Source of the DNA: an uncultured Algimonas sp. | Lineage (GTDB): Bacteria > Pseudomonadota > Alphaproteobacteria > Caulobacterales > Maricaulaceae | Direction: 5' to 3' | Length of the DNA stretch: 64,000 nucleotides | Assembly: GCF_947498175.1 (NCBI RefSeq) | Contig: NZ_CANMJB010000003.1 | Location: 1 to 64,000 of the forward strand | Shown here: piece after piece, positions 1 to 64,000 of the stretch | Numbering within the stretch: position 1 is the stretch's first letter | How the letters are laid out: the number at the start of each line of letters is the position of its first letter | Notes under the pieces: generated by a model | Told to the model about the DNA's origin: nothing | The model's database searches: none | Seen by the model: the letters and a program-made list of their open reading frames with translations, nothing else | Made by a program: the position numbers and the translations under genes

Positions 1-334
1 GGGCCCGCGCCTCGTGTCACCCGACACGAACCAGGACGCGACACACACCCCGCCGGGGCCCCGATGCCCGGTCGCACGATGAAACATGCATTATGATCAA
101 TCAGCCCCTTGACCCCGGATAGGGATGCCCTCGCGCGGTCCCGTGGGGTCCATTGCCCGACCCTTGCAGCCAGACGAGACGGCAGGAGAGGAAGCCCGGG
201 TCGGGTCCGGGATGAAGCGTGAGAAGAAGTCCGTCCGATGCACTCATGCACGGAGACTATGGCGAAGGGATTGGTGAGGTGTTGAAGGCGGGGGCCAAGT
301 CGGTGTTCTCGGCTCAGGGGTTTTCCCGATCCGA
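1..334. other. Intergenic stretch at left edge, no gene seen
   Basis: No reading frame here looks like a real protein. A perfect 7-bp inverted repeat (TCGTGTC / GACACGA, loop of 4) lies at 12-29. It has no T-run, so it is not a convincing terminator. The rest may hold the 3' trailing region of rnd and regulatory DNA of a gene beyond the left edge. Confidence 0.4.
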
Positions 335-964
335 TCAATCCGCGCGGCGCATGCGGTGGCTGAAGATGTCGACGTCGTTCCAGCCCATCAGGTCGAGGCG
401 GCAGCGCGTGTTGAGGAAGTCGAAGCAGCTCTGCGCCACGTCGAGGCGGCCTTCACGGATCAGGCGCGCGGTCAGGATGGTGCGCAGGCGGTGCAGGTGC
501 AGCACGTCGGACGCCGCATAGTCGAGCTGTGCGTCGGTGAGTTCGTCGGCCGCCCAGTCGCTGCTCTGCTGCTGTTTGGACAGGTCGACGCCGAGCAGTT
601 CGCGGCAGATGTCCTTCAGCCCGTGCCGGTCCGTATAGGTCCGCACCAGACCGGACGCGATCTTGGTGCAGAAGATGTTCTGCGTGTCCACGCCCAGATC
701 GCGCTGCATGATGGCGACGTCGAAGCGCGCGAAGTGGAAGATCTTGGTGACGTCCTCGTTCTGGATGAGCGCCTTCAGGTTCGGCGCGTCGTAGCGGTCG
801 CGGTCCATCTGGACGATATGGGCGTCGCCGTCCCCGGCCGAGAGCTGCACCAGGCAGAGCTTGTCGCGCACGAGGGAGAGGCCTTGGGTTTCCGTGTCGA
901 TGGCGACGGCGCGGCCGAAGTCGAGGCCGTCCGGCAGGTCGTGCTTGTGCAGATGGTTGGTCAT
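335..964 (-). CDS. rnd: Ribonuclease D-type 3'-5' exonuclease
   Basis: The 209-aa protein is a DEDD-family 3'-5' exoribonuclease that trims RNA 3' ends (tRNA and other stable RNA precursors) in the cytoplasm. Exo I is seen as AIDTETQGL near residue 22, Exo II as FHFARFDVA near 80, and Exo III as LDYAASDVLHL near 148, the Tyr-x3-Asp arrangement of the DEDDy type. It ends after the exonuclease domain and has no HRDC domains. The short form is common in alphaproteobacteria, whereas E. coli RNase D is about 375 aa. It is divergent from ada, with about 55 bp between the starts. Confidence 0.88.
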   Translation of the reverse strand: MTNHLHKHDLPDGLDFGRAVAIDTETQGLSLVRDKLCLVQLSAGDGDAHIVQMDRDRYDAPNLKALIQNEDVTKIFHFARFDVAIMQRDLGVDTQNIFCTKIASGLVRTYTDRHGLKDICRELLGVDLSKQQQSSDWAADELTDAQLDYAASDVLHLHRLRTILTARLIREGRLDVAQSCFDFLNTRCRLDLMGWNDVDIFSHRMRRAD

Positions 965-1020
965 CCGCGCGGCCTAATGGCTCGGGCGCGCAACAACAAT
1001 GCCCGATTTTCGGCGCCACG

Positions 1021-2109
1021 GTGTTCGCGGCCATGTTAGACGCCCTCATGCGCATGCCGACCGACCGCGATATCTACGAGGCGTTCCTGACCCGGACCGC
1101 TTTGGCCCATGAGGGTCCCGGCGCGATCATCGGCGTGCGCACGACGGGCGTGTTCTGCCGTCCGGGCTGCCCGGCGCGGGCGCCGAAATTCGGGAATTGC
1201 GAATTTTTCGACAGCGCAGAAGCCGCGCTGCGGGCGGGCTACCGCGCCTGCAAACGCTGCCATCCGGCGGGCGAGGACCACAGGCTGGTGCGCGCCCTGA
1301 TCCAGATGGTCGAAGACAGCGCGGACGGACGCGTGACGGAAAAGGCCATGCGCCAAGCCGGGATCGATCCGTCCACCGCGCGTCGCCGCTTCAAGGCCCG
1401 TCTGGGCATGAGCGTGGCCGATTACGGACGCCTGCGGCGCTTGGGCTTGGCGGCGCAGGCGATGGAACGGGGCGCCAGCGTGATCGATGCGCAGCTCGAC
1501 GCCGGGTTCGAGAGCGCGTCGGGCTTCCGTGCGGCGTTCGCCAAGACGTTCGGCGTCGCGCCGTCCAGGGGGCGGCCCGATCCGCTCTTCGTGGACTGGC
1601 TGGAGACGCAGGAGGGCCGGATGATCGTCGTGGCGGACGACCGCGCGCTCTATCTCGTCGAATTCGTGGACCGGGTCCGCCTGCCGCGCCAGTTCGAGCG
1701 GCTGCGCCGCATTCATGGCCGTGCCGTCGTGCCGGGAACGACGCAGGTGACGGACACGATCCGGCGGGAGATGGCCGAATATTTCTCTGGCGCGCGCCGC
1801 GATTTCTCCGTCGCGATCGAAACCGCCGGGACCGCATTCCAGTCGGACGTGTGGGAGGCGCTGCGCACCATTCCCTACGGCGAAACGTGGAGCTATGCCG
1901 ATCTGGCGCGGCGCGTCGGCAATGACCGCGCCGTGCGCGCGGTCGCGTCCGCCAACGGTGCCAACGGGCTTGCCATCGTCATTCCGTGCCACCGCGTGAT
2001 CGGCTCCGACGGCGGGCTGGGCGGCTATGCGGGCGGGGTGGACCGCAAGGCGCGCCTGTTGGCGCTGGAAGCGGGGACGTCGATTCCCCCCACGGGCGAA
2101 GCGGTTTGA
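1021..2109 (+). CDS. ada: Ada: methylphosphotriester/O6-methylguanine-DNA methyltransferase and regulator
   Basis: This is a full-length three-part Ada (up to 362 aa) that repairs alkylated DNA and activates the adaptive response. The N-terminal Zn domain has FCRPGCPAR followed by ACKRC, which gives the four cysteines, including the methyl-acceptor one. An AraC-type helix-turn-helix spans about residues 95-185 (AGFESASGFRAAFAKTFG). The C-terminal O6-methyltransferase domain carries the catalytic IPCHRVIG near 325. The start is uncertain: in-frame ATGs at 1033, 1048 and 1054 would lose only a few residues. A 122-aa exported protein follows 50 bp downstream. Confidence 0.92.
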   Translation: MFAAMLDALMRMPTDRDIYEAFLTRTALAHEGPGAIIGVRTTGVFCRPGCPARAPKFGNCEFFDSAEAALRAGYRACKRCHPAGEDHRLVRALIQMVEDSADGRVTEKAMRQAGIDPSTARRRFKARLGMSVADYGRLRRLGLAAQAMERGASVIDAQLDAGFESASGFRAAFAKTFGVAPSRGRPDPLFVDWLETQEGRMIVVADDRALYLVEFVDRVRLPRQFERLRRIHGRAVVPGTTQVTDTIRREMAEYFSGARRDFSVAIETAGTAFQSDVWEALRTIPYGETWSYADLARRVGNDRAVRAVASANGANGLAIVIPCHRVIGSDGGLGGYAGGVDRKARLLALEAGTSIPPTGEAV

Positions 2110-2161
2110 AATCAGGGCCGTGCTGCGCCATGATGGCCACCAGATGTTCTGGAGGTCCGTC

Positions 2162-2530
2162 ATGAAAACCCTTTTGATCGCCGCTCTCGGCGCGACCTTG
2201 GTTCCGCTTTCCGCGTCCGCCCATTGCCTGCCGTCCTCGGCCGGATCGGCCAGCGTGTCCTGCGAACAGGGCGTGCGGGTCGTGCGGCAGTCGCCGGGCG
2301 CGCTGCCGCGCCTTGACCTTGCGGTCGGCCAGCAGGCGGCCTTGGAACGACAGCGCCTGGCGGCCCGGCACGCCCTGGCGACGCGGCAGGCGCGGTTGCA
2401 GGCGCAAAGGCTCTGGATCGAACGCGAACGGGTGCGCAACCAGGGCTATCTCTACCGCGATGCGAACAGCCCGTTGCGCGCTCGTCGCGGCCGGACGAGC
2501 GGTTCGATCGTGGTGGTGCCCGGACGCTAG
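2162..2530 (+). CDS. Small secreted protein, Arg-rich, unknown function
   Basis: A 122-aa protein that starts MKTLLIAALGATLVPLSASA, a clear Sec signal peptide with a cleavage site after ASA. The mature part is a charged, Gln/Arg/Ala-rich probable helix (about residues 55-90), followed by a basic tail. ATG 2162 is preceded by ctggagg at a good Shine-Dalgarno distance, so the in-frame upstream start was not used. I do not recognise a family. It is probably periplasmic. Confidence 0.6.
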   Translation: MKTLLIAALGATLVPLSASAHCLPSSAGSASVSCEQGVRVVRQSPGALPRLDLAVGQQAALERQRLAARHALATRQARLQAQRLWIERERVRNQGYLYRDANSPLRARRGRTSGSIVVVPGR

Positions 2531-2536
2531 TCGCCC

Positions 2537-2806
2537 CTAGCGTGTCGGCGCATGGAAATCCGGCGGCTTCTTCGCCAGCCAGCGAATGAATTTGGCGATT
2601 TCGGGAAAGCCCTTCAGCGCTTCGATCGTGCCGAGCCCGGCCAGTTCGCCATTGGTGAAGACGCGGTGGATCTTGCGGTGGCAGATCGGATGGATATCCA
2701 CCACGGCCCGCCCGCCCTTGCTCTTGGGCACGACGTGATGGCGCTCCCGCTTGCGGCCCAGCGGCCGGTCGCACAGCGCGCATATCGCAGGGTCGACCCC
2801 GCTCAC
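2537..2806 (-). CDS. Small HNH-motif protein
   Basis: An 89-aa protein made almost entirely of an HNH-like zinc finger. CALC near the start and HPICHRKIH later give the Cys4-type zinc site, and HHVVPKSKGG is the HH/N core. The family includes nucleases, but short stand-alone versions are common in alphaproteobacteria and their role is not established. It overlaps the end of the tlpA-like gene by 4 bp, so the two are probably co-transcribed. Confidence 0.75.
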   Translation of the reverse strand: MSGVDPAICALCDRPLGRKRERHHVVPKSKGGRAVVDIHPICHRKIHRVFTNGELAGLGTIEALKGFPEIAKFIRWLAKKPPDFHAPTR

Positions 2807-3342
2807 CGGCCCGTCAGATGGTCGATCAGGGCCAGCGCTTCCTCGCTCGCCCAGTCGGCTTCGCCCGGCAGGCGCGCCAGTTCGCGGCCATGTTCGTCAT
2901 AGATGACCGAGGTCGGCAGCCCCGGCAGTTCCAGCTGTGCATTGATGGCGAAGCTGCCGTCATGGACCAGCGGCAAATCGGTCAGTCCGGTCCGGTCGTA
3001 GAAGTCGGCCGCCTCTTCCATCGTGCGGTCCAGGCTGACCGGGACGACGGCGAAGTCGTCCCCGCCGCGCAAGCGCTGCAATTCGTCCAGGCTGGGCATT
3101 TCGGCGACACAGGGCGGGCACCAGGTCGCCCAGGCGTTCACCAGCACGACCTTGCCGCGATAATCGGCCAGCATGATCTCGCCGTCCGGTGTCACGAAGG
3201 TCAGCCCCGGCTGGGTGGGCGGGGCGTCCAGCGACGTCAGCTTGCCGAGCGATCCGACGGCGAACCGGTCGAGCGCGCCTTCCGGTTGCTGGCAGGCCTT
3301 CACGCCGGCGAAGGCAAAGGTTAGGAGCCCGCCGAAGATCAT
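2803..3342 (-). CDS. TlpA/ResA-like membrane-anchored thiol-disulfide reductase
   Basis: A 179-aa thioredoxin-fold protein with an N-terminal hydrophobic anchor (about residues 1-14) and the active site WCPPC within [19 protein letters not shown] cis-Pro loop ([14 protein letters not shown]) follows. It is expected to act in the periplasm on apocytochrome c or other thiol proteins. I chose ATG 3342. The longer start at 3387 would overlap the start codon of the divergent argH by two bases. This pairing beside argH is frequent in alphaproteobacteria. Confidence 0.82.
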
Positions 3343-3385
3343 CAGTTTGATGGCATTTGCCAAGGACAGGACGGAGTGCGACAGC

Positions 3386-4795
3386 ATGGATGATGAAATA
3401 GGTGGCCAGCGCGCGAAAGGCCAGAGCATGTGGGGCGGTCGTTTCAGCGCACGACCGTCCGATCTCATGCAGGCGATCAATGCCTCGATCGGCTTCGACC
3501 AGCGCCTTGCCGCCGAAGACATTGCCGGATCCAAGGCGCACGCCACCATGCTGGCCGCGCAAGGCATCATTACGGCGTCCGACCGCGGCGCGATCCTGTC
3601 GGGGCTGGACGCCATTCTGTCCGAGATCGAGGCGGGCGAGTTTCCGTTCTCCGAAGAGCTGGAAGACATCCACCTGAATGTCGAAGCGCGGCTGAAGGCG
3701 CGGATCGGCGAAGCGGGCGGTCGCCTGCATACGGGCCGGTCGCGCAACGACCAGGTGGCGACGGATTTCCGCCTCTGGACCCGCAAGCATCTGGACTTGT
3801 TCGACGGCCTGCTGGGCGACCTGATGGCGGCGTTGCTGGATCAGGCGGAGGCGCACGCCGCCACCATCATGCCCGGTTTCACCCATTTGCAGAGCGCCCA
3901 GCCCGTCACCTTCGGCCATCACATGATGGCCTATCTGGAAATGTTCGCCCGGGACCGCGGCCGGATGCGCGATTGTCGCAAACGGCTGAACGAAAGTCCG
4001 CTCGGCGCGGCGGCGCTGGCGGGAACGCCCTACCCCATCGACCGCGACATGACGGCGGCCGCCTTGGGATTCGATGCGCCCATGGCCAATTCGCTCGATG
4101 CCGTGTCGGCGCGCGACTTCGCGCTAGAAGCGCTGGCAGCAGCGTCGATCTGCGCGACCCATCTGTCGCGCCTGGCCGAGGAGATGGTGATCTGGACCTC
4201 GGCCCAGTTCCGCTTCATCGCCCTGTCGGACGCGTTCACGACCGGCAGTTCGATCATGCCGCAGAAGCGCAATCCGGATGCGGCCGAGCTGGTCCGAGCC
4301 AAGGTCGGTCGCATATTGGGCAGTCTGACCGCGCTGATGGTCGTGATGAAGGGTCTGCCGCTGGCCTATTCCAAGGACATGCAGGAAGACAAGGAACCGG
4401 TGTTCGAAGCGTTCGACGCGCTGGAACTGGCCTTGCGCGCCATGGCCGGCATGGTGCGCGACATGGTGCCGGACGAGGCCCGGCTGGCCGAGGCGGCCGG
4501 GGCGGCGTTCTCCACCGCGACCGACTTGGCCGACTGGCTGGTGATGCATCTGGACATGCCGTTCCGCGACGCCCACCACGTCACGGGACGGATCGTCGCA
4601 ATGGCCGAAGAGAAAGGCGTGACACTGGACGCGCTGGAAGTGTCCGACATGCAGAGTGTGGAGTCAGGCATTACGGACGACGTTGTCTCCGTGCTCAGCC
4701 CGTTGGCTTCGGCCACCAGCCGCACAAGCTATGGGGGCACCGCGCCGGACCGGGTCCGCGAACAGGTCGCGCGCTGGCGCGACATTTTAGAATGA
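3386..4795 (+). CDS. argH: Argininosuccinate lyase
   Basis: Last step of arginine biosynthesis: argininosuccinate to arginine and fumarate, cytosolic homotetramer. The 469-aa protein shows MWGGRF at the N-terminus, [12 protein letters not shown] near residue 118 and the fumarase/aspartase signature [18 protein letters not shown] near 288. ATG 3386 has GGAG nine bases upstream and gives the usual dozen residues before WGGRF. ATG 3428 is the alternative. It is divergent from the TlpA-like gene with very little room for two promoters. Confidence 0.95.
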
Positions 4796-4836
4796 GATCC
4801 GGCCCGGCCTGACACGCTGGACAAAGAACAAGGCGG

Positions 4837-5331
4837 TCACCAGGACCGGTCGGTCGCCTTGCCGGCCCGCCGTGACGCGGAGGTTTCCGGCACCGTCACC
4901 GGATAGGGCGATCGGACGGAAAGCCCGGCCCCGCCGAACAGGTCGCCATATGCATTGGCGAGCCCGCACAGGGCCGCCGTATCGTCGCACCCCAGCAGAT
5001 GCCGCGACCGCGTGCGCGCCACGATCTCCCGGTCCGTTTGCGCGGCGGCGAAGAGGTCCAGAATCGCCGCTTCGTCATATGTGATCCAGTTGACGGTCGG
5101 ATGGGCCAACGCGATCGTGCGCCGCCCTTTCGTGCCGAGAAGGCGCACGCAGGCCTGCAGAGCTTCGAGCGTGTCAGGTCCGGCGCCCATCAGTTGGTCG
5201 TCGTATGCCTTGACCAGACAGCGGCATCGGTCGCGCCCGGTCGCCTGCATCCGGAAGCCCCACACTGTCAGGCCTGCGCCCGAACCGAGATCTGAGAGCC
5301 AGCAATCCGGGACGAACCGTTTCTGTGACAT
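4837..5331 (-). CDS. Conserved-looking hypothetical, 164 aa
   Basis: The protein starts MSQKRFVPDCWLSDLGSGAG at an ATG preceded by GAGGCGG. It is soluble with no signal peptide and has several Cys residues (positions about 10, 36, 61, 116, 123). I do not recognise the family. It lies divergently from an iron-type TonB receptor and shares a 116-bp spacer that carries repeated TTGCGA words, so common iron-dependent regulation is possible. Confidence 0.6.
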   Translation of the reverse strand: MSQKRFVPDCWLSDLGSGAGLTVWGFRMQATGRDRCRCLVKAYDDQLMGAGPDTLEALQACVRLLGTKGRRTIALAHPTVNWITYDEAAILDLFAAAQTDREIVARTRSRHLLGCDDTAALCGLANAYGDLFGGAGLSVRSPYPVTVPETSASRRAGKATDRSW

Positions 5332-5361
5332 TTTTCCGCCTCTCACATTTTCTGAAATCCC

Positions 5362-5431
5362 TTGCGGATTTATGTTGCGAATGGATTGCAGGAACAATAA
5401 AGGCAAGCCCAATCTTGCGAGCCTTTCGCAA
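5362..5431. promoter_or_regulatory. Repeated TTGCGA half-sites and a palindrome between two divergent genes
   Basis: TTGCGG (5362), TTGCGA (5375), TTGCA (5386) and the perfect inverted repeat TTGCGA-gcctt-TCGCAA (5415-5431) lie between the 164-aa gene and the TonB receptor. The palindrome ends 16 bp before the receptor start. The position suits a repressor operator such as an iron regulator, but I cannot match it to a named box with confidence. Confidence 0.4.
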
Positions 5432-5447
5432 CTAAAGGGAAATCCAC

Positions 5448-7778
5448 ATGTCGTTCACTTCATGCAAGGGCCGGATTCGGTGCTTGTCGCTCGCGCCGCT
5501 GCCGGCATTGCTGCTGTCGGGCGCATCGGCGCTGGCCCAAGCGCCTGGGTCAGGCGATCTGGCAGTTCTGGACGAAGTCATCGTGACCGGCCAGAAGATC
5601 GAGCGCACTTTGCAGGAAACGAAGGAGTCCATAGCCGTGCTCGGCCCGGCCCAGCTGGACGATCTGGTGCTACTGGACCTCGAAGATGCCTTTGCCGCCA
5701 CGGCGAACGTGTACAGTTTCAACGGCGACCAAAGTTTCGGTTTGCGCGGCATCACGCAGAGTTCCTTCGGTACGGGTGGCGGCGCCGGTGAACTGGCCCA
5801 GCTCTATATCGACGAGGTCGCCTATACGGGTCTGTCCAATCGGTTCGGCCCCAAGGATCTGTGGGATGTGGAGCGCATCGAGATCCTGCGCGGGCCGCAA
5901 TCCACCAATGTCGGGCGCAATGCGCTGGCCGGAGCCGTCAAGGTCACGACCGCGCGGCCCCAGCTGGACGGGTTCAGCGCGGCCGTGCGCGGGCAGATCG
6001 GCAATGCCGAGACCTATTCGGCCGAAGGCATGGTCAACCTGCCGCTGACACGGAACCTCGCCTTGCGCGTCACGGCGGAGCATTTCGAATCGGACGGCTT
6101 CGTCACCAACGCGGTACGCAACGAAGACGATTATGACGACCAGAGCAACCAGACCTACCGCGCCAAGTTGCTGTGGGAGCCGACGGACGCCCTATCCGTC
6201 CTGCTGATGGGTCAATATGCCGACACGTCAGGCGGCGAAGACCTCTACCGCGCCGACCTGACCGGATCTGAAAGCCGCGAAAGCGTCGCTAATCTCGACT
6301 CCTTCGACGATTACGAAGCCTTGTCCGCTGCGCTGGACATCAGCTATGCCGTCGACGACCGCTGGACGCTGCGCTCCATCACGGCTTTCCTGGACGGCGA
6401 CTATATTCGCCGTGACGATGACGATCTGGGTCCGGGTGGCGGCCAGGCGTTCCGGGGACGCATTCTCGACGACAGCAACATCACCCAGGATCTGCGGCTG
6501 AATTACGAGGGCGAGCGTCTGCGCGGCGTGGTCGGGGCCTATTTCGCCGACATCGACATCTACAACGATTCCGGCGGCCTGGTGAACATCGCGCCCGCCA
6601 ATCTCGGCGTTCCGGAACTGATCCTGCCCTTCTATCCGGATAATTTCGCGATATCGCCCGGAAATCTCGCCGATACGCAGACGCGCAACTATGCGCTCTT
6701 CGCCGAAGCCGATTACGACCTGACCGACCGGCTGAGGCTGACGGCGGGATTACGCTACGACAATGAAGAACAGTCCTTGACGCAGAGCATCGACAACAGG
6801 CTGCTTGGCGGTGCGGCCCTGCCGGATCCGGCCAATGCCGCCGCCCGGGCCGAACAGCTGGCGCCGGGATCGGGTCCGCAGGTCTTCGCCTTCGTCACCG
6901 GGGTGAACGCCCGACTGTCGTCGCAACTGACACCGGTCACCTTTCCGGAGACCAGCCTGTCCTTCGATGCATTCCTGCCGCAACTCGGCCTGACTTACGA
7001 TCTGTCGGACAGCACGACCATCGCCGGGTTCTACAAGCGCGGCTACCGCGCGGGCGGGGTCGAGGTGAACAGTTCGGGCGAGCAGGATTTCTACGATCCC
7101 GAATTCCTCGACAATTTCGAATTGGCGCTGCGCCATACGGGAGCAGGCGGGCGCCTGGTCCTGAACGCCAATGCCTATTACGGCATCTGGACCGACCAGC
7201 AGATCCGGGTGCCGCAGGACGGCAACATTTTCAATACGGACGTCCAGAATGCCGGTGAGTCCACCATCGCCGGAGTGGAGGTCGATGCGCGACTGCGCGC
7301 CAATGACCGCACCACTCTTTATGCCAGCGTCGGCTATGCGTTGACCCAGTTCGAGACCTTCTGCCTGACCGGTAGCGACACGGGCCAAGCCCTGCCGCGT
7401 TGCGAGGTCAACGGTGTGATCGGCGCGGATCTGCAAGGCAACGATTTCGCCATGTCGCCCGACATCACGGCGAGCCTGGGCGGGCGGTTCGACATCACCG
7501 ATCGCCTTTATGTCAGCGGCAGCGCCAACTACCGCGACGGCTCCTTCTCCAACGTGGAAAATACGCGGATATTCGCCAATGAAGGCGTGATGCTGCTCAA
7601 TCTGAAGGCCGGCTATGCGACCGACGATTTCGAGGTCGCCCTGTTCGGGCGCAACATCACGGATGAAAGCTACACGACGTTCCGCGGCGCGGGCATTGGC
7701 GGCCGCGGACAGGTGATCGAACGGGCGGGTTCGCCGACCGAATACGGCATTCTCCTCACGAAACGGTTCGGTGCGTGA
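5448..7778 (+). CDS. TonB-dependent outer-membrane receptor (iron/siderophore type)
   Basis: A 776-aa receptor with a signal peptide (cleavage near SALAQA, residue 28), a TonB-box-like LDEVIVTGQK, a plug domain (FGLRGI, then RIEILRGPQSTNVGRNALAGAV) and a long beta-barrel. FYKRGYRAGG is typical of alphaproteobacterial receptors, and the protein ends in an aromatic-rich barrel strand. It imports an iron complex or similar ligand using TonB energy. The next gene starts inside its stop codon (GTGA), so receptor, two small membrane proteins and a PepSY protein form one operon. Confidence 0.92.
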   Translation: MSFTSCKGRIRCLSLAPLPALLLSGASALAQAPGSGDLAVLDEVIVTGQKIERTLQETKESIAVLGPAQLDDLVLLDLEDAFAATANVYSFNGDQSFGLRGITQSSFGTGGGAGELAQLYIDEVAYTGLSNRFGPKDLWDVERIEILRGPQSTNVGRNALAGAVKVTTARPQLDGFSAAVRGQIGNAETYSAEGMVNLPLTRNLALRVTAEHFESDGFVTNAVRNEDDYDDQSNQTYRAKLLWEPTDALSVLLMGQYADTSGGEDLYRADLTGSESRESVANLDSFDDYEALSAALDISYAVDDRWTLRSITAFLDGDYIRRDDDDLGPGGGQAFRGRILDDSNITQDLRLNYEGERLRGVVGAYFADIDIYNDSGGLVNIAPANLGVPELILPFYPDNFAISPGNLADTQTRNYALFAEADYDLTDRLRLTAGLRYDNEEQSLTQSIDNRLLGGAALPDPANAAARAEQLAPGSGPQVFAFVTGVNARLSSQLTPVTFPETSLSFDAFLPQLGLTYDLSDSTTIAGFYKRGYRAGGVEVNSSGEQDFYDPEFLDNFELALRHTGAGGRLVLNANAYYGIWTDQQIRVPQDGNIFNTDVQNAGESTIAGVEVDARLRANDRTTLYASVGYALTQFETFCLTGSDTGQALPRCEVNGVIGADLQGNDFAMSPDITASLGGRFDITDRLYVSGSANYRDGSFSNVENTRIFANEGVMLLNLKAGYATDDFEVALFGRNITDESYTTFRGAGIGGRGQVIERAGSPTEYGILLTKRFGA

Positions 7779-8119
7779 TCCAGCTTGCCGCATTCGGACT
7801 GGGCTATCTCGCCTGGAGCGGTGTCCACGCCGCCCATCCGCGCCGCTGGCCCGGACTGGCGCTCAACCGGACGCGGCGCGGGGCCGCATGGCTGCGCGGG
7901 GCCGGGGCCTTGCTGACGGCGACCGCCCTGATGCTCTGCATGCGGGCCTACGGGATCGAACGAGGCATCTTCGTCGGTTTCGCTGTGCTGACCCTGTCCG
8001 GCATGACGATGGTTTTCTTTGCCGGGATCCGGCCCGGTGCGCAAAAGTCGGCATTGATGGCGTCCTGCCTGCTCGTCGGCGCGGGATTGGTCGGCACGGC
8101 CCTGACGGGAGCATCGTGA
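7775..8119 (+). CDS. Small membrane protein, DUF3325-like, iron-uptake operon
   Basis: A 114-aa protein with three or four hydrophobic segments. It uses a GTG start overlapping the receptor stop by 4 bp. Arrangement and length fit the DUF3325 family found in siderophore operons next to PepSY-type proteins. The family assignment rests mostly on context and the segment around residues 35-85. No function is established. It is probably an inner-membrane accessory to ferric-complex reduction. Confidence 0.7.
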   Translation: MIQLAAFGLGYLAWSGVHAAHPRRWPGLALNRTRRGAAWLRGAGALLTATALMLCMRAYGIERGIFVGFAVLTLSGMTMVFFAGIRPGAQKSALMASCLLVGAGLVGTALTGAS

Positions 8120-8370
8120 TGCGCCTGCTGAGCTGCCTGCTTCTGTCCACGCTCGCGACGATCTTTCTGTCGGCGGCGATCCTGCTGAAACTCCCGGGCC
8201 CGTTCGACCAGAAGGCGTTGTGGGTTTCGCTCGCCGTGCCACTGATCTGGCTAGGCTTCATGCTGCACGCCTATTGGGACGAACGGCGCTGGCGCACGGT
8301 GGCGGTGCCGTCGGGCGCAGCCGCGCTCGGCATTGCCCTCGTCCTCACATCCGCCGCGCCTCAGGTCTGA
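8119..8370 (+). CDS. Small membrane protein, DUF3649-like, iron-uptake operon
   Basis: An 83-aa protein with three predicted membrane segments. The middle one contains SLAVPLIWLGFMLHAYWDE. The start ATG overlaps the previous stop (TGATG), which implies translational coupling. In other bacteria, DUF3649-type proteins sit between a receptor and a PepSY protein, as here. Its specific role is unknown. Confidence 0.68.
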   Translation: MRLLSCLLLSTLATIFLSAAILLKLPGPFDQKALWVSLAVPLIWLGFMLHAYWDERRWRTVAVPSGAAALGIALVLTSAAPQV

Positions 8371-8372
8371 CC

Positions 8373-9950
8373 ATGCCTCTTGCTCGCGATCGCCATAAAC
8401 GCCTTTACGGTCTGCATAGTTGGTCCGGCATCCTGTTCGCCTGGTTCCTCTTCGTGGTCTGCTGGTCCGGCACGGCGGCGGTGTTCGTCGAGGATATCGT
8501 CACCTTCGAAGACCCGACCCTGCGACACTCCGTGCCGGCAGACGCGACACCCGATATCGACGCCGATCTGCGCGCCGCCCATGCGGAGCTGTCGGCGCTG
8601 GGCCGGATCGACTATCTGATCGTTGATTTTCCGCGCGACCGCATGCCGTTCTACTGGATCCGCGGCGGTGCGGTCGTCGAAGGCGAGGGATTGCGGGAGA
8701 TCGAACGCAAGTTCCATCCCGGAACGGGTGCGCCCCTGCCCGTGCGCGGCGACGGAGCGGCGCATTGGATCCTGGAATTCCACACCGATCTGATGCTGCC
8801 CAATCCGCTGGGGCGCACGCTGGTCGGGCTGGCCGGGATCGTGCTCGGCCTGGCGGCGATCACAGGTCTTTTCATTCATGGCAAGCTGATCCGCGAATTC
8901 TTCACCCTGCGTCTGATGCGCTCCCAGCGCCTGAAATGGCAGGACAGCCACAAGCTGCTGGGCGTGATCACCTTGCCCTTTTCGGCCATGATCGCCTTCA
9001 CGGGGGCCTATCTCGGCATCATCGCCATCCTTGCGCCGATCATCGCCGTCATCGCCTTCAAGGGCGATACGGACGCGCTGGTCGAGGCAGTGGTCGGCGC
9101 CCCGCTCGAACCGGTTGGACAACAGGTCGCGATGATATCCCTGTCCGACATCCAAGCCATGCGCGTGCCCGGTCTGGAGGACGGTCCCTACCGCGTCATC
9201 GCCAATCATTACGGCGACGCGGCGGCGCGGTTCGACGTGCTGTTTTTCGAGACCGAAGATCTGGCGACCACCCAAATCCATCCCGTCGGCGGCGCGACGG
9301 GCGCGCCGGTCGATGCGCCGCGCCTGACCGATCCGGGTCCGGCCAACCGCATCGTCAATGCGCTCAGCCCACTGCACTTCGGCACTTATGGCGGCATGGC
9401 ATTGAAATGGATCTACGGCGTGCTGGGACTCGGCCTGTGCATCATGACGGCGCTGGGAACGATGCTGTGGATCGAACGCAGGCGCTATGGCTCCGAAGGC
9501 ACGAAGTCCGATCGGTTCTACGAGGCTTTGAGCCGGATGAACATCGGCATCTGTCTGGGCTTTCCGGCCGCGACCATCGGCCTGCTCGGATTCGACGCGC
9601 TCTATGCAGGCGCCGAAGCGGCGCGCACAGTCTGGACGGGCACGGCCTATTTCGGTCTCGTTCTGCTCACCGTCCTGTTCGCCCTGCTCCACACCGATGG
9701 GTATGCCGCCGTCCGCCGCGGCCTGTGGGGTCTGGCCGGACTGGCTGTCATATCGGTCACCGCCAACCTCGCCGTCCATGGCTGGCCGTCAGGACGGGGC
9801 GACGTGCAGTCCGTCATGGCCTGCCTCATCGGGCTCGCCGCGCTGACAGCTCTGAGTGCGCGGTGGCTCCCCCAAGGTCGCCCCACTATCCGCAAACGTG
9901 TCAGGAGGGTCGCAACGGACGAAACGGGCGGTCCGTCTCCGGCATTCTGA
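8373..9950 (+). CDS. PepSY-associated transmembrane protein (putative ferric-siderophore reductase)
   Basis: A 525-aa inner-membrane protein. The N-terminal helix (residues about 10-33) is followed by a periplasmic PepSY-like region, helices near 155-175 and 210-245, a second extracytoplasmic domain, and four more C-terminal helices. His residues flank the helices (LYGLHSWSG, FHTDLMLP, FIHGKL, DSHKLLG), the pattern expected for haem-binding reductases of the FoxB/FpvG kind. It probably releases iron from the ligand taken up by the upstream receptor. ATG 8373 lies two bases after the preceding stop. Confidence 0.85.
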   Translation: MPLARDRHKRLYGLHSWSGILFAWFLFVVCWSGTAAVFVEDIVTFEDPTLRHSVPADATPDIDADLRAAHAELSALGRIDYLIVDFPRDRMPFYWIRGGAVVEGEGLREIERKFHPGTGAPLPVRGDGAAHWILEFHTDLMLPNPLGRTLVGLAGIVLGLAAITGLFIHGKLIREFFTLRLMRSQRLKWQDSHKLLGVITLPFSAMIAFTGAYLGIIAILAPIIAVIAFKGDTDALVEAVVGAPLEPVGQQVAMISLSDIQAMRVPGLEDGPYRVIANHYGDAAARFDVLFFETEDLATTQIHPVGGATGAPVDAPRLTDPGPANRIVNALSPLHFGTYGGMALKWIYGVLGLGLCIMTALGTMLWIERRRYGSEGTKSDRFYEALSRMNIGICLGFPAATIGLLGFDALYAGAEAARTVWTGTAYFGLVLLTVLFALLHTDGYAAVRRGLWGLAGLAVISVTANLAVHGWPSGRGDVQSVMACLIGLAALTALSARWLPQGRPTIRKRVRRVATDETGGPSPAF

Positions 9951-10080
9951 CAGAACGGCGATGCGGTGCTGAAGGCGTTTGCAAACGGGCCGGAGTGTCG
10001 TTGATCCAGCATGTGCCGTATCGGACACTCGTTCTGAACACCGGGTTGTGAATGTTACAATATTGCGATAATGAGCGGTC

Positions 10081-10434
10081 ATGAGATTGCTTCTCACATC
10101 CGCTCGCATGCCGATCCTTCGTGTCTTGTTGGTCGTTTTCATCGCGGCGCTTTTCCATGGCCAGGCCTTGTCTGCCGGCCATGTTCACGACGGTCCGGAT
10201 CACGATCCGGCACATGAAGTCTGCGATGTCTGTCTCGTCGCGACAGCCGATGACGATGTCGTGGCGGCCTGTACCGGATCCGGTCCGGACGTCGGCTCTT
10301 TCGTTGCCGTCTCAGACCGCATCTTCCGCCCAGAAGTCCGGTCCGGGCACGGTACCGGCCTACCCGCCTCGGGCCAAGGCCCGCCGCGCGATCCCGGTCG
10401 CTGCCCGGACGACTCCCGCGCGCCGCCGCGCTAG
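10081..10434 (+). CDS. DUF2946-like small His/Cys-rich protein
   Basis: A 117-aa protein with an N-terminal signal or membrane segment (residues about 10-30), then AGHVHDGPDHDPAH and EVCDVCL, a His-rich stretch plus CxxC that looks metal-binding. Small DUF2946-type proteins are often found directly before TonB receptors for metals. The C-terminal third is low-complexity and Pro/Gly/Arg-rich. A sensible-looking tail exists in another frame from about 10345, so a frameshift cannot be excluded. Confidence 0.55.
   Translation: MRLLLTSARMPILRVLLVVFIAALFHGQALSAGHVHDGPDHDPAHEVCDVCLVATADDDVVAACTGSGPDVGSFVAVSDRIFRPEVRSGHGTGLPASGQGPPRDPGRCPDDSRAPPR
10082..10096. promoter_or_regulatory. Inverted repeat TGAGA-N5-TCTCA at the start of the metal operon
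   Basis: A perfect 5+5 palindrome overlaps the ATG of the His/Cys-rich gene. A TACAAT/GATAAT-rich stretch lies just upstream (10054-10074). The position suits an operator that shuts down the operon, but the regulator is unknown. Confidence 0.3.
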
Positions 10435-10542
10435 TTCCCAGACCCAAATCCGGACGGCTCACGCCGGCTCGGAAAAAAAAGACCGCGACGCCCTGCGCCG
10501 CACGGCCTCATCCTCCACGACCGAAATCCGAAAGGGACCTTT

Positions 10543-12717
10543 GTGCGTCCGATCTCCTATACTGCCTTGCTGCTTGCGGGCACGAGCCTTCTGACTTTTC
10601 CCCTAGCCGTTTCGGCGCAGGTTCCGGGAGACGCCGTCCGGGACGAAGTCGTCGTCACCGGCCTGCGCCAAGCCTATCAGGGCGAGTTCGCGCCGTTGGA
10701 AATACCGCAGGTCAACCAGAGCATCGACGAGGAGCTCCTGCGAGACGTCGGCGCGGTGACGCTGGACGATGCGCTGGACCTGTCGGCATCCGTCGCACGG
10801 CAGAACAATTTCGGCGGGCTGTGGAACAGCTTCTCCATCCGGGGTTTCTCCGGCGACATCAACCTGCCAAGCGGATTCCTGGTCAACGGGTTCAATGCGG
10901 GCCGGGGCTTTGCCGGGCCGCGCGACATCGTCGGCATCGAATCCGTCGAAGTGCTCAAGGGACCGCGCTCCGCCCTCTATGGCCGCGGGGAACCCGGCGG
11001 CACCATCAATCTTGTGACCAAACGCCCGACCTTCGAAACGGGCGGCTATGTCGAGGGCACGATCGGCAGCTGGGATCAATACCGTTTCGAAGCCGATGCG
11101 CAGCATAGCGTCAGCGGCGAAGGCGGCGATCTGGGTTTCCGCTTCGTCGGGTTCTACGAAGATGCGGAAAGCTTCCGCAACGAAGTCGAGACCGAAAAGC
11201 TGGGTTTCTACCCGTCCCTGACCTTCGTATCACCGGACGCGGCGACGACGATCGGCTACGAGCTGGAGTACACCGAACAGACGCGCCCGCAGGATCGCGG
11301 CGTCATCTTCTCCGAGACGTTCGGTTTCTCCTCGCGCCGGCTTTTCACGGGGGAACCGGACGCGCTGATCGAGACCGAAGTGCTGGGTCACCGTTTCGAG
11401 GTTCAGCACGACTTCTCCGAGGATTGGGGGATCCTGCTGGGTGCGGGCTACCGGAAAACATCACTCTTCGGCGATGCCTACGAGACCAATTTTGGCAGTC
11501 GCCAACCCTATCTGGTCGACGGCCAGGCGATTTCGCGGTTTTTCCGGTCCCGCGACTACGAAACCGACTATTTCGTCATGCGCGGCGAAATCACGGGCGA
11601 GTTCGATACGGCCGGCCTCCGCCATCGTCTGATCGCGGGTATCGATTACGACAGGTTCGAAAACGATCAGGTCGCCACCCGATTCCGGCAAGCCAGCATC
11701 CGCGGTGCGGCGAGCCGCACGCTCGACCCGCAGACCTATCTGCTCCTCGATGTGTCCAACCCCGTTTATGGACGATATGCCCGGCCGGATGCCGCCCCGC
11801 AGATCGACCGGATCGAAACGTTGAGCGGCTTGGGTCTCTACGTCCAGGACCAGATCGATCTGACCGACAGGCTCCAATTGCGCATCGGCGGTCGTTTCGA
11901 CGACTTCGACCAAGAACTGGACAATCGCAGGCGCTCGCCCACCGCGCGTAGCGAGTCGTCCAACAGCCATTTCTCGCCGCAGCTCGGGGCGGTCTATGCG
12001 GCGAGCGACGCCGTCAGCCTCTACGCATCCTACGGGGAGGGCATCCGGCAGCTGTCGGGCACGAACTTCGAAGGCACGTCGTTTGAGCCCAATCGCTCGA
12101 AGTCGGCGGAGATAGGGCTGAAGACCGATCTCGGACGGCTGTTCGGCCAGGTCCAGGGCTCCGCATCTCTGACATTGTTCCAGGTCGACCAGAGCAATAT
12201 CCTGGTGTTCGATACGCGGCCCGAGGCGGCGGGTTCGGTGGTTCCGGCCGGCGAGGCCCGAAGCCGCGGCCTCGAATTCGACGCCAATGTCTCGTTCGAG
12301 CATGACCTGAGTCTCTGGCTGTCCTACGCCTATACGGACGGAGAGTACACCAATGCCGGAACCGACTCGTCGACCTTCACGGCGTTCGAGGCCGGAACGC
12401 CGCTCGTCAATTCGCCGGACCATCAGCTCAGCCTGCAACTGTCCAAGGGGTTCGAGCTGGGCGGCATGGCCATGGAACTGGGCGGCGGTGCGCTTTATGT
12501 CGGTGACCGTTCGGGCGAACTCGGCACCGATTTCACCCTGCCGGACTATCTGACGATGCGTGTGTTCGGCGAAATCGAACCGGTGGAGAACATCGCGTTT
12601 CGGGTGAGCGTCGATAATCTGTTCGACAAGACCTACTATACGGATTCCTTCGCCAACGTCTGGGTGCAGCCCGGAGCGCCGCGCCGCTTTCGAGTGACCG
12701 CCCGCTACAGCTTCTAG
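10543..12717 (+). CDS. TonB-dependent siderophore-type receptor, probable metal receptor
   Basis: A 724-aa receptor of the FhuE/FpvA class. It has a signal peptide ending near AVSAQ, then DEVVVTGLRQ, a plug with SFSIRGFSGDINLPSGFLVNG and SVEVLKGPRSALYGRGEPGG, and a 22-strand-type barrel ending in YSF. GTG 10543 follows AAAGGGA at a good distance. Ten bases separate it from the ABC ATPase gene, and a Fur/Zur regulator and MerC-like gene close the same operon. I therefore infer a zinc (or other metal-chelate) substrate more than ferric iron. Confidence 0.9.
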   Translation: MRPISYTALLLAGTSLLTFPLAVSAQVPGDAVRDEVVVTGLRQAYQGEFAPLEIPQVNQSIDEELLRDVGAVTLDDALDLSASVARQNNFGGLWNSFSIRGFSGDINLPSGFLVNGFNAGRGFAGPRDIVGIESVEVLKGPRSALYGRGEPGGTINLVTKRPTFETGGYVEGTIGSWDQYRFEADAQHSVSGEGGDLGFRFVGFYEDAESFRNEVETEKLGFYPSLTFVSPDAATTIGYELEYTEQTRPQDRGVIFSETFGFSSRRLFTGEPDALIETEVLGHRFEVQHDFSEDWGILLGAGYRKTSLFGDAYETNFGSRQPYLVDGQAISRFFRSRDYETDYFVMRGEITGEFDTAGLRHRLIAGIDYDRFENDQVATRFRQASIRGAASRTLDPQTYLLLDVSNPVYGRYARPDAAPQIDRIETLSGLGLYVQDQIDLTDRLQLRIGGRFDDFDQELDNRRRSPTARSESSNSHFSPQLGAVYAASDAVSLYASYGEGIRQLSGTNFEGTSFEPNRSKSAEIGLKTDLGRLFGQVQGSASLTLFQVDQSNILVFDTRPEAAGSVVPAGEARSRGLEFDANVSFEHDLSLWLSYAYTDGEYTNAGTDSSTFTAFEAGTPLVNSPDHQLSLQLSKGFELGGMAMELGGGALYVGDRSGELGTDFTLPDYLTMRVFGEIEPVENIAFRVSVDNLFDKTYYTDSFANVWVQPGAPRRFRVTARYSF

Positions 12718-12727
12718 GAGAGCGCCC

Positions 12728-13456
12728 ATGACAATAGCAGCCCCCGCCATTGTGGTGGACGACCTCCATGTCTCGCGCGCCGGCTCACCCGTTTTGCACG
12801 GCGTGTCGTTCGAAGTGCCGGCAGGCAGCGTCTATGCGCTGCTCGGCGGCAACGGGGCGGGCAAGTCCACGACGCTGCTCACGCTGTTGGGCTTCCTGCA
12901 ACCCAGCGGGGGGTCGGCCCGCGTGCTGGAACATAACGTGGCCGCCGATACGGCGGCGGTTCGCCAGTCCGTCGCCTATCTTCCGGAAGCCGCAACGCTC
13001 TACCCGCATCTCAGCGCTTACGAAAACCTCGACTATTTCCTCGACCTCGCCGGAGCGGGGGTGGACCAGGGCGCCGTCGATGCGACCCTGGACCGCGTCG
13101 CCTTGCAGGCGGAGGCCCGCGGCCGCCGGATGGAAACCTATTCCAAGGGCATGCGCCAGAAGGTGGCCATCGCGCTCGCCCTGCTGCGCGACACGCCGGT
13201 GCTGCTGTTGGATGAGCCGACTTCCGGTCTCGACCCGGTCGCCATCGACGAATTCAACGCGCTCGTGCGCAGCCTGTCCGACGAAGGGCGCACCGTGCTG
13301 ATGGTGACGCACGATGTCTACGGTGCCTGCCAGGTCGCGGACCGGATCGGCTTGCTCAGGCGCGGCCGCATGGTCGGGACGTTCGACGCGCCAGAGGGCG
13401 CGCGCATCGACACGGAAACGGTCCACTCGGCCTTCACCGGACGGTCTGCGGCATGA
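12728..13456 (+). CDS. ABC transporter ATP-binding protein (with DUF3526 permeases)
   Basis: A 242-aa ATPase. Walker A is GGNGAGKSTT (about residue 39), the signature is YSKGMRQKVAIALAL, Walker B is VLLLDEPTSGLDP and the H-loop is MVTHD. The signature reads SKGM instead of SGGQ, as is usual for ABC-2-type exporters. It overlaps the next permease gene by 4 bp. With two DUF3526 permeases it should form a transporter in the inner membrane. Its place beside a receptor and a Zur-like regulator suggests a role in handling the imported metal complex. Confidence 0.9.
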   Translation: MTIAAPAIVVDDLHVSRAGSPVLHGVSFEVPAGSVYALLGGNGAGKSTTLLTLLGFLQPSGGSARVLEHNVAADTAAVRQSVAYLPEAATLYPHLSAYENLDYFLDLAGAGVDQGAVDATLDRVALQAEARGRRMETYSKGMRQKVAIALALLRDTPVLLLDEPTSGLDPVAIDEFNALVRSLSDEGRTVLMVTHDVYGACQVADRIGLLRRGRMVGTFDAPEGARIDTETVHSAFTGRSAA

Positions 13457-14889
13457 ATGCCGCGATCCGCATCGCCCGGGAGGAATGGCGGCAATGGCGA
13501 CGCTCCCGCCTGGCGGTGGCGGCCCTGACGATTTTTGGCGTTCTGTTGATCGTAACAAGCGTCCTCACGGCCGGCGACATGCTCGACGCCCGGCAAGACC
13601 GCCTGCACCAGCAGGCGCACGCTGAAGCGACCTTCCTCGACCAGCCCGCGCGTCATCCGCACCGCATGGTGCATTACGGTCACTATGTGTTTCGTGCGCC
13701 CGCCCCGCTGGCCGTGTTCGATCCGGGCGTGGACGCGGTCACGGGACAGTCCGTCTTTCTCGAAGGCCATCGTCAGAACGGGGCCATGTTCGCCGATGCG
13801 CGCGCGCAGGCACGGGCGGGCGGGTTCGGCGATCTGTCGCCCGCCGCGCTCTACCATCTCTTCCTGCCGCTGCTGCTGATCGCGATTGGCCACGCCGTCA
13901 TATTGCGCGAACGCGAAGCCCGCACGCTCGGCCCGCTCCTGTCCCAAGGGGTGACGGGGCGGCAGCTCTATGCGGGCAAGTCGCTGGCGCTGCTGGCGAT
14001 GATCGGTTTGCTCTCCGTCCCCGCCCTGATCGCCAGCCTGTCCGCGATCCCCATGGGCGAGCCGGTTTCGACGGCGCTGGGACTCTATGCCGGGCAGTTG
14101 CTCTATCTCTGCGTCTGGGGCGCATTGATCGTGCTTGTCTCCGCCATCGTGCGAAGCCGGGGGGTCGCGCTCGGCCTGCTATTGCTCGTCTGGTTCGTGA
14201 CGGCGCTGATCATCCCGCGCATCGGCGTCACGGCGGTCGGGACGAGCCTGCCGGCGGACGGCAAGATCGTTTCCGACATGCGCATGAAGGAAGACATCCG
14301 CAAAGCGGGTGACGGCCATAACGCCGCCGATCCGGCCTTTGCGCAGCTGCGCGCCAACATGCTCGCCGAATACGGCGTGGACACGGTCGAAGAACTGCCC
14401 GTCAATTTTCGCGGCGTCGTCGCCTCGACCGCCGAAGCCCGGCTGACCGACACGCTCAACGATTATGCCGAACAGCGCATGGCGCGAGAGCGGGCGCAAT
14501 CGGACGGCCTGTCCGCCTTCGGTTGGCTGTCGCCCTATATCGCCGTCGGCGCCGCGTCCCGCGCTCTGGCCGGAACGGACCTCGCCACGCATCACCGTTT
14601 CCTGCGCGAAGCGGAAGGCGTGCGTTTCGATTTCGTCCAGGGCCTCAACGCGGTCCATGCCGAACAGCTCGCCTATTCGGACGACATCAATCGCAGCAGC
14701 GATCCGCAAGCCGAGCGGCGGACGCGGGTCGATCCGAAGAACTGGAAAGTCCTGAGGGATTTCCGGTTTACGCCGGACACGGCGGACGTGCGCATCGCCC
14801 GGGCTGCCGACAGCCTGCTGGCGCTGACGGTCTGGTTGTTCGCCCTGATCGGTCTCGGTCTTTGGGCAGCGCGGAGGATGTCGCCATGA
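13453..14889 (+). CDS. ABC-2-type permease, DUF3526 family (first copy)
   Basis: A 478-aa membrane protein with one N-terminal helix (residues about 18-38), a large periplasmic loop, a bundle of helices from about 135 to 265, another extracytoplasmic region and a C-terminal helix. This is the ABC-2/DUF3526 topology. It partners the preceding ATPase and the following 414-aa paralogue. Its ATG overlaps the ATPase stop (ATGA). Confidence 0.85.
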   Translation: MNAAIRIAREEWRQWRRSRLAVAALTIFGVLLIVTSVLTAGDMLDARQDRLHQQAHAEATFLDQPARHPHRMVHYGHYVFRAPAPLAVFDPGVDAVTGQSVFLEGHRQNGAMFADARAQARAGGFGDLSPAALYHLFLPLLLIAIGHAVILREREARTLGPLLSQGVTGRQLYAGKSLALLAMIGLLSVPALIASLSAIPMGEPVSTALGLYAGQLLYLCVWGALIVLVSAIVRSRGVALGLLLLVWFVTALIIPRIGVTAVGTSLPADGKIVSDMRMKEDIRKAGDGHNAADPAFAQLRANMLAEYGVDTVEELPVNFRGVVASTAEARLTDTLNDYAEQRMARERAQSDGLSAFGWLSPYIAVGAASRALAGTDLATHHRFLREAEGVRFDFVQGLNAVHAEQLAYSDDINRSSDPQAERRTRVDPKNWKVLRDFRFTPDTADVRIARAADSLLALTVWLFALIGLGLWAARRMSP

Positions 14890-16130
14890 TCCGCGAACTC
14901 CGTTTTCTCCTGCGCGACCGCGCCGCCATGCTGTGGATCGCGCTTGCCTTCATCCTTTCGGCGACGGCGGTGACGCTGGGCCTCGCGGAAGTGCGGCAAC
15001 AGCAGGCCGAACTCGCCGAGATCGACCGGCTCGACCGAGCCGACCGCGCGCAGGTTCTGTCCGAACAATCCGACTGGGGCGGCGCGGCCTACTCCACCTT
15101 CCATCTGACGTCGGATCCGCCATCGGACTTCGCCTTCGCCGCGCTGGGCCAGCGTGACGTCAGCCCGTGGAAGCACCGCATCCGCATGCTCGCTCTCGAA
15201 GGACAGATCTACGAAACGGATGCGACCAATCCGGATTTCGCCCTGACAGGACGGTTCGACTTCGCCTTCGTCGCCGCCTTGATTGCGCCTCTGCTGCTCA
15301 TCCTGTTGCTGTTCGACCTTCGGTCCGGCGAGCGGGCGGCCGGGCGGCTGGAACTGATCGAGGCGAGCGGTGCTGGCGCGAAGCGCGTCTGGCGGACGCG
15401 GACGATCCTGCGCGTCGGGGGGTTGGCGGTCGCCCTCATCCTGCCGCTCTGGATCGGTGGGGCCGTGGCGGGCACGTCGGTCTTCACATTGCTCGCCGCC
15501 GCACTGGCCGTGACCCTCTATCTCGCCTTCTGGGCCTGGCTTTCGCGCACGGCCGGGTCGGCAGCGCATACCGGGTCGGTCAATCTGACGATCCTGCTCG
15601 GCCTTTGGCTGCTGATTTGCGCCGTTATTCCTGCCATGCTGACACAGGCGATCGACGGGGCCGTTCCGCTGCCGGATGGCGGTGACATCGTCCTGACGCA
15701 GCGCGAGGCCGTCAACGATGCCTGGGACCTGCCCAAGGACGCCACCATGTCCGCTTTCCTGGACCGGCATCCCGAATGGGAAGCGCAGTCCGGGATCGAC
15801 CGCCCGTTCGAATGGAAATGGTATTACGCGTTCCAGCAGGTCGGCGACCAGACGGTCGAACCGCTAAGCCGCGCCTATCGCGAAGGCCGGGCCGAACGCG
15901 ACCGCCTCGTCGGTTTCGCCTCTCTCGTCTCGCCCGCGACCGCGCTGCAGCGCGGGCTGGAGCGGCTGGCGGAAACGGATGTCCGGGCTTCGCTCGCCTA
16001 TGAAGCACGCGTGCGGGATTACCATGCCCGGCTGCGGGCCTGGCACTATCCGAACTTGTTCGAGGACCGTGACTTTTCGGTGAAAGACGCGGACGGCCTG
16101 CCCGCTTTCGACAGTGGAGATGCAACATAG
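14886..16130 (+). CDS. ABC-2-type permease, DUF3526 family (second copy)
   Basis: A 414-aa paralogue of the upstream permease. ATG 14886 overlaps the previous stop by 4 bp, giving a start of MIRELRFLLRDRAAMLWIAL. The N-terminal helix is followed by a periplasmic loop, then helices from about 120 to 260 and a soluble C-terminal half. The pair probably forms a heterodimeric channel. Its stop TAG (16128-16130) overlaps the apparent beginning of the Fur-family gene. Confidence 0.85.
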   Translation: MIRELRFLLRDRAAMLWIALAFILSATAVTLGLAEVRQQQAELAEIDRLDRADRAQVLSEQSDWGGAAYSTFHLTSDPPSDFAFAALGQRDVSPWKHRIRMLALEGQIYETDATNPDFALTGRFDFAFVAALIAPLLLILLLFDLRSGERAAGRLELIEASGAGAKRVWRTRTILRVGGLAVALILPLWIGGAVAGTSVFTLLAAALAVTLYLAFWAWLSRTAGSAAHTGSVNLTILLGLWLLICAVIPAMLTQAIDGAVPLPDGGDIVLTQREAVNDAWDLPKDATMSAFLDRHPEWEAQSGIDRPFEWKWYYAFQQVGDQTVEPLSRAYREGRAERDRLVGFASLVSPATALQRGLERLAETDVRASLAYEARVRDYHARLRAWHYPNLFEDRDFSVKDADGLPAFDSGDAT

Positions 16131-16579
16131 GTCCGCCCTCGGATACTGCCGTCGACGCAGCGCGGCGTCTGGCCAAACGGTCGGGAACGCGCCTGACGCC
16201 GATCCGCGAACATATCTACCGCGCGCTAGTGGAATCGGGCCAACCGCTGGGCGCCTACGAACTGCTCGAAACCATGAAAGGCGTAGGGTCGCAGAAGCCG
16301 CCGACCGTCTACAGGACCCTCGATTGGCTGACGAAAATGGGCCTGGTCCGGCGCGTTGCCAGCCTGTCCAAATTCGTCGCCCGGCACGCTGGCGACGATT
16401 GTGACGACGTCGCCTATCTGCTCTGCCGCAATTGCGGACAGGCCCGGGTCGTCGACATCGCGCCGTTCGGCCAAGTCCTGAGCGAGACGGCGCAATCGTT
16501 GAATTTCAAGCAGGAAGACATCGTCATCGAAGTCACGGGACTTTGCGACCGCAAAGATTGCCGAGACCCTTTGAGTTAA
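16127..16579 (+). CDS. Fur/Zur-family metal regulator with apparent non-canonical start
   Basis: The Fur-type winged helix is clear: RLTPIREHIYRALVESGQ, then KPPTVYRTLDWLTKMGLV. It is followed by the metal and dimer domain with CRNCGQ and a C-terminal CDRKDC, the two CxxC-type pairs of the structural Zn site. The frame has no ATG, GTG or TTG before GTG 16229, which would remove the first third of the DNA-binding domain. The frame is open to 16073. GGAG at 16116-16119 lies seven bases before ATA 16127, and ATA overlaps the upstream TAG as ATAG, so I placed the start there (150 aa). A sequencing or frameshift error is the alternative. Context with MerC and zinc genes suggests Zur. Confidence 0.75.
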   Translation: MGPPSDTAVDAARRLAKRSGTRLTPIREHIYRALVESGQPLGAYELLETMKGVGSQKPPTVYRTLDWLTKMGLVRRVASLSKFVARHAGDDCDDVAYLLCRNCGQARVVDIAPFGQVLSETAQSLNFKQEDIVIEVTGLCDRKDCRDPLS

Positions 16580-16606
16580 CAAGCCAGATCCATTCGGAGA
16601 TCCATC

Positions 16607-16987
16607 ATGAAATCGTCTGCCCTCACTGTCGACAAGATTGCCGTGACCTTGTCCGCCCTTTGCGTCGTGCATTGTCTGCTTCTGCCGATCCTGGCCACGA
16701 CGCTGCCCCTGCTCGGACTGTGGGCGGAGAATGAATGGGTTCACAAGGCGTTCGTCCTCGCCGCATTGCCGCTATCTGCGGTCGCTTTCGTCAATCCGGT
16801 CCGGCTGCGCTTCGGATATGCGATGCGCGGCTTTGCGCTTCTGGGCGCGGCCCTGCTGGTCGCTGGCGCTTTCGCCGAAGCGCTACATGATTACGAAACC
16901 GTGCTGACCGTCGTCGGCGCATCGTGTCTCGCGGCCGCCCATCTGACGCGGATCCGGATGCGGTCCCATGTGCACCTACGCCGCTAG
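16607..16987 (+). CDS. MerC-domain membrane protein
   Basis: A 126-aa protein with four hydrophobic segments. The first contains CVVHCLLLP, the paired Cys of MerC-type metal transporters. Close relatives in alphaproteobacteria commonly sit beside zur-like genes and have no link to mercury resistance operons. Its place 27 bp after the Fur-family gene fits zinc homeostasis. Metal specificity is not shown by the sequence. Confidence 0.8.
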   Translation: MKSSALTVDKIAVTLSALCVVHCLLLPILATTLPLLGLWAENEWVHKAFVLAALPLSAVAFVNPVRLRFGYAMRGFALLGAALLVAGAFAEALHDYETVLTVVGASCLAAAHLTRIRMRSHVHLRR

Positions 16988-17013
16988 GTCCTCGCCGCTG
17001 GAGTGACCGAATT

Positions 17014-17042
17014 TTGACATTCCAGCCTATTCCGCCTATATG
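17014..17042 (+). promoter_or_regulatory. Sigma70-like promoter TTGACA-N17-TATATG
   Basis: The -35 is TTGACA at 17014-17019, the spacer is 17 bp and the -10 is TATATG at 17037-17042. The -10 covers the ATG at 17040, so if the promoter is used, translation of the next gene must begin downstream. GTG 17049 would be nearly leaderless; TTG 17073 is another option. Confidence 0.45.
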
Positions 17043-17429
17043 GGTTATGTGAAATATGTTCTGAGAACCTGTTTGATCCTTTGCGCCTGTGCCGTCGCCA
17101 TGCCTGCGGCGGCCTGCGATATGCATGGTCCCAACGGGATGTTCTGGACGTCGAGCTCCAGCTGGATGAATTTCTCGCCGCGAAGCACTGCCGTGGACCC
17201 GGCATTCCATGACAATGTGACGGATCCGGAAATCAAGACATTCACCGCGCCCGAGCGCAAGAAGCCCAGCTTTTCCAACGCCGCCGACCGGGCGTCCCGC
17301 ACGGCAATGGCGCTGCGTCTGATGCGATCCGGGCCTGACAATGCCGACCGGCCGGATGACGCCGTAACTGATGCCCCCGAGCTCGCCCTAGAAACGGACG
17401 CTCAACCCGTCCGCGAGGCTACGCCGTAA
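17040..17429 (+). CDS. Small secreted protein, unknown function
   Basis: The frame encodes up to 129 aa with a signal peptide (CLILCACAVAMPAAAC) and a mature part that begins DMHGPNGMFW. The mature region is hydrophilic with no recognised domain. The true start is probably GTG 17049 or TTG 17073, because a promoter -10 overlaps ATG 17040. The last 42 bp overlap the convergent permease gene tail to tail. The nearby zinc genes suggest, but do not prove, a metal role. Confidence 0.55.
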   Translation: MGYVKYVLRTCLILCACAVAMPAAACDMHGPNGMFWTSSSSWMNFSPRSTAVDPAFHDNVTDPEIKTFTAPERKKPSFSNAADRASRTAMALRLMRSGPDNADRPDDAVTDAPELALETDAQPVREATP

Positions 17430-18659
17430 CGCCAGAAGCGCCGGGATAAGCCCCAGGCAAGCCGCCACGCCCGTCACGACGGCGATCACCCCCAGATCGT
17501 AGAGACCCGGTACGCGGGCGATCCCGCCCATGTTGAACCGCGCTTCCAGAAGCGGGCGGAACAGGGCCAGTCCGCCATAGAGCAGGGCGATGCCGAGCCC
17601 GGCGCCGATCATGGCCAGCAATGACGCTTCGCTGACCAGCAGCGCAACGATATGGCGCCCCTTCGCCCCGACGGAGCGCAGGATCGCCATCTCCCGTCGC
17701 CGTTCGTTCAAGCTGGTCAGGATCGACGTCAGGATGCCGATCAGCCCGACCGCCACGACGAAACCCGCGATCGCCGCCAGGGCGCGTTCCACGACCGAAA
17801 CGATGTTCCAGAGCTGGCTCAATGCCACGCCGGGAATGACCGCCTGCAACGGCTCGCTGGCGTAGCGGTTGAGGTCGCGCTGCAATCGCAGCGTCTGCAC
17901 GCGCGACTTCGCCCCGACCAGGATCGCGGTGATCGATTCCGGCGTCAGCCGCATCTGCCGCAACCGTTCGGGCGTCGCCAACCGGCTCATCGGCGTCGGC
18001 GTGCCGTCCTGCCAGCCCATATGGATGGCTTCGATCGCGCCGAGGCTGACGTAAAGCGACCGGTCGACCGGCGTCCCTGTCGGCGCCAGCACGCCGGTCA
18101 CGCGGAACGGCTTGTCGTCATGATTGACGAAGCTAGTCGCGCCGAGCCCGTGCGACAGGGTCAGGGTCGTGCCGACGCGGTAATCCAGTTCCCGCGCGAC
18201 CTGCGCGCCCAGCACGACGTCGAACAGATCGTCGAACAGCACCCCGTCCGCCAACGCGATTTCCTGCGAACGGCCATAGCGGTAATGGGCGAAATAAGCG
18301 TCCGTCGTGCCGACCACGCGGTAGCCGCGGTGCGAGTCGCCGAGGCTGATCGGTACGGTCCAGCCGACATCCGGCCGGGCCGCGATTTCCTCATAGGTTG
18401 CCCAAGTGACGTTATTGGTCGGGTTGCCGATCTGGAAGACGGAATAGAGCACGAGATTGATCGGACTGGAGCGCGCGCCGACGATCAGGTCGGTCTCGGT
18501 GATGGTGCGCTCGAAGCTCGTCCGCGCACCTTGGCGAATGGATTCGACGGCCGCGAACAGCATGACGGCCGTCGCGATCGACAAGATCGTCAGCAAGGCC
18601 GTCATGCGCCGTGCCCAGAGCGAGCGCAGGGCCAGTCGGATGATGGTGAACCCGCTCAC
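17388..18659 (-). CDS. ABC transporter permease, FtsX/MacB type (zinc-associated)
   Basis: A 423-aa permease with one N-terminal helix (about residues 17-38), a large periplasmic domain and three C-terminal helices (about 285-305, 335-365 and 385-410), the FtsX-like layout. It follows the ATPase gene with a 4-bp overlap. With the ATPase and the DUF3299 and DUF2796 lipoproteins it forms a four-gene operon that resembles, from memory, the zinc-regulated zrg genes of Vibrio cholerae. It probably moves or extracts metal or lipoprotein cargo at the inner membrane. Confidence 0.87.
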   Translation of the reverse strand: MSGFTIIRLALRSLWARRMTALLTILSIATAVMLFAAVESIRQGARTSFERTITETDLIVGARSSPINLVLYSVFQIGNPTNNVTWATYEEIAARPDVGWTVPISLGDSHRGYRVVGTTDAYFAHYRYGRSQEIALADGVLFDDLFDVVLGAQVARELDYRVGTTLTLSHGLGATSFVNHDDKPFRVTGVLAPTGTPVDRSLYVSLGAIEAIHMGWQDGTPTPMSRLATPERLRQMRLTPESITAILVGAKSRVQTLRLQRDLNRYASEPLQAVIPGVALSQLWNIVSVVERALAAIAGFVVAVGLIGILTSILTSLNERRREMAILRSVGAKGRHIVALLVSEASLLAMIGAGLGIALLYGGLALFRPLLEARFNMGGIARVPGLYDLGVIAVVTGVAACLGLIPALLALRRSLADGLSVRF

Positions 18660-19357
18660 GCCGCCTGCGCCTTCTCTGGTCCGGTCAGTTCCGCCATGTC
18701 TACGGCCCGGTCGAAATGTCCGGCCAGGGTGGCGTCGTGGCTGACGAAAAGAAGGCTGGAACCGAAGCGCTTTCGCTGCGCATCGAGCAGGGTGATGAAA
18801 CGGTCGCGATTGTCATGGTCCAAAGCCGAGGTCGGCTCGTCGGCGACGATCAGGTCAGGCCCGCCGATCAGGGCGCGCGCCACCGCGACCCGTTGCTGTT
18901 GCCCGACGCTGAGTTCGCTGACCGGCCGGTCGAGCTCCCGGTCCGTCAGGCCCAGCGCGGTCACGAGCTTGCGCGCGGCCGTGTCCGGGCTCATGTCCAG
19001 ACGGCGTCTGCGGCGGGCGGAAAACCGGCAGGGCAGAGCGGCATTGCCGAGCACAGACAGATAGGGCAGCAGGTTGAACTGCTGGAAGATGATGCCGAGA
19101 TGATCGACCCGCGCCGCATCGCGCTTGGCACCGGACAGGGTCGTGAGATCGGTTCCGCACAGCGATATCCGGCCCGAACGCGGCACGAGTATGCCGCCGA
19201 TCAGGCCCAGCAGCGTGCTCTTGCCCGTGCCGGAGGCCCCGCGCAGGAACACGCTTTCACCCGGCGCGACGCAAAAGCGGTCGATATCGATCAGCGTGTC
19301 GCCCGGAGCGTAGCCGAAAGTGACGTCCTGCAACGACAGGACGGGCTCAGCACTCAT
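18656..19357 (-). CDS. ABC transporter ATP-binding protein, LolD/MacB type
   Basis: A 233-aa ATPase. Walker A is GASGTGKSTLLGLIGG (about residue 40), the signature is LSVGQQQRVAVARAL, Walker B is LIVADEPTSALD and the H-loop is FVSHD. The length and the LSVGQQQRVA signature place it in the LolD/MacB/FtsE group that pairs with FtsX-like permeases, which follows here. It is part of the putative zinc operon. Confidence 0.9.
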   Translation of the reverse strand: MSAEPVLSLQDVTFGYAPGDTLIDIDRFCVAPGESVFLRGASGTGKSTLLGLIGGILVPRSGRISLCGTDLTTLSGAKRDAARVDHLGIIFQQFNLLPYLSVLGNAALPCRFSARRRRRLDMSPDTAARKLVTALGLTDRELDRPVSELSVGQQQRVAVARALIGGPDLIVADEPTSALDHDNRDRFITLLDAQRKRFGSSLLFVSHDATLAGHFDRAVDMAELTGPEKAQAA

Positions 19358-19362
19358 GAGGT

Positions 19363-20121
19363 TCAGTATTCATAGGGCTCGAGCGAGGCCAACTTCAGCT
19401 CATAGGCGCTATTGGCCATGTCCGTGTCGAACCGGCCCGTCTTCATCTCGCCTTCCAGCCAGACGGGTTCGTAGATGTCAGGGATCTGGGCCGGCGGTTC
19501 GGCCGTGACGAAAACGATCTGATTGGGCGGCGGCGGCGGCGAATGCAGGCAGGCGCCGAAGTAAGGCACGAGCAGAAACTCGCGGTGCTCGGCATCGACG
19601 CTGAAATCCAGCGGCACGATATAGCCGGGCAGGCGCACTTGCATGCCGTCCAGATCATCGACCACGTTGAACGTGCCGATCTGCGTCATCGTGTCCAAGT
19701 CGCTGCCTTCGTCGATGGCTGTCAGGTCGAATTCCTCGGCCTCCTCCAGCATGGAGGATAGCGGCGCTTGGGTCGCGGCCATGCGCGCCTCGAGTTCGGC
19801 GAAGAAATCGGCATAGAGCTCGGCCAGCTTCTCCTCTTCGCCCGCCGGCATCAGGTCTTCCCACGCCAGGACGGTCGCGCCGTCCTCGGAGGCGACTGGT
19901 TCGTCTCCGGCGTCGTTCTCGGTCCCGGCATCGGTCCGGCTCGCCGGGCGTGTGGCGGTCGCTTCCGGGGACACGGTTTCGTCGGCGCGCTGCACGGCTT
20001 CCGAATTGGCCGTTTCGACGACACGCTCCAGCGGCGTGTCGTCCTCGACCACCGCGTCGCTCTCGGCGCAGGCCGCCAGCATGAGAAGGGCCGCGCCCGT
20101 CAGAAGGAGTCGTGTGTTCAT
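19363..20121 (-). CDS. DUF3299-domain lipoprotein of the zinc operon
   Basis: A 252-aa lipoprotein. The lipobox is LMLAAC (Cys near residue 18), followed by a long acidic linker rich in Glu/Asp/Thr and a C-terminal DUF3299 domain from about residue 150. The domain shows LPGYIVPLDF, LVPYFGACLH and PPPPPNQIV. DUF3299 proteins are found with DUF2796 proteins and MacB-like ABC genes. The function is unknown. It sits three bases after the DUF2796 gene. Confidence 0.82.
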   Translation of the reverse strand: MNTRLLLTGAALLMLAACAESDAVVEDDTPLERVVETANSEAVQRADETVSPEATATRPASRTDAGTENDAGDEPVASEDGATVLAWEDLMPAGEEEKLAELYADFFAELEARMAATQAPLSSMLEEAEEFDLTAIDEGSDLDTMTQIGTFNVVDDLDGMQVRLPGYIVPLDFSVDAEHREFLLVPYFGACLHSPPPPPNQIVFVTAEPPAQIPDIYEPVWLEGEMKTGRFDTDMANSAYELKLASLEPYEY

Positions 20122-20124
20122 GGC

Positions 20125-20940
20125 CTATCCGTCCAGGGCGATGCGCCGTTCGTCGCGCGTGACAGTCCGGCTCGTCTGTCGCGACGGGCCGAGATAGACA
20201 AGGTCCAATTCGGTCAGCTCCTCGAATGCGGCGAAGAGCTCCAATTCCAGCATGCCAAGCCGGTCCGGTCGTTCGCACACGAACTGATAGCTCAGCAATG
20301 CGTCGCGGTGGGCGTGTTCGTGATCGTGATCGTGATCGTGATCGGCCTCATCTTCATGATCATGATCCGTCGCGTCGTCATGGTGGTGACCATGGTCCGT
20401 GTCATGTTCGTGATCCGCATCATGCGTCTCGTCATGATCGTGATCGTGATCCGCATCATCATGGCCTGTTTGCGCGAACAGATCGACACGCTGTGCGGGC
20501 TGCGCCGTGCATCCGGCCTCCGCATCGAACCGGAACAGGGTTTCGGGTCGGGCCAATATCTCTTGGGCCTCACGGACGGCGGCGTGCTGCGCCTCGGTTT
20601 CGGGCGCATGTTCGAAGCCCAGCAGGTTATGGAGCGGCGTTTCGAGCTCGATGGCCAGGTTGCGGCCGTCCAGCGCCAGCGCCAGCGAGGCGAGTCCGTG
20701 AACATGGCTGTCGGCTTGCCGGATTTCGGGCTCGGACGGCTCGGCCGCTTGCGGATCGGGCCGGACTTCCGGCGCAGGCTCGGACGCCTCCGTCGCCACG
20801 GGATCGGTTTGTGAAGCATCCGCCGGAACCTCCCTTTCGGCGGCGTCCGAACAACCCGCCAACAAGAGAACCAACCCCGTCGCCGACAGGGCGCGCGCCC
20901 TCCCTTGCCAACGATCCATCCACCATAAATCCATATCCAT
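20125..20940 (-). CDS. DUF2796 His-rich lipoprotein (ZrgA-like zinc-binding protein)
   Basis: A lipoprotein of up to 271 aa. The lipobox is VLLLAGC (Cys near 29), followed by an acidic linker and a DUF2796-type domain with ADSHVHGLASLALAL. A striking His/Asp run (about residues 160-220, units such as DHDHDHD) is a likely zinc-trapping loop. The C-terminal part resumes the domain fold. ATG 20940, 20934 and 20919 are all possible starts and none has a strong ribosome site. The tRNA-Leu(UAG) lies 58 bp upstream on the same strand. Confidence 0.82.
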   Translation of the reverse strand: MDMDLWWMDRWQGRARALSATGLVLLLAGCSDAAEREVPADASQTDPVATEASEPAPEVRPDPQAAEPSEPEIRQADSHVHGLASLALALDGRNLAIELETPLHNLLGFEHAPETEAQHAAVREAQEILARPETLFRFDAEAGCTAQPAQRVDLFAQTGHDDADHDHDHDETHDADHEHDTDHGHHHDDATDHDHEDEADHDHDHDHEHAHRDALLSYQFVCERPDRLGMLELELFAAFEELTELDLVYLGPSRQTSRTVTRDERRIALDG

Positions 20941-20997
20941 GTTACGGAGTTACGACGCCGCAGCGTTCTGTGCAATACAGGGAGTCAGATTTCCGGA

Positions 20998-21083
<86 letters not shown>

Positions 21084-21140
21084 ACGGTGCGTCGGCGCGC
21101 GCGCTTAGTCCGAAGGGAGCGGAGCCGTCAACGGGGGGCG

Positions 21141-22595
21141 TCAGCTCTTTCGCGCGGTCATCGGCGCGCGGTTGAGCGCCCAGTAGCGCGCCGCCAGACC
21201 CGACAGCATGTTGGACACGGCGATGCCGACGAAGGCGCCGAACAGACCGTAGGTCCAGGCACCGATCGCGACGAGCGGGGCATAGAGAATGAGCGATCGG
21301 AGGAAGGTGAAGACGAAACCGTATTTCGGCCGCCCCAACGCGTTGAAGCCCGCCGCCGTGACGAAGACGAAGCCGTAGGCGAAGACCGTGACGGGCACGA
21401 TGTAGAAATAGGGCACCGCCATCTCGATCAGGGCCGGGTCGTTGGAGAATAGCGACAGGAGCGGCCGGGCCGCCAAAGCCAGCACGACGGCCATCAACGT
21501 GCTCCAGATGAGGCAGATCTTGTAAGAGACGCCAAACGCTTCGCGCACCCGGTCGGTCCGTCCCGCGCCGCCGTTCTGGCCCGTGACGGACCCGATGCAG
21601 GCCGACAGGGCGTAGAGCAGCCCGACCGACAATAGTTCCAGCCGCGAGGCGAGGCTGAACGCGGCCAGCCCGACTTCGGAAGTCAGGCGCGTGACGGCCA
21701 CAGTCGCGAAGAACGTGCCGACCGGCACGATGATGTTCGTGCCCATGGCCGGGACACCGACCGCCGCGATCGTCGCCCAGGCATGGCGCAACGTGGCGAT
21801 CGTGATCCCTCTGAAATGCACCGCATCGCGCACGAAGCGCACCAGATAGAGCCCGTACAGGGCCGCGACGCCGTTGCCGATCACGGTGGCCAGAGCCGCG
21901 CCCGCCACCTCCATGCGCGGAAACGGCCCGATGCCGAAAATCAGGAACGGATCGATCGCCATGTTCAGAAGCGCGCCCAGGATCATGATCGAGGACGGCA
22001 GCAACGCTTCGCCGTGGGCGCGCAGCGTATTGTTGCACATGGACGCGACCGAAACGATCACCAGACCAGGCAGAGAGATCGCCAGATAGGACAGCGCGCC
22101 CGCGCGCACGTCTCCGCTCGCCCCCATCAGCCGCGTCACGCTCGGCACGGCGAGGATCATCAGCGTGACCAGCACGCTCATCACCAGCAACCCGAACAGG
22201 ATCGCGGCCGCGCCGTGGCGCTGCGCACGATCGGTTTCGCCCTCGCCCAATGCGCGGCTGATCGCGCTCATCGTGCCGGCGCCGAGTCCGATATTGGCGC
22301 TGTTGCCGATGAAGGTCAGCGGGAAGGCGATCCCCAGCGCGGCCAGCGCGATGGTCCCGGCCTTGGGATTTTCCTCCCCGCCGAGATTGCCGAGGAAGAA
22401 ACTGTCCACCAGTCCGGTGCTGATCAGGGCGATCACGGCCAGGCTGAACGGGCCGAGCATGCGCAATATGTGGCCCTGGATCGAGCCTTGGGTCAGGTCC
22501 ACCCGGGCGCCTGATCGCTTGGCGGCAACGTCCGGACCTGCGCCCGCCGCCGGTTTCGTGCCGGTCGTCGCCTCTGTCGGTGTGGAAGAATTCAC
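21141..22595 (-). CDS. MATE-family multidrug/metabolite exporter
   Basis: About 484 aa with 12 predicted membrane helices in two related halves (helix 1 near DLTQGSIQGHILRMLGPF). This is the NorM/DinF-type fold, which uses Na+ or H+ to expel cationic drugs or metabolites. I chose GTG 22595 (MNSSTPTEATTG). ATG 22637 is an alternative, and upstream residues to 22796 look non-homologous. It is divergent from the ferritin-like operon, with the tandem GGAACGTTCC repeats in the spacer. Confidence 0.87.
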   Translation of the reverse strand: MNSSTPTEATTGTKPAAGAGPDVAAKRSGARVDLTQGSIQGHILRMLGPFSLAVIALISTGLVDSFFLGNLGGEENPKAGTIALAALGIAFPLTFIGNSANIGLGAGTMSAISRALGEGETDRAQRHGAAAILFGLLVMSVLVTLMILAVPSVTRLMGASGDVRAGALSYLAISLPGLVIVSVASMCNNTLRAHGEALLPSSIMILGALLNMAIDPFLIFGIGPFPRMEVAGAALATVIGNGVAALYGLYLVRFVRDAVHFRGITIATLRHAWATIAAVGVPAMGTNIIVPVGTFFATVAVTRLTSEVGLAAFSLASRLELLSVGLLYALSACIGSVTGQNGGAGRTDRVREAFGVSYKICLIWSTLMAVVLALAARPLLSLFSNDPALIEMAVPYFYIVPVTVFAYGFVFVTAAGFNALGRPKYGFVFTFLRSLILYAPLVAIGAWTYGLFGAFVGIAVSNMLSGLAARYWALNRAPMTARKS

Positions 22596-22737
22596 GCCCC
22601 GGCATGCACCGAAAGCGTATCCGGCGATAGCCATTCCGCGTGACAAAGCCGTGAGCGGCCTGGCGGCCGCAATCCGCTCCTGAGCCTGCCCCCGCAACCT
22701 GCAAGGGACAGGCGCGTTGTTATGGGCGGACACATTG

Positions 22738-22769
22738 CAGGAACGTTCCGGGGCAGGAACGTTCCGGGG
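22738..22769. repeat. Tandem 16-bp repeat carrying GGAACGTTCC palindromes
   Basis: Two exact head-to-tail copies of CAGGAACGTTCCGGGG lie at 22738-22753 and 22754-22769. Each contains the 10-bp perfect palindrome GGAACGTTCC. The array ends 29 bp before the ferritin-like gene and faces the MATE gene on the other side. It looks like a pair of operator sites. GGAAC and CGTT words 15 bp apart also resemble an EcfG promoter, but the spacing is one base short of the usual range. Confidence 0.6.
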
Positions 22770-22798
22770 ACGGCCCGCGCGAAGACAAGGCGGCACGC

Positions 22799-24160
22799 AT
22801 GGATCGACTCGACAAGAACGAACGCGGCAGAGACCGGTCCGGCACGGACGAAGAACACCCCGTAGAAGGCATCCCGGTCATGGGCGCGGGCCACATCACC
22901 TCGCGCGAACAGTTGATCGGCATGCTGGGCGAGGCCGCGGAAGTCGAACACACGCTGATGTGCACCTATCTCTATGCGGCCTTCTCGCTGAAGACGGAGG
23001 AAGCGGACGGGCTGACGGCGCGGCAGCTGGACGCCGTGCGGCGCTGGCGCGCCTCGATCATCCGCGTCGCGGTCGAGGAGATGAGCCACCTGGCCATCGT
23101 CGCCAACCTGTCGGTCGCGGTCGGGGGCCCGGCCCATTTCAACCGGCTGAACTTCCCCATCGCGCCGGGCCCTCTGCCCGCCGCCATGTGCGTGCGCCTG
23201 GCCCGGTTCACGCCGGACACGCTGCAGCATTTCATCTTCCTGGAACGTCCGCTCGACAGCGACGAGCCCGATGGGGAAGGTTTTGGCGGCGACCGCGACT
23301 ATGAACGCGGTCCCCTGCCCGAAACGCAGCTCATGCCCGTGACCTATGATTACGAAACGGTCGGCGAGCTGTACGACACGATCGTGCGCAGTCTCGAGAC
23401 GCTGCAGGAGCGCTACGGCGCCGGACATCTGTTCGTCGGCGACAAGTCGCGCCAGGTCGGCCCCGACATCACGCCTCTGCCCGGCTTGATGACGATCTGC
23501 AATCTCGATGATGCCAGACAGGCGGTCGAGATCATCAAGGAACAGGGGGAGGGCGCGGACCACCATACGGATAACAGCCATTTCGACCGCTTCTGCAAGA
23601 TCCGCAGCGAATGGCGCGACCTGCTCGCCGACGATCCCGACTTCATCCCGGCACGTCCCGTCGCGGACAATCCCGTCATGCGGCGCCCGCCCACGCCCGA
23701 CGGCAAGGTCTGGATCACCCATCACGACGCGGCGCAGGTGCTGGATCTGGCCAATGCGCTCTACGTGCAGCAGCTGCGCCTGCTGAGCCAGGCTTTCGGC
23801 CGTCCGGAAACGGGGCCGGGCGACCCGTACGAGAAGCGCGTCCTCGTCAATGCGGCGACCGACCTGATGCATGCCATGACCCCGGCGGCCGAAGCGCTGA
23901 CCACGTATCCGGCCCATGACGGGGCGGACTGCCATGCGGGCATGAGCTTTGCCATGGTCCGGGGGTTGGCCCCGCTGCCGATGGGCACGGAATGGCAGGT
24001 GCTGAACTGCCGCTTCAACGAACTGGTCGAAGGCGGGGCGGCGATGCGCGGCCTGCATCCCAAGGTGGACCGCTCGCTCGACATGCTAGAGGGGGTCGCG
24101 CAGACGTTCGCGCGCCATGTCGCGATCATCTGCGGCGCAGATGCGGAGCGCGCGGCGTGA
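22799..24160 (+). CDS. Ferritin-like domain protein (VioB-type di-iron fold)
   Basis: A 453-aa protein. The first 190 residues form a ferritin-like four-helix domain: EVEHTLMCTYLYAAF carries Glu-x2-His and VEEMSHLAIVANL carries Glu-x2-x-His, the expected di-iron ligands. This matches the ferritin-like domain found in VioB-type iminophenyl-pyruvate dimer synthases. The C-terminal half has no obvious second domain. It overlaps the downstream CDGSH gene by 4 bp. There is no violacein-type biosynthetic neighbourhood, so a stress or oxidase role is more likely than pigment synthesis. Confidence 0.8.
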   Translation: MDRLDKNERGRDRSGTDEEHPVEGIPVMGAGHITSREQLIGMLGEAAEVEHTLMCTYLYAAFSLKTEEADGLTARQLDAVRRWRASIIRVAVEEMSHLAIVANLSVAVGGPAHFNRLNFPIAPGPLPAAMCVRLARFTPDTLQHFIFLERPLDSDEPDGEGFGGDRDYERGPLPETQLMPVTYDYETVGELYDTIVRSLETLQERYGAGHLFVGDKSRQVGPDITPLPGLMTICNLDDARQAVEIIKEQGEGADHHTDNSHFDRFCKIRSEWRDLLADDPDFIPARPVADNPVMRRPPTPDGKVWITHHDAAQVLDLANALYVQQLRLLSQAFGRPETGPGDPYEKRVLVNAATDLMHAMTPAAEALTTYPAHDGADCHAGMSFAMVRGLAPLPMGTEWQVLNCRFNELVEGGAAMRGLHPKVDRSLDMLEGVAQTFARHVAIICGADAERAA

Positions 24161-24870
24161 GCGGTCCCGATTACACCCCGGCCATCGAGCGCATCGTCGG
24201 CGAGGGCACGGAGCGCATCGAGGGCGAGGACGTCGTCCTGTGGTTCGACGGATCGCGCTGCATCCATGCCCGCTACTGCGTGACGGGCGCGCCGAAGACC
24301 TTCCTCGCCAATGTCGAGGGCGACTGGCTCTATCCCGACAAGACCGACGCCGAACATCTCGTCCACATCGCCAAGCAATGTCCGTCCGGCGCGATCCAGA
24401 TCGAACGGCGCGACGACGGCCCCGACGAGGTGCCGCCGCAGGTCAATACGGCCCGCATCTATGAAAACGGCCCCTATGCCGTGAACGCCGAAATCATTCT
24501 GGACGGCCAGCCCGCCGGGACGCGGCGCGTGCTGTGCCGCTGCGGGCTCAGTTCCGAGAAGCCCTATTGCGACGGCTCGCATAAAGGCGACGCAGAGGGC
24601 GGCGTGGAGCCGTTCGCCGCATCCGGCGAACCGGTAACGCGCGACATGACCGCGCTGGACGTGCGCGGCGGACCGCTGCGCATCGATCCGCAAATGGACG
24701 GTCCGCTGATGGTGTCCGGCCCGCTGGAGATCCTCACGGGCACGGGCCGCGGCGTGGAACGGACGCAGACCTGCCGCCTGTGCCGCTGCGGGGCGAGCGC
24801 CAACAAACCCTTCTGCGATGGCAGTCATGCGCGCATCGGCTTCCGCACGGAGCCGCCGCAGCGATTCTGA
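24157..24870 (+). CDS. CDGSH iron-sulfur protein with divergent 4Fe-4S domain
   Basis: A 237-aa protein with a GTG start overlapping the previous stop. An N-terminal divergent ferredoxin-like domain has CIHARYC and CPSGAI. Two CDGSH-type 2Fe-2S modules follow: CRCGLSSEKPYCDGSH near 130 and CRCGASANKPFCDGSH near 215. Each keeps the 3-Cys/1-His ligand set. The combination suggests an electron-transfer or cluster-transfer partner for the ferritin-like protein encoded just upstream. The next gene's ATG overlaps its stop. Confidence 0.88.
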   Translation: MSGPDYTPAIERIVGEGTERIEGEDVVLWFDGSRCIHARYCVTGAPKTFLANVEGDWLYPDKTDAEHLVHIAKQCPSGAIQIERRDDGPDEVPPQVNTARIYENGPYAVNAEIILDGQPAGTRRVLCRCGLSSEKPYCDGSHKGDAEGGVEPFAASGEPVTRDMTALDVRGGPLRIDPQMDGPLMVSGPLEILTGTGRGVERTQTCRLCRCGASANKPFCDGSHARIGFRTEPPQRF

Positions 24871-25808
24871 TGGCCCGTCATCCGACCCGGCATCTTACCG
24901 TCATCGGCGACATTCACGGCGAAGCGGACCTGCTTGATAGGCTGCTTGCGCGGATCGACGACGATTTCGGGTCAGATGACGATGGCCTGGATGACGACAG
25001 CCATGACGACGACAGCCGAGGCGACGAGCTCGTCTTCATCGGCGACCTGGTCGACCGGGGCCATGACAATCGCGGCGTTGTCGAAACCGTGCGCGCCTTG
25101 GTCAGGGCGGGCCGCGCGACCTGTCTGATGGGCAATCACGAACTGAACGCCGTGCTGTTCCACACGCGCGGACCGGACGGCGCCCCCCTGCGCGAGCATT
25201 CTGCCAAGACATTTGCACAGCACGCGGCCTTCCTGCGCGACTATCCGGTCGGCGCGCCGGAAACGGCCGATGTGATCGGCTGGTTCGCGCGCCTGCCGCT
25301 CTTTCACGAGACGCACGGCCTCCGCCTCGTCCATGCCGAATGGCACGCTGGCACGATCGACTATTTGCGCGGCATCTGCGACCGCGAAGGCCGCCTGCCG
25401 CCGGACTGGACGGACCGCTGGCCGCGCGACGCCGCCTTGCGCGCGGCGGTCGAACGCGTGACCAAGGGCACGCGCTTCCCCCTGCCGGAGGGCCGGACCT
25501 ATACGGACAAGACCGGCTTTATCCGCGACACGGCGCGCCTGGCCTGGTGGGACGCGGCCGGGGCGTCCGACCTCGCCGCGCAGATCGCCGGGCCGTCCGA
25601 CCGCAAGGCTTTGGGCGATGGCGTCCCACCCCTCGACACGGACGCCGCCTATCCGGCGGACGCGCCGACGGTCGTCTTCGGCCATTACGGCCTGGACGAC
25701 GACACCCCCTACCGCGCCCCCAACGTCGTCTGCACCGACTTCACCCGCCGCGCCGGCGGACCGCTGACGGCATGGCGAACGGATGGGAGGTGGGTGCAGG
25801 TCAGATAA
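24870..25808 (+). CDS. Calcineurin-like metallophosphatase with acidic insert
   Basis: A 312-aa PPP-type phosphoesterase with the full metal motif series: GDIHGE (about 13), GDLVDRG (about 58), GNHELN (about 90), HAEWH (about 150) and FGHYGL (about 273). Between the first two motifs lies an Asp-rich insert (roughly residues 30-52, repeats of DDD/DDS) built from short repeated codon blocks. It may be a Ser/Thr or Ap4A-type phosphatase like PrpA/ApaH; the sequence alone does not decide. It is third in the ferritin-CDGSH operon (ATG overlaps TGA). Confidence 0.85.
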   Translation: MARHPTRHLTVIGDIHGEADLLDRLLARIDDDFGSDDDGLDDDSHDDDSRGDELVFIGDLVDRGHDNRGVVETVRALVRAGRATCLMGNHELNAVLFHTRGPDGAPLREHSAKTFAQHAAFLRDYPVGAPETADVIGWFARLPLFHETHGLRLVHAEWHAGTIDYLRGICDREGRLPPDWTDRWPRDAALRAAVERVTKGTRFPLPEGRTYTDKTGFIRDTARLAWWDAAGASDLAAQIAGPSDRKALGDGVPPLDTDAAYPADAPTVVFGHYGLDDDTPYRAPNVVCTDFTRRAGGPLTAWRTDGRWVQVR

Positions 25809-26280
25809 GATGGGCTCTTTAAATTTGCGTCCTGCATGCGCGTCTGAGACCGACGCAGCCGGTCGTCGCAAAGCTCGTCGGCCCGACGTTCGTCCCAAAG
25901 GACGATAAAGGGAACACTGCGCCGAAAGCTCAAACGGCCGTTCGCCCATCCAATATCCCCACAATCCTCATTCCGGGCTTGATCCGGGATCCATCTCCCA
26001 ACGGTTCCAGCCAGCCCGACCGTCCCGTAGTGGACCCCAGGTCGAACCCGGCGATGAAGATCCTGAAAACGGACTGTCGGTCGCAAAAGCGGGTGGCGGA
26101 AATACAGTGATGTGGCGTCGGAGAGCCATGGTTGGAGTCGCGTGACAGGAGAAGCGAGTCGTCCCGGCCGACGCCCCTGCGACCGGTCCGCCCGATAACG
26201 GCAAGCACGGTCGGTCGGCCTGTCGACCCAACTTGGCGGTCGTTCCGAAACAATTCCTCCGGTCCAGCCGTATCCATCCC
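25809..26280. repeat. 472-bp intergenic region with dispersed-repeat-like element
   Basis: No convincing gene is present. Around 25967-26060 the sequence TTCCGGGCTTGATCCGGGAT, followed by ccatctccc and a later CCCAGGTCGAACCCGGCGATGA, closely resembles the intergenic repeat scattered through many alphaproteobacterial genomes (a CCGG-N7-CCGG imperfect palindrome). Only one copy is visible in this window. It separates the phosphatase operon from the photolyase gene. Confidence 0.45.
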
Positions 26281-27705
26281 ATGACCGATACCTCCCCCTC
26301 CATCGTCTGGTTCCGCGACGACCGCCGCCTGTCCGATCATCCGGCGCTGCACGCCGCGGTCGAGCGCGGCGGGCCGCTGGTGCTGCTGTTCGTGCTCGAA
26401 GACGATGCGGACCGGGTCCATGGCGGCGCGCGAGGGGTCTGGCTGCATCATTCCCTGGCCGCGCTGGCTGCGGACATCGAAGACCGCGGCGGGCGGCTGG
26501 CCCTGCGCCGGGGACCGGCGGCAGACGTGATCGACGCGCTGGTCGAGGAGACGGGCGCGGGCGCGCTGTTCTTCAACCGCCGCTACCATGAACCCGACCG
26601 CAAGCGCGAGGCGGCCATACAGGAACGTTTGCGAGAACGCGGCCTGAGCGTTGAGAGCTTCAAGGGCAATCTCCTGGTCGAGCCGTGGGAGGTGGAAACC
26701 AAATCCGGCACGCCCTACCGCGTCTTCACCCCGTTCTGGCGCCGGGCCAAGGAGGGGATGGATGTGGGCGAACCGCTGCCTGCGCCCGATCGGCTCGACA
26801 GTGTCGGCGGCAATCTCGGCTCGGATGATCTGGACGATTGGGAACTGCTGCCGACCGATCCGGATTGGGGGTCCAAGATGATGGACCACCATACGCCCGG
26901 CGAGGCGGGCGCGAAGGCTCGGCTGGCGGATTTCCTGGACGGGCCGATCGAGGACTACGCCAAGGGGCGCGACCGGCCGGACAAGGACCTGACTTCGAAA
27001 CTGTCGCCGCACTTCGCGCATGGGGAAATCAGCCCGCGCGCCGTCTGGGACGCCTGCAAGGACAATGAATACACGTCGCGCAAATTCCTGACGGAGATCG
27101 GCTGGCGCGAATTCTCCTACACGCTGCTCTACTACAACCCGCAACTGGCGACGCGGAACTTCGCCGACGGTTATGACGCGATGGCCTGGGATCACGACGA
27201 ACAGGCATTCGAGGCGTGGACGAAAGGCCGGACCGGCTATCCCTTCGTCGATGCCGGGATGCGCCAGCTCTGGGCGACGGGCTGGATGCACAACCGGGTG
27301 CGCATGGTGGTGGCGAGCTTCCTGATCAAGCATCTCATGATCGATTGGCGCGACGGGGAGGACTGGTTCTGGGATACGCTGCTGGAAGCGGACCTCGCCT
27401 CCAACGCCGCGTCCTGGCAATGGGTGGCGGGCACGGGGGCGGATGCCGCGCCCTATTTCCGTGTTTTCAACCCGTTCGGCCAAGGCGAGAAGTTCGACCC
27501 GAACGGCGACTATGTCCGGCGCTGGGTACCGGAGCTGAAAGATCTGCCGGATGCGTACATCCATCAGCCCTGGATGGCGCCCGAAGACGTTCTGGCCGAC
27601 GCCGGCGTGAGTCTGGGAGAGACCTATCCGGAGCCGATCGTGGAGCACGGCGCAGCGCGCGAGCGCGTCCTGGCCGCCTATAAGGAGGCCCGCGCGGCAG
27701 CGTGA
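26281..27705 (+). CDS. phrB: Deoxyribodipyrimidine (CPD) photolyase
   Basis: A 474-aa class I photolyase that uses blue light, FADH- and an antenna cofactor to split cyclobutane dimers. The N-terminal Rossmann domain starts IVWFRDDRRLSDHPAL. The FAD domain shows GWREFSYTLLY, DAGMRQLWATGWMHNRVRM, DWRDGEDWFWDTL and NAASWQWVAGTG, the most diagnostic blocks of the family. ATG 26281 matches the family N-terminus; an upstream in-frame start was rejected. Confidence 0.93.
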   Translation: MTDTSPSIVWFRDDRRLSDHPALHAAVERGGPLVLLFVLEDDADRVHGGARGVWLHHSLAALAADIEDRGGRLALRRGPAADVIDALVEETGAGALFFNRRYHEPDRKREAAIQERLRERGLSVESFKGNLLVEPWEVETKSGTPYRVFTPFWRRAKEGMDVGEPLPAPDRLDSVGGNLGSDDLDDWELLPTDPDWGSKMMDHHTPGEAGAKARLADFLDGPIEDYAKGRDRPDKDLTSKLSPHFAHGEISPRAVWDACKDNEYTSRKFLTEIGWREFSYTLLYYNPQLATRNFADGYDAMAWDHDEQAFEAWTKGRTGYPFVDAGMRQLWATGWMHNRVRMVVASFLIKHLMIDWRDGEDWFWDTLLEADLASNAASWQWVAGTGADAAPYFRVFNPFGQGEKFDPNGDYVRRWVPELKDLPDAYIHQPWMAPEDVLADAGVSLGETYPEPIVEHGAARERVLAAYKEARAAA

Positions 27706-27786
27706 GGACAGACGGTCGCGAACGCTTCACTCGAGTCTCACCGCAACTTCTTGGAACCGTTTCCCGCCCGATCCCATAGTATCATC

Positions 27787-28503
27787 ATGACACACCGCCC
27801 CCTGTTCGCCGCCTTTGTCGTCTTGACCCTTGCCGCCGCCTGCGCCGAAGCGCCGAGCCGCGTCCAGACGGACGGCGAACAGACGGAACCGCGCTCCGAA
27901 CCCAAGACCATGGTCGCGGCGGCCGTGGAAGGTCCGCAAGCGCCCTATCTGTCGGACGCGCCGGACGGTCTGGCCACGGCGATCTTCGCCGGGGGCTGTT
28001 TCTGGTGCGTGGAGAAGGATTTCGAAGTCCTGCCGGGCGTGCTCGAGGTCGTGTCCGGCTATACGGGCGGGCAATTGGCCGATCCGGACTACAAGACCGT
28101 CAGCAATACGGAGACCGGTCATTACGAAGCGGCCGAAGTGCTCTACGATCCGGCGCAGGTCAGCTACCAGCAGCTGCTCGACTATTATTGGACGACGGTC
28201 GATCCGACCGATCCGGACGGACAGTTCTGCGACACCGGATCGTCCTACCGCACGGCCGTCTTCGCCACGCCCGAACAGCGGGAGACGGCCGAGGCCAGCC
28301 TGGCGCGGTTGCAGGAAACAAAACCGTTCGACGAAGATATCGTCACACCCGTGCTGAGCGCCGTGACCTTCTACGACGCCGAAGACTATCACCAGGATTA
28401 TTACAAGAAGAACCCCATCCGCTACCGCGCCTACCGGCTCGGCTGCCGCCGCGATGCGACGCTGAAGCGCCTATGGGGCGATGCCGCTCACGGAGGCAAG
28501 TGA
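27787..28503 (+). CDS. msrA: Exported peptide methionine-(S)-sulfoxide reductase
   Basis: A 238-aa MsrA with an N-terminal lipoprotein signal (VLTLAAAC, Cys near 19), so it should act in the periplasm to repair oxidised Met residues. The catalytic motif is FAGGCFWCVEKDF near 70. EAAEVLYDP and YHQDYYKKNP are conserved, and a C-terminal GCRRD supplies a possible resolving Cys. ATG 27787 is preferred to the start at 27751 because the signal peptide then begins at residue 1. Confidence 0.92.
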   Translation: MTHRPLFAAFVVLTLAAACAEAPSRVQTDGEQTEPRSEPKTMVAAAVEGPQAPYLSDAPDGLATAIFAGGCFWCVEKDFEVLPGVLEVVSGYTGGQLADPDYKTVSNTETGHYEAAEVLYDPAQVSYQQLLDYYWTTVDPTDPDGQFCDTGSSYRTAVFATPEQRETAEASLARLQETKPFDEDIVTPVLSAVTFYDAEDYHQDYYKKNPIRYRAYRLGCRRDATLKRLWGDAAHGGK

Positions 28504-28535
28504 AGGGACGAGCCGAAGGCGGCAAAGAGACCGCC

Positions 28536-30038
28536 CTAGTCGCGCCAGGCCGGGCCGCGATAGCCCGACACGGCATAGGCCGTGAGACGGCGCACCCGGC
28601 CGCCTCCCAGCTCGATTTCGATTTCGCCCAGCCGTTCGGTCCGATCGAAGTCGCGCTCGAAATAGGGCGCGTAGGTCTCGAAATGGGAGATCAGCAGAAC
28701 GGGCCGGTCGTCCGCCGCCGCCGCTTTCAGGGGCAAGGCGGATGTCAGCTCCGCATGGCTGTTCAGACGCGGTTCGTAACGCCACATGCGCAGCGGCGCG
28801 GTCGCCTCGATGTCGTAATAGATCAGGTTGTAGAACAGCAGGCGATTGTCCACGGCAATGGCCGCATAGTCGCCCCTTTCGTGAAGATCGCGCACGGCCA
28901 CGACGGTTTGCGGCCAGCCGCGCAGGCGCTTGACGGCGTTGGCCAACCCGACCTGGTCCACGAGGGCCGGCGATATCAGAATCATCGCACCGATCGTGCC
29001 GACGGCGAAATTCAGGGCGACGCCGATCATCAGCCAGCGTTGCGCCACGCGCCATTGCACCGCCCAGCCCGCAAGCAGGACCGGCGCGCTGGCATAGGCG
29101 GCGGCGGCCCAGTTGGCGTTGGCGCGGCTGAGCAGGGCCTGGACGCAGATGACCAGCAAAGGCGTCAGGACGAGGATGATCAGCCACGGTTCGAACCCGT
29201 CGCGCCGTGCGCGCCGTCGCCATTGCCAGAGTGCGACGAGCAGCAGCAGGAACGTCACCGGTCCGAATACGCCGAATTGGCCAAGCAGAAATTCGCCCAA
29301 CTCGGCCAGATCGAACTGCAACCCGTCCTGCATGTTGGCATTGTCCGATGTATGGACCAGCGTGGCGAAATCGTTGCGCGCGTTCCACAAGAGGTTCGGC
29401 GCGAGGAGGGCGGCGGCCACAAGTGCGGCCGAAACGCCTTTGGGGCCGAGCATTGCCTGCCGTGTCCGCCGGTCGAAGATCAGCGCCAGGCCGAAGGCGG
29501 GCAGCACGTAGATCATGGCGTATTTGGCCAGCAGTCCCAGCCCCAGAGCGGCTCCGAGACCGATGGCCCAGCCCCATCCGGCCTCGTCGCGCAGCCGGAC
29601 CCAGGCGTGGACGAACAGTGCCACGAACAGCAGCAGCGCCGCGTCCGTGCTGATCAGCGCCGACGACAGGGCGACACCTGGCATCAGCGCGTAGAGCGCA
29701 GCCGCCCACCATCCCGCCTTGGCGCTGTAGAGCCTCCGCGCCGTCAGGAAGACGATCGCCGCCGTGCCCGCATGCAGGATGGGCGAAGCCAGCCGGACCG
29801 CCCATTCCGCATCGCCGAACAGGGTGGTCGTCGTCCAGATGATCCAAGCGATCATGGGCGGCTTCGAATAGTAACCGAAAGCCGGATCCTGCGCCCACGT
29901 CCAATATTGCGCCTCGTCCCCGTGCAGGCCCGATGGGCTCAACAACAGCAGGGCGATGCGGAACATCAGCAAACCGGCGATCAGGCCCGCTGCCCAGGCG
30001 CCGTAACGCCGCTCCGGAATGGACGCCCCCTCGCTCAT
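28536..30038 (-). CDS. ArnT/PMT-like membrane glycosyltransferase (GT39/83 type)
   Basis: A 500-aa protein with about ten membrane helices in the first 350 residues and a soluble periplasmic C-terminus. The first periplasmic loop has LHGDEAQYWTWAQ, the DE-type motif that binds the polyprenyl-phosphate sugar donor, and GYYSKPPMIAW follows. The usual role is transfer of a sugar from a lipid-linked donor to lipid A, protein or another cell-surface acceptor. The acceptor cannot be predicted here. It is divergent from murI. Confidence 0.85.
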   Translation of the reverse strand: MSEGASIPERRYGAWAAGLIAGLLMFRIALLLLSPSGLHGDEAQYWTWAQDPAFGYYSKPPMIAWIIWTTTTLFGDAEWAVRLASPILHAGTAAIVFLTARRLYSAKAGWWAAALYALMPGVALSSALISTDAALLLFVALFVHAWVRLRDEAGWGWAIGLGAALGLGLLAKYAMIYVLPAFGLALIFDRRTRQAMLGPKGVSAALVAAALLAPNLLWNARNDFATLVHTSDNANMQDGLQFDLAELGEFLLGQFGVFGPVTFLLLLVALWQWRRRARRDGFEPWLIILVLTPLLVICVQALLSRANANWAAAAYASAPVLLAGWAVQWRVAQRWLMIGVALNFAVGTIGAMILISPALVDQVGLANAVKRLRGWPQTVVAVRDLHERGDYAAIAVDNRLLFYNLIYYDIEATAPLRMWRYEPRLNSHAELTSALPLKAAAADDRPVLLISHFETYAPYFERDFDRTERLGEIEIELGGGRVRRLTAYAVSGYRGPAWRD

Positions 30039-30121
30039 GGCTTCGGGCTACGGGGTCGTTTGCATAAAATAAACTTAATTTCGCTGCATGTTGGTGCGAT
30101 GATGTGTCTAGATATGCGTCC

Positions 30122-30970
30122 ATGACGCCCTCACGACCCGATAGGACGAGCGACCCGTGCGACCGGCATGTGCTGGTCTTCGATTCCGGCGTGGGCGGCC
30201 TGTCCGTCAGTGCGGCCATCCGGGCGCGCCTGCCGGACGTGGCCCAGACCTATCTGGCCGACGATGCGTTCCGTCCTTATGGCGACAAGACCGAGGCGCA
30301 GCTGCATGCGCGCATCCCGTCCCTGCTTGGTACCCTCTGCGCCCGTATAGAGCCGGATCTGGTGGTCGTGGCGTGCAACACGGCTTCGACCACGGCACTG
30401 CCCGCGATCCGCGCGGCGCTGGACATGCCGGTCGTCGGCGTGGTGCCGGCGATCAAGCCGGCGGCCGCGGGATTATGCACAGGGAGCGCAGAAGGCGCAG
30501 GTGGCATCGGCGTGCTGGGAACGCCGGGCACGGTGCGGCGCGCCTATGTCGATGCGCTGATCGACCGTTATGCCAGCCATTGCGCGGTGCGCCTGCGCGG
30601 CTCGGTCGCGCTGGTCGAGGAAGCCGAGCGCAAATTGCGCGGCCAGGCCGCCGACCCGGCGGTGATCGCCGCGGAGATCGCGCCGCTGTTTCGGGGTTCG
30701 CCGATCAGCGCGGTCGTGCTCGCCTGTACGCATTTCCCGCTGCTGCGGGACGAACTCGTCGCGGCCGCGCCCTATCCGGTGGACTGGATCGACAGCGGCG
30801 ACGCCGTGGCCCGACGGGTGGACAGCCTGCTGTCCGGCATGAACGCGCCGCGCCGCGTGCCGTCGATCGACGGCACGGCGTGGCTGACGGCGCCGAACAC
30901 GGATGCGGCGCGGGCGGCTGCCTTCGCGGATTACGGATTCCCGCGGCTTCGGGCTCTCGATTGGCCTTGA
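30122..30970 (+). CDS. murI: Glutamate racemase
   Basis: A 282-aa enzyme that makes D-glutamate for peptidoglycan in the cytoplasm. FDSGVGGLSV (catalytic Asp region), VVACNTASTTALPAIR (first catalytic Cys) and VVLACTHFPLLRDEL (second Cys) are all present. ATG 30122 was chosen instead of the upstream start at 30104. It is followed by a tRNA-Leu gene about 100 bp downstream. Confidence 0.94.
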   Translation: MTPSRPDRTSDPCDRHVLVFDSGVGGLSVSAAIRARLPDVAQTYLADDAFRPYGDKTEAQLHARIPSLLGTLCARIEPDLVVVACNTASTTALPAIRAALDMPVVGVVPAIKPAAAGLCTGSAEGAGGIGVLGTPGTVRRAYVDALIDRYASHCAVRLRGSVALVEEAERKLRGQAADPAVIAAEIAPLFRGSPISAVVLACTHFPLLRDELVAAAPYPVDWIDSGDAVARRVDSLLSGMNAPRRVPSIDGTAWLTAPNTDAARAAAFADYGFPRLRALDWP

Positions 30971-31067
30971 ATCGCTCAATCGGGTCTTGAAGAGTCCCAT
31001 CGGGACGGGCCGACGTGACGTTCCCCGTTGACCAGCGCGCAATCGCGGCTAAAGCCCTGTCCCGCGC

Positions 31068-31150
31068 GCCGGTGTGGTGGAATTGGTAGACACGCGGGAT
31101 TCAAAATCCCGTGTCCCTGGGACGTGTCGGTTCGAGTCCGACCACCGGTA
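31068..31150 (+). tRNA. tRNA-Leu (anticodon CAA)
   Basis: It starts GCCGGTGTGGTGGAATTGG. The acceptor stem pairs 31068-31074 with 31143-31149 (first pair G-U). The anticodon arm CGGGA-TTCAAAA-TCCCG gives anticodon CAA. It has a long class II variable arm and the T-arm GGTTCGAGTCC. CCA is not encoded. Confidence 0.95.
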
Positions 31151-31240
31151 CGCGTATCGCAATCCGTCCTACAGGCGGGATCCTCAGACCAAGGATCGAA
31201 AATCGCGATGCGCCAGAGCCGATTGGCGGCCTGCACGCCG

Positions 31241-32221
31241 TTATCGATCCACCGTCACCGTGCTCTCGAACCCGTCGGGCTTGAGCGCCAGCACCGAACA
31301 GTCGATCGATCCCAGTATCGTCTCGGCCGTATTGCCGATCAGGAAGCCCGGCACGCCGACGCGGCCGACCGTGCCCATGACGATCAGATCGGACTGCATG
31401 CCCTGCACCATTTCGGGGATTTCCACCCGGGCGCGGCCCTTGACCACGTGAGTCGTGATACGGTCCGTATCGAAGATCGGCAGGTCCAGCCGTTTGCCGC
31501 CATCCGCTACGGCCGCCTCTAGATGCTTTTCGGCCTCCGCGCGGCAGGTCTGCGAATAATCGGACAGGTTTTCCGGCGTCATCGGAATCCAACCTGCGAC
31601 CATGGCGCCCTCTCCCGGCACGGTGAAGACGTTGACGATATCCAGGCGGCTGCCGTCCTGATCGGCGATGGTCGCCGCCATGTCCACGATCTTGGCGTTC
31701 AGTCCAGCCTTGACCTTGACGGAGGCTTCGTCGTCGTCCCGGTCGAAATCGATGGCGGCGAAGACGCGCTCGAACGGTTTGGTCTGCGAACGCTTCACGA
31801 GCAGCAGCGGACAAGGGCATTTTCGCAGCAGCTGCATTTCCTCGCTGACGAAGAGCCGTTTCAACGGTCCGCCGAATTCGCGGGCATGGGCGACGACGAG
31901 ATCGTGATCGTAGAGCTGCACGCGCTTGATCACTTCCATATAGGCCCGCCCGTCCATCACTTCGCACACGGTCTTAATGTCGTCGGGCACGTTGGCGGCT
32001 AGCTCTTTCAGATGCGACAGACGCTTGGTGCGCAGGGCGTCGAAGGCTTCGGACAATTCGTCATGGAACCGCCCGGCGGACGCGGCGCTGATCATCGTTT
32101 CGATAATGGAGACGAGCGTCAGCACCCCGCCATTACGTTTCGTCAACGCAATCGCGCGCTCGAGACCGGTGCGGGGGTCATCCTCTTCGATGACGCAAAG
32201 AACGTTGGAAAACTGCCTCAT
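31241..32221 (-). CDS. Universal stress protein, two Usp domains
   Basis: A 326-aa tandem Usp protein. Domain 1 covers about residues 1-145 (VVAHAREFGGPLKRLFVSEEMQ). Domain 2 covers about 150-320 and keeps the nucleotide-binding series GTVGRVGVPGFLIGNTAE. The first domain lacks that glycine motif, so only the second is likely to bind ATP. ATG 32221 has AGGAG upstream. Such proteins are stress-induced cytoplasmic regulators. No partner gene is visible in the neighbourhood. Confidence 0.9.
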   Translation of the reverse strand: MRQFSNVLCVIEEDDPRTGLERAIALTKRNGGVLTLVSIIETMISAASAGRFHDELSEAFDALRTKRLSHLKELAANVPDDIKTVCEVMDGRAYMEVIKRVQLYDHDLVVAHAREFGGPLKRLFVSEEMQLLRKCPCPLLLVKRSQTKPFERVFAAIDFDRDDDEASVKVKAGLNAKIVDMAATIADQDGSRLDIVNVFTVPGEGAMVAGWIPMTPENLSDYSQTCRAEAEKHLEAAVADGGKRLDLPIFDTDRITTHVVKGRARVEIPEMVQGMQSDLIVMGTVGRVGVPGFLIGNTAETILGSIDCSVLALKPDGFESTVTVDR

Positions 32222-32492
32222 GATTGACTCCTGGCAAATGCTTGTGGGGCGGGCTGCGGTGACCCCATCATGGCCGAAGACTTCGGCCACATGAAATCCA
32301 AACCTTGAATTGCAAGTATAGGCTGGGATTATGATCGGACCGTGACAGGGGTCACGACAGCGCGCGTGATGACAGCGCGTGCAACGGGGCCTCTTGAAGT
32401 CGCCCGGCGAGAGCGTTAGACACGCTGCACGCCCTCGCGACTGCTGTGCCCCGACGGACCGGCTTGCGGGCGCAAGCAATGAGTGCCCCCCT

Positions 32493-33479
32493 GTGAGTGC
32501 CACCCTGGACGTCTTCCGCCTCGCCACACCGGACGATGCCGCTGCAATCACCCGGTTCACCCGGTCCGCCGAAACCGGCCTGACGACCGTGCCGCGCAGC
32601 GCCGACCGCGTCGCCGGTTACATCGATGCCACGCATGCATTCCTGAGCGGGGACACGGACGCCAACCGCCTGCTCTTCGTGGTCGAACGGGGCGGCGCCG
32701 TCATGGGTATTTCCGGAATCATCCCGCGGCTCGGCCTCGACCGGCCTTTCTATTCGTTCAAGCGCTCGCGCCATGCACGCCGCTCTTCACAGCTGGATCT
32801 GCGCGTCGACTACGAAACCTTGCAGCTGACGACCGACTTCGACGGCTGGACCGAACTGGCCTCGATCTATCTTGCACCGGAAGCGCGCGGACGCGGCGTG
32901 GCGCGCCTGCTGTCGCTGGGCCGGCTCTGTTTCGTCGAAACCCATCGGGCGCTGTTCGCGGACAAGCTGATGGCCGACATTCGCGGCTGGGTGGACGAAG
33001 GCGGGGTCAGCCCGTTCTGGGAATATCTGACGAGCAAGTTCATCGCCACGGATTTCGACGTCGCCGACCGGCTGTCGGCCAGCGACGGACGCTTCATCAT
33101 GGAATTGATGCCGTCCCTGCCGATCCTGATGAACCTGTTGCCGGATGCGGCGCGGATCTGCGTCGGCCGGCCTCACGACGTGTCGCGCGGGGCCATGAAC
33201 CTGCTGATGGGCGCGGGCTTCGAGGACACCGAACTCTGCGACATCTTCGACGGCGGTCCAGCCATCCAGTGCCGCGCCGAGGAAACGCTGGTCGCGCGCA
33301 CCGCCCGAACCCTGTCCTTCCATGGTAGCGGCACGCAACGTGTCCTGGCCTTCCGCGGCGAAGGCCCGGATTTCCGCGCGACGCTCAGCACCGGCGACAT
33401 CGCGACCGGCGTTCTGGACGAAAGCGCCCGGGGCTTCGGGGCCGAACGCATCGCCCTGGCCGAAGAGAGAGCCGGCTGA
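32493..33479 (+). CDS. astA: Arginine N-succinyltransferase
   Basis: First step of the succinyl-arginine (AST) pathway: arginine plus succinyl-CoA gives N2-succinylarginine. About 328 aa with the AstA blocks GISGIIPRLGLDRPFYSFK, ELASIYLAPEARGRGVARLL and GGVSPFWEYLTSKFI. GTG 32493 puts the N-terminus at VSATLDVFRLATPDDAAA, matching family start sites. Its stop overlaps the astB start. The operon is arginine-catabolic, in contrast to argH at 3.4-4.8 kb. Confidence 0.9.
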   Translation: MSATLDVFRLATPDDAAAITRFTRSAETGLTTVPRSADRVAGYIDATHAFLSGDTDANRLLFVVERGGAVMGISGIIPRLGLDRPFYSFKRSRHARRSSQLDLRVDYETLQLTTDFDGWTELASIYLAPEARGRGVARLLSLGRLCFVETHRALFADKLMADIRGWVDEGGVSPFWEYLTSKFIATDFDVADRLSASDGRFIMELMPSLPILMNLLPDAARICVGRPHDVSRGAMNLLMGAGFEDTELCDIFDGGPAIQCRAEETLVARTARTLSFHGSGTQRVLAFRGEGPDFRATLSTGDIATGVLDESARGFGAERIALAEERAG

Positions 33480-34807
33480 TGGTCCGCGAGACGAATTTCG
33501 ATGGGTTGGTCGGCCCGACGCACAACTATGCGGGCCTCAGCCGGGGCAATATCGCTTCGGCTGCGCATAAGGGGCGCGTGTCGAACCCGCGCGCCGCCGC
33601 GCTCCAAGGTCTGGCCAAGATGGAACGATTGCTGGGTCTCGGCCTGCCGCAAGGGGTGATCCCCCCGCATGACGGTCCGCGCACCGGCGTCCTGCGCGCG
33701 CTGGGCTTCACCGGCACGGACGGCGATATCGTCGCGGCCGCCTACAAGGCCAATCCGGCGCTGCTCGCGAACGTCAGTTCGGCGTCGTCCATGTGGACCG
33801 CGAATGCGGCGACCGTTTCGCCCGCGCCCGATACGGCAGACGGACGCGTCCATTTCACGCCGGCCAACCTGATCTCCATGCCGCACCGTGCGCTGGAGCA
33901 CGGCCTCACCACCCGCATGCTGCGCCGCATCTTCGCCGACGAGTCCCACTTCGCCGTCCATGACGCGCTGCCCATGAACCCGATGATGGGCGACGAAGGG
34001 GCCGCCAATCACAATCGCCTGTGCCGGAGGCACGGCGAGCCCGGACTGGAAGTCTTCGTCCATGGCCGCGCGGCGCTCAATCCCAGCCGTGACGATCCGC
34101 GATTCCCGGCGCGCCAGACCCTGGAAAGCGTCCAGGCGCTCGCACGGCGCCACGCGGTGAGCCACGCCCGTTTCCTGCGCCAGAACCCCGCCGCCATCGA
34201 TGCAGGCGCGTTCCACAACGACGTGGTCTGCGTCGTGAACGAAGACACGATGCTCTATCACGCCCTGGCTTTCGAGAATCCGGACGCAATGGAGGCGGAA
34301 CTGCGCAAGGCCTGCGAACCGCTCGGCTTCGCGCCGCGCTTCGCCCGCGCCGACATGCCCATTGGCGATGCGGTCGCATCCTATGTCTTCAATTCGCAGC
34401 TCGTGAGTTTGCCGGAGGGCGGCATGGCGATGATCCTGCCGACCGAGACGCAAGAGACGCCGAGCGCCAAAGCCTATGTGGACCGCCTGCTGGCCGACGG
34501 CATGATCGGCGATGCGCATTACCTCGATCTGCGCCAGTCCATGAGCAATGGCGGCGGACCGGCTTGCCTGCGCCTGCGCGTCGCCATGAGCGAGGACGCG
34601 ATGAATGCCGTCCATCCGGGCGTGATCATGACGAAAGACAGGATCGACGCGCTGCGACGTGTCGTGACGGACCATTATCGCGACCGGCTGACGCTGGATG
34701 ATATCGGCGATGCGGCTTTTCTGTCCGAAGTGCGCGGTGCGCTCGACGCGCTGAGCAGCGCGCTCGACTTGCCGAAACTGTATGATTTCCAGAACGAGGC
34801 TGCCTGA
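33479..34807 (+). CDS. astB: N-succinylarginine dihydrolase
   Basis: A 442-aa enzyme that hydrolyses succinylarginine to succinylornithine, releasing ammonia and CO2. The family start NFDGLVGPTHNYAGLSRGN is intact. MMGDEGAANHNR (Glu), AFHNDVVCVVNED (His) and NGGGPACLRLRV (Cys) supply the guanidino-modifying catalytic triad. It overlaps both neighbours by one base, so translation is coupled. Confidence 0.95.
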   Translation: MVRETNFDGLVGPTHNYAGLSRGNIASAAHKGRVSNPRAAALQGLAKMERLLGLGLPQGVIPPHDGPRTGVLRALGFTGTDGDIVAAAYKANPALLANVSSASSMWTANAATVSPAPDTADGRVHFTPANLISMPHRALEHGLTTRMLRRIFADESHFAVHDALPMNPMMGDEGAANHNRLCRRHGEPGLEVFVHGRAALNPSRDDPRFPARQTLESVQALARRHAVSHARFLRQNPAAIDAGAFHNDVVCVVNEDTMLYHALAFENPDAMEAELRKACEPLGFAPRFARADMPIGDAVASYVFNSQLVSLPEGGMAMILPTETQETPSAKAYVDRLLADGMIGDAHYLDLRQSMSNGGGPACLRLRVAMSEDAMNAVHPGVIMTKDRIDALRRVVTDHYRDRLTLDDIGDAAFLSEVRGALDALSSALDLPKLYDFQNEAA

Positions 34808-36066
34808 TGCTGTCCGACCTGAATGCCGCCGATCACGCCGCGCTCGACCATGTCGCCACGCGCCAAGATGCGATGTTGGAGCGCGTGCTGGGGTGGGCCC
34901 GGATCAATACGGGCAGCTGGAATGCGGACGGGCTGAGGCGGCTTGCCCCGGACATTGCCGACGCCTTGCGCGAAACCGGGGCGGCGGTCGAAACCGTCGA
35001 CGCCCCGCCGATCGAGAAGATCAACGCCAAGGGCGAGACCGACGCCTTCCACACCGGCCCGGTCCTGCGCGCCGTGCAGCGTCCGGACGCCCCCATCCAG
35101 ATCGTGCTGACCGGCCATTACGACACGGTCTTTCCGCCCAAGACCTTCACCGACATCACCGAGATCGGCAATGGCAAGCTGAACGGGCCGGGCCTGGCCG
35201 ACATGAAGGGCGGGATCACCGTCATGATCGAGGCGCTGAAAACCTTCGAGTCCGTGGGCGAAGCGCACGGCCAGAAGGACCGGCTCGGTTACACGGTCAT
35301 TCTGACGCCGGACGAGGAAACGGGCAATTTCGCGTCCGACTCCTTCCTGCGCGAAGCCGCCGCCCAAGCGCATGTCGGCCTGACGTTCGAGCCCGCCATG
35401 GAAGACGGGGCTCTGGCCGGGGCGCGCAAGGGTTCGGGCATCTGGGACATCGTCTTTCGGGGCCGCTCCGCCCATGCCGGGCGAGAGCCGGAAAAAGGGC
35501 GCTCCGCCGTCTGGGCGGCGTGCGAGATGGCGCTGAAGGTCGAAGCGTTGATGGGCGTGCGCGACGGCGTCGTGTTCAATGTCGGCAGCGTGGACGGGGG
35601 CGCGGCCGTGAACATCGTGCCGGACAATGCGGTGCTGCGCGTCGGCAGCCGCGCGCCCGATCCGGACGCCGCCGAATGGGCCGAAGCCCAGATCATGGCG
35701 GCGCTGGAACAGACACTGCAGCGCGACGGCATAACGGCCCATGTGCATGGCGGTTTTTACCGACCGCCCAAGCCCCGCAACGCCGCGCAGGACCGGTTGA
35801 TCGGCGAGGTGCGCGAAACGGCCAAGGGGATCGGGCTGGACCTGGTCTTCAAGGATACGGGCGGCGTGTGCGAGGGCAACAACGTCTTCGCTGCCGGGAC
35901 GCCCAATATCGACACGTTGGGTGTTCGCGGCGGGCGCATTCATTCGGCGGAGGAATTCATGGTCGTGGACAGCCTGAGCGAACGGGCCGGGTTGACGACG
36001 TTGATCCTCAACCGCCTCGCCGACGGCCGCATGGACGGTCCCGCAATCAAGAGACTGATGTCGTGA
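34807..36066 (+). CDS. M20-family metallohydrolase, probable succinylglutamate desuccinylase substitute
   Basis: A 419-aa M20/ArgE/DapE-type hydrolase. Metal ligands and catalytic residues are visible in LTGHYDTVF, GPGLADMKGGI, TPDEETGNF and the C-terminal GGRIHSAEEFM. A dimerisation insert is present in the middle. The AST pathway normally ends with AstE, from a different fold family, and no astE is in this operon. By position between astB and astD I infer that this enzyme removes succinate from a succinylated intermediate. Simple acetyl- or peptide-hydrolase activity is the alternative. Confidence 0.82.
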   Translation: MLSDLNAADHAALDHVATRQDAMLERVLGWARINTGSWNADGLRRLAPDIADALRETGAAVETVDAPPIEKINAKGETDAFHTGPVLRAVQRPDAPIQIVLTGHYDTVFPPKTFTDITEIGNGKLNGPGLADMKGGITVMIEALKTFESVGEAHGQKDRLGYTVILTPDEETGNFASDSFLREAAAQAHVGLTFEPAMEDGALAGARKGSGIWDIVFRGRSAHAGREPEKGRSAVWAACEMALKVEALMGVRDGVVFNVGSVDGGAAVNIVPDNAVLRVGSRAPDPDAAEWAEAQIMAALEQTLQRDGITAHVHGGFYRPPKPRNAAQDRLIGEVRETAKGIGLDLVFKDTGGVCEGNNVFAAGTPNIDTLGVRGGRIHSAEEFMVVDSLSERAGLTTLILNRLADGRMDGPAIKRLMS

Positions 36067-37430
36067 AATCCACCAATCCAATCACAGGCGCGATCGTCTG
36101 GGAAGGCACGGCGGCTTCGGCGGCGGACGTGAATGCCGCCGTCTCGACGGCGCGCAAGGCGTTCCATGGCTTCTCCCTGACGCCCCTATCCGAACGCGTG
36201 GCGATGATGAAACGCTGGGCCGAGGCCGTTACGGTGCGCAAGGAGGAGATCGCCCGGGCCATATCGGACGAGATTGGCAAGCCGATGTGGGAAGCGCGTA
36301 CGGAAGCCGGCGCAATGGCGGGCAAGGTCGCGCACAGCATTCGCGCTCAGGCGGAACGGGCAGGGTCGGCCGAGTCCGAGGCAATGAGCCTGCATCACCG
36401 TCCGCACGGCGTCATGGCCGTGTTCGGGCCGTTCAACTTTCCGGGCCATCTGCCCAACGGTCATATCGTCCCGGCGCTGCTGGCCGGGAACACGGTCGTG
36501 TTCAAGCCGAGCGAGCTCGCGCCGAGCTTGGGCCGGCTTTTCGTCGAACTCGGACAGGCCGCCGGTTTGCCCGACGGCGTGTTGAATGTCGTGCAGGGCG
36601 GGCGCGAGACGGGTGCGGCCTTGCTCGACGCCGACATCGATGGACTGCTTTTCACGGGCAGTGCGGCGACGGGAACATTCTTCCACAAGCATTTCGCCGG
36701 GCGGCCCAATGTCATTCTCGCGCTGGAAATGGGCGGCAACAATCCGCTGATCGTCCATGACGCAGCCGATGTGGACGCGGCCGCCGACATAGCGACGGTC
36801 TCCGCCTTCATTTCCGCCGGACAGCGCTGTTCCTGCGCGCGGCGTCTGATCCTGCCGACCGGCGCGTTCGGCGATGCCGTGCTGGACCGGATCGTCGCAA
36901 GGATCGACGAAATGAAGATAGGAACGCCGGACGAGGACGTCTTCATCGGGTCCGTCGTATCCAAGGATGCGGCGAAAGCCGCCATGGAGTTCGAAGCGAA
37001 ACTGCGCGAGCGAGGCGGGCGCAGTTTGGTCGCCTTGGAACGCGACGGCGCTTTCCTGCGGCCGGGCCTGATGGACGTGACCTATGCTGACGCCCCGGAC
37101 GAGGAGATCTTCGCCCCTTTCCTGCAGGTCCACCGCATCGACGGCATCGACGATCAGATCGCCAAGGCCAACGCCACGCGCTTCGGTCTGGCCGCCGGAT
37201 TGGTCAGCGACGATGCAGAGCTGTGGAAGCGTGTCCGGCCGCGACTGCGCGCCGGGATCGCCAATTGGAACAAGCCGACGACGGGGGCCGCAAGTTCCAT
37301 GCCGTTCGGCGGGCCTGGCCTGTCGGGCAATTTCCGCCCCGGTGCCTATTACGCAGCCGACTATTGCGCTTGGCCGCAAGCGAGCCAGATCGCGACCGAT
37401 CCCATCAGCCCCTCCCTGCCGAACTTCTAG
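36063..37430 (+). CDS. astD: Succinylglutamate-semialdehyde dehydrogenase
   Basis: A 455-aa NAD(P)-dependent aldehyde dehydrogenase that makes succinylglutamate. VFGPFNFPGHLPNGHIVPAL is the characteristic AstD block. FTGSAATG binds the nucleotide, LEMGGNNP holds the general-base Glu and SAGQRCSCARR the catalytic Cys. GTG 36063 overlaps the previous stop (GTGA). It is the last gene of the ast operon here. No astC transaminase is present in the window. Confidence 0.93.
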   Translation: MKSTNPITGAIVWEGTAASAADVNAAVSTARKAFHGFSLTPLSERVAMMKRWAEAVTVRKEEIARAISDEIGKPMWEARTEAGAMAGKVAHSIRAQAERAGSAESEAMSLHHRPHGVMAVFGPFNFPGHLPNGHIVPALLAGNTVVFKPSELAPSLGRLFVELGQAAGLPDGVLNVVQGGRETGAALLDADIDGLLFTGSAATGTFFHKHFAGRPNVILALEMGGNNPLIVHDAADVDAAADIATVSAFISAGQRCSCARRLILPTGAFGDAVLDRIVARIDEMKIGTPDEDVFIGSVVSKDAAKAAMEFEAKLRERGGRSLVALERDGAFLRPGLMDVTYADAPDEEIFAPFLQVHRIDGIDDQIAKANATRFGLAAGLVSDDAELWKRVRPRLRAGIANWNKPTTGAASSMPFGGPGLSGNFRPGAYYAADYCAWPQASQIATDPISPSLPNF

Positions 37431-38383
37431 GCCGTTTCCGCAGCGTCCCGCGTCTGAAGCGGGAAATCGAGATACCAGCTGAAACCGCTGGAGCCGTTAT
37501 CGATCGTCACCGTGCCCTGCATCTTCTGCTCCGGCACGGTCTTGAGCAGCACATGCGACAGCCCCTGCGGCATGTCCGCCTCCGGGCGGGGCGCGGACTC
37601 CGTCCAATGCAGCGTCAACCGGTCGGCGCCGATGCGTTGAGCCACCAGTTCGGCCTTGTGACCGGGCAAGGCCAGTTCGCCCAAGGCCAGCATCAGGGTC
37701 TCTGCATGCTCTGCCGGTATTCCGACGGGATCGAATTCGTAGCGTGTCAACTGACTCCGGTCGTCGATCGTCGCCTCGACCAGATCCTGTATGGGCACAT
37801 CGAAGAACAGATAGCGGTAAGACAGCGAATGGCTGTCTCGGACGCGCGACAGGCGCCGCGACAGATGCGCGGCCTCATCCGGATCCGCCCGTGTGGCCAA
37901 TGTCCGCATGATGGTGAAGCTGTTGCGCAGGCGGTGCGCCATGTCGTGGGCGATGTGATCGGCCGTGTCGGTTTCGCGTCGCCGCTCGGTCACGTCCACG
38001 GCCGTGACCAGGATGGCGTCGGGTTGTCCGTAAGGGGCAAACAGAGGTGTCAGTGTAAGGGCCATCACGCCCATGTCGCTATTCGGTTTGCGATAGAGCC
38101 GTTCTTCGGATGCGGGATGGCCGTTCTTCGCGCGGCCCAGCATGATCAGGATGGCGGCGCGCGACCCTTCCGAATAATCCCACCACGGACCGTGCTCGAA
38201 AGGCCGTCCGATCCAGTCGGTGCGGTCTTCCAGCGGTCCGCCCAGAGGCCCGAAATTGCATTCCAAAACCTGGCCGTCCTCGGACAGAAGACCGGCGAAG
38301 ATCGGCAAGCTTGCCAGCAGGAGGCGCGTCTTGCGGACCGGTGAATGAAACGCGCTGGGGCGGACGACGGTCGGGCCGCTCAT
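37427..38383 (-). CDS. PAS/HWE-type sensor protein with His box but degraded ATP-binding domain
   Basis: A 318-aa soluble protein. A PAS-like region (about 20-130) ends TAVDVTERR. The HWE/HisKA_2-like dimerisation helix MAHRLRNSFTIMRTLATR keeps the phospho-acceptor His in HRxxN. The ATPase domain has lost its key motifs: the N-box position reads GELALPGHKAEL with no Asn, and WTESAPRPEA replaces the HWE consensus W-x-E-x-GGPxV. It cannot be expected to phosphorylate itself. It overlaps the upstream kinase gene by 4 bp, and that protein has the opposite defects. Confidence 0.8.
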   Translation of the reverse strand: MSGPTVVRPSAFHSPVRKTRLLLASLPIFAGLLSEDGQVLECNFGPLGGPLEDRTDWIGRPFEHGPWWDYSEGSRAAILIMLGRAKNGHPASEERLYRKPNSDMGVMALTLTPLFAPYGQPDAILVTAVDVTERRRETDTADHIAHDMAHRLRNSFTIMRTLATRADPDEAAHLSRRLSRVRDSHSLSYRYLFFDVPIQDLVEATIDDRSQLTRYEFDPVGIPAEHAETLMLALGELALPGHKAELVAQRIGADRLTLHWTESAPRPEADMPQGLSHVLLKTVPEQKMQGTVTIDNGSSGFSWYLDFPLQTRDAAETA

Positions 38384-39417
38384 GCGTCGATGCCGTCAAA
38401 GTCGAAATCGTCCCCGTCCGGCACGGGCAGTTCGAAGGTCCAGCTCAACCCGTCTTCGAGATTGAGGAGATGGGATTTCCCGCCCGTGATCTGCGGGAAC
38501 AGACGTTCGCCCAGAACGAGACCGAAACCGCGGCCCAGCGCGGCCGAGACGCGGGGGCCGCCATCCTCGATCCAGTGCAGCCGGAGAACCCGGCCCTGCG
38601 CGCTATCCAGGACGTCCGACTGGATGGACACGGATCCGCAATACGGCCCATCCGTGTCGCGCAAAGCCCCGTGACGACGGGCATTGTCGACCAATTCGGA
38701 TAAAAGCAGCGTCATCAGCGGTACGGATGCAACGGGGACATTCCCGCCGTCCAGAAGCGTCTTCAGACGCGTCTTGCGCATGGCTGCGGGCACGGTCTCG
38801 AACGCCGTCGCGAGCAACGCATTCAGACCAAGACTCTGGATGTCGGGATCGCTGACGCTGTCGATGACCGATGCAAGTGCGTCCAACCGGTCCGAGAGCT
38901 TGTCCCGGTCCTGTTGCGGCCGGTCCGCCGATCGGAAATTCTCGATCACGGTCTGGGCGAGGCTGAGCATGGATTCGATGCGGGCATTGGCTTCGGTGAG
39001 ACGCGACTTGGCGAACGGATCCTGCGGCGTCAGTCCGTTATCGTCGCAATCGATGAAGGTCACGGCCAGTTCGTCGACATGGCCTTTGCCGTCCCTGACC
39101 GGCGTCAGCGTCAGCAGGCCCCGGCCGTATATGTCGCTCGGCCCGGTTCGTTCCTTCAGGTAGGCCCGCTCGACCTGGACCCGTTCGCCCTTCGATGCCA
39201 GCTCGCAAAGATCGACGATTTGGGAAATGGAATCGTGGGAATAGGCGAAGCTCGGAACGGCCCAGAGAAACGATTCCGAAGTTTCCGGACGCGATTGGAT
39301 GATATGCCCGTCGGGCGAGGTGAAGCCCGAAAAGACAGGCAGGGCGTCGATCAGACGCGAAAGCCTGCGGCGTTCGAGCTGTTCCTGTTCTGCGCGACTG
39401 TCCCTCTCATCGGGCAC
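38380..39417 (-). CDS. PAS/HWE-type kinase with intact ATP-binding domain but no phospho-acceptor His
   Basis: A 345-aa soluble protein with a GTG start. It has a PAS-like N-terminal half, then a helical region where the HWE His box should be. There ARIESMLSLAQTVIENF has Ala in the His position. The catalytic domain is well kept: SELVDNARRHGAL is the N-box with Asn, and HWIEDGGPRVSAALGRGFGLVL contains the HWE GGP and GFG elements. It could use ATP but has no own acceptor. It is encoded immediately before and overlapping the His-bearing partner. Confidence 0.8.
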   Translation of the reverse strand: MPDERDSRAEQEQLERRRLSRLIDALPVFSGFTSPDGHIIQSRPETSESFLWAVPSFAYSHDSISQIVDLCELASKGERVQVERAYLKERTGPSDIYGRGLLTLTPVRDGKGHVDELAVTFIDCDDNGLTPQDPFAKSRLTEANARIESMLSLAQTVIENFRSADRPQQDRDKLSDRLDALASVIDSVSDPDIQSLGLNALLATAFETVPAAMRKTRLKTLLDGGNVPVASVPLMTLLLSELVDNARRHGALRDTDGPYCGSVSIQSDVLDSAQGRVLRLHWIEDGGPRVSAALGRGFGLVLGERLFPQITGGKSHLLNLEDGLSWTFELPVPDGDDFDFDGIDA

Positions 39418-39580
39418 ACGGGCTCCTTCACATTAGCGGTCTTCCCACCCAGACCTCTGTTCCGGCCAGGCCGCCTTGCCAAGGCGAGAACCCATACCGG
39501 GTCACCCCTATATGTGCGGATCCATAACGCGTTTTTCAATAAAGCGCGAACGATAACTCGCAGCAAACTTTAAAAAAGGT

Positions 39581-40324
39581 CTAAGCGGCTTGCGATCTCT
39601 TCGAAAGCGGGACGGTCAGCTGTTCGACTAGGTCTTCGCGCTTGTCCATGTCGAAGCGGCACGCGAAGTTCTGCTCGTCCAGGAAGGTCACGGATTGACG
39701 TCCCGTCTGGATCAGGTTTTCGGACTCCAAGGCCCGGAAGGCCCGGTTCACGGAGACGTTGGTCAGACCCAGAGTGCGGCCGATCTCTTCTTGGGTCAGC
39801 GGCAGAGGCAGGGTCCGCAGGGTGTTCGGATAGGTGCGCCTGCACCGGTGGAGCATGATGAAAAGGAAATAGGCGAGACGGTCCGGCGCCTTCATTTGAC
39901 CGACAACGGCACTCATCATGCGCAAATTCATCATGTCCCGGACCAGCTCGTCATGGACGAACGCCTGCAGGACCGGATCCTGGCGCATGCAGTCACGGAA
40001 CGCCTCTGCGGAAACGCTGATCAGCTCGCAAGGCGTGATGGTACCCACGTCTTCCATCCGGTTGGCACGTTCGAGCCAGGTCAGACCCAGCGCGTCACCG
40101 CGAATCCTCAGCGTGCTGATCGGCTTGATGCCGTACGACAGAACGGTCGACTCGTGGATCCACCCTTTGGCGACGAAATAGAGGCGTTGCATGGGCTCGC
40201 CGGCCCGGAAGATGGGTTCGCGCGCGCCCAGGTCGTGCAGGCGCAACGATACGGAGTCGATCCATGGGCGATGCCGGAGATTGGTCGGCAGAAGCGCTTG
40301 TAATTGCAGTTTCGCGTCGTCCAT
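39581..40324 (-). CDS. Crp/Fnr-family regulator 1
   Basis: About 247 aa: an N-terminal cyclic-nucleotide-type beta-barrel (EPIFRAGEPMQRLYFVAKGW) and a C-terminal winged helix (LPLTQEEIGRTLGLTNVSVNRAFRAL, recognition helix at the end). There is no FNR-type cysteine cluster. ATG 40324 was preferred to GTG 40393. It lies in a same-strand series: receiver gene, this regulator, then the two complementary kinases, with 163-bp gaps. It is one of five paralogues within 7 kb. Confidence 0.85.
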   Translation of the reverse strand: MDDAKLQLQALLPTNLRHRPWIDSVSLRLHDLGAREPIFRAGEPMQRLYFVAKGWIHESTVLSYGIKPISTLRIRGDALGLTWLERANRMEDVGTITPCELISVSAEAFRDCMRQDPVLQAFVHDELVRDMMNLRMMSAVVGQMKAPDRLAYFLFIMLHRCRRTYPNTLRTLPLPLTQEEIGRTLGLTNVSVNRAFRALESENLIQTGRQSVTFLDEQNFACRFDMDKREDLVEQLTVPLSKRSQAA

Positions 40325-40487
40325 GAGGGTCCCGGTCGTTTCCGATCGACCGGCTGACCATGTCGAACGTGTTCGATAATCGATTTCGGACACGAGATAT
40401 TATCGCAAGTTAATTTTACAAGTTGTTTTTGGTTTAAATTTCGAAACCTTGGTCGGCTGCGCTATCCACCGAGGCGGATAGTCCGGC

Positions 40488-40895
40488 TCATGCCGCGTCG
40501 TCTTGGGCGATGGCCCGGCTCAGCGCCTTGTCGCGATAGGGTTTTCGGATCAAGGCAAGAGGCTGGATGTCGCCCCACACGTCCGGGTCGACACGGTCGA
40601 GCGTGGCGGATACGAAAACGCAACCGATACCGAAACGTTTCCGGATCTCCCGCGCCGCGTCGATTCCGGTCTGCTTGCCGAGCAGTCCGATATCCATGAC
40701 GACCACGTCGGGCTTCAATTCGCCGGTGAGCGCGACCGCCTCGGCCGCGACGCCGCATTGGCCGATGACGACATGATTGCCGGACTCGATTTCCGACACG
40801 AGATCATAAGCGATCAACGGCTCGTCTTCGACCACGAGAACGCGTTTGCCGACCGGGCTTTTGCTCTCAATGTCTTCAAGGGGCAGTGTCATCAT
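40488..40895 (-). CDS. Stand-alone response-regulator receiver protein
   Basis: A 135-aa single receiver domain with no output domain. The acidic pair is in VLVVEDEPLIAYDL, the phospho-acceptor Asp in VVVMDIGLLG, the Ser switch in CVFVSATLD and the Lys in LIRKPY, so all catalytic residues are intact. The FVSA/IRKPY pattern is like receivers that work with HWE kinases. It lies upstream of a Crp-type regulator and the kinase pair on the same strand, which makes it the natural phosphoryl acceptor. Confidence 0.88.
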   Translation of the reverse strand: MMTLPLEDIESKSPVGKRVLVVEDEPLIAYDLVSEIESGNHVVIGQCGVAAEAVALTGELKPDVVVMDIGLLGKQTGIDAAREIRKRFGIGCVFVSATLDRVDPDVWGDIQPLALIRKPYRDKALSRAIAQDDAA

Positions 40896-41266
40896 CTTTT
40901 CGCTTCGTCAGAGCATTTGCCATAGCGCAAAATGCAAAACTGTTCCAGTCGGGTTTTAACCATTTAAAACTGAAACAAGTGGTTAAGCAATCACCGTTCC
41001 GTATTACCTGTGAGTGTATCACAAAACCATGCGGAATGTCTCGGAACGGTCACATAGGCGACTTCCCACCTACCGGATGCGAATGCACAGCTTTTAGAGA
41101 AGCTATAAACCCCAACGAATTCGGAGGTTTCGGCAATGTCGAACCTTTGACGACCCTTACTACGAACCGATCTCGTCTAGATGAAACCTTGATGCATTAT
41201 AAGAATAAATTCCTTGAATGAGCTACGTGTTCTTCCTATGTTCTATTTCTGGATACGGGAATCGAC
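40896..41266. other. AT-rich 371-bp spacer, no supported gene
   Basis: The base composition is much poorer in GC than the flanking genes. A 111-codon open frame exists but has no ribosome site or family resemblance. A well-placed GGAGG at about 41124-41128 precedes an ATG that opens only a four-codon frame. The spacer probably carries the receiver-gene promoter on the minus strand and that of the DUF5710 gene on the plus strand. Confidence 0.4.
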
Positions 41267-41512
41267 ATGACCAAACGTTACATCAATGTTGCCTACAAGG
41301 ACCGCGAGATGGCCAAGCGGTTGGGCGCGCGCTGGGACGCCTCCGTCAGGCGTTGGTACTGTCCGCCCGGATCGGCTCTGGCCAAGGTCTATAGCTGGCG
41401 AAAGTCGTCCGGCGGTTCCGCGCTGGACTTGCCTGTCGCCGCCATGGGCGTCAGGGCGCCTTCGGCAACGGGCGGGCACACTTCCAGCGACCAGCTTTCC
41501 TTGCTGGGATAG
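41267..41512 (+). CDS. DUF5710-domain small protein
   Basis: An 81-aa protein. The N-terminal half, TKRYINVAYKDREMAKRLG followed by ARWDASVRRWYCPPG, is the DUF5710 motif seen alone and fused to primases or DNA-processing proteins. It is likely a small nucleic-acid-associated module. The C-terminal 35 residues are low-complexity and Ser/Gly-rich. It stands alone between regulators, convergent with Crp/Fnr regulator 2. Confidence 0.75.
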   Translation: MTKRYINVAYKDREMAKRLGARWDASVRRWYCPPGSALAKVYSWRKSSGGSALDLPVAAMGVRAPSATGGHTSSDQLSLLG

Positions 41513-41571
41513 GCTCGGATCAGAACGAAGGTTGATTTGGGGGAGTCACCCCGACGGAGCTTTTTCCGCCC

Positions 41572-42402
41572 CTATGGAAGCCAGTCCGTCTGCATCGTCG
41601 CATAGCGGTTTCTGAAATCGCAGAGTCGCGTCAGCGCCGATATGTCGATCAAGTTCACGGTTTTATTCTCCACGCGTAGAAGCCCGGCCTCTTCCATCGC
41701 CGTGACGGCGCGCGACACGCTGACATTGGTCAGTCCGACCATGTCGCCTATTTCCTGCTGATTGAGCGGCATATGGTAACTGCCTTCGGTCGACGCGGCG
41801 CCAAGCCTGACCCGGGCGTTCAATTCCAGAAACAGGTAGCCGACGCGCGCCCGAGCGCTCATCCGGGAGAATATCCGCAACCGGTCGATCAGGACCGTTT
41901 GCTCGCGCAGGGCTATGGTCAACAACAAGGCGGCCAGACGCGGGCAATTCTTGAAGATCGACCCCAGACCGTTCTTCGGAAACGGGCAGAGAGAGCCCTT
42001 TTCGACCGCGTAGAGATTGGTCGTGCGTTCGGGCAAGGCGACGTCCGGAAAGCCGATGACGTCGCCCGGAAGATAGATGTTGACGATCTGGCGGCGCCCG
42101 TCGGGCGTGTCGATATAGTTGAACAGCCAGCCTTGCTGGACGATGTAGAGGTCCTGGTTCTCATCCATCGTCGAAAACACGGTTTCGTCTTTTCCGAAGG
42201 AGCGGTCCGACGATTGGAGTTCGCGAAGCGCATCGGTCTCGAGAGCGTCGAGATCGACATAATGGGAGAGCTTTTCCACCAGGCAGTTTTGAGAGTTGCC
42301 GGGATCCGCCCCCTCCAGAGCTGGCCGGGCCGCGACGTCGACGTGGCGATCGTCCGACCGGTCCGGGTCTCCATGCTTCATATAGGGTGTGCGTCCGCTC
42401 AT
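41572..42402 (-). CDS. Crp/Fnr-family regulator 2
   Basis: About 276 aa. The sensory barrel has GWLFNYIDTPDGRRQIVNIY and LPGDVIGF. The winged helix is MPLNQQEIGDMVGLTNVSVS followed by RAVTAMEEAGLL. There is no N-terminal Cys cluster. Two Cys near CPFPKNG and FKNCPRL are the only notable ones. ATG 42402 is chosen because GGCGGG lies upstream. It shares the G-R-Q-V/I core of its barrel with regulators 4 and 5, so these three look most closely related. Confidence 0.85.
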   Translation of the reverse strand: MSGRTPYMKHGDPDRSDDRHVDVAARPALEGADPGNSQNCLVEKLSHYVDLDALETDALRELQSSDRSFGKDETVFSTMDENQDLYIVQQGWLFNYIDTPDGRRQIVNIYLPGDVIGFPDVALPERTTNLYAVEKGSLCPFPKNGLGSIFKNCPRLAALLLTIALREQTVLIDRLRIFSRMSARARVGYLFLELNARVRLGAASTEGSYHMPLNQQEIGDMVGLTNVSVSRAVTAMEEAGLLRVENKTVNLIDISALTRLCDFRNRYATMQTDWLP

Positions 42403-42538
42403 ATGCCCGCCGGGTTTGCCGCCTTCCGACCCCCAAAGCAATCGGCCTCGAACGCCCCAATTCCCTCGATCGCATGAAAATCCGAATATCTTGACTGAAG
42501 GCAAGGCGACGCGCTCCTCTTCGCAGAGGCGAGAAAGT

Positions 42539-42566
42539 GGAACCGCACACCCGGGGTAGCCGTTGA
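42539..42566 (+). promoter_or_regulatory. EcfG-type general stress promoter GGAAC-N17-CGTTGA
   Basis: The -35 is GGAAC at 42539-42543, the spacer is exactly 17 bp and the -10 is CGTTGA at 42561-42566. It matches the alphaproteobacterial general-stress sigma consensus fully. The start of transcription should be near 42573, which excludes earlier starts for the small gene at 42596. Confidence 0.7.
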
Positions 42567-42595
42567 TGAGGTCCGAAAAGATGCAGGAGACGATC

Positions 42596-42775
42596 ATGAG
42601 CGACCCGAAACAGACTACGAAGAAGAAACAGGACGCCGAGTTCGAAAAGATGCGCGACCGGGCCAACGAAGCCGACCTGACAAGCTCCCCAGCCTTGAAC
42701 GACGATGCAGGGACCGATAGCGGCGGCGCTGGCGATCAGACCCTGCCCAAAGGCAACCGTTTCGAAGAAGAATAG
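42596..42775 (+). CDS. Small hydrophilic protein (59 aa), probable general-stress gene
   Basis: It starts MSDPKQTTKKKQDAEFEKM. ATG 42596 has AGGAG seven bases upstream. The protein is highly charged, rich in Lys/Glu/Asp and then Gly/Asp/Ser, with no hydrophobic core, so it is probably disordered. The EcfG-type promoter directly upstream makes it a likely member of the general stress regulon. No family is recognised. Confidence 0.65.
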   Translation: MSDPKQTTKKKQDAEFEKMRDRANEADLTSSPALNDDAGTDSGGAGDQTLPKGNRFEEE

Positions 42776-43018
42776 TTTGCACCCAGGTCTTGGGATTGGA
42801 CCAGGCCTTGCGATCGTCAGGCCGTTCCATGCAATCGCGGCTTGCCTGATGAATGCTGCAATAGGCCCAATCCAGGTCAGGTTTGCTCACAAAGCGATTG
42901 ACCGTCCCGTCGCTTGTCCTGCACGTCTGTGCTGACCGGAATGACTTGCATCAACACTCAGATGCTGAGACAATCCGGCTCCTACTTTTGCTTCCGCTCG
43001 TCCGAAGCCGCTACATGA

Positions 43019-43798
43019 ATGCGCCGTATGACCCCGACCGACCAGACCTCTGCTTCCGACCCAGTTCTGGCGCGATTGCCCAAAACTTTCGTCGAAGGCC
43101 TGCGGCTGACAAAGCATATGCGGTCCGATATCGCTCGCGGGCGATCGATCATCGCTGACGGCCAGCCCGTCACGGCCGTCTTCCTGATCTCCGAAGGGTG
43201 GGCCGTATCCAAGATGTCCATCGATACGGGCGATACGCAAATCCTCGACATATTGGGCCCGGGCAGCTTTGCCGGCATCACGCGCCTGGAGGAAATGGGG
43301 TCCCACGATTATTCGGCGATCGCTTTGCAGAACGTTTCGGCCTACCGGATCGACATCGACGCCTTGCACGACATCAGCGCCAAGGACGAGACCGTTTCCC
43401 GTTGGCTGTCGGACACGTTGTCGCGCCAATCGCAGAGGACGCAGCGCCACCTGACCGCGCTCGGCCAGCTTCCTGCCCGCGGCCGTCTTGCCTTCGCCAT
43501 GCTGCGCATACTGGAAGTGGCGCAACAGACAGGCGATTCCGGTCTTCACAAAACGATCCGGCTGCCGATGACGCAGGAAGAGATCGGCAATATGCTGGGC
43601 TTGACGAACGTATCGATCTCCAAACTGATGAGCGCTTTCCGCAAGGAAGGGCTGATCGATTACGGCCGCAACCGCATCGTCGTGCAGGACGCGAACGCCC
43701 TGTCCGAAATCTGCGGTATGGATCCGGAGGAGATTTCGGATGCGGCGCAGGACAAAGCCAGCGACGATATCTCCCCTATGAGCTCACGGTCGGCGTAA
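43019..43798 (+). CDS. Crp/Fnr-family regulator 3
   Basis: A 259-aa protein with a sensory barrel (GWAVSKMSIDTGDTQILDIL, then GPGSFAGI), a helix linker and the winged helix LPMTQEEIGNMLGLTNVSIS followed by KLMSAFRKEGLI. Its tail is acidic. It is the only one of the five on the plus strand, and its last 23 bp overlap the convergent LOV-protein gene. ATG 43028 (MTPTDQ) is a slightly shorter alternative start. Confidence 0.85.
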   Translation: MRRMTPTDQTSASDPVLARLPKTFVEGLRLTKHMRSDIARGRSIIADGQPVTAVFLISEGWAVSKMSIDTGDTQILDILGPGSFAGITRLEEMGSHDYSAIALQNVSAYRIDIDALHDISAKDETVSRWLSDTLSRQSQRTQRHLTALGQLPARGRLAFAMLRILEVAQQTGDSGLHKTIRLPMTQEEIGNMLGLTNVSISKLMSAFRKEGLIDYGRNRIVVQDANALSEICGMDPEEISDAAQDKASDDISPMSSRSA

Positions 43799-44822
43799 TC
43801 GGAACGCTGACGTTGATTTCACGCCCGTGATCGACATCGGGCGCGAGAATATTGGCGTTCATGTCGGATAGAAGCTTGCGGATCACCCGCAATGTGAGGT
43901 CGCCCGACGCCAACCATTGCGCCGCGCTGGGGTCGCCGTGGCCGTCATCGAAGACGGACAGCTCGACGCTTTCCCCCTCATTGCGCAACGTGACGTCCAG
44001 ATGACCGGAGTCCATGCCCTCGAACGATGTCGAGAGAGACGCTTCGAGCAGTTCGGCCAAGACGACGCCGAGGCGCACGGCGATATCGAGCGGCACGACA
44101 GCCGGTTCCGTCGAGATATTGATACGCACGCCGGGACGCGGACTTTTGGCCACGAGCTTCGCCGCGATCTGGCTGACATAGGCGCCGACATCGAGCAATT
44201 CTTCGCGCAAGGATGTCTCGTTGAGATTTTCATAGAGAAGATCGAGGATCTCTAGACGGCGCAGCAGGCTGATGAAGTCGACCGGTCCGTCGTCTTCACT
44301 GTTCTCGGCATGGATCCGAGACATTTCCATGACGACCGACAGATGGATCTGGACCTGCTGTCTGATGATGTCGATCGTCTTTTGCCGCAACGCATTGTCC
44401 TCGTCCTGTTCCGACGAGGCGATTTCGCGCTGCACGCCGACGAAATAGGCGACTTCGCCGTCGGCGTCCTTGATCGGCGTGATGACGAGATCGTTGATGA
44501 ACGTCGATCCGTCGGCTCTGTAGTTGAGGATCTTCTGGCGAACGCCGTCATTGCGCGACAGGGCGATCGCGATATTCTTCACGGCCTGCGGATCCGTATC
44601 CGGGCCTTGCAGGAACCGACAATTGCGCCCGACGACGAAACGGTGCGAATAGCCCGTCGTCAGTTCGAAAGCGCGGTTGACATAGACGATAGGCGTGTCC
44701 GGGCGGTTGGGGTCGGCCACGACGAAGGAAATGGATGTCGCCCGGAAAAAGCCGGTCATGTCCACGCCCAGATCCGGGTGATCGGAATCCAGCATCAGAT
44801 CGCGCGGGCCGCTCACGGCCAT
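43776..44822 (-). CDS. LOV photosensor with degenerate HisKA_2/HWE-like kinase domain
   Basis: A 348-aa soluble protein. The LOV domain spans about residues 22-135. GRNCRFLQG holds the flavin-adduct Cys, and NYRADGSTFINDLVITPI plus AYFVGVQREI complete the fold, so blue-light sensing is well supported. The C-terminal region has kinase-like layout but the His-box position reads IRQQVQIHLSVVMEM without His at the HRxxN site. The N-box reads AELLEASLSTSF without Asn. Only the VFDDGHGDP D-box is kept. It is probably a signalling scaffold and not an active kinase. It follows regulator 4 by 6 bp. Confidence 0.83.
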   Translation of the reverse strand: MAVSGPRDLMLDSDHPDLGVDMTGFFRATSISFVVADPNRPDTPIVYVNRAFELTTGYSHRFVVGRNCRFLQGPDTDPQAVKNIAIALSRNDGVRQKILNYRADGSTFINDLVITPIKDADGEVAYFVGVQREIASSEQDEDNALRQKTIDIIRQQVQIHLSVVMEMSRIHAENSEDDGPVDFISLLRRLEILDLLYENLNETSLREELLDVGAYVSQIAAKLVAKSPRPGVRINISTEPAVVPLDIAVRLGVVLAELLEASLSTSFEGMDSGHLDVTLRNEGESVELSVFDDGHGDPSAAQWLASGDLTLRVIRKLLSDMNANILAPDVDHGREINVSVPITPTVSS

Positions 44823-44828
44823 GACGGC

Positions 44829-45596
44829 CTATTCGGCGGACATGGTCTGGCCGTCCAGAGCACGGCTCAGTTCGCGTTCGAAACGTTGGCGGTCGAGATT
44901 GGCGTAACGGTCATTATAGTCTGCGATCTTGCGAAGACGATCCTCGTCGAGAATTTGGATAGAGGAGCGCGACAGGCGCCGCAACAGCTTGTTTTCGATA
45001 AGTTTGTTGAATTGACGCGAAACATGAACGGCGCTCAGTCCGAGGCAGTCGGCGATGAACTTCTGAGACAGGGGCAGGTAGAGTTCGGACGGGAAGTCCG
45101 CTTCCAGCACGCGCCGCCTGGCGATCGCGTCCGACAGGAAGTAGGCGAGGCTTTCATACGCCCCCAAACGCGCCACGGCGGTGATACGGTCGAGCAGCTG
45201 CACGTTCGTCAGCATGTGCAGGCTATAGAAGATCGCCGACAGATGAGGATTGCGCAGCAACATGCGGCGTGCGGGAAGCAAGGGTGCCACGGCGAGGCGT
45301 CCGTTCGAAGCGGCCGCGACCGAGGTCGTCGATACCGCCCATGACATATGGTCCAGGCCGATCACATCGCCGGCATGGTAGACATCGTGGACCTGCCGGG
45401 AGCCGTCCGGAAGGATGACATAGGAGTAGAACCAGCCTTCGAGAACGACGAAGAAGGTCGACTGATCGGTCCCGTTCGCAAAGACGGCTTCGCCATCGTC
45501 ATAGGATTTTTCATAGTGAAAAAGGGCGAGCAACATATTCGCTTCGTCGGCGTTGATATCGGCGAAATTCGAAATTTTCCGGATAAACGGGTGCAT
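44829..45596 (-). CDS. Crp/Fnr-family regulator 4
   Basis: About 255 aa starting MHPFIRKISNFADI. The barrel includes GWFYSYVILPDGSRQVHDVY and HAGDVIGLDHMSW. The winged helix is LPLSQKFIADCLGLSAVHVS followed by RQFNKLIENKLL. The C-terminus is a charged extension. It is co-directional with and just 6 bp before the LOV gene, so the photosensor and this regulator are probably one transcription unit. An AT-rich 230-bp spacer upstream contains CACTTTAAGTT, a word nearly repeated before regulator 5. Confidence 0.85.
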   Translation of the reverse strand: MHPFIRKISNFADINADEANMLLALFHYEKSYDDGEAVFANGTDQSTFFVVLEGWFYSYVILPDGSRQVHDVYHAGDVIGLDHMSWAVSTTSVAAASNGRLAVAPLLPARRMLLRNPHLSAIFYSLHMLTNVQLLDRITAVARLGAYESLAYFLSDAIARRRVLEADFPSELYLPLSQKFIADCLGLSAVHVSRQFNKLIENKLLRRLSRSSIQILDEDRLRKIADYNDRYANLDRQRFERELSRALDGQTMSAE

Positions 45597-45828
45597 GGTG
45601 TCTTTGCTTCTCGTATGTCCTGAGAGCCATCTCCGTCCGACCGCACTCAATCTGCTTGCTGTTCGTGCCCCAATATCGGTTCCATGTCGTTATAGCATGT
45701 TAAGACGCATGATTTGCTTGCAGATATAATTTGTCGCACTTTAAGTTAGCGCAATCATGCAGTCATTTCGCAGTAAAATTGTATAACGCCCCTTCGAAAC
45801 CCGGATTATGACGCCGGATCGTGGACGC

Positions 45829-46602
45829 TCAACCCATCCGGGTGATCGTCTCGTACCGGTTCCTGAAGCCGCTCATTTCCATCATGCGCTGCTCGTCGTG
45901 GACTTCGAAGATATGGCGGGCCGGACGGGAAATGATCTTTTCGTCCACGAACCAGGACAATGTGCGGGACACATGGACCGCGCTCATGCCGATGCAATCG
46001 GCGACCAGGCCCTGACGCATGGGCAGGTTGAACACCATCGAATCGGCCTTCCGGCCATTGTGGAAATCGGACGTCACGCGCGTCCGGCTCATGATTTCCA
46101 TCAGGAAGTGGGCCATGCGCGGCTTGGGTTCCAACCTGGCAATGACCTGCATCCGGTCCATCAGGACGACGTGGTTCAGATTGTTCATGGCATAGAGATA
46201 GGACGACAGCCGGACGTTGCGGGCCAGGAACGACCGCATCTGGTCCGTCGATATGTTGGCAAGGCGGCAATTGGTTATGGCGGTGACCGGAAAGACGTTC
46301 TTCTTGAACATCAGATCCTCGAAGCCGATGACGTCGCCCTCTTGGTAGATCTGGAAGACCTGACGGCGGCCATTGGGCATGACGGCGAAGGAATAGGCCC
46401 AGCCGGTCGCGATAATGAAACATTTCAAGGGGTCGTTGAGCGGATCGACCAAGGACCGGTTGCGCGAGATGGTCAGGTCGTTGAACGGTATGGATGACAG
46501 GGCTTGCAAATCCTCACGCGAAATGTCCGACAGGGATGCAAGTTTTCGAAATGAAGCGGGCTCCACGATGGTGGGCGTGAAATTCTGGCGTGTTGTAGGC
46601 AT
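45829..46602 (-). CDS. Crp/Fnr-family regulator 5
   Basis: About 257 aa from ATG 46602, with GGGGAA upstream; ATG 46686 is a longer alternative. The barrel contains GWAYSFAVMPNGRRQVFQIY and QEGDVIGFEDLM. The winged helix is LPMRQGLVADCIGMSAVHVS followed by RTLSWFVDEKII. It is most similar in its core to regulator 4, consistent with local duplication. Its upstream region is AT-rich and borders the candidate sRNA. Confidence 0.85.
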   Translation of the reverse strand: MPTTRQNFTPTIVEPASFRKLASLSDISREDLQALSSIPFNDLTISRNRSLVDPLNDPLKCFIIATGWAYSFAVMPNGRRQVFQIYQEGDVIGFEDLMFKKNVFPVTAITNCRLANISTDQMRSFLARNVRLSSYLYAMNNLNHVVLMDRMQVIARLEPKPRMAHFLMEIMSRTRVTSDFHNGRKADSMVFNLPMRQGLVADCIGMSAVHVSRTLSWFVDEKIISRPARHIFEVHDEQRMMEMSGFRNRYETITRMG

Positions 46603-46853
46603 AAGTGTTTCGTTCCCCGCACCCTCCTTGCACACCATGTCTTGGCGATGCCCGTCCTCAAGGAAAATGTCGGCATTTCTGTTCATAATCGAGCCCGGAA
46701 TAGGACTTTCGACCGTATTCCTTCATAACATGACTTGGAGATCGGACGTTTAACTAATGTTAATCGCGGAGATTGAGTCCAATGATTGCAGTTAAAAACT
46801 GACAGATATGTTTTATAACACTTTAAATTCGGGAGTCAGTTTCGATCCCAACC

Positions 46854-46884
46854 TTGGCATTTTACTAAGTCGTTGAAATATAAT
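46854..46884 (+). promoter_or_regulatory. Sigma70-like promoter for the candidate sRNA
   Basis: A perfect -10 hexamer TATAAT lies at 46879-46884. TTGGCA at 46854-46859 is the best -35, with a rather long 19-bp spacer. No gene starts in a suitable position downstream on this strand before the terminator at 47013. Confidence 0.4.
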
Positions 46885-46889
46885 AGCTG

Positions 46890-47046
46890 CGGTTATCGCA
46901 ATGTTCTGTGCGGTTTCGTAGACAACACGGGTCAGTTGAGTCGAAAGTGGCGACGCTAGCTGATACGGGACTCGTCACGGCCTTCCCCGTTCCCTTTCGA
47001 GTTCCATCTTTTGCGGGCCTGGCGGAAGCCGGGCCCGCTTTCGTTT
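46890..47046 (+). ncRNA. Candidate small RNA
   Basis: An orphan promoter (TATAAT at 46879) and a strong terminator-like hairpin (47013-47038 with T-rich tail) bracket about 155 bases with no credible protein. The segment before the hairpin is C/U-rich (CCTTCCCCGTTCCC at about 46981), which could pair with ribosome-binding sites. The 5' and 3' ends given are estimates. It could instead be an untranslated leader. Confidence 0.4.
47013..47045 (+). terminator. Strong intrinsic terminator with GGAA tetraloop
   Basis: The stem GCGGGCC-T-GGC pairs with GCC-G-GGCCCGC through one T-G wobble, giving an 11-bp helix closed by a GGAA (GNRA) loop at 47024-47027. The tail is TTTCGTTT. No protein gene ends just upstream on this strand. 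Confidence 0.6.
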
Positions 47047-47133
47047 CCACCCACCAACACCAGGGTTTCCTGCAGACTCGATCCTTCCCGACTTGATCGA
47101 AGTTGCGAGAGTCGGAACTGATGCAACCCTTTC

Positions 47134-47161
47134 GGAACGAAGCGGCATTGCTTCCCGTTGA
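47134..47161 (+). promoter_or_regulatory. EcfG-type general stress promoter GGAAC-N17-CGTTGA
   Basis: GGAAC lies at 47134-47138 and CGTTGA at 47156-47161, with a 17-bp spacer. Transcription would start near 47168, about 54 bases before the GTG of the YqcI/YcgG gene. Both elements match the general-stress sigma consensus perfectly. Confidence 0.7.
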
Positions 47162-47221
47162 CGGATTCCAACGTTCCGGATGCAAATCATAGGGGCGCCA
47201 GCCCGATAAGGAGACGCAAGC

Positions 47222-47968
47222 GTGCCCAGACCGTCCGACAATCCGCCAGCCCCCGATAGCGAGACGCGCTTTGAGTCCTTCGTCCAGGACAAGGCCTTCC
47301 CTTGCGTCGGGGCGAAAGCCGCCCTCGTACGCGGCGCGCTGGAAACGAAGACGCTCGGCAACCTGCAATCCAACGCCGACGATCTGGCACTTTGGCTGGC
47401 CCTGTCGGACTTCGCCGCACAACTGGAACCGGGATGCATGGTGGTTCAGTCTTTCGTCGTGATGTTCCCGGATACGCCGGACTTGTCGGAAACGGCGTTC
47501 GAACATGCGCTATGGGCACGACTGCAAGGGTTGCACTATATCGACACGCAAATGGGCCAGCAATGGTCCGACGACACGTCCGACGACCCCGGAACGAACA
47601 ATTTTTCCCTGTCGATCGCAGGCGAGAGCTTCTTCGTGATCGGCCTGCATCCCGGCGCGTCCCGCCCGGCCCGCCGTTTCGACCATGCGGCGCTCGTCTT
47701 CAATTCCAATGCCCAGTTCGAGGCTTTGCGCGCCGACGGCCGCTACGACCAGATGAAGCGGATCATACGCGAACGCGACGAGGCGCTGGCCGGATCGATC
47801 AACCCGATGCTGAGGGATTTCGGCCAAGGCTCGGAAGCCGCGCAATATAGCGGACGCCAGGTCGGCGAGGACTGGCAATGTCCCTTCAGCGCGCGCAAGC
47901 CCGTGGAGCTACCGCTCAAACCGGATCTTCCACTGCCGAACGAGCCCCTGATGAAGGCGGCCTCATGA
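47222..47968 (+). CDS. YqcI/YcgG-family protein (GntA-like haem-dependent oxygenase family)
   Basis: A 248-aa protein with a GTG start and AAGGAG eight bases upstream. FPCVGAKAALVRG near residue 27, FFVIGLHPGASRPARRF near 140 and the late WQCPFSAR are the family blocks. The family includes GntA, a haem-dependent N-hydroxylase in guanitoxin synthesis, so an N-oxygenase on a guanidine or amine is possible. It has an EcfG-type promoter and overlaps a DUF1989 gene by 4 bp, a pairing that points to nitrogen-compound metabolism under stress. Confidence 0.82.
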   Translation: MPRPSDNPPAPDSETRFESFVQDKAFPCVGAKAALVRGALETKTLGNLQSNADDLALWLALSDFAAQLEPGCMVVQSFVVMFPDTPDLSETAFEHALWARLQGLHYIDTQMGQQWSDDTSDDPGTNNFSLSIAGESFFVIGLHPGASRPARRFDHAALVFNSNAQFEALRADGRYDQMKRIIRERDEALAGSINPMLRDFGQGSEAAQYSGRQVGEDWQCPFSARKPVELPLKPDLPLPNEPLMKAAS

Positions 47969-48552
47969 GCGTTCAGAGGATCCCGCCCAAGAGCGGAACC
48001 GCCTTCGAGATGAAAGCCGGGCAGACCTTGCGCGTCATCGATCCGGACGGGCAGCAGGTTTCCGACCTCGTCGCCTACAATGCCCACGACCGGGAAGAAT
48101 TCATCTCCTCGGGTCGTTCCATCGATTACGCCTCGAAGATGTTCCTCTCCACCGGCGATCTGCTCTATTCCAACCGCTCCAATCCGATGTTCAGGATCGG
48201 CCGCGACGATGTCGGACGCCACGATTTCACCCTGACGCCCTGCAGCCGCGATACGTTCCGGCTGCTTTACGACGACCATCCGATCCTGCCCGGTTGCCAA
48301 GGCAATCTCGAAACCGCGCTCGCGCCTTACGGCATTTCGCCCGACCGCGTGCCGATTGCCTTCAACGTCTTCATGCACGTGGATGTGAACGGCCAGACCG
48401 GCGAGATCAAGGTCCTGCCGCCCAAAAGCGGACCCGGCGACGCAGTCGAGTTCGAAGCCCTGATGGATCTCGTCGTCGCCATGACGGCCTGCTCCGCCGG
48501 GCAGAGCAACAATTTCACCTATAAGCCGATCGACTACGAGATCCTGGATTAG
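47965..48552 (+). CDS. DUF1989 (urea carboxylase-associated) family protein
   Basis: A 195-aa protein. IPPKSGTAFEMKAGQTLRV and DPDGQQVSDLVAYN open the domain. SIDYASKMFLSTGDLLYSNRS, FNVFMHVDVNGQTGEIKV and CSAGQSNNF are conserved blocks. The Cys and His residues suggest a metal site. DUF1989 proteins accompany urea and guanidine carboxylase genes elsewhere; none are in this window. ATG overlaps the YqcI/YcgG stop. The convergent phosphodiesterase gene overlaps its last 4 bp. Confidence 0.85.
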   Translation: MSVQRIPPKSGTAFEMKAGQTLRVIDPDGQQVSDLVAYNAHDREEFISSGRSIDYASKMFLSTGDLLYSNRSNPMFRIGRDDVGRHDFTLTPCSRDTFRLLYDDHPILPGCQGNLETALAPYGISPDRVPIAFNVFMHVDVNGQTGEIKVLPPKSGPGDAVEFEALMDLVVAMTACSAGQSNNFTYKPIDYEILD

Positions 48553-49313
48553 GACCGCAGGACGGACGCCCGGAACTCCGCCGAGACCGGGCGATGGTCG
48601 GAATAGTCTGCATCTTCGACGCTGACATCGTGATCGTGCGACATGTCGTCGGTCAGGATATGATCCAGCCCAAGCCGGGGCGCCCAGGACGGAAAGGTCT
48701 TGTGCGGTCCGACCGTGATCGGCCGCAATCCCGTCATCGTGGAAAAACGGCTCAAAGGCGCCGAGCGCGCCGTGCAGTTCAGATCGCCGCAGACGATGCT
48801 GCGCGCCCGCCCGTAGCGCGGCAGATTCAGATGATCGGCGAGGAAGTCCAGCTGCTCGGTCTGGTCCTCCGGACCAAGTGATAGATGCACGCACGCCACC
48901 ACGGTTGCCGGCTCCATATCCAGTTCCACGACCAATGCCCCGCGCCCGCCGATTCGCCCCGGCAGTTTCAGATCTTCGCAGCTGACGATCGGCACGCGCG
49001 ACAGGATGGCGTTGCCGTGCCGCGAAATGGCACGCACGGCGCGGTTTTCCTGGAAGACATGATGCGGATGGCGGCTGGCGTCGCGCAGCAATTCGCCCTG
49101 GTTTTCGAACCCGGCGCGTCGCCCGCCCGGATCGACCTCCTGCAAGCAGACGACATCATAGGCCGCCAGGAACTTGCCGATGGCGCGCAGGCGCTGCTTC
49201 TTGGCCTTGGTGGACATGAGCTGGTGATGGGCGCGCGTGACGTAATGGTGCGCCCGCTGGGTCCCGATGCCCGCCTGGATGTTGTAGGACAATATCGAGA
49301 AGGTCTGGCTCAT
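48549..49313 (-). CDS. Endonuclease/exonuclease/phosphatase-family hydrolase
   Basis: A 254-aa EEP-fold protein. The series SYNIQAG, CLQEVDPG, GNAILSR, HLSLGPEDQ, CGDLNCTA, LGLDHILTD and YSDHRPV contains all catalytic residues of the metal-dependent phosphodiester hydrolase family. ATG 49313 was selected because upstream residues do not resemble the family. Location next to the cardiolipin synthase gene, divergently, suggests a phospholipid or nucleotide substrate. This is not certain. Confidence 0.87.
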   Translation of the reverse strand: MSQTFSILSYNIQAGIGTQRAHHYVTRAHHQLMSTKAKKQRLRAIGKFLAAYDVVCLQEVDPGGRRAGFENQGELLRDASRHPHHVFQENRAVRAISRHGNAILSRVPIVSCEDLKLPGRIGGRGALVVELDMEPATVVACVHLSLGPEDQTEQLDFLADHLNLPRYGRARSIVCGDLNCTARSAPLSRFSTMTGLRPITVGPHKTFPSWAPRLGLDHILTDDMSHDHDVSVEDADYSDHRPVSAEFRASVLRS

Positions 49314-49384
49314 TGACGGGTCCGGACACCTTTGCTTCTCGACTTGCCGCCCGCCACTTTTCAGGGGCGCGTCCGGATCTATGA

Positions 49385-49411
49385 GGAACCCGTGGCGCGG
49401 CCAGCCGTTCC
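49385..49411 (+). promoter_or_regulatory. EcfG-type general stress promoter GGAAC-N16-CGTTCC
   Basis: GGAAC lies at 49385-49389 and CGTT at 49406-49409 with a 16-bp spacer, the other accepted spacing. It is placed 60 bp upstream of the cardiolipin synthase operon. Confidence 0.62.
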
Positions 49412-49471
49412 GTCCGGGTCCTGGAGGATGAATGCATCCGATAGGGTGAAAGCTGGAACGGGGAAAGACAA

Positions 49472-50935
49472 ATGCTGCCGACAAGCCCGCTCCTGCTGCT
49501 TGCGCACATCATCGTGACGGTGACGCTGTCGCTCATCGTCATCGGCCGGCAGATCAATGTCGCCACCACCCTGTCCTGGATCATCCTGCTGGCGGTCCTG
49601 CCGATCGTCGGGCCGGTGCTCTATTTCCTGTTCGGCAGCCAGTCGCTGGGCCGCAAGCGCCGCAAAGCGGGCTGGGCGATCCGCCAATACTACCAAAGGG
49701 ATTTCGGCATCGGCAAACGCCGGGTGGACCGCGAAGACCTGCCCGTCGCGGACTATCTGCAGGAAATGTCCTGGATGCTGTCCATCCAGACCGGTTTCTT
49801 CCCGGCCGCCGGAAACCGCTACAAGCTCTACACCGAAGCGCCGCCTCTGATCGAGGCCATGATACGCGACATCGATGCGGCCCAGGACAGTGTCTATCTG
49901 GAATTCTACATCGTGGAACCGCGAGGATCGATCGTGGACGTGCTGCAAGCGCTGGAACGCGCGGCCGGCCGCGGCGTGGATACGCGCCTGATGGTGGACG
50001 ATTTCGGCGGGCGCCCTTTCTTCAAGTCCGACTGGGATGACCGCCTCGTGAAGGCGGGCGTGGACGTGGTCCATTCGCTATCGGTCAATCCGCTCAAGGC
50101 GTTTTCCAAGCGCACCGACCTGCGCAACCACCGCAAGCTGATCGTGATCGACCAGGACATCGGCTATACGGGCAGCTTCAATCTGACCGACCCGGTGAAA
50201 TTCAAGCAGGGCGAAGGCTTCGGCGAATGGGTGGACGTGATGATGCGGCTGGAAGGCCATATCGTGTCGTCCCTGTCCTGCGTCTTCAATACGGACTATA
50301 TCTTCGACAGCCAGGGCATGGATTATTCGCAGGAAGATCTGGCGGAACTGTCCGATGACGGCGACGACGCACCGGTCTTCGACGACGGCGCCGTCATGCA
50401 GCTGGTCCCGTCGGGCCCCGAAATGGAACGCTCCGTCATCCACGAGCTGATTTCCGCGTCGATTTTCGGCGCACGCAAATCCGTGACCGTCGTGACGCCC
50501 TATTTCGTACCTGACGAGACGATCCAGCTGGCCCTGATCAATGCGGCCCACCGGGGAGTCACGGTGCGCATCATCGTGCCGCGCCGAGTCGATTCCATCA
50601 TGGCGCGACATGCGGGCGAAAGCACGTTCGACAGCCTCATCGGCGCCGGAATCGAAATCCACCGCTTCACTGGCGGAATGCTGCACACCAAGCTGGTCCA
50701 GATCGACGACCAGATGACCATGATCGGCACGGCCAATGTCGACATGCGCAGCTTCTACCTCAATCTGGAAATGACGCTCTGCGTCTACGATAGAAACTTC
50801 GCCGACCAGATCAACAGACTGATCGAAGACTATATTCGCGACTCCGAAATGCTCGACCCGCAGAAATGGGAACAGCGCGGCCCGTTCCTCCGTTGGAAAG
50901 AGAACATCCTCCGTCTTGTGAGCCCCCTGCTTTGA
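49472..50935 (+). CDS. cls: Cardiolipin synthase (phospholipase D type)
   Basis: A 487-aa inner-membrane enzyme that condenses two phosphatidylglycerols, or PG with another lipid, to make cardiolipin. It has two N-terminal helices (about 5-25 and 32-52). The two HKD motifs are NHRKLIVIDQDIGYTGSFN near 217 and LHTKLVQIDDQMTMIGTANVD near 408. The EcfG-type promoter upstream suggests membrane remodelling under stress. The next gene begins with a TTG inside its stop codon. Confidence 0.93.
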   Translation: MLPTSPLLLLAHIIVTVTLSLIVIGRQINVATTLSWIILLAVLPIVGPVLYFLFGSQSLGRKRRKAGWAIRQYYQRDFGIGKRRVDREDLPVADYLQEMSWMLSIQTGFFPAAGNRYKLYTEAPPLIEAMIRDIDAAQDSVYLEFYIVEPRGSIVDVLQALERAAGRGVDTRLMVDDFGGRPFFKSDWDDRLVKAGVDVVHSLSVNPLKAFSKRTDLRNHRKLIVIDQDIGYTGSFNLTDPVKFKQGEGFGEWVDVMMRLEGHIVSSLSCVFNTDYIFDSQGMDYSQEDLAELSDDGDDAPVFDDGAVMQLVPSGPEMERSVIHELISASIFGARKSVTVVTPYFVPDETIQLALINAAHRGVTVRIIVPRRVDSIMARHAGESTFDSLIGAGIEIHRFTGGMLHTKLVQIDDQMTMIGTANVDMRSFYLNLEMTLCVYDRNFADQINRLIEDYIRDSEMLDPQKWEQRGPFLRWKENILRLVSPLL

Positions 50936-51867
50936 ACTTCCAATCCGCCCCGCGCAAACCCGTCGTGCTGACCAATCTGTCCTCCTCGTCCTCCGAGGAC
51001 ATATCCGGCGCGCTCACCTCCATTTTCGAACGGTTCGGTTATGGCCGCCCGGAAATGTTCGTCGGCCGGTCCGAAGACATGGGCTCGATGATGGACGGCA
51101 TGCGCGAGGCGGGCGGCGATCTGCTCGTCTCCTATGGCGGGGACGGCACGGCCGCCGCCGTGGCCTCTATCGCCCGCGAACAGGATGTGCCGTTCATCGC
51201 GCTGCCTGGCGGCACGATGAACATGCTCATGGGCGGGCTCTACGGCTCCGACGATTGGCAGGAATGCCTGATGCGCGGGCTCGCCGTCGCCCAGCCCCGG
51301 CCGATGACCGCAGGCGTCGTGACCGACGCGGATGGTCGGGATCATCCTTTCCTGGTCGGTTGCATGATGGGCAAGCCCACGCGCATGAGCGAAGCGCGCG
51401 AGGAACTGCGAGACGGCCGCGTCATGGAGGCGGCCAAGGGCGCGGTGGATGCGCTGAAACGGACGTCCGACTCCGCGCCGCTCTATTTCGCGCTCAACGA
51501 CGGCGATTATGACGGCCGGCCCCTGGAACTCATCAACGTGACCTGCCCGTTCATGGACGGCGAGTCGCTCGACCCCGATGCGTTCGATCTGACCCTGTTC
51601 GACACGGTGACCGGCGGGGCGACATTGTCCCTGGGCCTGTCGGCCATGCTCGGCAATCTGCGCCAGAGCCAGGAGGTCGAGACCGTGCAGACCGATCGCT
51701 TCCGCATGCGCGCCGACCGACCCATGGAAGCCCTTCTGGACGGCGAACCGCATACATTCGACGGCGAGGTCACGATCCGGCTCGACAAGGCGTGCGGCCA
51801 GGTCATGGCGCCTTGGCCGGCCATGAGCTTTCCTTCCGCCAAAGCCATGCCAGGAAGGCCCGCATGA
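50932..51867 (+). CDS. Diacylglycerol kinase-family lipid kinase
   Basis: A 311-aa protein of the DAGK catalytic fold. LVSYGGDGTAAAVASIA (GGDGT nucleotide motif, about residue 64) and ALPGGTMNMLMGGLYG are diagnostic. The C-terminal beta-sandwich ends HTFDGEVTIRLD. The start is TTG 50932, overlapping the cls stop (TTGA), and no ATG or GTG in frame nearby is preferable. It probably phosphorylates a membrane lipid such as diacylglycerol or a sphingoid base. The cls neighbour supports a phospholipid role. Confidence 0.88.
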   Translation: MNFQSAPRKPVVLTNLSSSSSEDISGALTSIFERFGYGRPEMFVGRSEDMGSMMDGMREAGGDLLVSYGGDGTAAAVASIAREQDVPFIALPGGTMNMLMGGLYGSDDWQECLMRGLAVAQPRPMTAGVVTDADGRDHPFLVGCMMGKPTRMSEAREELRDGRVMEAAKGAVDALKRTSDSAPLYFALNDGDYDGRPLELINVTCPFMDGESLDPDAFDLTLFDTVTGGATLSLGLSAMLGNLRQSQEVETVQTDRFRMRADRPMEALLDGEPHTFDGEVTIRLDKACGQVMAPWPAMSFPSAKAMPGRPA

Positions 51868-52724
51868 CCTCGATCCTGCATTTCGCCGACATTCATTTCG
51901 GCGTCGAGGATGGGGACGCCCTCGCACGGCTGGACGCGACCATCGAGCGTCTTCAGCCCGACGTGTCCGTCATTTCGGGCGATGTCACCCAGACCGGGTC
52001 GGAAGAGGAATTCGAAGCCGCTGCCAAATGGATCGAGGGACTGGCCGGGCCGAAGGTCATCACGGCGGGCAATCACGACACGCCGATGTACGGCATCCTC
52101 GACCGCATTCTCAAACCTTTCGACCGTTACGCCGATTATATCGATCCGCTGGATGTCGGTCGTTACGAAGACGATGATGTCGTCATCTTGTCCAAGAATA
52201 CGGCCAGAGGTGTGCAGATGAAACTCGACTGGTCGGTCGGCGTCGTCGATCTCGACGAACTGGACGCCAAGATCGCCGATTTCAACACATCCGACTGGCA
52301 AAAGCTGCGCTTCCTCAACGTCCACCATCCCTTCATCTACCCGCCGGAATCGCCGCTGCAGAAGGAGACCGATAACGGCCCCGAAGGGTTGAAGCGGCTG
52401 GCTGACGGAAATTGCGACGTGGTCCTGTCCGGACACGTCCACGTGCCTTTCGTGGTCGAACGCGAACCCGGCGGCAGCGAACTGCTGTCCATTTCGTCCG
52501 GCACCCTGTCAACGCGCCGCCGCGACAACAATCCCGCCTTCAACCACATCCAGGTCGATGATGACGAGATCGTCGTGACCATGGTGGAATTCACCGGCGA
52601 GGAATATCTCCGGTCCGAAAAGTTCCGCAAGAACCGCCGCGATCTCTCCGCCTGGCGTCGCGACGGCTACACGCAGATGCGCAAGGACGGGAAGGTGCTC
52701 GCGACGCAGCCCATACGGGATTAG
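51864..52724 (+). CDS. Metallophosphoesterase
   Basis: A 286-aa calcineurin-like phosphoesterase. ILHFADIHFG, VISGDVTQTG, TAGNHDTP, LNVHHPF and LSGHVHVPF give the two-metal site. The arrangement resembles class III cyclic-nucleotide or glycerophosphodiester phosphodiesterases. The ATG overlaps the lipid-kinase stop (ATGA), completing a three-gene lipid-phosphate operon with cls. The substrate is unknown. Confidence 0.88.
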   Translation: MTSILHFADIHFGVEDGDALARLDATIERLQPDVSVISGDVTQTGSEEEFEAAAKWIEGLAGPKVITAGNHDTPMYGILDRILKPFDRYADYIDPLDVGRYEDDDVVILSKNTARGVQMKLDWSVGVVDLDELDAKIADFNTSDWQKLRFLNVHHPFIYPPESPLQKETDNGPEGLKRLADGNCDVVLSGHVHVPFVVEREPGGSELLSISSGTLSTRRRDNNPAFNHIQVDDDEIVVTMVEFTGEEYLRSEKFRKNRRDLSAWRRDGYTQMRKDGKVLATQPIRD

Positions 52725-52854
52725 CCCTACGCATCGGCTTCGTCGTCCCTGTCACCGGGCCGCGGAGCGGACCGAAAGCCGATCCAGCCCATAAGGCGCT
52801 CGCGCCGCGGCACGAGAAGGAAAGCCGCGGCGCATGCTTGCAAGCCCACAATGC

Positions 52855-52875
52855 AAAACGGCCCCGCAGGGCCGT
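52855..52875 (-). terminator. Intrinsic terminator after rpmE
   Basis: The hairpin ACGGCCC-cgca-GGGCCGT (52858-52875) has a 7-bp stem and, on the minus strand, runs into TTTT (52855-52858). It lies about 118 bp beyond the rpmE stop. Confidence 0.6.
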
Positions 52876-52992
52876 CTCGATTACACCGATGTCTTCATGC
52901 GGCCTGACGGCCGCTCTCCGCTCCGGCCCGGTTAAAATGCCGCTACAGCCTCGTCGCCTAAGGCGCCGAAACGGGCATTCTTTCCGATGAGG

Positions 52993-53208
52993 CTAGGCGA
53001 AGCCTTTGAATTTGTCCTTGAACTTCGACACGCGGCCACGGTCCGAAATCCGCGCTTCGCCACCGGTCCAGGCCGGATGCGTCTTGGGATCGATGTCCAA
53101 GCTCAGCGTATCGCCTTCCTTGCCCCAGGTGGAGCGCGTTTCATAAGTCGTGCCGTCGACCATCTTCACGGTGATGGTATGGTAGGCGGGATGTCCGTCT
53201 TTTTTCAT
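52993..53208 (-). CDS. rpmE: 50S ribosomal protein L31
   Basis: A 71-aa L31 with [20 protein letters not shown], then THPAWTGG and FKDKFKGF. It lacks the zinc-binding Cys quartet of the C+ form, so it is the C- type that does not need zinc. Spacing and its own terminator indicate a single-gene transcript. Confidence 0.95.
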
Positions 53209-53298
53209 GGGTCTTCTCTATGTTGGGTACGGCTTTGCTTTGGTCGGTCCACCGCGAAGGCGGGCACATAGGCGGACACGGATGCGGAATCAAGACCG

Positions 53299-54114
53299 CT
53301 AGGTCACCCGCTCCTTCAACAGCGGAAAGATCGTCTCGTTCGCGCAAATGATGTCGCCGTCCAGCGGGTCGCCGCCGGACAGGCTTTCGACCTGTAGTCC
53401 CGCTTCTCGCGCGATCACGATCCCGGCGGCCACATCCCACGGTGTAAGGCCGCGTTCCCAGAAGCCGTCGTAGCGCCCGGCCGCCGCCCAGGCCAGATCG
53501 AGCGATGCCGCGCCGAAGCGGCGCACGCCGGCGGACGTTCCCATGACCTGATGCAGTTCCTTGAGGAATTTGGCATGGCCCGGCCGGCCCTTGAACGGAA
53601 CGCCCGTGGCGAAAATGCAGTCGGCGAAATCCGTCCGTCCGGAAGGCCGCAGGCGCCGGTCGCCGCCGCCGCGCGTGCCGTCATTGATGTAGGCGCCGCG
53701 ACCCTTTTCGGCGAACCACATATCGTCGGTGACGGGATTATAGACCATGCCCGCAACCAATTCGCGCGGGTCTCCGTCGATTTCGCGCTCCAGCGCGATG
53801 GAGATGGAGAAATGCGGGATGCCGTGCAGGAAGTTGGTCGTTCCATCGAGCGGATCGACAATGAAGCGGTGGGACTTGTCCGTGCCTTCGATCGCGCCCG
53901 CTTCCTCCATCAGGAAGCCGTAGCCGGGCCGGGCGCGGCTCAGTTCTTCGTGGATCGTCCGCTCCGCCTTGCGGTCGGCGCGCGACACGAAGTCCGCCGG
54001 ACCCTTGCGGCTGACCTGCAAGGTTTCGACCTCGCCGAAGTCGCGCAACAGGTTGCGCGACGCCTTGCGCGCCGCCGCCTGCATGACGCCCATGATCGCC
54101 GACATTCCGCTCAT
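53299..54114 (-). CDS. suhB: Inositol-1-monophosphatase family protein (SuhB-like)
   Basis: A 271-aa Mg2+-dependent phosphatase. FLMEEAGAIEG, IVDPLDGTTNFLHGIPHFSIS and GLTPWDVAAGIVIAREAGLQ carry the metal-binding residues. The usual alphaproteobacterial gene order has it close to rpmE and efp, as here. ATG 54114 gives the family start MSGMSAIMGVMQAAARKA. Confidence 0.92.
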   Translation of the reverse strand: MSGMSAIMGVMQAAARKASRNLLRDFGEVETLQVSRKGPADFVSRADRKAERTIHEELSRARPGYGFLMEEAGAIEGTDKSHRFIVDPLDGTTNFLHGIPHFSISIALEREIDGDPRELVAGMVYNPVTDDMWFAEKGRGAYINDGTRGGGDRRLRPSGRTDFADCIFATGVPFKGRPGHAKFLKELHQVMGTSAGVRRFGAASLDLAWAAAGRYDGFWERGLTPWDVAAGIVIAREAGLQVESLSGGDPLDGDIICANETIFPLLKERVT

Positions 54115-54218
54115 CGCGTTCGTTCCAATCCGTTTCCAGCTTCGAGAAAAGCCGGGCCTATAGCAGCGCCGCGAAAAAGCGCGAGCCGCTTCTTCACGCC
54201 TCGGCATCCGCCGACTGC

Positions 54219-54395
54219 CTATTTCTTCCTGTACCCCAGCCATCCGCCCGCGAATCCACCCAGCGGCGCAAGCGTCAGCAACAGGACGTTGCCCATGAAC
54301 CCGGCTTCCGCGTCGCGGAAGAATAGAAAGATGAATACGGCGATGATGACCCCGCCGAACGCGCCCGCCAGTGCGGTTTTCATTTTCTCGCTCAT
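54219..54395 (-). CDS. Tiny two-helix membrane protein (58 aa)
   Basis: It reads MSEKMKTALAGAFGGVIIA and ends GGWLGYRKK. Two hydrophobic segments are separated by a short FFRDAEAGFMG turn. It is one of three consecutive small membrane proteins between suhB and efp. The function is unknown. Confidence 0.5.
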   Translation of the reverse strand: MSEKMKTALAGAFGGVIIAVFIFLFFRDAEAGFMGNVLLLTLAPLGGFAGGWLGYRKK

Positions 54396-54419
54396 GACTG
54401 GAACCTCACGGCCAAGCGC

Positions 54420-54599
54420 TCACGACGCCCAAATCTTCGGCAGGACCAGCCGCACTAGGACGGCAACGACCAGCCCGGCCCCCGCCGCCCAGAGCCGCCC
54501 GACGCCGAACATGTATTCCAGACCAAACGCCACGATCACCAGAACGACGATCGGGATGAAGCGCAATATGGCGAGGCGGCGGCCGAGATTTTCAGTCAT
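54420..54599 (-). CDS. Tiny two-helix membrane protein (59 aa)
   Basis: It reads MTENLGRRLAILRFIPIVVL and ends RLVLPKIWAS. Two hydrophobic helices surround EYMFGVGRLW. It lies between the 58-aa and 72-aa genes on the same strand. No family is recognised, and expression is unproven. Confidence 0.5.
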   Translation of the reverse strand: MTENLGRRLAILRFIPIVVLVIVAFGLEYMFGVGRLWAAGAGLVVAVLVRLVLPKIWAS

Positions 54600-54600
54600 G

Positions 54601-54819
54601 CTATTCGGCCTTTTCCCTTTTTCTATTCTGATACCAATAAAGGAGCCCCATCATGAAAGCCCCGGACACGCCGCCCATAACGAGGGCGTGGGTCCAGTCG
54701 AGCGGGTCTCCGGATCGATGCGCATTGAAAAGCCCCACGGGGCCGGCATAGATGAGGCCGCCATAGATGAAGCCGCCATAGATGACGCCACTGAGAATGA
54801 AGGCCGAAAGCCAGCGCAT
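54601..54819 (-). CDS. Small membrane protein (72 aa)
   Basis: It starts [20 protein letters not shown] with a Gly/Tyr-rich helix (GGFIYGGLIYAG repeat) and a second helix ending LLYWYQNRKREKAE. ATG 54819 overlaps the efp stop (TGATG), so translation is probably coupled to efp. A TTG one codon earlier is possible. Function unknown. Confidence 0.58.
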   Translation of the reverse strand: MRWLSAFILSGVIYGGFIYGGLIYAGPVGLFNAHRSGDPLDWTHALVMGGVSGAFMMGLLYWYQNRKREKAE

Positions 54820-55385
54820 CAATCCGTTGCCCGCGTCACATAGGAGCCGTCTTCCGTATTGATGACCAGACGCTCGCCCGTGCCGACGAAGGGCGGCACG
54901 GCGGTGCGAACGCCGTTCGTCAGGATGGCGGGTTTGAAGCTGTTGGCCGCCGTCTGGCCCTTCACCACGGGTTCGGTCTCGGCGACTTCCAGCGTGACCT
55001 GGTCGGGCAGGGAGACGCCGATGGCCTTGTCCTCGAAGAACTCCACATTCACTTCCATGCCGTCGGACAGATAGACGGCGCGCTCGCCGATGAAATCGCG
55101 CTCCAGCATGATCTGCTCGTAGCTCTCCGAATTCATGAAAACCGCCATGTCGCCCTCGTCATACAGGTAGGTGTGCGGTTTCTGGTCCAGCCGGACGCGC
55201 TCCACCGTCTCGGCGGCGCGGAACCGTTCGTTGAGCTTTCGCCCGTCCATCAGGTTCTTCAGCTCCACCTGGTTGAACGCCCCGCCCTTGCCGGGTTTGA
55301 CATGGGACGTCTTCACCGCGACCCAGAGGCCGTCCTGGTGCTTGATGATGTTGCCGGGCTTGATCTCGTTGCCGTTCATTTTCAT
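54819..55385 (-). CDS. efp: Elongation factor P
   Basis: A 188-aa translation factor that rescues ribosomes stalled at polyproline. The three-domain EF-P is complete: [11 protein letters not shown], the loop KPGKGGAF with the lysine (about residue 33) that is modified in many bacteria, and the C-terminal [12 protein letters not shown]. No epmA/epmB/earP genes are in the window, so the modification state is unknown. Confidence 0.95.
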
Positions 55386-55474
55386 GGCGGGGTCCTTTGG
55401 AAAGCGGCCCCCGTCGGGGACATGATGTCTTCAGGCGCGCCTAGCAGGCTCTCCGGCTCAGCGAAAGCGCAAGG

Positions 55475-55502
55475 GGAACCGGGCTGCAGCAAGAACCGTT
55501 GA
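55475..55502 (+). promoter_or_regulatory. EcfG-type general stress promoter GGAAC-N17-CGTTGA
   Basis: GGAAC lies at 55475-55479 and CGTTGA at 55497-55502, with a 17-bp spacer. The -10 overlaps the upstream candidate starts (TTG 55499, ATG 55502) of the helicase gene and so favours ATG 55541. Confidence 0.7.
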
Positions 55503-55540
55503 TGGCGAGGGTCGGCGCCGTACCCGCCCGAAGGACCATC

Positions 55541-57415
55541 ATGACCCAGACCGATCTGCCGCCCGCCTTGCGATCCCGTCCGCCTCGGCGCGGCGAGACG
55601 GTCGTGCATCTGGATTACGGCCTGTGCCGTTTGGGGCCGCACCGCCGGGTGGAGCTGTCGGACGGCGCGCTCGACACGGTCGAGCTGCGGTTTCGCGGCG
55701 GCGATACGCTCAATGTGCCGTTGAGCGACGCCGTCCGGATCTGGGCCTACGGGGCGAGCCTGCCCAAGAGCGGGCTCGATCCCATCGGCTCCAAGGACTG
55801 GAGCGAGCGCCAGGACGAACGCATGGCCGAACTCGGCCGCAGCCTGTCCGCCATCCTGCAAAAACGCCGGGCGCGGCTGGACAGTCCCGTAGGCGCCATC
55901 CCTGTGGATGCCGCCCTGCGCGAGCGGGCGGGTGAAGGGTTCGCCCACCCGCTGACCCCGGATCAGCTGTCGGCTCTGGACGATGTGCTGGAAGAAATGG
56001 GTGCGGCGACGGCCATGAACCGCATCATCGTCGGCGATGTGGGTTGCGGCAAGACGGAAGTCGCGGTGCGCGCCGCCTTGATCGTGGCCTTGTCCGGGCA
56101 GGCCGTGCGTTTTGTGGCGCCGACCCGCGTTCTCGCCCGGCAGCACTTCGAGACGGTGGCGCCGCGCACCGAAGCGCTGGGCCTGCGCTGCGCGCTTTGG
56201 TCGGGCGACCTGACCGACGCGCAGAAAGCGGACGCGAAAGCGCGCTTCGACGCCGGGCAGATCGATGTGCTGGTCGGCACGCACGGCCTGTTGTCGGACG
56301 GGTTCGATGCGTCCGCCTTTGCCCTGACGATCATCGACGAGGAACAGAAATTCGGCGCGAAGCTCAAGGCGGCCACGGACGGGCCGGGCCGTCGGCTGCG
56401 CCTGTCCGCCACGCCGATCCCGCGCACCCTGGCCGAAGCCCGGGTCGGACTGGCCGATATATCGCTGATCGAGACCTATCCTTCGGGGCGGGGCGCGACA
56501 GAAACGCGGAGCTGCGACGGCAGCGATTCGGCGGTCCGCGAGACCGTCGATGCGGAACTGTCCCGCGGAGGGCAGCTCATCGTGCTGTGCAGCCGGATCA
56601 AGGACTTGAAACCGGTGCGGCGGCGCCTGCGCGCCCTGTTTCCGGACGCGTCGGCGGCGACCGTCCATGGCCGCCGCAAGGCCAAGCGCAACCGCGCGGC
56701 CCTGCAAGATTTCCGGACGGGCGCGGTGGACATGCTGTTCGCGACATCCATGCTTGAGACCGGGATCGACGTGCCGTCGGCCAACACCATGCTGGTTTTC
56801 GACCCGCACCGTTTCGGATTGGCGCAGCTGCATCAGTTGCGCGGCCGGGTCGGTCGCGGCCAGCGCGATGCGCGGTTCGTGCTGGTCGGCGACCCGGACA
56901 AGCCCGATAGCAAGTCATTCGCCAAACGCGTGCGCGCCTTGGAACAGATGGACGAACGCGGCGACGGGCTGCGGCTGGCGCTGGCCGACAGCCTGCTGCG
57001 CGGCTCCGGCCGTCTGGACGACGACGAACAGAGCGGTCATGCATCGGCGCTGGGCCTGGAGATCTACGAATACCTTCTGGGGCTTGCCGCGGCCGATCCG
57101 CAAAGCGCGATGACGGATCTGCTGCGCGCCGTGCCGCGCGTGATCGCAGAGGAGGTGGATCTGTTCGGGAACGAACCCGATGTGGATCGCGTCCTCGCCG
57201 AATGCCGGGCGGCGCTCACGAACCCGGAACGTTTCCTCGTCCCGAAACCGGACCGCCCCTATCCTGCGATCCTTTCGGCCTGCCAGTCGCTGGAGGCGTG
57301 GAAGATCGCAGCGCACGCGGACGGTTTCACCTGCGCCCTGCCGGACGGAGCGGTGATGGACATCGCCGGTGATGTAAGTGCGCTCGTGAGGCGCGCATTG
57401 GAGGCGAAGCCGTAG
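55541..57415 (+). CDS. Shortened Mfd/RecG-like superfamily 2 translocase
   Basis: About 624 aa, roughly half the length of Mfd. The N-terminus resembles the Mfd/CarD RNA-polymerase-interacting domain (GETVVHLDYGLCRLGPHRR, about residues 18-37). Then comes a helicase pair: VGDVGCGKTEVAVR (Walker A), VAPTRVLARQH, DEEQKFGAKL (DEEQ box), LSATPIPRTLAEA, TSMLETGIDVPSANT and LAQLHQLRGRVGRGQRDA. The UvrA-binding UvrB-like domains of Mfd are absent. A modified C-terminal region follows. It may remove stalled RNA polymerase without recruiting excision repair. An EcfG-type promoter lies upstream. Confidence 0.85.
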   Translation: MTQTDLPPALRSRPPRRGETVVHLDYGLCRLGPHRRVELSDGALDTVELRFRGGDTLNVPLSDAVRIWAYGASLPKSGLDPIGSKDWSERQDERMAELGRSLSAILQKRRARLDSPVGAIPVDAALRERAGEGFAHPLTPDQLSALDDVLEEMGAATAMNRIIVGDVGCGKTEVAVRAALIVALSGQAVRFVAPTRVLARQHFETVAPRTEALGLRCALWSGDLTDAQKADAKARFDAGQIDVLVGTHGLLSDGFDASAFALTIIDEEQKFGAKLKAATDGPGRRLRLSATPIPRTLAEARVGLADISLIETYPSGRGATETRSCDGSDSAVRETVDAELSRGGQLIVLCSRIKDLKPVRRRLRALFPDASAATVHGRRKAKRNRAALQDFRTGAVDMLFATSMLETGIDVPSANTMLVFDPHRFGLAQLHQLRGRVGRGQRDARFVLVGDPDKPDSKSFAKRVRALEQMDERGDGLRLALADSLLRGSGRLDDDEQSGHASALGLEIYEYLLGLAAADPQSAMTDLLRAVPRVIAEEVDLFGNEPDVDRVLAECRAALTNPERFLVPKPDRPYPAILSACQSLEAWKIAAHADGFTCALPDGAVMDIAGDVSALVRRALEAKP

Positions 57416-57533
57416 GGTCCTGTCGGTCTCGGGCGCGGCATGCACGACCGGCTACAGGAACGCTTCCGCCGCGGCGACCGAGATGCAAGGTTTGGTATCC
57501 AGGCGTCGCCAGAGGCATGCGGGGCGGACGATG

Positions 57534-58181
57534 TCAGCTGATCCGGATGCCGTCCATCGCCTTTACGACGGTGACGCCGTCCGCATCCAGCAAGCCGGTG
57601 CGGTCCGGATCATATCCGATCACGTGCATCCCGGCCGCCAGGGCGCCTTCGATCCCGGTCGGGCTGTCCTCGATCACCACGCAATGGGACGGGTCGGCCT
57701 GCATCTGGCGGGCCGCGTGCAGGAACAGGTCCGGATGCGGCTTGGGACGCGCCACATCGACCGCGGAAAAGATCCGGCCTGCGAACACCTCCAACAGACC
57801 GGTCGCACCGAGGCTGATCGCCATTTTTTCGTGCCGGCCTTGAGAGGCGACGCAACTGTCCAGACCGGCGGCGTGGACGCGTCCGATCAGAGCTTTTATG
57901 CCCGGCACGGGCCGCAATTCGGTGCGCATCCGGTCTTCCTGCTCGCGGTGAAAAGCCGCTCGCCAGGCCGGATCGACCGCGCGTCCCAGCCTGCATTCGA
58001 TCACGGCGTGGACCTGCGCCATGGTCCGTCCCTTGAAGCGGCGGACCGATTCCGCGCCCTTCATCGGCCAGCCCAGCCGGGTGATGTGCTCGGCCATCAC
58101 CGCATTGGATATCGGCTCGGAATCGACCAGCACGCCGTCACAATCGAAAATGACGAGATCGGTCGTGCGGCGCTGGATCAT
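57534..58181 (-). CDS. HAD-superfamily phosphatase (phosphoglycolate/beta-phosphoglucomutase-like)
   Basis: A 215-aa HAD hydrolase. FDCDGVLVDSEP (nucleophile Asp, general acid), VASQGRHEKM (Ser/Thr-motif region), ARPKPHPDLFLHAA (Lys) and VVIEDSPTGIEGALAAGM (acidic motif) are all present. The small cap domain is inserted after motif I. The substrate is a small phosphorylated metabolite and cannot be specified. ATG 58181 chosen; the upstream extension to 58235 looks non-homologous. Confidence 0.88.
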   Translation of the reverse strand: MIQRRTTDLVIFDCDGVLVDSEPISNAVMAEHITRLGWPMKGAESVRRFKGRTMAQVHAVIECRLGRAVDPAWRAAFHREQEDRMRTELRPVPGIKALIGRVHAAGLDSCVASQGRHEKMAISLGATGLLEVFAGRIFSAVDVARPKPHPDLFLHAARQMQADPSHCVVIEDSPTGIEGALAAGMHVIGYDPDRTGLLDADGVTVVKAMDGIRIS

Positions 58182-58279
58182 GCGGCGTCCGATGGCATGA
58201 ACCCGGCAGGAACGGAAGCGCCCCGCCCGGTCCACGCATGGTTAACGCGGCTCTAACCCTTTTGCGGCGAAAGCGGGCC

Positions 58280-59626
58280 ATGGCGACCGCTTCCTACGCT
58301 TCGGGCTACAGCCCCGCCCAGTTGCAGCAGCGCGACCTCGCGCTGCGCGGTCTCGGCCGCGCGCTGGAGACGGCCGTCTGGGTGTTGGTCATCCTATTCT
58401 TTTCCGGGGCCGTCATCGGCCTGACCTTCGCTTCGGCCGAAGCGATGGATGCGGGCGAAAGCCCGTTTGCGCGGATGCTCTGGTATCCGGTCTATCTGAT
58501 CGTGGCGGGGTTTGCCGTGATGCGCCTGCCCCATCTGCTTCGGCTGGTGTCGCGCAACCCGTTGCTGGTCCTGTGCGTGCTGTGGATGGGAATCACGTTT
58601 TTCTGGTCGGTCGATCCCGGTGTGACCTTGCGCCGGTCGGTCGCGCTGATGATGACGACGCTGGCCGGAATCGCGTTCGCCGCGCGTTACGACTGGGGCG
58701 AGATGATACAGCGTCTGGGCGTCGCCGTGCTGATCCTCTGCCTGATCACCGTGGCCGTCGTCCTGCTCAACCCGGCGCGCGGCATCATGCAGGACATCCA
58801 TCCGGGCGCCTGGCGCGGGCCATGGGTGGAGAAGAACTATCTCGGCGGGCTGATGGCCAAAGGGTTTGCGATCTGCCTCTGCGCCTTCGCCATGCGTCCG
58901 GGGCGGGGTTGGCTCTGGCTCCCGACCGGGGGGCTATGCGTCGTCATCATGCTGCTTTCGACATCCAAGACCGCGCTGTTGGCGGCGATTGGCTGTTTCG
59001 GCCTGTTCCTGCTGGTGCGCCTGTTCCGCCGTCATCCCGTGCTGCGCCTGCCGCTGATCTGGGCGGTCGTGGCGGGCTTGGTCGGGTTGTCGTTGCTGCT
59101 GACCGTAGGGCTGGAATGGGCGCTGTCGCTGATCGGGCGTGACCCGACCCTGACCGGACGGACGGATATCTGGGCGTTGCTGTTCCGGGCGATCGAACAG
59201 CGTTACTGGCTCGGCTACGGCTACGGCACCTTCTGGGGCGATCCGTTGGGTCCGAGCTACGAGACCCGGACCGTGCTGCAATGGAACGTGCCGACCGCGC
59301 ATAATGGCTGGCTGGACGTCTGGCTGTCGGGCGGGGTGGTCATCGTGGGCCTGTTCGCGCTGATGACGGCGATCACGGCGATCAAAAGCCTGGTCCGCAT
59401 CAAGACGGGCGGGGTGGAAACCTATTGGCTTGTGCTGAGCCTGTTCTTCTTCCTGCTCTTCTCCCTGTCCGAATCCGCGATCCTGCAACAGAACAGCTTC
59501 AGCTGGTTTTTGTTCTCGGCGACGACGGCCAAGCTCTGGGCCGGCGATCCGGCCTGGTGGCGGCCGGGCTCGCGCGGGGAACGGCACGGCACGGTCGCCC
59601 GCCTCGGCATCCACCGCGGGGCGTAG
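58280..59626 (+). CDS. O-antigen ligase/polymerase-like membrane protein
   Basis: About 448 aa with roughly ten to twelve membrane helices. A large periplasmic loop (near residues 305-335) with TAHNGWLDVWLSGG is the Wzy/WaaL-type signature, with His in TAHN as the expected catalytic residue. GRTDIWALLFRAIEQRYWLGYGYG precedes it. It should polymerise or ligate lipid-linked glycans at the inner membrane. ATG 58238 is an alternative start. No glycan biosynthesis cluster adjoins it. Confidence 0.82.
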   Translation: MATASYASGYSPAQLQQRDLALRGLGRALETAVWVLVILFFSGAVIGLTFASAEAMDAGESPFARMLWYPVYLIVAGFAVMRLPHLLRLVSRNPLLVLCVLWMGITFFWSVDPGVTLRRSVALMMTTLAGIAFAARYDWGEMIQRLGVAVLILCLITVAVVLLNPARGIMQDIHPGAWRGPWVEKNYLGGLMAKGFAICLCAFAMRPGRGWLWLPTGGLCVVIMLLSTSKTALLAAIGCFGLFLLVRLFRRHPVLRLPLIWAVVAGLVGLSLLLTVGLEWALSLIGRDPTLTGRTDIWALLFRAIEQRYWLGYGYGTFWGDPLGPSYETRTVLQWNVPTAHNGWLDVWLSGGVVIVGLFALMTAITAIKSLVRIKTGGVETYWLVLSLFFFLLFSLSESAILQQNSFSWFLFSATTAKLWAGDPAWWRPGSRGERHGTVARLGIHRGA

Positions 59627-59698
59627 CGGCGCGACGCATATGCGCTATTCGAGGCCGCGGGCTGACGAGGGACGCGCGGTCATGATAGAGGCGACAAC

Positions 59699-60796
59699 AT
59701 GCAGACCCTCCTCGTCAATCGATCCGATCCCTCCGACGTCAGCCTCGTCACGCAGGACGCACCGCCGTTGGATGAGGGCGAGGTCCGGCTGAGCCTCGAC
59801 AGTTTCGCGCTGACCGCCAACAACGTCACCTACATGATCTTCGGCGACCAGATCGGCTATTGGCGCTATTTCGACCCGAAAGCCTATGGGTTCGGCGAAG
59901 ATCATCAGGGCCGCATGCCGGTCTGGGGGTTTGCGACCGTGAGTGAATCGCGCTGCGAAGCCGTGCCGTCCGGGACGGAAGTGTACGGCTTCTTCCCGGT
60001 TGCGGACGAACTGACCGTTCGGCCCGGCAAAATCACGCCTCAGGGATTCCAGGACGTGGCCGATCACCGCGTGGCGCTCCATCCCGTCTATAACAGCTAC
60101 AGCTATACGGCGACGGATCCGTCCTACGCGGTGCAGAAGGACATCCAGCCGGTCCTGCGCCCGCTGTTTCTGACCAGCTTCCTGATCGACGACTTCCTCG
60201 CATCCGGATCCTTTTTCGACGCGCAGCGCGTCGTGCTGACAAGCGCGTCGTCAAAGACGGCATTGGGGACGGCCTATTGCCTGAAACAAAGAGCCAGCGT
60301 CGAAGTGCTGGGCCTGACGTCGGCGCGCAACCGGGACTTCGTGGCCGGCACCGGATATTACGACACGGTCGTGACCTACGAAATGATCGAAGGGCTGGAC
60401 AAGGTGCCGACCGTGATCGTGGACATGGCCGGGAACGGCGCGCTGCTGTCGCGCCTCTACGCGCATTTGCGCGGCAATGTGAAATATGGCTGCGCGGTCG
60501 GCAAGTCTCATCATGACGGCGACGCCGCGCCCAGATCCGCCATCGAGAAGAGTGGGGGCGCTCCGATGACGATGTTCTTCGCGCCCGACTATGCCAAGTC
60601 GCGCATCGCCGAATGGGGCATGGCAGGCTTCACCGAACGCCTGTCGGAGCGCTGGATTCCCTTCCTGAACGATGCGGCCCAATGGATGGAGGTCGGCGCG
60701 CCGCGCAGGGCGGATGCGATGATGGCAGCCTATCGCGACCTGCTGGAGGGCGCGGTCGATCCCCGCCGGGCCTCGCTCTTCACCCTGAAAGGGTAA
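59699..60796 (+). CDS. DUF2855-family protein
   Basis: A 365-aa soluble protein with an MDR-like (quinone oxidoreductase-like) layout. Its features include LTANNVTYMIFGDQIGYWRY, PVWGFATV and a Rossmann-like ASSKTALGTAYCL segment. DUF2855 proteins occur with fatty-acid or CoA-ester genes, and here a dienoyl-CoA isomerase-like gene follows after 5 bp. The activity is unknown. It may be a dehydrogenase acting in lipid oxidation. Confidence 0.82.
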   Translation: MQTLLVNRSDPSDVSLVTQDAPPLDEGEVRLSLDSFALTANNVTYMIFGDQIGYWRYFDPKAYGFGEDHQGRMPVWGFATVSESRCEAVPSGTEVYGFFPVADELTVRPGKITPQGFQDVADHRVALHPVYNSYSYTATDPSYAVQKDIQPVLRPLFLTSFLIDDFLASGSFFDAQRVVLTSASSKTALGTAYCLKQRASVEVLGLTSARNRDFVAGTGYYDTVVTYEMIEGLDKVPTVIVDMAGNGALLSRLYAHLRGNVKYGCAVGKSHHDGDAAPRSAIEKSGGAPMTMFFAPDYAKSRIAEWGMAGFTERLSERWIPFLNDAAQWMEVGAPRRADAMMAAYRDLLEGAVDPRRASLFTLKG

Positions 60797-60801
60797 CTTC
60801 C

Positions 60802-61641
60802 ATGTCCTATGAATGTTTCGACATCTCGATCGAGGACCGGATCGCCCATATCCGTCTTTCCCGCCCGGAAAAGCGCAACGCCATGAGCGAGAGCTTCTGG
60901 GCGGACCTGCCGAAGATCGTGCGCGATATCGACGATACCGCCAAGGCGCGCGTCATTGTCATCTCGGCCGACACGACGGATGAGAAGCCCATCTTCTCCG
61001 CCGGGATCGACGTCTCCATGTTCGCTTCCGGCGGTGTGGCGGGTCACGACAAGAACGCGCCCGGCTACGGGGCCGGCTTCTATCAGAACGTCCGGCGTCT
61101 GCAGGATAGTTTCAGCGCCTTGGAAGAGTGCCGCATTCCGGTCATCGCCGCCATCCATGGCGGGTGCATCGGCGGGGGCGTGGACCTGATCACGGCGTGC
61201 GACATCCGGCTCGGCTCGACCGATGCGTTCATAACCATCTACGAAATCAATGTCGGCATGACGGCCGATGTCGGCACGTTCCCACGCATCCTCAACCACA
61301 TGCCCGAAGGCGTGGTGCGCGAGCTGGCCTATACGGGGCGGCGCATGGGGGCGGAGGAGTGCGAACGGCGCGGACTATTCAACGCGACCTACGCGACCGA
61401 AGCCGAGCTGATGGATGCCGCCATGGCGATGGCGCGCGACATTGCGACCAAGCCGCCGCTCGCCGTCTATGGCTGCAAACGCATCATCACCTATTCGCGC
61501 AACCACGGCACGCAAGACACGCTGGACCGGATCGCGGTCTGGAACATGTCCATGCTCATCCCCTCGGAGATGATGGAAGCCATGGCCGCCAAGGGCGAGA
61601 AGCGCGACGGGACGTTCGCCGACCTGCCCAAGCGCAATTGA
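60802..61641 (+). CDS. Crotonase-family protein, dienoyl-CoA isomerase-like
   Basis: A 279-aa enoyl-CoA hydratase/isomerase. LSRPEKRNAMS and AIHGGCIGGGVDLITACD form the CoA and oxyanion regions. EINVGMTADVGTFPRILNHMP places Asp in the position used by delta3,5-delta2,4-dienoyl-CoA isomerases rather than the Glu of typical hydratases. It therefore probably helps degrade unsaturated fatty acids. It is co-transcribed with the DUF2855 gene. Confidence 0.88.
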   Translation: MSYECFDISIEDRIAHIRLSRPEKRNAMSESFWADLPKIVRDIDDTAKARVIVISADTTDEKPIFSAGIDVSMFASGGVAGHDKNAPGYGAGFYQNVRRLQDSFSALEECRIPVIAAIHGGCIGGGVDLITACDIRLGSTDAFITIYEINVGMTADVGTFPRILNHMPEGVVRELAYTGRRMGAEECERRGLFNATYATEAELMDAAMAMARDIATKPPLAVYGCKRIITYSRNHGTQDTLDRIAVWNMSMLIPSEMMEAMAAKGEKRDGTFADLPKRN

Positions 61642-61642
61642 G

Positions 61643-62137
61643 TCACCGGCGCGTATAGCGGAGCGTCGCGCCCGTATCGGCGTCCAACAGGGTGAGGTGC
61701 GTCTCGTCCAGGTCTTCCACGATCAGCCGCCCGGGCGGGCTGGCACGGTAGGCCTCTTCCAGAGCGCGGGCGACCGCCTCGCTCTCCGGCGTCGCCGTCT
61801 TCGGACTGACCCGGACGTCGCGCAAGGTACGGGTCAACACGGTTTCTTCCAGCGTCCAGGTGACGTCGGCCGCGATGCCGAAAGTCTGCGGTGCAGTGCC
61901 CGGCTGGGTCAGGGTCATGTCCGCTTCGAAATCAGACAGGCCATCAGGCGCGTAGGTCACGACGGCGTTTTCGACGACCAGTGCCGCGTCGGTCTGCGCC
62001 GCACCGTCCTGCACCCAGGTGCCGATCAGCCCGTCCTGGTCCGGTCCGACCGACCCGTTGCAGGCCGCCAGAACAGTCAGCCCCAGCCCGGCAACCAGCC
62101 CGATGATCGCCCCGCGAATCGTCTTCGGTATCGGCAT
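61643..62137 (-). CDS. Lipoprotein of unknown function
   Basis: A 164-aa lipoprotein. The signal is followed by lipobox VLAAC (Cys near 26), then a beta-rich domain that begins LIGTWVQDG and ends LLDADTGATLRYTRR, resembling small lipocalin-like stress or membrane-binding lipoproteins. ATG 62137 has GGGGAG upstream; GTG 62143 is two codons earlier. It follows the frameshifted methyltransferase gene at once. Confidence 0.65.
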   Translation of the reverse strand: MPIPKTIRGAIIGLVAGLGLTVLAACNGSVGPDQDGLIGTWVQDGAAQTDAALVVENAVVTYAPDGLSDFEADMTLTQPGTAPQTFGIAADVTWTLEETVLTRTLRDVRVSPKTATPESEAVARALEEAYRASPPGRLIVEDLDETHLTLLDADTGATLRYTRR

Positions 62138-62139
62138 TT

Positions 62140-62785
62140 TCACTCCCCGCGCGTCGCCGCGCCCCAGTAATTGTAACTCAGCACCTTGGGTCCCGGCACA
62201 TACATCTGTTCCAGTCTTGCAAGGCTCAGGCCCGCATGGGCGAACAGGGCCGGAATGTCGCGGCCCGAATGGCAACCGCCGGCGATGCGCGTCCAGAGCG
62301 GGTCGATGCGCCGTTGCCAGCGCGCCACGCCCGGATCCGGCGCGCGGCCATGTTCGGTGAACAGGATTTCGCCGCCGGGGCGCAACACACGCGCCATTTC
62401 GCGCAAGGCCGCGACCGGGTCGGCAATGGTGCAGAGCGCGTAGGTGACGACGACCGTATCGGCGCTGGCGTCGCCGAGCGGCAGCGCTTCGCCGGACAGG
62501 CCGAGCCGGTCGACCGGAAAATCGCAGGCGGCGGCGCGCCGCCGCCTTGGCCCAGATCGCATCGTCCGGATCGATGCCCGTGACGCGCGTAACGGTCGAC
62601 GCGTCGTAGAATGGCAGGTTCAGACCCGATCCGATGCCGATCTCGACCACCTCGCCCCGGGCCTGCGGCACGATCTTCGCGCGCTGCCGGGCGATCGGCT
62701 TGGTGCCGCAAGCCAAGTCGAGCAGGCGCGGCAGGATGGTCGTGCTGTAGAACCCCATGACGGCCCGCTTAGCCGGGCTGGCCAT
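62140..62785 (-). pseudogene. Class I SAM methyltransferase split by a frameshift
   Basis: The first half (start MASPAKRAVMGFYSTTILPR, ATG 62785 or MGFYS at 62758) carries the SAM-binding block VVEIGIGSGLNLPFYD. The second half (frame ending at 62140) continues with ACDFPVDRLGLSGEALPLGD, VVTYALCTIADP and RVLRPGGEILFTEHG. Together they make one intact UbiE/phospholipid methyltransferase-like protein. The two halves are out of register in a GC-rich run of GCG/CGC repeats around 62525-62545. It may be a real frameshift, a sequencing or assembly error, or programmed slippage. The substrate class is a lipid or quinone by analogy only. Confidence 0.7.
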
Positions 62786-62856
62786 CCGCCGCCAGACAAT
62801 CGGCCCGTCACGGCGTTTTGACTGGGCAGCGGCACGCAAGAGGCTATGAATGATCC

Positions 62857-63858
62857 ATGACCGATCCGATGCCCTCTTCCCCCGACAAGCTCCGTGTCGC
62901 CGTGGCACAGCTGGCCACCGTCATGCTCGACCGGCGGGCCGGGATGGAGCGCGTCCTGTCCGCCATTGCAGATGGCAAATCGCAGGGCGCGGATCTGATC
63001 TGTTTTCCCGAGGCCTACCTGCCCGGCTATCCGTTCTGGCTGTCGGACGGCCACGGCGCGCGGTTCGACGACGATCGCAACAAGCGTCTCTTCGCCCATT
63101 ATGCCGATCAGGCCGTGACGATCGAGGACGGCCATCTGGACCCGATCTGCGACGCCTTGCGCGAAGCGGACATGGCGGCGTGGTTGGGCATCGTGGAGCG
63201 GCCGCGCGACCGGTCGGGCCATTCGCTCTATTGCTCCTATGTCCATATCGACGCTGAGGGCCGGGTCCGCTCCGTCCACCGCAAACTGCAGCCGACCTAT
63301 GAGGAGCGGCTGGTCTGGAGCCCCGGGGACGGACACGGGCTGGTCACGCATCGGATCGGCGCCTTCACGACGGGCGGGCTGAACTGCTGGGAGAACTGGA
63401 TGCCGCTGACGCGCGCCGCCCTCTACGCGCAGGGTGAGGATCTGCACGTGGCGGGCTGGCCCGGCAATCGCCGCAACACCGAAGACCTGACACCGGTCCT
63501 GGCCAAGGAAGGTCGGTCCTTCGTGGTCAGCGTCTGCGGCGTGATGCGGCGCGACGACGTGCGCGACGACATGCCGGAGGCGGACTTCGTGCGGGAGGCT
63601 GTCGGAGACATGTCGGCCGATGGCGGGTCTTGCGTCTGCGCGCCTGACGGGTCGTTCCTGCTGGAACCCTGGGTCGGCAAGGACGGGACTGGCAAGGACG
63701 GGACTGGCGTGAAGACGGTTGAGATCGACGCGGCACGCGTGCGCGAGGAACGCCAGAACTTCGATCCCAGCGGCCATTACTCCCGGCCCGACGTAACCCG
63801 TCTGCATGTGGACCGCACCCGCCAGAGCCTTGCACGGTTCGACGACGGCACCGATTGA
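62857..63858 (+). CDS. Nitrilase-family carbon-nitrogen hydrolase
   Basis: A 333-aa C-N hydrolase with the catalytic triad Glu in FPEAYLPGYPFW (about 49), Lys in HRKLQPTYEERL (about 141) and Cys in GGLNCWENWMPLTR (about 175). The GLNCWENWMP block is the nitrilase (EC 3.5.5) signature, pointing to nitriles rather than amides. A 15-bp tandem duplication at 63676-63705 encodes GKDGTGKDGT in a surface loop near the C-terminus. Confidence 0.9.
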   Translation: MTDPMPSSPDKLRVAVAQLATVMLDRRAGMERVLSAIADGKSQGADLICFPEAYLPGYPFWLSDGHGARFDDDRNKRLFAHYADQAVTIEDGHLDPICDALREADMAAWLGIVERPRDRSGHSLYCSYVHIDAEGRVRSVHRKLQPTYEERLVWSPGDGHGLVTHRIGAFTTGGLNCWENWMPLTRAALYAQGEDLHVAGWPGNRRNTEDLTPVLAKEGRSFVVSVCGVMRRDDVRDDMPEADFVREAVGDMSADGGSCVCAPDGSFLLEPWVGKDGTGKDGTGVKTVEIDAARVREERQNFDPSGHYSRPDVTRLHVDRTRQSLARFDDGTD

Positions 63859-63925
63859 TGTTGCGCCGCGTTAAGAAATCCCTAGTCCGGAGTCAGGACG
63901 CTTCCGCAAACCCGAAAGGACGATC

Positions 63926-64000
63926 ATGAGCAAGCTCGACGAAAAGGTCGGTCAGTATATCGACGAAGTCAGAGGCACGCTGGGCCTGGAGCCCGACGTG
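63926..64000 (+). CDS. Truncated start of a gene at the right edge
   Basis: Only 25 codons are visible (MSKLDEKVGQYIDEVRGTLG and five more), preceded by GAAAGGA at a good distance from ATG 63926. The frame remains open to the end of the window. It is charged and probably helical at the N-terminus. The family cannot be judged from this fragment. Confidence 0.55.
   Translation, partial: MSKLDEKVGQYIDEVRGTLGLEPDV

Follow-up and report, generated by a model that had tools for sequence, protein, structure and literature searches.

Complementary lesions in a conserved pair of overlapping HWE-type kinase genes from Algimonas: a candidate split sensor kinase

Two overlapping genes for HWE-type kinase-like proteins lie on the minus strand of the window, the 64,000-nucleotide stretch of contig NZ_CANMJB010000003.1 (assembly GCF_947498175.1, an uncultured Algimonas sp.) that was analysed. 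Gene B (38380..39417 including the stop codon, 38383-39417 without it; GTG start) encodes a 345-residue protein comprised of a PAS-like domain, an HWE-type DHp domain without the acceptor histidine, and a CA domain with its N, G1 and G2 boxes, and is the putative ATP-binding subunit. Gene A (37427..38383 including the stop codon, 37430-38383 without it) encodes 318 residues with a PAS domain, an HWE-type DHp domain that has the acceptor histidine, and a degenerate CA domain; it is the putative phospho-acceptor subunit. The stop of B and the start of A share 4 bp (38380..38383, ATGA on the minus strand), an overlap claimed in the earlier note and borne out by the ORF coordinates. Directly upstream of B is a gene for a Crp/Fnr-family regulator (39581..40393, minus strand; PF13545 and PF00027), followed by a gene for a stand-alone receiver domain (40488..40895, minus strand; PF00072, E 2.2e-11) that has Asp68, is PhyR-receiver-like and is proposed as the end of the relay. 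The earlier note had the receiver running in one direction with A and B, which is correct as to strand, but the Crp/Fnr gene that stands between the receiver and B went unmentioned.

Protein A keeps the acceptor and has lost the ATP site. The His box, DMAHRLRN, is read in A as had been stated; helix 1 of the predicted DHp structure spans residues 141-165 (37889..37963, minus strand), and the A profile puts the predicted phospho-acceptor His150 (codon 37934..37936, minus strand) opposite the histidine in the AHRFKN box of a known HWE kinase, Brucella LOV-HK. In the degenerate CA domain (approximately residues 195-311; 37451..37801, minus strand), compared with B by predicted secondary structure and in alignments, the N-box helix ends at residue 237 and there is no GGP and no GFG, so that the absence of these elements and of the N-box Asn, as first read, stands on both alignment and predicted structure. 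The protein searches for A and B scored just those candidates with the most shared words, three locus rows at least 98.8% identical to P rows were excluded from each count, and the distant HWE-type sequences P0034 (A search) and P0065-P0078 (B search) lie outside the alignments. Among 33 homologues of A so aligned, the acceptor is His in 28, Tyr in four and Ser in one. Asn in the N-box, which the earlier note had named as refuting evidence, occupies that column in a single homologue (P0016) and not in A itself; P0016 is nonetheless without GGP and GFG. Within the His clade, counted as 27 rows because the filter passed over P0024 and P0028, both of them with His, His150 is kept in 26, and the column of the lost Asn is filled by eight different residues. 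The W-x-E of the G1 region is retained throughout (Trp260 and Glu262 in 33/33). The Pfam HWE_HK model has no match in A itself; at E 0.01 it picks up 13 of 36 A rows, the best of them with 0.00031.

In protein B the losses are the other way about. The 345-residue protein keeps VDNARRHGAL and WIEDGGPRV and carries NARIESMLSLAQ at the acceptor helix, just as the earlier note had it; GFG, which was not listed for B at that time, is also present. The B profile sets Ala145 (codon 38983..38985, minus strand) at the acceptor position, opposite the LOV-HK histidine, and lays the N-box, with Asn245 (codon 38683..38685, minus strand), over ELATNAVKYGAL. The acceptor column of the 30 aligned homologues never holds His (0/30): it is Ala in 11, Ser in five, Gln in four, Arg in three, Thr in two, and Asp, Leu, Tyr, Glu and Met in one each. 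Meanwhile Glu241, Asn245, Trp282, Glu284, Phe298 and Gly299 are each found in 30/30. The G1/G2 region EDGGPRV...GFG (residues 284-299; 38521..38568, minus strand) is less uniform: 17 of the 30 rows have an exact EDGGP, all of them outside the Tyr clade. Of the 27 rows that do not belong to this clade, five (P0046, P0050, P0053, P0058 and P0064) are without even the final GP, so GGP has been lost beyond the Tyr clade too. B scores 24.9 bits against Pfam HWE_HK (cut-off 22.8), a model that at E 0.01 matches 13 of 33 B rows. An alternative acceptor histidine was considered and rejected, since helix 1 of the window's B (residues 136-161) has no His at any position.

DHp and CA folds are predicted for both proteins, the PAS domain is kept in both models, and Brucella LOV-HK is the best match of each. 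The complementary lesions are confirmed as real and as belonging to the whole A and B families rather than to one genome: neither protein alone carries both acceptor His and N-box Asn (B is without His in 30/30, A without Asn in 32/33), and by motif counts, which speak for the sequences only, acceptor and ATP site reside on different proteins. HWE-type proteins at large look otherwise. All eight other HWE_HK-matching proteins of the same genome keep both His and Asn, a control that leaves out the degenerate LOV protein at 43776-44822, which has no HWE_HK match; 55 of 57 distinct background sequences, comprising loci fetched by similarity together with the genome's own rather than a random draw, keep both, one being without His and one without Asn. 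Motif finding failed in 5 of 16 rows, after which L117, L119 and L124 (same gene as L083) were read directly. A B-profile search of ORFs of at least 110 residues in 14-kb stretches found no complementary neighbour of L021 or L072, the two HWE proteins that are without one of the residues; each is the sole HWE-type ORF detected in its stretch. The motifs of G000, taken alone, would permit simple gene decay, with both copies degenerating and their complementarity due to chance, but this is very improbable given the same lesions in about 30 homologues, the invariant N-box of B and dN/dS ratios below 1. Eight pairwise comparisons gave NG86 ratios between 0.17 and 0.67, and the two CA domains ratios between 0.25 and 0.50; both A and B are under purifying selection. 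Frameshifting was likewise rejected, there being no internal stops in the A and B matches of four genomes.

The earlier note proposed a look at related genomes for the same pair, and it is found there: A and B are adjacent in 4/4 genomes that show both genes (G000, G015, G012 and G007), in the same setting. The 4-bp overlap recurs in G015 and G012, with none in G007 when the GTG start chosen there is used, and a Crp/Fnr-like ORF, recognised by eye, occupies the same place in all three. The protein searches gave 11 A-B pairs on contigs of exactly equal size, a receiver homologue being matched in this way to nine of the pairs, and a receiver homologue on an equal-sized contig for 14 of 33 A rows, equal size being taken to mean the same contig. 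The receiver homologues are themselves highly conserved at Asp68 (41/41), Thr98 (41/41) and Lys118 (40/40 aligned), and the best NCBIfam model for the receiver is the PhyR family, with a score below the cut-off. A genome-contig search with the A alignment returned two records (an Algimonas sp. MAG and a Hellea sp. MAG), which are taken as the G007 and G012 contigs and not as additional loci; the corresponding B search of genome contigs found no relative. With the B profile, 20 of 299 genomes of the order match at E 1e-25, full-length matches being those of G000 and G015 while the other 18 start at about residue 95-140; G012 and G007 are absent among the matches listed.

A deep sister clade of A departs from this pattern, having Tyr, Tyr, Tyr and Ser at the acceptor. 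The receiver lies in the same gene run as the pair in G000 and G015, and there the acceptor His is present; in G012 and G007, the two sister-clade genomes seen, both the His and a receiver beside the pair are absent. Joint loss of His and receiver on a single deep branch points to one event, not several. The relay has probably disappeared from this clade, with the pair retained purely for binding. One further homologue, P0018, has Tyr though it lies inside the His clade and a receiver homologue (P0086) sits on an equal-sized contig.

Such proteins resemble DivL of Caulobacter, which is not known to be of HWE type. DivL resembles the four Tyr-bearing homologues of A in having Tyr at the acceptor, and is described as working without kinase activity; it differs from A in that it keeps all the ATP boxes that A has lost (PMC4211667). 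The DivL-type Tyr is absent from the window's A, which has His, and present in 4/33 homologues. It might be proposed on this precedent that A and B are both pseudokinases throughout, sensing through their PAS domains and signalling by binding, that is, by holding or releasing the receiver or the Crp/Fnr protein, with the His of A kept as part of a receiver-docking surface. Consistent with such a proposal are the Tyr or Ser of 5/33 A homologues, the DMAYRMRNSF sequence that surrounds the acceptor in three of the four homologues with Tyr, the limited retention of exact EDGGP among B rows, and the presence nearby of yet another degenerate protein, the third, with a LOV domain (43776-44822). It is nevertheless thought unlikely: binding alone would not need the Asn, both Glu, Trp and FG that B has in 30/30, and His is kept in 28/33 A homologues while the N-box is gone.

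ChpT combines a DHp domain bearing the acceptor His with a CA-like fold that is without ATP motifs, and the modelled A has this same architecture. A could accordingly be imagined as a ChpT-like phosphotransferase that works on its own, fed by another, intact HWE kinase (the genome has eight HWE_HK-matching proteins with intact His and Asn), with B a separate ATP-binding regulator. That arrangement would account neither for the invariance of the ATP motifs in B nor for the overlap between the genes, and none of the 36 A rows matches the HPTransfase family (ChpT type) at E 0.01, a threshold that distant kinship could escape; it is regarded as improbable.

The reading preferred here, with a probability of roughly 0.6, is that A and B act together as one split kinase with the receiver as the likely endpoint. 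Family-wide complementary loss together with adjacency is what a split kinase predicts, and the same complementary damage in most of some 30 relatives leads to the prediction of one shared enzyme rather than two separate ones. In such an enzyme B would bind ATP, the DHp domains of A and B would pair with each other, B would phosphorylate His150 of A in trans, and A would probably pass the phosphoryl group on to the product of the upstream receiver gene. Each PAS domain may bring its own signal, in which case output would need both subunits. Several results speak against the split as a universal rule: the Tyr/Ser clade, the Tyr of P0018, the 17/30 exact EDGGP motifs, the Asn of P0016, and the behaviour of related kinases. 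Among relatives of solved structure the nearest, Brucella LOV-HK, reportedly phosphorylates itself in cis (PMC8092228), which counts against a pair that must act in trans. EL346, of the same family, is described as an active monomer (PMC10359499), so dimerisation of A and B cannot be assumed. Both LOV-HK (5epv, 6ph4) and EL346 (4r3a) resemble A and B in fold and in DHp/CA sequence, and differ from them in being complete, each carrying both His and Asn on a single polypeptide.

How the pair arose can be sketched, somewhat more tentatively and at a little under even odds. An ancestral sensor kinase would have duplicated, and the two copies would have shed different catalytic halves yet kept the PAS, DHp and CA folds. 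The result would be an obligate HWE kinase with two inputs (an "AND gate") that feeds a single receiver; in the sister clade, the pair would then have lost the acceptor His and adjacent receiver, becoming a pair of pseudokinases with Tyr that resembles DivL. Engineered heterodimers of NtrB and of CheA, in which a His mutant is joined to an ATP-site mutant, reportedly restore activity in trans. These are laboratory constructs, whereas the lesions of A and B are natural and conserved; if the above history is true, the family would be a natural, family-wide counterpart of the classic complementation experiment, with both fates of a split kinase preserved side by side.

Split kinases are already known, best of all as CheA proteins without whole domains, and what appears new here, judging by motifs and models, is the presence of complementary lesions within the full architecture of an HWE pair. 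Literature searches, whose coverage left most subscription journals outside, found no paper on the A/B pair or on a natural HWE pair with complementary lesions, and nothing on Algimonas with histidine kinase. Rv0600c/Rv0601c represents an ordinary kinase split at the level of domains and is not known to be of HWE type. As is proposed for A and B, two kinases there cooperate with one regulator, TcrA of Mycobacterium tuberculosis (PMC9274095). The closest parallel is CheA3/CheA4 of Rhodobacter sphaeroides, each described as inactive alone and together forming a system in which CheA3, once phosphorylated by CheA4, feeds a receiver (PMC3591291). As the motifs predict for A and B, the acceptor His is there in one protein and the ATP site in the other. 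CheA3/CheA4 is a chemotaxis kinase in which whole domains are missing (P1 from CheA4; P3 and P4 from CheA3; PMC3591291); this is not the case for A and B, which are of the HWE sensor kinase type, keep PAS, DHp and CA-like folds in their models and have point or short lesions. Hik36/Hik43 of Synechocystis is similarly a split kinase, with HPt-bearing and CA-bearing parts and a response regulator, and differs in being of CheA type, with genes far apart and a split at the domain level (PMC7656254). A pair with complementary lesions in a full architecture would illustrate the path from an ordinary sensor kinase to an obligate heterodimer that integrates two inputs, and its Tyr sister clade the path from such a pair to a pseudokinase. 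Theory holds that split kinases can yield switch-like responses (PMC3591291), and the A/B family would offer about 30 natural variants for testing this.

The LOV protein next door (43776-44822) is degenerate in its own way. With the 39% LOV homologue in G010 (L121) kept outside the motif counts, all four of the orthologues read are without the N-box Asn, and three of them without the acceptor His.

Genes for two HWE-type kinase-like proteins, A and B, follow a stand-alone receiver gene on the minus strand, in the order receiver (40488-40895, with Asp68), Crp/Fnr regulator (39581-40393), B (38380-39417; 345 aa) and A (37427-38383; 318 aa). The first two each have a Pfam match to their respective families. 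The coding regions of B and A share 4 bp, and the overlapping pair described in the earlier note indeed lies on the strand of the receiver, with the Crp/Fnr gene intervening before B. A carries a PAS_4 domain (Pfam, E 2.9e-11) and B reaches the Pfam HWE_HK cut-off (24.9 bits vs 22.8); A, searched by itself, has no HWE_HK match. The family profiles of A and B lead to Brucella LOV-HK structures (6ph4, E 4.1e-11, and 5epv, E 4e-17, respectively). An FDG or FEG motif, preceded by a variable stretch, occurs in the last 35 residues of 14 of 30 B homologues (the B C-terminus lies at about 38383-38412) and is possibly a docking peptide.

Protein searches gave aligned sets of 33 homologues for A (E 4.6e-96 or better) and 30 for B (E 2.6e-95 or better), with the window's own proteins counted in. 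At the acceptor position of A (His150), His is present in 28 of 33 rows, Tyr in four (P0003, P0004, P0005 and P0018) and Ser in one (P0033), while the N-box Asn is found only in P0016 (1/33). The acceptor column of B (Ala145 in the window) never contains His (0/30) and holds ten different residues, and its Asn245, Glu241, Trp282, Glu284, Phe298 and Gly299 are each present in 30/30. Each protein is thus free to vary where its partner is fixed, and the complementary motif loss first noticed in the single pair extends through both families. Both His and Asn are kept in all eight other HWE_HK-matching proteins of this genome (seven aligned, the eighth read). Among 57 distinct HWE-type sequences from other loci, 53 align with both residues, in two more the His is intact but falls beyond the aligned region, one lacks His and one lacks Asn; for neither of the last two was a second HWE-type ORF found in its 14-kb stretch. 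A neighbouring degenerate LOV protein, too distant from HWE_HK, is in neither count. The two unpaired sequences with one residue missing, both from the same order, are L021/L137 (genome G059), with His and a Leu at the N-box Asn, and L072/L138 (G067), with Asn and a Gln at the acceptor.

Searching related genomes for the same pair, as the earlier note had advised, recovered orthologous A-B pairs in G015, G012 and G007, which share one genus code with the genome of the window (G000). Full-length A matches occur in 4 of 18 genomes of the genus and in 0 of 119 others of the family, with three further partial matches in that search. Of the named records, those closest to the family belong to Algimonas, Hellea and Litorimonas, the first and last of which NCBI classifies in the Robiginitomaculaceae. 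The Crp/Fnr-B-A order is identical in all four genomes (the relatives' Crp/Fnr ORFs being recognised by eye), and in each the run is convergent with a neighbouring gene set that we take to be the ast arginine pathway. The receiver lies directly upstream of this run in G015. No receiver is found upstream of the Crp/Fnr gene in G012 and G007, where there is a divergent ORF starting MRKTL.NLHLL; receiver-like matches genome-wide are at 29-40% identity, vs 70% for G015, and the two genomes, at 70% (G012) and 85% (G007) completeness, may carry a receiver elsewhere.

In the A tree, a split supported at 100/100 separates 29 rows (28 with His, and P0018 with Tyr) from four others (three Tyr, one Ser), the Ser row P0033 being a long branch of unsure position according to a tree-tool warning. 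B rows P0035, P0036 and P0039 likewise form one clade (100/100); P0035 appears to share a contig with the Tyr row P0004, and P0036 and P0039 match B of the Tyr genome G012 at 98.9% and 76% identity. Their G1 motifs read ETAGR, ESGLQ and ESGLQ. In the other 27 B rows, EDGGP is exact in 17 and even the final GP is absent in five, so losing this motif is not peculiar to the Tyr clade. Asp68 is kept in 41/41 receiver homologues, of which 40 are full-length and one is a fragment, each with an identity of 59% or higher. If contigs of equal length are taken to be the same contig, 14 of the 33 A rows (13 His, one Tyr) and nine of 11 A-B pairs appear to have a receiver on their contig; the other two pairs are the G015 cluster, where the receiver was seen directly, and the Tyr-clade pair P0004/P0035. 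The acceptor His and an adjacent receiver therefore go together in the two clades, a co-occurrence that is one evolutionary event; P0018, a Tyr row yet apparently on a contig with the receiver, is the exception.

For A and B, dN/dS (NG86) ranges from 0.17 to 0.67 across eight pairwise comparisons, and for the CA domains, the degenerate one of A among them, from 0.25 to 0.50, ratios that are rough because dS is high (for the CA domain of A between G000 and G015, dN is 0.351 and dS 1.38). ATP binding would not seem to be what preserves the CA fold of A; a role in dimer shape or in docking may account for it.

The simplest account of these sequences is phosphotransfer from B to A to the receiver: B would bind ATP and phosphorylate His150 of A across a mixed DHp bundle, and the phosphoryl group would then pass to the receiver, resulting in a two-input switch with one PAS domain per subunit. 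The usual partner of HWE kinases is PhyR, and this receiver resembles PhyR receivers (its best NCBIfam model is PhyR, with a score below cut-off). CheA3/CheA4 is the established split kinase, and the paper on it also counts 1556 of 42417 HisKA proteins without a HATPase domain and allows that other split kinases may exist (PMC3591291); Hik36/Hik43 is a further CheA-type example (PMC7656254). Unlike these, A and B each keep the whole architecture, and the pair is of HWE type. Literature searches, judged from listings and passages, gave no paper that was recognised as treating the A-B pair. Doubts about the split reading come from reports that the nearest solved relative, Brucella LOV-HK, acts in cis (PMC8092228) and that HWE kinases can in some cases be active as monomers (PMC10359499), and from the variable G1 motif of B and the five A rows without His. 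DivL (PMC4211667) illustrates a possible meaning of Tyr in the acceptor position. The motif observation of the earlier note is confirmed, and the split-kinase reading proposed there stands in part: within the His clade the complementary pattern of conserved residues argues strongly, at the level of sequence, for a split kinase, and the relay to the receiver would be its predicted activity.

The same gene island encodes a LOV-domain kinase-like protein (43776-44822, minus strand), whose gene closely follows a Crp/Fnr gene of its own (44829-45650), with Gln at the acceptor and Ala at the N-box Asn. Its orthologues in G000, G015, G012 and G007 have Gln, Gln, Asn and His at the acceptor and Ala, Ser, Ala and Ala at the N-box, and it is probably, from these residues, a dead LOV kinase; G000 encodes a further LOV kinase, L083, that is intact. 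Four Crp/Fnr-type ORFs lie within about 6 kb with degenerate sensor kinases between them (39581-40393, 41572-42666, 43019-43798 and 44829-45650), three assigned by Pfam and 43019-43798 judged by eye. In G012, the LOV protein and the A/B pair are separated by a gene that, judged by eye, is photolyase-like (locus L074, 3127-4683), hinting at a light-response island.
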